The position numbers and the translations under genes are program-made. Below are positions 1 through 15,271 of a stretch of DNA of 15,271 nt, in pieces. The number at the start of each line of letters is the position of its first letter. Position 1 is the stretch's first letter. Origin of the DNA: Candidatus Nanohalarchaeota archaeon (lineage in GTDB: Archaea > EX4484-52 > B79-G9); contig JAFCBV010000004.1 in the NCBI GenBank assembly GCA_017610545.1, positions 1 to 15,271 of the forward strand, given 5' to 3'. Below the pieces are notes generated by a model. That model saw only the letters and a list, made by a program, of their open reading frames with translations. It did not search any database and was not told where the DNA came from.

Positions 1-3000
1 GGCGTCATCTGCGAGCGCAAAAGCTCTATTGATTCATTCCTGATGCCTGTGACAGGAATGTAGTTTCGGACATCTATGAACGAAGTATGATTGTATGTAT
101 GTACTCGAATATTTGTTCCAAGAGCAGAGTCTGTGTCAAGAACGTATTTTGCACTCCGGTACATGCCATCAATACAACTGAAAGCAAGTGTGCCGCTTTC
201 TCCAGCAGGAATTGTCATCGGTGTGTTCACAGCAGAAGCGGAAAAGTACTCATATACGGTTATGTTGATACTTTCAGTGTCCTCTGTACCCTCTGAATTG
301 TTGACTTTTATCGTGATCTCGGAGACACCATAAGTTGTGGTGTTAACAAGCCAGTAAACAGTTTTTGTATCTGCCTCTGTGATTGTTCCAAGAGATCTTA
401 TCCTTCCGTCAACATCCCATGCTGCAGGGGCAATCAGCTCTGCGTATACATCATTTGAATCAGCAACATAACTCTTTATGTCAACCTTTATTGTGATGTT
501 GTTGTACTGAAAAGTCTCGTTCGGTGAATTATATTCCTCAATTTCCGGGGTGGCTGCGCAACCCGCAAGGGTAAGTGTTGTTGTAAAATTCTCTGTGCTG
601 TAATTTTTGTAGTACGCTCCCGATCCAGGATATGAATTAGACACATATGCGCGCCAAAGCTGGGCTCCGGAAACATAAGAGCATGTTGGCAAAAACTCGT
701 ATGTTGCATTGCCGTCAGAATCCGTGTATGCTATCCCGAACTCTTTTACCCCGTCAGGATAATTAGCGTGGAGAAGCTCAAAGTGAACTTCCGCTGACGG
801 GCTCAGGTTATAGGTGCTTGCTACAAAGTCATACACACCCACAGAGAAATTGACCGGCACACTTGTTGTCGGGTTGCTCTCATTCCCTGCACGATATTCC
901 ACGCTGACATTGTCCTTTAGAAGAGTAAATGTATCAAAGCCGGATGTCTCCTCATTATTCAGACCGAATTTAAAGAACCATGCACCCACATCCTGATAAG
1001 TAAAGTTCTTGAACCAGTTCATTGTTGTGTTGAGGCAATCGGGGGCGACACATGTTATGTTTGTCTGATTGACGCAGTCGCTGCACTCAGTAAATCCTGT
1101 CGGAGATCCTGATGCAAGAAGGACATCCACATCATAGGGGTCGTCGTCACCACTGCTTGCCGAAACGCTGAAGTTCCAGTTGCGGTAACCCCATCCCCGG
1201 CTTGTTGGCAAAATTGACGGCTCATATAAAGTATATACAGGGAAAAGATAAAACAAGCCAAGGTCGCCTGCTACGTAATTTGAGGTTGAGTTTGTGTAGT
1301 AGTAAGACGCATTTGCCATCATTGTCGTGTTGTAGTATCCTTCAGGCGTCGAAATGTTTGTCTGCCAGTCGCAATTAAATGCGTTTGCACCGACCTGTAT
1401 AACCGGGTCGCACTCAAAATCATTGGTTGAGTGGTTCGCAAAATATCTTGCAGTTGCAGTCAATGGATCTCCGCAGTCGTCTGTTATTGCCCCAAGAAAG
1501 TTTATTTGATCTTTTTGTGTTGGATTTGTGGAGTTGAGGTTTTCATCAGGCTTCTGAAAATCAAGATTCATGTCGCCCCGGACAAAAGTATTTTTCTGCA
1601 TATTGCTTGTGTACGAATCGTTCTGCTGATAACAAGACAAAGCAGAATCATTTATCTCAATCTTCCACTGCTGTTCACCGACTGCGAACTTTGGTGCTCC
1701 TGCATATTCGTTAGAACATGTTGCATCATAGTAAAGGTTTGCATATGCCGAGCTGTTGGTAAGCACAACGTAATTGTCGTCAGAGTACCAGCCGGTCTGG
1801 GTGTTGTTGTTGTATGTTACTGAAAACTTGATTGGAAATCCGCTCAAGTATGTGCCATTAGCATCCTGCACGATGAAATTCATGATGCTTGTCTGGCTTC
1901 CTCTTCGGTTAGCTGTAACACCATCTCCTGTTGTTGATGCATTGTAGATGTAATTGACTTTTTCTTTGTCAACAGTGAATGTCTGTAGTGATGTGGTTTT
2001 GACGGTTCCGTTGTAGTTCGTGGCATTGAAGAAGAAATAATTTGTTCCATAATCAGTGCATCCGAAGTTCTGACTGAATGTCAGGTTCTGCCAATCTCCC
2101 GGAGGGATTGTATAATTTTGCTGGCCCCTTGAAGTCCATGGGCCTGCTGCACTCGGCCCGGTCCAGAGAAATACCGTAACATTGTTTAATCCGGTTGTAT
2201 TTACAGATACATTGAATATGAAGTTTCCCGCGCCCCAGCTGGCTGAAGACGGTGAGATAAATCCCTCCTCAAGATATATCTGAACATCGCTTGTAAGAAC
2301 ATCAAAGCTATCGGTGCCTGCGGTCTCAAGGTCAAACTCACCTGTGCCTGTGTTGTTCATAACAAACTTGTAGAACCATGTGCCTGCATCGCTTTCAGAT
2401 GAGAAGTTGACAACCCAGTTGTAAGTTATATTCACACAAGTAGTACAATTGGTCAAAGTCACATTCGCGCACTGGGCAACATCACCGCAGTTGGACCATT
2501 CACTTGAGCCTTTTTTCAGCTGCAGCACGATTGTCTCATTTGAATTATCGCCGCTTGTCGCAATCACTGAAAAATTCCAATTAGGAGTATCCCACAAAGC
2601 AGCGGTTGGATTAACGCTGTAGTTCCAGAATTCCCTGAAAGGCAGGACATAAAACAGGCCTTCTGCTGCACCATAGCTCAATGAGTTGTTTGGATAATAA
2701 TCTGCCTTAGACACAAACATAGATGCATTGTACCCTTGTACCGGTGTGCTCATGTTTGTCTGCCAATAGCACTGATACGCGTTCGCACCGATGAGTGTCT
2801 GGTTTCCGCAATCGAAACCAGCATTTGTGCTGTAATTGGCATAGTACTTTATCTCCTCATAACCGTATGTCGTATTTAATGTCAGGGCATCTCCGCAGTC
2901 ATCATTTGTGTATCCCAAAAACATTATGCTGTCAAGCTGAGTAACATTTGATGTGCCGTCCGGGTTGTTTAGGTACATCATTATGTTTCCGCTTACATTC

Positions 3001-6000
3001 AGTGTTGTGCTGTATATCAATGAAGAGTCATTCTGCTGATAGCATGTTGTCTCTGATGTGTTGATGTCAATTTTCCAGTCCTGCACCCCTACTGCAAACT
3101 TCGGTGCTCCGGTATAATCTCCCAAACAAGTTGGGTTGAAATAAAGGTGGGCGTAACCTGTGCTGTTTGTTGTGTTCACAAGAGCTTCATCAGAGTATGG
3201 ATTTGAGCTGTCAGTCTCAACATAGAATTTTGTTGCAAAGTTCGGCAAATATGTGCCGTTCTCATCCTGTATCCGAAAAATAAGAACATCTGTCTGGTCG
3301 CCGTTTCTGTTGGCAACAGTATCATTTCCGTATATGTATTTTACATTTACCTTTTCTTTTGCGATGTCAAAAGAGTTTGCTGTAGAGGTATTGGTGTTTG
3401 TTGAGTTGTCTTCAAGGAAGAACCTGTACTGCACAGACTCCGGCTCAAGGCCGCATGCAAATGTTGTTGAAAAGTCAAACTGTGTCCAGGCACTGCACGC
3501 TACGCATTCCTGCTCAGCAATGTCGTTCCAGTTTGTTCCATTATAAATCTGAAGTGTGACGTTTGTATCGTCATCATCACCATCCATTATCTGGACTGAA
3601 AAATTCCATGTTGTTGCCCACCCTGCCGAGGCGGCTGACTCAACACCATTCACCATCGTGTTCTGATAGTAAGGATCCCAGTTGACATTTATGTCAACGG
3701 TGTAGAAGGCGGACTGGTTGTATGAATAACATGAATCTGTGTTACTGATATACCCAAGCCAGTTCTCCAAATTTGTGTTCCATCTTCCATCCGGCGCAAA
3801 GTAATGGTACACATGCCCTGTTGCGTTTGTCTGATTGTTGTCACTTGTTATGTTTGATGTTCCGGGACCATCTGAGGTGACATTGAAATAGACTGTAAGG
3901 GCATTAGGAATGTCATACCCTCCAACGTCCTGATCATAGACCTGCAACACAAATTCTGCCGGAGCTCCGGGTGTTGCTGTATCGCCATCACCGTCAACAT
4001 AATCAATCTGTATCTTGTCATTGATGAGTGAAATGGGTGCTGCACTGCTGTTTTCCTTGGTGTTGCCGTCATTATCTGTTGCATTGAACTTGTAGTATCT
4101 TGTTCCCATTGCCTGCTTCTGTGTGCATGTGTAGTTGTATAAGAAAGACAGCACCGTGCCGGAACATGGGCTGCAGCTGTCTGAGCCGATTTGCACCCAG
4201 TCTCCACCTGAAGCCATCTCCCAAAGATAAACATTGACTGTGTCTGCAACGTCATCGGTCACATTTATCGTGAAGTTTCTCTGTGCACCCCATCCCCCAT
4301 TCCCGGGAGTGACAGAAGGGTTTTCCAAAAGCGGGACTGCCTTCAGATAGAATGCATCTCCAAAAACAGAAGAGCCTGCATGGTAATATGTCTTTGATGA
4401 GTTTATTGTGACATTGTAGTATCCCTTGTAAAAGCCAAAGTCAGTTGCTATAGAACACTTCCAGACACTTTCTGAACCGTCATAGCTTGCAAGGCAGTTT
4501 GCTGCTTCATAGCCGGAAGAATTAATCATTTTGAAATACACTACCGTATCTGATGTGATATCTGCATCGCAATCGTCTTTTATAGTGCCCGTGAATATTA
4601 TTGTGTCTGTTACTGAATAATTCGCGCTCCCGTCAGGAAGGGTTATGGTGTTCAGGAGTGTTCCGTAAAGCATGAAAGGCAATGAATTGTGCGGCTCAGG
4701 CTCTGTAATGTTTTGCTTAAAGCATGCTGCCCCACCCAGCATTCCGCCCTTCCAATAATTTTGTCCAAGTGAGAAGTATGACTTGCACCATGCATCTGTG
4801 TTGTTGACCATTTCCCTGTTTACATGCCCTGTGCTGTTTACCTCAATATATGCAATATCATAAGTGTCGTTGCTGTTATATTTGGATATGTAAATCGGAG
4901 TTCCTGTGCTTGTGACTTCATTAGGGCTTATTGCAGTGTTCCTGTCAGCATCAATAATTTCTATTGTGAAGTTCAGTGCAGTGCTCCTGTTGACTGTTGC
5001 GTTCCACCCTGGGCTTATATTGTAGACATTGACATCGTCTTTTTCTATTGCAAAAGAATAGCCTGAGTCAGGACCCCATGAATTATTGTAATTGCCTGCT
5101 GAATTGTCAGATGCATTTATCCTGAAATATGCATCTGTATCCAACTGCGAATATGTATTGTTGCATACAAAGCCCTTGTATTCAATAGTCTTGTTCTGCT
5201 CTGGTGTGCATGAGGTACATAATGTTTCGTTCAGATAACTGTGCGCTCTTGCCACACCATATGTTTCGTTCCACCACAAAGTAAGGTTGACATTGTTCCC
5301 TTGCGGGTCGTCAACGCTTATATTAAAATAAAACCTCTCGCCCCAGCCGCCTGTTGTAGTGGTTTCCCAGCTTGAGGCACTTTCGGATTTCACTAACGGC
5401 GTGCTCAACTGCGGTGCAGCTTCCTGCCAGCACCATGTGTAATTCACATTAAAAACATCAGTAACAACCTTATTGCCCCCGGTAACATAAACAGTATAAT
5501 TAGAAGTATTAAATCCAAGCCCCGTAAGATTACATGTAGCGTCTTCATAATCTACTGGAGGTGTACCATAAAGTCTGCCGCAGCTCCATTCTGGTCCCGT
5601 GACATCAAACGCATCAGCCCGAAGAATTGGATTACCATCATAAATTGGATAATAGTGCGCACTGTCTGTTGGATTTATAATATATACATAACCATTTCCC
5701 GAACCAGGACCGGTCATAACAAACCTATTATTGACAGTAAAATTAACCATCTGACAATTCAAACCCCCTGAAAGACAGTTATTGTCCGGAGTCCAGGTAT
5801 AATAATTGGTTGCTTTAGCAGCACTCCATGTAACAGCTTGCTGATATTCAACACAACTATACCCCGTCAACCCATAATCACTCGCAGACAACTTCGGCAC
5901 TGTGAAAACAATTGTGTCGTCAACACCGTTGCCGTCTGCATCCTCGAAGGTCACGTTAAAGCGCGAGTCATTCATGATTGAAGTCGGTTTATCAAAGAAT

Positions 6001-7445
6001 TTTTCTGTACCGTTCAACCATAAAAGATCAATAAAACCGTTCTTCAACAGCTTGTCGTAGTGCTCGGGATACGGTATCCTGACAGTGACATTCTCATAGT
6101 GCAGAGTGTTGTTCTCGTCATCATGGCTTATTCTTATGGTGTCGTAGAAATTTGTGTTTGGCGGAAGCTCGTCTTCAGGGACTTTTTCAAGATTCATTTG
6201 CGGTGCAGGTGTCTCATATTCTACAACATATTCGCGTATCTCTTTTGGCTTGATTTTTGGCTCTTTCCATTTTCTTTCATTTGCCTTTACCTTTGTTTTA
6301 GCAGATGAATATGTTAATGTGCCTTTTTTCTTTGGCACCGTCTCCATGACAACAATGTTTGTTGACAACGCAGGGATGCCGGTATCTATCTCTTCACCAA
6401 TTGCGTCAGAATCTTCTGTGTTTTGGACACGTATTGTCTTATACCACTTGACAGGCTTGCCCACTTCCGCAGACCCCTGGACAAGCTCTATTTGTTCAAC
6501 AACGAGTTTGGTTTCATTTGTTTTGTTGCACTCAACAAAAATTCCGATTGAGTCTGTTGCACTTATTGAATTATTGTCTGTGCTTGTTGCTGTCGCGCTT
6601 ACAGTATAACTATCGTTGCATACATTCGGAATAACTGACATCTTCCCACTCACGGATTCATTTGCCTTAATGTAAAATGTTTTTTCTGTCTCGCCTGCAG
6701 AAAACGAAGAAGGAATTTCAAAATGCAGGCTTATGTTTGACGGGGCATCGAGAGAGGCAACTGTGTATGATATGTCAAAGCTATTTGAAACATTCACAAT
6801 TGACGGCGACGAAATTGAAAATGTCAGGTGCGGATAAACAACCTGAGTTATTGTCACATTAACTGTTTCATTCAACAGTTCTGTTTGGTTTGTTTCATTG
6901 GCTGTTTCGCCTTCGTCCACCATCCCTAAAGAAACCTCTTTTTCTGAAGAGTAAAGAAACTCTGAGTTCACTCCTTCAAAAACAGCTCTTATTATGTGGC
7001 TGCCTGAAGAGAGATTCAATAGAGTTTCTGCCTGCCCAGGGTTATCCGTTGTTGCTGTTCCTAAAACATTGTTGTCAATATAAAATATTATTTCTGCCTG
7101 CTCAAGTGCTGTGCCGTTGTCAAGATACAGACTGGCGCGCGCATGGCTTTCATTTGCCTGAAGCTCAAGCATTGTTTCTGCCCAGACATTGAATGCTGCG
7201 GTTGCCTCAATAGTTTTTGGGTTTTGTGTGTCGCCTGCTCCGATAGCCATTCCGGTTATGTTTCCGCCAATTGTTGAGTTGGTTGCAATAACTGTTGCAG
7301 AAGTCATGAACAAAATGAATAATGGCAGAAACATGTGCCCCTGCCCTGATTCTGATTTCTTTGCGCCCCGCAGGTTTCTGTGCGAAGGTCCTTTTCTGCC
7401 AAAGCGCCCTGCTCCAATTCCGAGGGGTGTGATGGCGTTATTCAT
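1..7445 (-). CDS. Giant multidomain surface protein (adhesin or S-layer-like), 3' end beyond window
   Basis: The frame is open from ATG 7445-7443 to the window edge, at least 2,481 codons. I spot-checked it codon by codon at many places and found no stop or frame change. Residues 1-37 are basic (GRFGRKG, RNLRGAKK), and about 38-54 (FLPLFILFMTSATVIA) form one membrane segment, either signal peptide or anchor. The rest is extracytoplasmic in style: N-x-S/T sequons roughly every 20-25 residues, many Trp/Tyr, few Lys. An Ig-like domain lies at about 72-176, a Lys-rich stretch at about 390, and DADGNGVDD, a calcium-loop-like motif, at about 501-509. From about 690, beta-sandwich modules recur: a GW...(N/W)F.V strand, a CxxC pair in most, a WF/YKF strand, then (K/D)D.V.V.Y. 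Three DDC domains lie near 958, 1515 and 1990. It follows gene 7438-8523 with an 8-base overlap; a GAGG-like ribosome site lies about 9 bases upstream. I recognise no named family. Attachment or envelope function is inferred. Confidence 0.9.
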   Translation of the reverse strand, partial: MNNAITPLGIGAGRFGRKGPSHRNLRGAKKSESGQGHMFLPLFILFMTSATVIATNSTIGGNITGMAIGAGDTQNPKTIEATAAFNVWAETMLELQANESHARASLYLDNGTALEQAEIIFYIDNNVLGTATTDNPGQAETLLNLSSGSHIIRAVFEGVNSEFLYSSEKEVSLGMVDEGETANETNQTELLNETVNVTITQVVYPHLTFSISSPSIVNVSNSFDISYTVASLDAPSNISLHFEIPSSFSAGETEKTFYIKANESVSGKMSVIPNVCNDSYTVSATATSTDNNSISATDSIGIFVECNKTNETKLVVEQIELVQGSAEVGKPVKWYKTIRVQNTEDSDAIGEEIDTGIPALSTNIVVMETVPKKKGTLTYSSAKTKVKANERKWKEPKIKPKEIREYVVEYETPAPQMNLEKVPEDELPPNTNFYDTIRISHDDENNTLHYENVTVRIPYPEHYDKLLKNGFIDLLWLNGTEKFFDKPTSIMNDSRFNVTFEDADGNGVDDTIVFTVPKLSASDYGLTGYSCVEYQQAVTWSAAKATNYYTWTPDNNCLSGGLNCQMVNFTVNNRFVMTGPGSGNGYVYIINPTDSAHYYPIYDGNPILRADAFDVTGPEWSCGRLYGTPPVDYEDATCNLTGLGFNTSNYTVYVTGGNKVVTDVFNVNYTWCWQEAAPQLSTPLVKSESASSWETTTTGGWGERFYFNISVDDPQGNNVNLTLWWNETYGVARAHSYLNETLCTSCTPEQNKTIEYKGFVCNNTYSQLDTDAYFRINASDNSAGNYNNSWGPDSGYSFAIEKDDVNVYNISPGWNATVNRSTALNFTIEIIDADRNTAISPNEVTSTGTPIYISKYNSNDTYDIAYIEVNSTGHVNREMVNNTDAWCKSYFSLGQNYWKGGMLGGAACFKQNITEPEPHNSLPFMLYGTLLNTITLPDGSANYSVTDTIIFTGTIKDDCDADITSDTVVYFKMINSSGYEAANCLASYDGSESVWKCSIATDFGFYKGYYNVTINSSKTYYHAGSSVFGDAFYLKAVPLLENPSVTPGNGGWGAQRNFTINVTDDVADTVNVYLWEMASGGDWVQIGSDSCSPCSGTVLSFLYNYTCTQKQAMGTRYYKFNATDNDGNTKENSSAAPISLINDKIQIDYVDGDGDTATPGAPAEFVLQVYDQDVGGYDIPNALTVYFNVTSDGPGTSNITSDNNQTNATGHVYHYFAPDGRWNTNLENWLGYISNTDSCYSYNQSAFYTVDINVNWDPYYQNTMVNGVESAASAGWATTWNFSVQIMDGDDDDTNVTLQIYNGTNWNDIAEQECVACSAWTQFDFSTTFACGLEPESVQYRFFLEDNSTNTNTSTANSFDIAKEKVNVKYIYGNDTVANRNGDQTDVLIFRIQDENGTYLPNFATKFYVETDSSNPYSDEALVNTTNSTGYAHLYFNPTCLGDYTGAPKFAVGVQDWKIDINTSETTCYQQNDSSLIYSTTLNVSGNIMMYLNNPDGTSNVTQLDSIMFLGYTNDDCGDALTLNTTYGYEEIKYYANYSTNAGFDCGNQTLIGANAYQCYWQTNMSTPVQGYNASMFVSKADYYPNNSLSYGAAEGLFYVLPFREFWNYSVNPTAALWDTPNWNFSVIATSGDNSNETIVLQLKKGSSEWSNCGDVAQCANVTLTNCTTCVNITYNWVVNFSSESDAGTWFYKFVMNNTGTGEFDLETAGTDSFDVLTSDVQIYLEEGFISPSSASWGAGNFIFNVSVNTTGLNNVTVFLWTGPSAAGPWTSRGQQNYTIPPGDWQNLTFSQNFGCTDYGTNYFFFNATNYNGTVKTTSLQTFTVDKEKVNYIYNASTTGDGVTANRRGSQTSIMNFIVQDANGTYLSGFPIKFSVTYNNNTQTGWYSDDNYVVLTNSSAYANLYYDATCSNEYAGAPKFAVGEQQWKIEINDSALSCYQQNDSYTSNMQKNTFVRGDMNLDFQKPDENLNSTNPTQKDQINFLGAITDDCGDPLTATARYFANHSTNDFECDPVIQVGANAFNCDWQTNISTPEGYYNTTMMANASYYYTNSTSNYVAGDLGLFYLFPVYTLYEPSILPTSRGWGYRNWNFSVSASSGDDDPYDVDVLLASGSPTGFTECSDCVNQTNITCVAPDCLNTTMNWFKNFTYQDVGAWFFKFGLNNEETSGFDTFTLLKDNVSVEYRAGNESNPTTSVPVNFSVGVYDFVASTYNLSPSAEVHFELLHANYPDGVKEFGIAYTDSDGNATYEFLPTCSYVSGAQLWRAYVSNSYPGSGAYYKNYSTENFTTTLTLAGCAATPEIEEYNSPNETFQYNNITIKVDIKSYVADSNDVYAELIAPAAWDVDGRIRSLGTITEADTKTVYWLVNTTTYGVSEITIKVNNSEGTEDTESINITVYEYFSASAVNTPMTIPAGESGTLAFSCIDGMYRSAKYVLDTDSALGTNIRVHTYNHTSFIDVRNYIPVTGIRNESIELLRSQMT

Positions 7446-8523
7446 AGGTAGCCCTCACTTTGATTTCGTTTTCCCCAAGCAGGGTTTCGTATGACAGTTG
7501 GATGGTGAATTGCAATTCAGAAGATTCGCCGACAGCAAGAGAATCTATTGTTTTGCTTGCTTCGGTGGCGCTCGCGCCAGCCTGCATTTCCAGATCAACC
7601 ACGATATTTTTTGCAGGCGCAAAACCTGTATTTGCCAAACGAACGACTAGTGTGAATGTATCTCCTCTTTTGATGTCTGATGGAAAAACAAGTGAGGCTT
7701 CCAGTGTTGCCTCTTCAAGAACCGGTATTGTAACGTCCGGCAGATCATCATCACTGCTGTTGTTTTCAGCTGGCGGCTCCGGTGATGTGGTTGTGTTGTT
7801 TGAGTCATCAATTGTTTCGTTTAGGTCCTGTGTTTCATTGACGGACTCATATAATGCGGGACTTTGTATTTCGCTGCTTTCATTCTCAACTGGAATTGTT
7901 ATTGGCTCAGGCAAAATTTCAGGTACGAGATTAATGCTATTTGGGGGGTTTTCCGATGATGAATTTTCTTGAGATTTGTTTGCAGATTCATCCTGCGGTG
8001 CTGAAGGGTTTTCCTGCAGAAGCTCTTCATCACCATCGGCAGGTATGACGACTTCTGTGTCGTCAGGATTTGTTGCAGCAGGTGTTTGCGGTTCCCGAGG
8101 TTCGTCACCACCCGGTTCTTCTGTCGGCACGTCTATCTGAGGCTCATCATCCGCAGGTTCTGTGATTGGAGCAGCATCACCTGATTCTTCCGGAGGCTCT
8201 TCTAAAATCGGTGCTGTGGCGGGCGCGGTATGTTCTGTTTCGTTTTGTCCGGGAACTCCAACAGCAAAACCTGTCGGTGTGCTCATGCCATCAGAAAAAG
8301 ACATATTCGGTGCTGTGGAATTCATAAAAGTGTATGCAACGATAAGGGACTGGCTAAGGACTATTCCGCTCAGAAAAATGAATGTAACGGCATTTGCCTG
8401 TGATTTAAGGGCAACACATGATTTTCTTATGCGCGCCTTGGCAAAAGGCGTTTTTAGATTGCAGGCAAGGGAGTTTTTTCCTAATATAAATAAAAGAAAC
8501 AACGTAAGCAGTACTCTGTGCAT
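7438..8523 (-). CDS. Membrane-anchored acidic stalk protein with C-terminal CARDB-like domain
   Basis: From the chosen start at 8523 the protein has 361 residues. An N-terminal hydrophobic run (VLLTLFLLFILG, residues 4-15) ends in SLAC. A short basic stretch follows, then a second, longer membrane segment at about 43-67 (ANAVTFIFLSGIVLSQSLIVAYTF). Residues 85-265 form a low-complexity stalk rich in Pro, Glu, Asp, Asn and Ser with several N-x-S/T sites. The last 85 residues (LVVRLANTGFAPAKNIVVDLEM, then GESSELQFTIQL) look like a CARDB/NEW3-type Ig-like domain. An upstream in-frame ATG at 8580 would add 19 residues. I prefer 8523 because CGGGAG lies 7 bases before it and the extension would cover a perfect palindrome. 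The gene is first in an operon with the giant surface protein and shares TG(F/M)A(V/I)G after the membrane helix with it. It may be a partner or scaffold of that protein; this is inference. Confidence 0.82.
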   Translation of the reverse strand: MHRVLLTLFLLFILGKNSLACNLKTPFAKARIRKSCVALKSQANAVTFIFLSGIVLSQSLIVAYTFMNSTAPNMSFSDGMSTPTGFAVGVPGQNETEHTAPATAPILEEPPEESGDAAPITEPADDEPQIDVPTEEPGGDEPREPQTPAATNPDDTEVVIPADGDEELLQENPSAPQDESANKSQENSSSENPPNSINLVPEILPEPITIPVENESSEIQSPALYESVNETQDLNETIDDSNNTTTSPEPPAENNSSDDDLPDVTIPVLEEATLEASLVFPSDIKRGDTFTLVVRLANTGFAPAKNIVVDLEMQAGASATEASKTIDSLAVGESSELQFTIQLSYETLLGENEIKVRATYE

Positions 8524-8530
8524 GAAATAT

Positions 8531-8536
8531 CTCCCG
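8531..8536 (-). promoter_or_regulatory. Ribosome binding site deciding start 8523
   Basis: The minus strand reads CGGGAG followed by ATATTTC and then ATG at 8523-8521. The 7-base gap suits an archaeal Shine-Dalgarno site. The alternative ATG at 8580 has no such purine stretch before it, so this site favours the shorter protein. Confidence 0.6.
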
Positions 8537-8548
8537 GATAAGCTTCTA

Positions 8549-8566
8549 TAACCAATGCATTGGTTA
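8549..8566. repeat. 18-bp perfect palindrome in the operon leader
   Basis: TAACCAATGCATTGGTTA is its own reverse complement over 18 bases. It sits between the predicted transcription start (about 8590) and the ribosome site at 8531-8536. It could be an operator for a dimeric regulator or, in RNA, a short hairpin in the leader. The overlapping GGTTAACC at 8562-8569 is also symmetric. Confidence 0.75.
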
Positions 8567-8610
8567 ACCCATGTATCCATACATTAATGTACATATATTG
8601 AGATAGCGCC

Positions 8611-8620
8611 ATATATATAG
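8611..8620 (-). promoter_or_regulatory. TATA box of the surface-protein operon
   Basis: On the minus strand this reads CTATATATAT. A start about 25 bases downstream would fall near 8590, giving a leader of about 67 bases before the ATG at 8523. That leader would hold the palindrome at 8549-8566 and the ribosome site at 8531-8536. No better A/T-rich box lies closer to either candidate start codon. Confidence 0.55.
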
Positions 8621-8681
8621 TTTACAGGGGTTCCGGAGGCATAAAAGGGGCGCTTTATTGCGTTTTTTGATGAAAAACTAA

Positions 8682-8700
8682 TTTGTTAATTATTAACAAA
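8682..8700. repeat. 19-nt inverted repeat, copy 1 (operator candidate)
   Basis: TTTGTTAATTATTAACAAA has 9-base arms that are perfect reverse complements around one central base. It lies about 65 bases upstream of the TATA box at 8611-8620. A near copy is at 8738-8756. Size and symmetry fit a site for a dimeric helix-turn-helix regulator; this role is inferred. Confidence 0.65.
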
Positions 8701-8737
8701 ATCCATTATTTTTAAAAACAAGTACCTGTGGAATGTA

Positions 8738-8756
8738 TTTGTTAATTGTTAACGAA
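8738..8756. repeat. 19-nt inverted repeat, copy 2 (operator candidate)
   Basis: TTTGTTAATTGTTAACGAA matches the copy at 8682-8700 in 17 of 19 bases and keeps the symmetric core GTTAA-N3-TTAAC. The two copies are 56 bases apart start to start. A repeated symmetric site before an operon suggests paired binding of a regulator. Confidence 0.62.
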
Positions 8757-8772
8757 CGAGAACAAATCGTTG

Positions 8773-8813
8773 TTCAGGCACGTATTTCCCGTGCCTGAAG
8801 CAATATACGTGCC
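8773..8813 (-). other. Three-armed alternative hairpin after gatD
   Basis: Positions 8773-8782 and 8790-8799 are perfect complements (10-bp stem, 7-base loop). Positions 8777-8785 also pair perfectly with 8805-8813 (9 bp), so two folds compete for the same arm. The element begins 25 bases after the gatD stop in the direction of gatD transcription. No U-rich run follows directly, so it is not a standard intrinsic terminator. It could mark the gatD 3' end, protect the mRNA end, or act in the upstream region of the surface operon. Confidence 0.55.
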
Positions 8814-8837
8814 TCTTACACCAATACTCTATAATGT

Positions 8838-10172
8838 TTAGTAAAGAAATGTTTCTGTGCCTGTGCGCGCTGTAATCTCACCGGCATAATTTGTAAGCAT
8901 CATCTTTTCAGCTTCTTTAGTGTCTTTTGTATGGCCCAGCACCCATCCAAGCTTAACATATGCTGTTTCAGGTAGCATGTCCTTAAGATATACAACGCCG
9001 AGTGAAAGTACTTTTCTCCCCTCACCATATATAAGAGGGTCAAGCCTGCCATATAGTGTTTGCGCGGCAGCGCAAACAAGCATTCCAGAATTGATTGCGC
9101 GCTTTATTGCCGGAAGCCAGTTGTTTTTGCTCTCATCTGTTGCTACATGTCCGAGTCCTGTTGCCTCTATGACAACGCCACGGTATTTTTTCTCGCGAAG
9201 AAAGTCAATCATTTCAGGGTTTGCGCCAGGGCAGTATTTTATGAGTGCGACTTTTTCCTCGAACTTCGTGTCTGCAATCACTTTTCCTTCGGCCCTCTTT
9301 TTGTGTTCACCCAAATATTCTGTATTTCCGTCAGGCCAGATCTTTGCAACAGGAACATCATTTACCGGGCGGAATGTATGGCGCACGGAAGTATGCATCT
9401 TTCTTACCTTTGTGCCCCTGTTTGCAATACAGAACGTATCTGCTGATTCGCCGTGCCCTACAAGCACAACCTCTGCGATATCTGATGTTGCGGCAACTTT
9501 TGCTGCACACACGAGGTTCATGGGTGTATCTGTGCTTCCCCTGTCAGTCGAGCGCTGGGAATATGTAAGAACAACTGGTCCTGTAAGGTTTTTCAGCATG
9601 AAAGATAAAGCTGCGGAGGTATAATGAAGTGTGTCTGTGCCATGTGTGACCACTACGCCCTTGTCGCCTTCGTTCAGGAGCCGGGCACAGGTCTCTGCAA
9701 GCTTTTGCCAGTGCCCGAAATCCATGTTTTCTGATGCAATAAGAAACGGCTTTTCTATCTTTCGAAATACTGCAATTTTCTGAAGTTCCGGTGCAAGGAA
9801 AAAGAGCTGGCCTGCATCCATCAGCCACTTGACGCCGCCGGTCTCATAAGACACGCGCGAACTTATAGTCCCTCCTGTTGCAACGAGCGATATTTTCGGC
9901 AAAGTTTTATCTGATGAAAACTTTAGTGAAGGAAATGCCTCAAGTTCCGCCCCTTTGCCGCTCTTTTTTATTTTCATGCTTTCTTCGAACTTTATGCCGA
10001 TATTGTAGCCGCTCTTGAGCTTAAGGATTATGTTGTCTTTGCTTCCACCGAAATCAGGGCGAGGCATAAGTATGCCTTCGTATTCTTTCCCGTCTTTCTG
10101 AATAAGTTTTACTTTGTCGCCGGAAGATATTTTTTCTTTCTTCAAACAGGAGTTTATTTTCGCGGAATACAT
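8838..10172 (-). CDS. gatD: Glutamyl-tRNA(Gln) amidotransferase subunit D
   Basis: GatD is the asparaginase-like subunit of the archaeal GatDE complex. It releases ammonia from glutamine or asparagine, and GatE uses it to turn Glu-tRNA(Gln) into Gln-tRNA(Gln) in the cytoplasm. The 444 residues match the family length. Residues 15-62 (GDKVKLIQ..YEGILMPRP) form the small N-terminal beta-barrel. The L-asparaginase fold starts at about 92, with catalytic signatures ATGGTISS (nucleophile Thr102) and VTHGTDTLHYT (Thr179, Asp180). RGTKVRKMHTS at 252-262 carries the conserved Lys/His region (Lys255 or Lys258). The N-terminal domain and the long insert distinguish it from plain asparaginase. The start is supported by a TATA box 25 bases upstream. 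GatE is not next to it, so the partner must lie elsewhere in the genome. Confidence 0.96.
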   Translation of the reverse strand: MYSAKINSCLKKEKISSGDKVKLIQKDGKEYEGILMPRPDFGGSKDNIILKLKSGYNIGIKFEESMKIKKSGKGAELEAFPSLKFSSDKTLPKISLVATGGTISSRVSYETGGVKWLMDAGQLFFLAPELQKIAVFRKIEKPFLIASENMDFGHWQKLAETCARLLNEGDKGVVVTHGTDTLHYTSAALSFMLKNLTGPVVLTYSQRSTDRGSTDTPMNLVCAAKVAATSDIAEVVLVGHGESADTFCIANRGTKVRKMHTSVRHTFRPVNDVPVAKIWPDGNTEYLGEHKKRAEGKVIADTKFEEKVALIKYCPGANPEMIDFLREKKYRGVVIEATGLGHVATDESKNNWLPAIKRAINSGMLVCAAAQTLYGRLDPLIYGEGRKVLSLGVVYLKDMLPETAYVKLGWVLGHTKDTKEAEKMMLTNYAGEITARTGTETFLY

Positions 10173-10193
10173 ACCTGTTATTTTGGCTTATTG

Positions 10194-10201
10194 TTTATAA
10201 A
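10194..10201 (-). promoter_or_regulatory. TATA box of gatD (leaderless)
   Basis: TTTATAAA is centred 25 bases before the gatD ATG, in the 38-base gap after the pilin-like gene. This spacing puts the transcript start at or next to the start codon, which indicates a leaderless mRNA and a transcript separate from the gene upstream. Confidence 0.6.
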
Positions 10202-10210
10202 CCAATTCTT

Positions 10211-10942
10211 TTAGTGGATATTGAAGTTTTTCACAGAAATGTCAATAAAATCGCTTCCGCTTCGAAGAGTGAAATATACATCGTATGATGCGGCGGTTGT
10301 ATTCAGGTGTGCAATAACTCTTCCGCGCGCAATATTCAGCCCGGTCTCCTCCGGATATGTGTAACCGGTTCCATTCCCTGCAGTTGCCGACTCATCAATC
10401 AGAATATCAACTGTGCCGTCAAAATGTGTTCCGGTTCCCTTAAAATAGATGTCTTCAACAAGCCCTGATGTATTGAGTGGTGCATAATAAGATGAATTTC
10501 CTGCCATTGTCAGGTTAACGCGAAGATGCTCATTTTCAAGAATCCATGACGCACCATTATCATAAACATTTACAGACGACCCTGAAGAGAATATCAAAGC
10601 ACCTATTGAGGTCCTTGTTCCGGGAGAAATCACTTCTGCTCTTGTGTCTATTTCGTACGCGATTGTATCAAGGTCTGCTGAAAATACAAAGTCTCCGCGC
10701 TTTATCTGAAGCGGAACAACGCGCGATGAGCCCCGGCCTTCTTCAGCAACCAGTGAGATGATTTTGTCAAGGTTTGAAAGAGAATCCTTTGCCTGATCAA
10801 TTGCAGCAGCATCTTTCATGTTCGCGAGCGCCGGCGCTCCGGTCTGAACCACGATGGTCACTCCTGCAATAGCAATCGCAAAATAAAGCACTCCTGCAAA
10901 AAGTGGGGAGATTCCTTTTCTTATTTTTTTCCACTGAACCAT
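10211..10942 (-). CDS. Type IV pilin-like secreted protein with class III signal peptide
   Basis: From the ATG at 10942 the protein has 243 residues. It begins with a short basic leader and a KKIRKG-ISPLF junction, followed by a hydrophobic helix of about 20 residues (FAGVLYFAIAIAGVTIVV). This is the class III signal used by archaeal prepilin peptidase, with cleavage expected after Gly10. The mature part starts with a helix rich in Ala, Asp and Lys, then becomes beta-rich with a few N-x-S/T sites. The upstream ATG at 10984 is unlikely, because the TATA box at 10966-10973 would lie inside the coding sequence. No ATPase or membrane platform gene lies nearby, so this is a stand-alone pilin-like protein. 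Whether it forms a filament or stays an anchored envelope protein cannot be told from sequence. Confidence 0.78.
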   Translation of the reverse strand: MVQWKKIRKGISPLFAGVLYFAIAIAGVTIVVQTGAPALANMKDAAAIDQAKDSLSNLDKIISLVAEEGRGSSRVVPLQIKRGDFVFSADLDTIAYEIDTRAEVISPGTRTSIGALIFSSGSSVNVYDNGASWILENEHLRVNLTMAGNSSYYAPLNTSGLVEDIYFKGTGTHFDGTVDILIDESATAGNGTGYTYPEETGLNIARGRVIAHLNTTAASYDVYFTLRSGSDFIDISVKNFNIH

Positions 10943-10965
10943 GCCCCTAATTGTGTAACGCACGA

Positions 10966-10973
10966 TATAAATA
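10966..10973 (-). promoter_or_regulatory. TATA box of the pilin-like gene
   Basis: The minus strand reads ATTTATAT, centred about 28 bases before the ATG at 10942. It indicates a leaderless or nearly leaderless transcript and rules against the longer start at 10984. Confidence 0.58.
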
Positions 10974-10989
10974 TTTGAGAACACGGAAC

Positions 10990-10997
10990 GTATTTAA
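10990..10997 (+). promoter_or_regulatory. Candidate TATA box of the metallopeptidase gene
   Basis: GTATTTAA lies about 27 bases before the ATG at 11021, a normal archaeal spacing. It stands back to back with the pilin-like promoter in the divergent gap. A GGGAG stretch at 10999-11003 lies between box and start but is too far from the ATG to be a clear ribosome site. Confidence 0.42.
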
Positions 10998-11020
10998 TTG
11001 GGAGATGCCCATAGTGTTAT

Positions 11021-11410
11021 ATGAAATTCGCCCCTGCACCGGACATACAAGTGCGGATTCGTAAAATTGTGAAGTTCTGCGCTTTTGAGTATATAAACCC
11101 GGACAACTTAATATGCATGCGCTCTCAAAAGTCAAAAGCGCGCGCATACGCACGGATTTGGTCGCTTCCAAGAATATGGCAGTCGGCTCTCGGGGTGGGG
11201 GCGCACTACATCATCGAAGTTATTTCAGAAAAATTCGATGTACAAAGCAATGAGGATCAGGACCGCACACTCATACACGAACTCATGCACATACCAAAGA
11301 CTTTTTCAGGCGCACTCGTACCGCACCTGTGTTTTGGAAAAAGAATAAACGCAAAATCTGTTGAAACGCTGTATAAAAAGTATGTATCTCGTCATGAAAC
11401 TTTGGATTGA
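11021..11410 (+). CDS. Small HELMH metallopeptidase (phage-metallopeptidase type)
   Basis: This 129-residue protein carries HELMH at residues 86-90, an HExxH zinc site with Glu87 as catalytic base. It is followed by IPKTFSGALVPH, where His102 is the likely third ligand. The order of motifs (N-terminal PAPDIQ, CMRSQKSKARAYARIW at 32-47, IIEVISEKFD, then HELMHIPKTFSG) matches my recollection of the putative phage metallopeptidase domain family found in viruses and archaea. No signal peptide or membrane segment is seen, so it should act in the cytoplasm. The substrate is unknown. It is transcribed away from the pilin-like gene and ends two bases before the stem-loop region leading to AMP phosphorylase. 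No other phage gene is nearby. Confidence 0.8.
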   Translation: MKFAPAPDIQVRIRKIVKFCAFEYINPDNLICMRSQKSKARAYARIWSLPRIWQSALGVGAHYIIEVISEKFDVQSNEDQDRTLIHELMHIPKTFSGALVPHLCFGKRINAKSVETLYKKYVSRHETLD

Positions 11411-11574
11411 ACCCCGCCTTACGCGGGGCTTGTTCGAGTTTCAAGCCCCGGGAAAAGCTTTTGCTTTTCTGGGCCCAAGAAATGCGAAGCATTTCTTCGG
11501 GTTTCGAATGTCTCGCTCCAAAGTTCTCGCAAATCAAAGATTTGCAATGAACTGCGGAGCTTCAACAATTCAAA
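11411..11574 (+). repeat. Stem-loop-rich intergenic region
   Basis: At least five tight stems lie in 134 bases. Stem 1 pairs 11412-11417 with 11423-11428. Stem 2 pairs 11424-11432 with 11442-11450 and overlaps stem 1, so the two exclude each other. Stem 3 pairs 11452-11458 with 11463-11469 around a T4 loop. Stem 4 pairs 11477-11485 with 11489-11497 around GAA and extends by CCC/GGG across one bulged base. Stem 5 pairs 11529-11535 with 11539-11545 around AAA. No gene fits. It could be a terminator plus structured leader of AMP phosphorylase, a palindromic repeat element, or a structured RNA. No clear TATA box for the next gene is seen. Confidence 0.75.
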
Positions 11575-13077
11575 ATGAGAACAATGAATCTTAAAGCAAA
11601 ATTCATGGACTTTGAGGCAGGGCTGCCGTTTGTTGTAATGAACATACTTGACGCAAAAGAGCTTGGAGTCTATGTTAATGACCGCGTCACGCTTTCGCAC
11701 GGCAAAATCAAAAAGACAGCATATATTGAAACAACAAAGCACCTTGTAAAAACCGGAGAGATTGGAATCCGAAAAGAATCTGTAAAATACGGAATCAAAA
11801 AAGGGACTCTGATAAAAGTAGTTCCGTCTAAAAGGCCGGCATCTATTGAAATCATACGAAAAAAACTCAAGGGCCATGAGCTTAAGAAAGCTGAGATTGA
11901 GACACTTGTCTCGGAAATAAACGCCAACCGGCTAAGCGACATTGAGCTGGGAGTATTTGTCTCATCTGTGTATATCAGAAAACTATCACAAAAAGAGATT
12001 CTGTATCTCACACGCGCAATGATTTCATGCGGAAAATGCCTTGACTGGGGAGACCGCATTGTTGTAGATAAGCATTCAATCGGAGGTGTTCCCGGAAACC
12101 GCGTAACGCCTATTGTTGTTGCAATTGTCGCGGCTTGTGGGGTGCTAATGCCGAAGACGTCTTCGCGCGCAATAACCAGTCCGGCAGGAACTTCAGACAC
12201 CATGGAGGTGTTCTGTGATGTTTCATTCTCATCAAAAGAGGTTAAGCGAATTGTAAAAAAGACAGGAGCGTGCATTGTCTGGGGTGGCTCGCTTGACTTG
12301 GCCCCTGTTGATGACAAACTCATACGAATCGAACATCCTCTTTCGATTGACCCTGAGGGGCAGGTTCTTGCATCTGTTATGTCAAAGAAAAAATCAGTTG
12401 GCTCAAAATATGTTGTGATAGATATTCCATACGGGGACGGCTCAAAAGAAGGAGACATCGCCGGAGCTGAAGAGATTGCAAAAAAATTCAAGTGGCTCGC
12501 GCGCCAGCTTGACATGAGGGCAGAATGTACGATAACGCGGGGCGACCAGCCAATAGGTTTTGGGGTCGGCCCTGTGCCGGAGGCAATAGATATTGTTGAT
12601 GTCTTTGATGGCAAGGGTCCTGATGACCTTCGGGAAAAATCACTTGAGCTTGCAGGAATTCTTCTTAAGATGACAAAAAAAGGCAACATAAAGACTGCAA
12701 AAGATATTCTTGATTCCGGAAAAGCAAAAGCAAAATTTTATGAAATTGTTAAAGCACAAAACGGAGTTCCCGGAAAAGATGTACGAAAACTTCTTGGAAA
12801 ACACAGGAAACGATTCTTTGCAAGCTGCTCTGGATTTGTTGTACGCCTTGACAATCGCGCTGTTGCAAGGACTGCGAAGCTTGCGGGCGCGCCAAAAGAC
12901 ATTGGTTCGGGCATCATACTTCGCGCGAAAAAAGGCGATAAAATTTCAAAAGGAGACCTTCTTTTTGAGATATATGCTGAACAAAAATACAAACTTGCTG
13001 AAGCAGAAAAATACGCAAGAAAAAACAGCCTGTTTTTTGTGGGCGCAAAGAATGTAATGGTTGTGGAAATGGTTTAG
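11575..13077 (+). CDS. deoA: AMP phosphorylase (archaeal thymidine phosphorylase family)
   Basis: The enzyme phosphorolyses AMP (also CMP and UMP) to the base and ribose 1,5-bisphosphate, the first step of the archaeal AMP pathway feeding form III RuBisCO. The 500 residues match the archaeal enzyme, which has an extra N-terminal domain (here about 1-85) absent from bacterial thymidine phosphorylase. An alpha-helical lobe starts at about 90. Phosphate and nucleotide motifs are visible: KHSIGGVPGNR at 166-176, KTSSRAITSPAGTSDTMEV at 194-212, and WGGSLDLAPVDDKL at 236-249, where Asp246/Asp247 is the likely general acid. Met4 (11584) is an equally good start, since family members begin near MKLKAK; GGAG at 11556-11559 is rather far from either. 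RuBisCO and ribose-1,5-bisphosphate isomerase are not in the window. The next gene is phosphoglycerate mutase, 49 bases on. Confidence 0.94.
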   Translation: MRTMNLKAKFMDFEAGLPFVVMNILDAKELGVYVNDRVTLSHGKIKKTAYIETTKHLVKTGEIGIRKESVKYGIKKGTLIKVVPSKRPASIEIIRKKLKGHELKKAEIETLVSEINANRLSDIELGVFVSSVYIRKLSQKEILYLTRAMISCGKCLDWGDRIVVDKHSIGGVPGNRVTPIVVAIVAACGVLMPKTSSRAITSPAGTSDTMEVFCDVSFSSKEVKRIVKKTGACIVWGGSLDLAPVDDKLIRIEHPLSIDPEGQVLASVMSKKKSVGSKYVVIDIPYGDGSKEGDIAGAEEIAKKFKWLARQLDMRAECTITRGDQPIGFGVGPVPEAIDIVDVFDGKGPDDLREKSLELAGILLKMTKKGNIKTAKDILDSGKAKAKFYEIVKAQNGVPGKDVRKLLGKHRKRFFASCSGFVVRLDNRAVARTAKLAGAPKDIGSGIILRAKKGDKISKGDLLFEIYAEQKYKLAEAEKYARKNSLFFVGAKNVMVVEMV

Positions 13078-13094
13078 GTACCGGCTTCCCAGAA

Positions 13095-13103
13095 CATATA
13101 TAT
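13095..13103 (+). promoter_or_regulatory. TATA box of the phosphoglycerate mutase gene
   Basis: CATATATAT lies in the 49-base gap after AMP phosphorylase, centred about 28 bases before the ATG at 13127. It suggests a leaderless transcript from its own promoter and supports 13127 over the in-frame ATG at 13061, which would overlap both the upstream gene and this box. Confidence 0.6.
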
Positions 13104-13126
13104 CCTCACCAAACAAGAAATACATC

Positions 13127-14626
13127 ATGGCAGAACCCCTTGTTCTCGTTGTTCTTGACGGATTCGGAATCGGAAAATCGTATAATGGAAACGCGGTTTA
13201 TCTTGCAGACAAGCCAAACTTTGATTCTCTCTGCAAAACATACCCACACACAACACTTCAGGCATCAGGCGAAGCTGTCGGGCTTCCGGACCACCAGATT
13301 GGCGGCTCAGAGGTCGGGCATATGCACATGGGTGCCGGGCGAGTCATGCCACAGGACCTTGTGCGCATCAACAGTTCAATAAAGGACAGAAGCTTTTACA
13401 AAAATAAAGCCATTAAAGGGGAAATTCTTCGCTCAATAAAGAGTGGTGGCTCACTTCATTTTATCGGGCTTCTTTCTGATGGCGGCGTACATTCTCACAT
13501 AAACCATCTTTTCGCTCTTCTTGAGTTATCGAAAAAACTCGGGCAGAAAGAGGTATTCATCCATGCATTTCTTGACGGGCGCGATGTCCCGCCTAAATGC
13601 GCAGGAAAATACATTGCACTGCTTTCAAAAAAAATGCAGGAACTCGGGATTGGGCAGATTGCAACACTTATCGGAAGATATTATGCAATGGACCGGGACA
13701 ACAGGTGGGAGCGCGAGCATAAGGCGTATGACGCGATTGTGAACGGTAACGGAACAAGTGCAAAATGCGCTGAAGATGGGCTTTGTGCTGCATATGCCCG
13801 GGGAGAAAGCGATGAGTTCGTTTCCCCGATAGTGATTAGTGGAACCTCGCGTGTCAAAGACAAAGACTCGATAATATCATTCAATTTTCGCTCTGACCGC
13901 GCGCGCCAGATTACGCAGGCATTTGTTGACAAAAAATTCAATCAATTCAAGCGCAAACTGCTTGATGTTGGCTTTACAACACTTGCGCAGTATGACTCAG
14001 AAATAAATGCGCCTGTTGCATTTCCTCCTGTCAAGACAAAAAACATTCTTGCAGAAATGATAAGTAAACAGAAGTTGCGCCAGCTTAGAATTGCAGAAAC
14101 CGAGAAGTATGCGCATGTCACATACTTCTTCAATGCAGGACGCAACGGGCCTTTTTCCAAGGAAGACCGAATCCTCATACCCTCACCAAAAGTATCAACC
14201 TATGACACGAAACCGGAAATGAGTGCAGACAAAGTCGCGAGGGCGGCATGCGCTGAGATAAAAAAAAGAAAACATGCGTTCTCGCTCATAAATTTTGCAA
14301 ACCCTGACATGGTCGGGCACACAGGGAAAATTGATGCAACGGTTACGGCCATAGAATGTGTTGATAAGTGCCTTGGAAACGTTATTGATGTGACCTCAAA
14401 AGCAGGTGCAACTTTGATTGTAACTGCAGACCACGGCAATGCTGAAAAACTGATTGAACACAATATACCGCACACTGCACACACACTGAACCCTGTGCCA
14501 TTCATACTCTGCAAGGAAAACTTCTCTCTTAGAAACGGCGGCAGTCTTGCAAACATAGCCCCCACTGTTTTAGAACTCATGAATCTAAAAAAACCAAAAG
14601 AGTTTTTGCCAGCCCTTATAAAATAG
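13127..14626 (+). CDS. gpmI: 2,3-bisphosphoglycerate-independent phosphoglycerate mutase
   Basis: The enzyme interconverts 3- and 2-phosphoglycerate in cytoplasmic glycolysis and gluconeogenesis, using two metal ions (usually manganese) and a phosphoserine. The 499 residues suit the two-domain GpmI form. Visible motifs are VVLDGFGIG (metal ligand Asp11), GGSEVGH (phosphorylated Ser61), SDGGVHSH (His122), FLDGRDVPP, IGRYYAMDRDNRWER, FNFRSDRARQ, NPDMVGHTG (Asp394, His398), ADHGNAE (Asp435, His436) and AHT (His452). The serine motif is usually GNSEVGH; here Asn is Gly. It is the bacterial-type alkaline phosphatase superfamily enzyme, not the shorter archaeal ApgM. The start at 13127 begins MAEPLVLVVLDG, as expected for the family. 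A longer reading from 13061 would add 22 residues unlike the family. The methyltransferase follows after 8 bases. Confidence 0.96.
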   Translation: MAEPLVLVVLDGFGIGKSYNGNAVYLADKPNFDSLCKTYPHTTLQASGEAVGLPDHQIGGSEVGHMHMGAGRVMPQDLVRINSSIKDRSFYKNKAIKGEILRSIKSGGSLHFIGLLSDGGVHSHINHLFALLELSKKLGQKEVFIHAFLDGRDVPPKCAGKYIALLSKKMQELGIGQIATLIGRYYAMDRDNRWEREHKAYDAIVNGNGTSAKCAEDGLCAAYARGESDEFVSPIVISGTSRVKDKDSIISFNFRSDRARQITQAFVDKKFNQFKRKLLDVGFTTLAQYDSEINAPVAFPPVKTKNILAEMISKQKLRQLRIAETEKYAHVTYFFNAGRNGPFSKEDRILIPSPKVSTYDTKPEMSADKVARAACAEIKKRKHAFSLINFANPDMVGHTGKIDATVTAIECVDKCLGNVIDVTSKAGATLIVTADHGNAEKLIEHNIPHTAHTLNPVPFILCKENFSLRNGGSLANIAPTVLELMNLKKPKEFLPALIK

Positions 14627-14634
14627 CACATTTA

Positions 14635-15255
14635 ATGAAAATGATGGTCTTTGAGCACAGGGGTATGAAAATCTCATTTTGCGATGGAGTTTACGAGCCA
14701 TCAGAGGACAGTTTCCTGCTTCTTGATGCGCTTGAAAAAGAAACGTGGAGTGGTACAGAATCTGTGCTTGAGATTGGCTGCGGTACAGGAATTGCATCAA
14801 TATTTCTTTGCAAAAGAGTAAAAGAGGTCTTTTCACTTGACATAAACATGCGCGCTGTTTCGTGTACTAAGCAGAATATGGCAAACAACGGGGTTTTAAA
14901 CAGCCATGTTTTCTCAAGCGATCTTTTTTCAGCCATCAATGCCAGAAAATTTGATGTCGTTATCTTCAACACACCATACTTGCCGGAAGACAAAGAAACA
15001 GGAAAATTCAGTGACCCTGCATGGAGTGGCGGGCAAAGCGGCAGGAATGTCATCGATAGATTCCTTAAAAACGCGCTAAATCACATTACAACGCGTGGCA
15101 AAATATTTATTGTTGAGTCAAGCCTGTCGGATTACCAAAAGACCCTTGATTTTTTTAATGCGCATATGTTTAATGCGGAAGTTGCTGAAAGAAAAAACCT
15201 AGCATTTTCATTCAAAAAATTTACAGCTCCATCAGCAGGGCTTGCGCGATGGTGA
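14635..15255 (+). CDS. HEMK2/Mtq2-type N5-glutamine methyltransferase (release factor)
   Basis: This 206-residue SAM-dependent methyltransferase most likely methylates the glutamine of the GGQ motif in archaeal release factor aRF1, probably with a Trm112-like partner. VYEPSEDSFLLLDAL at 19-33 is the hallmark of the HEMK2/Mtq2 branch. Motif I is VLEIGCGTG at 44-52, with the acidic residue Asp69 in SLDIN. The catalytic (N/D)PP(Y/F) motif appears as FNTPYLP at 111-117, with Thr for the first Pro. There is no N-terminal helical domain like that of bacterial PrmC, which again fits the archaeal/eukaryotic form. It starts 8 bases after the mutase stop and is probably cotranscribed. ATGs at 14641 and 14644 are alternative starts differing by 2-3 residues. 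Confidence 0.88.
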   Translation: MKMMVFEHRGMKISFCDGVYEPSEDSFLLLDALEKETWSGTESVLEIGCGTGIASIFLCKRVKEVFSLDINMRAVSCTKQNMANNGVLNSHVFSSDLFSAINARKFDVVIFNTPYLPEDKETGKFSDPAWSGGQSGRNVIDRFLKNALNHITTRGKIFIVESSLSDYQKTLDFFNAHMFNAEVAERKNLAFSFKKFTAPSAGLARW

Positions 15256-15271
15256 ACCGGTCGCCCGGCGG

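Follow-up and report, generated by a model that had tools for sequence, protein, structure and literature searches.

It is not settled how DPANN archaea take hold of their hosts and live off them, and one gene brings the question to the window analysed here, the whole 15,271-nucleotide stretch that makes up contig C84 of a Candidatus Nanohalarchaeota genome (G000). The assembly comprises 953,128 bases in 184 contigs (82.65% complete), and its bearer is very likely the small-genome DPANN archaeon that the initial annotation had supposed. That annotation had taken the gene for a giant surface protein, a candidate for host attachment or for the main envelope layer, and had recognised no named family. 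What does such a gene encode, and where does it end? An envelope layer is not the likeliest answer; most probably, the window gene encodes the outer portion of a contact protein of the SPEARE kind that is anchored to a motor.

The open frame and its surface features

The frame begins with an ATG at 7445 and runs on the minus strand to base 3, where it exits the contig. Its 2,481 codons, the 7.4 kb noticed at the outset, contain no in-frame stop on full translation. The features of the window are listed below, each with the basis of its assignment.

3..7445, minus strand: giant protein, N-terminal part, 2,481 residues (open frame, dN/dS, homologues)
7284..7340, minus strand: N-terminal hydrophobic segment, putative signal or membrane helix, residues 36-54 (hydropathy)
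5766..6548, minus strand: conserved domain, residues 300-560 (order-mates)
2262..3605, minus strand: repeat module, copy 1, residues 1281-1728 (self-comparison of overlapping pieces)
885..2225, minus strand: repeat module, copy 2, residues 1741-2187 (self-comparison of overlapping pieces)
7438..8580, minus strand: 380-aa secreted-type protein upstream of the giant, NEW3 domain at its C-terminus (NPCBM_assoc 30.8 bits, cut-off 24.4)
8838-10172, minus strand: GatD-type amidotransferase subunit (family match)
10211-10984, minus strand: secreted/pilin-like 257-aa protein (single strong hydrophobic helix near the N-terminus, after KKIRKG; DUF7289 26 bits, cut-off 27)
11575-13077, plus strand: pyrimidine-phosphorylase/AMP-phosphorylase-like protein (family match)
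13061-14626, plus strand: cofactor-independent phosphoglycerate mutase (family match)
14635-15255, plus strand: small methyltransferase (family match)

Compared with a genome of the same genus (G001), the giant's frame exhibited a dN/dS of 0.18 over 1,042 codons (residues 1-1045) and of 0.085 over 768 codons (residues 1714-2481). The selection acting on it is purifying, and the frame is therefore coding. Searched against 41 genomes, the window protein found matches in 11, its own included. The two stretches aligned with G001 (contigs C143 and C198) differ in divergence, with a protein identity of 75% and a dS of 0.93 in the first and of 92% and 0.49 in the second, which hints at recombination inside the giant gene.

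The hydropathy scan located the predicted N-terminal membrane segment at residues 36-54 and no further segment above the threshold used; the region around it is common to the window protein and an intact orthologue in genome G079. The density of N-x-S/T sites (x not P) was also borne out. The 2,481 residues contain 121 of them (4.88 per 100 residues), against 45.4 +/- 5.8 and a maximum of 67 in 1,000 shuffles, while the four cytoplasmic enzymes of the window carry 0 to 0.58 per 100 residues.

The protein had also been described as a series of repeated beta-sandwich modules. Repeats are present: pieces of residues 1281-1728 and 1741-2187 share 35-47% identity, with a repeat length of about 465 residues, and weaker repeats are found elsewhere in the protein. 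They were detected by BLAST of overlapping pieces, as a self-BLAST of the whole protein gave no off-diagonal rows, and no tandem array was seen in the window DNA. The beta-sandwich part of the description is its weakest. The only sign in the window is a sub-threshold Big_1 match (20.2 bits, cut-off 34.9), and matches above cut-offs to MG2, NEW3 (NPCBM_assoc) and DUF11 come from the G079 orthologue. AlphaFold2 models for residues 300-1150 and for a single repeat module are mostly strand, but their confidence (mean pLDDT 34.2 and 39.9) is too low to weigh on either side. The repeats are probably Ig-like. Additionally, residues 300-560 form a domain with 56-80% identity in G001, G013, G016, G019, G027 and G032; no match to it was found in G079.

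The probable far end of the protein and its linkage through orthologues

In several order-mates, an open frame spans the full length of a contig. With the C-terminal 1,479 residues of one order-mate piece (G013:C16) as query, one strong match was obtained in G000, at bases 1-3546 of contig C71 (48% identity over about 1,180 residues), together with three further weak ones in C167 and C141 (E 5.8e-6 to 5.9e-4). C71 was likewise the sole G000 match for an alignment of the C-terminal ATPase. Its frame begins at the first base of the contig and encodes 1,184 residues, in which an Ig-like and NEW3-like region is followed by a glycine-rich linker, a hydrophobic helix, an ATPase and a conserved tail. 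The membrane helix occupies residues 786-804, and the adjoining stretch 766-784 also passes the threshold. Sequons number 26 in the 785 residues before the helix versus 1 in the 399 after its start. All 16 of the other giants or pieces of giants show this contrast, with an excess of sequons outside (z 15.7 to 37.6) and few inside, their last 395 residues holding 0 to 3. The initial annotation had advised looking for a C-terminal anchor or sorting signal. In C71, the probable far end, the anchor is a membrane helix with a HerA-type ATPase on its cytoplasmic side, and a sorting signal did not appear.

The two contigs are linked through orthologues. On a 100-kb contig of G079 (C2), a single uninterrupted frame encodes 11,262 residues. 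Near the N-terminus it is 35% identical to residues 28-197 of the window protein (174 aligned positions, E 9e-22), window-type repeats follow, and the frame closes with a C71-type end (44% over the C71 length, 65% in the ATPase part). Furthermore, a 9,591-residue frame in G024 (C30), cut at its 5' end only, joins repeats and ATPase. From these orthologues we infer that C84 and C71 are parts of one gene. Since the window end and the start of C71 map onto the G079 and G024 frames with about 7,740 and 6,750 residues between them, this mapping gives about 10,400-11,400 residues for the full product, which probably comprises some 10,000-11,000, and the window would hold roughly the outer N-terminal quarter; the repeat number may differ between species.

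This far end bears directly on the envelope-layer proposal. A plain S-layer protein or adhesin without a motor was set aside after the C-terminal piece and the intact orthologue turned up. A passive S-layer subunit would not be expected to carry a conserved motor, and the main envelope layer is therefore unsupported as the role of this protein.

The ATPase family and its relation to SPEARE giants

The C71 ATPase scores 42.6 bits against DUF87/HerA (cut-off 23.2), and its relatives of solved structure in a profile search are HerA proteins (best E 2.4e-9). In a tree alignment of 62 sequences, the glycines and lysine of Walker A (G, G, G, K) and the SQ motif are present in all 62, as is a tyrosine in the conserved tail after the ATPase; in Walker B the D is found in 62 of 62 and the E in 61. 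HerA/DUF87 ATPases share the Walker A, Walker B and conserved SQ motifs and a DUF87 match above the gathering score. The giant differs from them in that its ATPase belongs to the same polypeptide as a huge ectodomain, with a membrane helix between the two, and it reaches 32.7 bits in the HerA equivalog model, far below the cut-off of 800. A superfamily-level resemblance to the VirB4/TraG-type ATPases of type IV secretion was also observed. Unlike these, the giant has no match to the VirB4 N-terminal family in C71 or G079, its T4SS-DNA_transf scores (12.8 bits in C71, 19.1 in G079) lie below the cut-off of 20.1, and no secretion channel genes were seen among the few neighbours scanned.

An alignment of the C-terminal part (A2; 7 rows, 460 columns) matched 24 of 34 genomes of the window's phylum at 1e-15. 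Giants are thus not universal in DPANN symbionts, although the 10 genomes without a match are all less than 90% complete; of those with a completeness of 90% or more, 7 of 7 matched. Across archaea, at 1e-20, 67 of 394 genomes matched, and 33 of the 291 more complete ones. Among the 95 matches listed, 62 entered the tree; of the 33 omitted, 28 were additional matches in genomes of the window's phylum and 5 were fragmentary or weak (G253, G320, G036). Class A, the clade of the C71 ATPase, with 15 rows, forms one side of a branch supported at 100/100. The 8 nanohaloarchaeal rows, among which G091 and G337 are counted since they cluster with G201 and G050, form a separate group, also at 100/100. 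The two clades are neighbours in the midpoint-rooted drawing, the midpoint serving for drawing only. Among 66 stretches of viral contigs scanned with the ATPase alignment, no relatives were found.

A known architecture applies to this protein, and the initial view that no named family could be assigned no longer holds. In the available text of the reinterpretation by Reva et al. 2023, SPEARE giants are described with a signal, Ig-like repeats, a membrane helix, an ATPase named VirB4/TraG-like and a coiled coil; their loci carry a second ATPase gene, and secretion 'straws' are proposed (PMC10266531). The same text reports no protease or endonuclease in the known giants and no such giant in Ca. 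Nanohalobium constans, and calls a 9,409-residue protein the largest in cultivated archaea (PMC10266531). The references used here are SVXNc_0300 (9,409 aa), BNXNv_0298 (8,880 aa) and the 5,998-aa protein of Ca. Nha. antarcticus. Published values are 1,030,728 Da and pI 4.03 for SVXNc and 974,524 Da and pI 4.11 for BNXNv (PMC10266531, available text). The giants of G201 (9,409 residues; computed 1,030,748 Da, pI 4.05) and G050 (8,880 residues; 974,512 Da, pI 4.11) are very probably those of SVXNc and BNXNv, because length, mass and pI agree.

The window protein resembles these giants in its size of thousands of residues (2,481 and 1,184 in two pieces; 11,262 in the orthologue), mostly extracytoplasmic, in an N-terminal signal (here from hydropathy only, residues 36-54) and in a huge sequon-rich repeat ectodomain. 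Through C71, linked via the orthologues, it also has their C-terminal membrane helix, a cytoplasmic ATPase whose motifs agree with theirs, and an identical type of C-terminal tail; the C71 ATPase part is 44-48% identical to those of the SPEARE-type G201, G050 and G091. In contrast to the SPEARE giants, the class A ATPases form their separate clade. A second ATPase directly downstream, present in G201, G050 and G091, occurs in 0 of 13 class A loci, where a gene for a coiled-coil protein comes next and, in most loci, a second secreted giant after it. Pfam gave no match to laminin-G for the window and C71 (E up to 0.1), nor for 9,687 of the 11,262 residues of G079 and two G027 pieces (E up to 0.01).

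Parts of this picture are already in print. The accessible text of Hamm 2019 reports SPEARE proteins, detected by proteomics in a nanohaloarchaeon, and relatives of their intracellular part in Woesearchaeota, Aenigmarchaeota, Micrarchaeota and Altiarchaeales (PMC6642349). The giant architecture and the Aenigmarchaeota relatives of the cytoplasmic part are thus published, as far as the available texts extend. A 2024 study of Ca. Nha. antarcticus puts forward type IV pilus loci as candidates, and the word SPEARE is absent from its main text (PMC11291902). A separate clade with its own locus was not found in the literature searched, which lay outside most subscription journals and bioRxiv-only preprints. 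As an analogy only, the RSP protein of IncHI plasmids is likewise large, Ig-like and located at the surface, is linked to a type IV secretion system and is required for transfer between cells (PMC6764697); unlike the giant, it is bacterial and exported by a separate secretion system, and the text available mentions no ATPase fusion.

Gene neighbourhood and possible roles

In the window, the neighbours of the giant include housekeeping enzymes, and its immediate upstream neighbour is the 380-aa gene, which overlaps the giant's start by 8 bases (7438-7445). A frameshift between the two was considered and rejected, since the same overlap is present in G001, where the upstream gene likewise encodes a NEW3 protein, and, though the sequence has diverged, in G079. 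The G079 counterpart resembles the 380-aa protein over its last 133 residues (29%, E 2e-8). It lies at 6401-7321 of the stretch examined and encodes 307 residues that read as a helix-turn-helix, a membrane helix and an extracellular domain, with no NEW3 call; it is perhaps a membrane-tethered regulator beside the giant. In G013, G016, G019, G027 and G032, a MinD/ParA-like ATPase and a second, coil-type gene were observed upstream instead, and in G168 the MinD-like genes lie at the opposite end of the locus (Pfam was run on the neighbours in G013, G016, G027 and G168). MinD-type ATPases often position membrane machines, and such neighbours would fit a localised apparatus.

On the downstream side, the gene after the giant encodes a coiled-coil protein in all 13 class A loci where the next gene is visible. 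The third gene encodes a related secreted protein of up to about 2,100 residues where complete. It is co-directional in 9 loci, convergent in 1 (G360) and absent next door in G119 and G079; in G021 its position lies beyond what is visible. Because a helical hairpin is common to the third protein's tail and both ends of the coil protein (E 3.4e-5 to 5.5e-11), its presence suggests that the two may bind each other; no such hairpin common to the giant's tail and these partners was found (E 0.095-0.34). Homology between the class A coil partner and the nanohaloarchaeal one was also considered and not retained, the best E of 1.8e-20 being inseparable from the 1e-18 of the best heptad-shuffled control, in which a protein was compared with its own shuffle. 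Among the class A coil partners, the weakest pair reaches 2.6e-24.

A surface fibre plus motor is well supported by these observations. We consider it probable that the protein is a glycosylated fibre for contact with another cell, seated on an ATP-driven transport motor. Outside the cell, repeats that carry N-glycans and are probably Ig-like would form a long fibre, and the C-terminal membrane helix would anchor it to the cytoplasmic HerA-type ATPase. An extended chain of about 100 modules would span some hundreds of nanometres. The fibre would reach and bind another cell, as is thought for SPEARE giants, and the ATPase, which like its HerA relatives probably forms a hexameric ring, would drive a substrate, either protein or DNA, through the membrane where the cells touch. 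The coiled-coil partner and the second secreted giant encoded alongside probably complete the apparatus. The cell-contact role suggested at the outset is plausible in this form. Host binding itself, substrate transport and its direction are ascribed by analogy with known systems, as are N-glycosylation proper and the hexamer.

Alternatively, the protein may be a giant adhesin whose ATPase serves only to assemble, anchor or retract the fibre, with nothing transported to or from the other cell. The sequon-rich repeats and the MG2, NEW3 and DUF11 matches suit such a fibre, the MinD-like genes at related loci suit the positioning of a structure, and no gene for a classical type IV secretion channel was seen beside the giant among the few neighbours scanned. 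We nevertheless regard this as rather unlikely, as the HerA relatives with solved structures are by name DNA helicases or translocases, and the published reading of the nearest relatives, itself a hypothesis, is one of secretion (PMC10266531, available text).

A device for the uptake or passing of DNA, in which the HerA-type motor would move nucleic acid for nutrition or gene exchange, appears improbable. Next to HerA, weak matches were obtained to CedD (30.8 bits), TraB and TraD, all DNA-moving by name, and the T4SS-DNA_transf score in G079 comes close to its cut-off. Against this, the NCBIfam scores lie far under the curated cut-offs (600-970 for HerA and CedD), the matches to DNA-translocating families centre on the Walker motifs, and no nuclease-like gene was identified among the neighbours scanned. 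This similarity is too local to name a substrate. That the window and C71 belong to distinct genes, the window product being a secreted adhesin or S-layer protein of the ordinary, motorless kind, is very improbable. In favour of it, C84 and C71 show no end overlap, a 2,801-residue G001 piece used as query for a middle piece in G000 matched the window's contig alone, and repeats of the window type are widespread in relatives. Against it, a single G079 frame unites the window N-terminus, the repeats and an end of the C71 type, and the gene upstream of that frame shares the 8-base overlap and is related in its C-terminal part.

Going further than a contact fibre on a transport motor, the loci may tentatively be regarded as a class of adhesin-motor fusions of more than 10,000 residues, distinct from the nanohaloarchaeal SPEAREs, present in several small-genome archaeal families and provided with their own locus (a secreted companion or MinD-like genes upstream, the coiled-coil partner and the second secreted giant). 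That such a class constitutes a minimal apparatus for contact secretion or DNA transfer, in one polypeptide and with no classical channel, is possible but doubtful. The clade nevertheless adds a second group of motor-anchored giants beyond the nanohaloarchaea, with a partner gene conserved wherever the next gene is visible, and it offers testable parts in the ATPase plus tail, the coiled-coil partner and the upstream companion.

Such genes are easily overlooked: a contig end truncates the 5' side of 13 among the 15 C-terminal frames of class A, and annotation encounters them as fragments. One is intact (G079), and the remaining one (G132) is short, at 625 residues, with its 5' side not cut. 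In G001, G027, G032 and G021, pieces can be joined where contig ends overlap exactly, by 25-141 bases, and the G032 copy contains one in-frame TAG. In G021, contigs C42 and C43, both fully open, end in the same 127 bases that open C3; they are 99.2% identical over 130 bases, their proteins being otherwise about 32% identical, and the shared bases may reflect strain variants or an internal repeat. The giant's N-terminal piece stops at the same codon, at the contig end, in G013 (C14) and G019 (C11), which belong to one family; a second copy of the sequence ending these contigs was not found in either genome. Should these frames be correct, some archaeal proteins are longer than 11,000 residues (11,262 in G079 and 12,145 in G019), compared with the 9,409 residues of the protein named as the largest in cultivated archaea. 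The G019 frame, on contig C8, has a HerA-type end that falls on the nanohaloarchaeal side of the tree. Two more frames come after it, one of 1,393 residues that carries another HerA-type ATPase and one of 579 residues, and the whole represents a SPEARE-side locus inside the window's own order.
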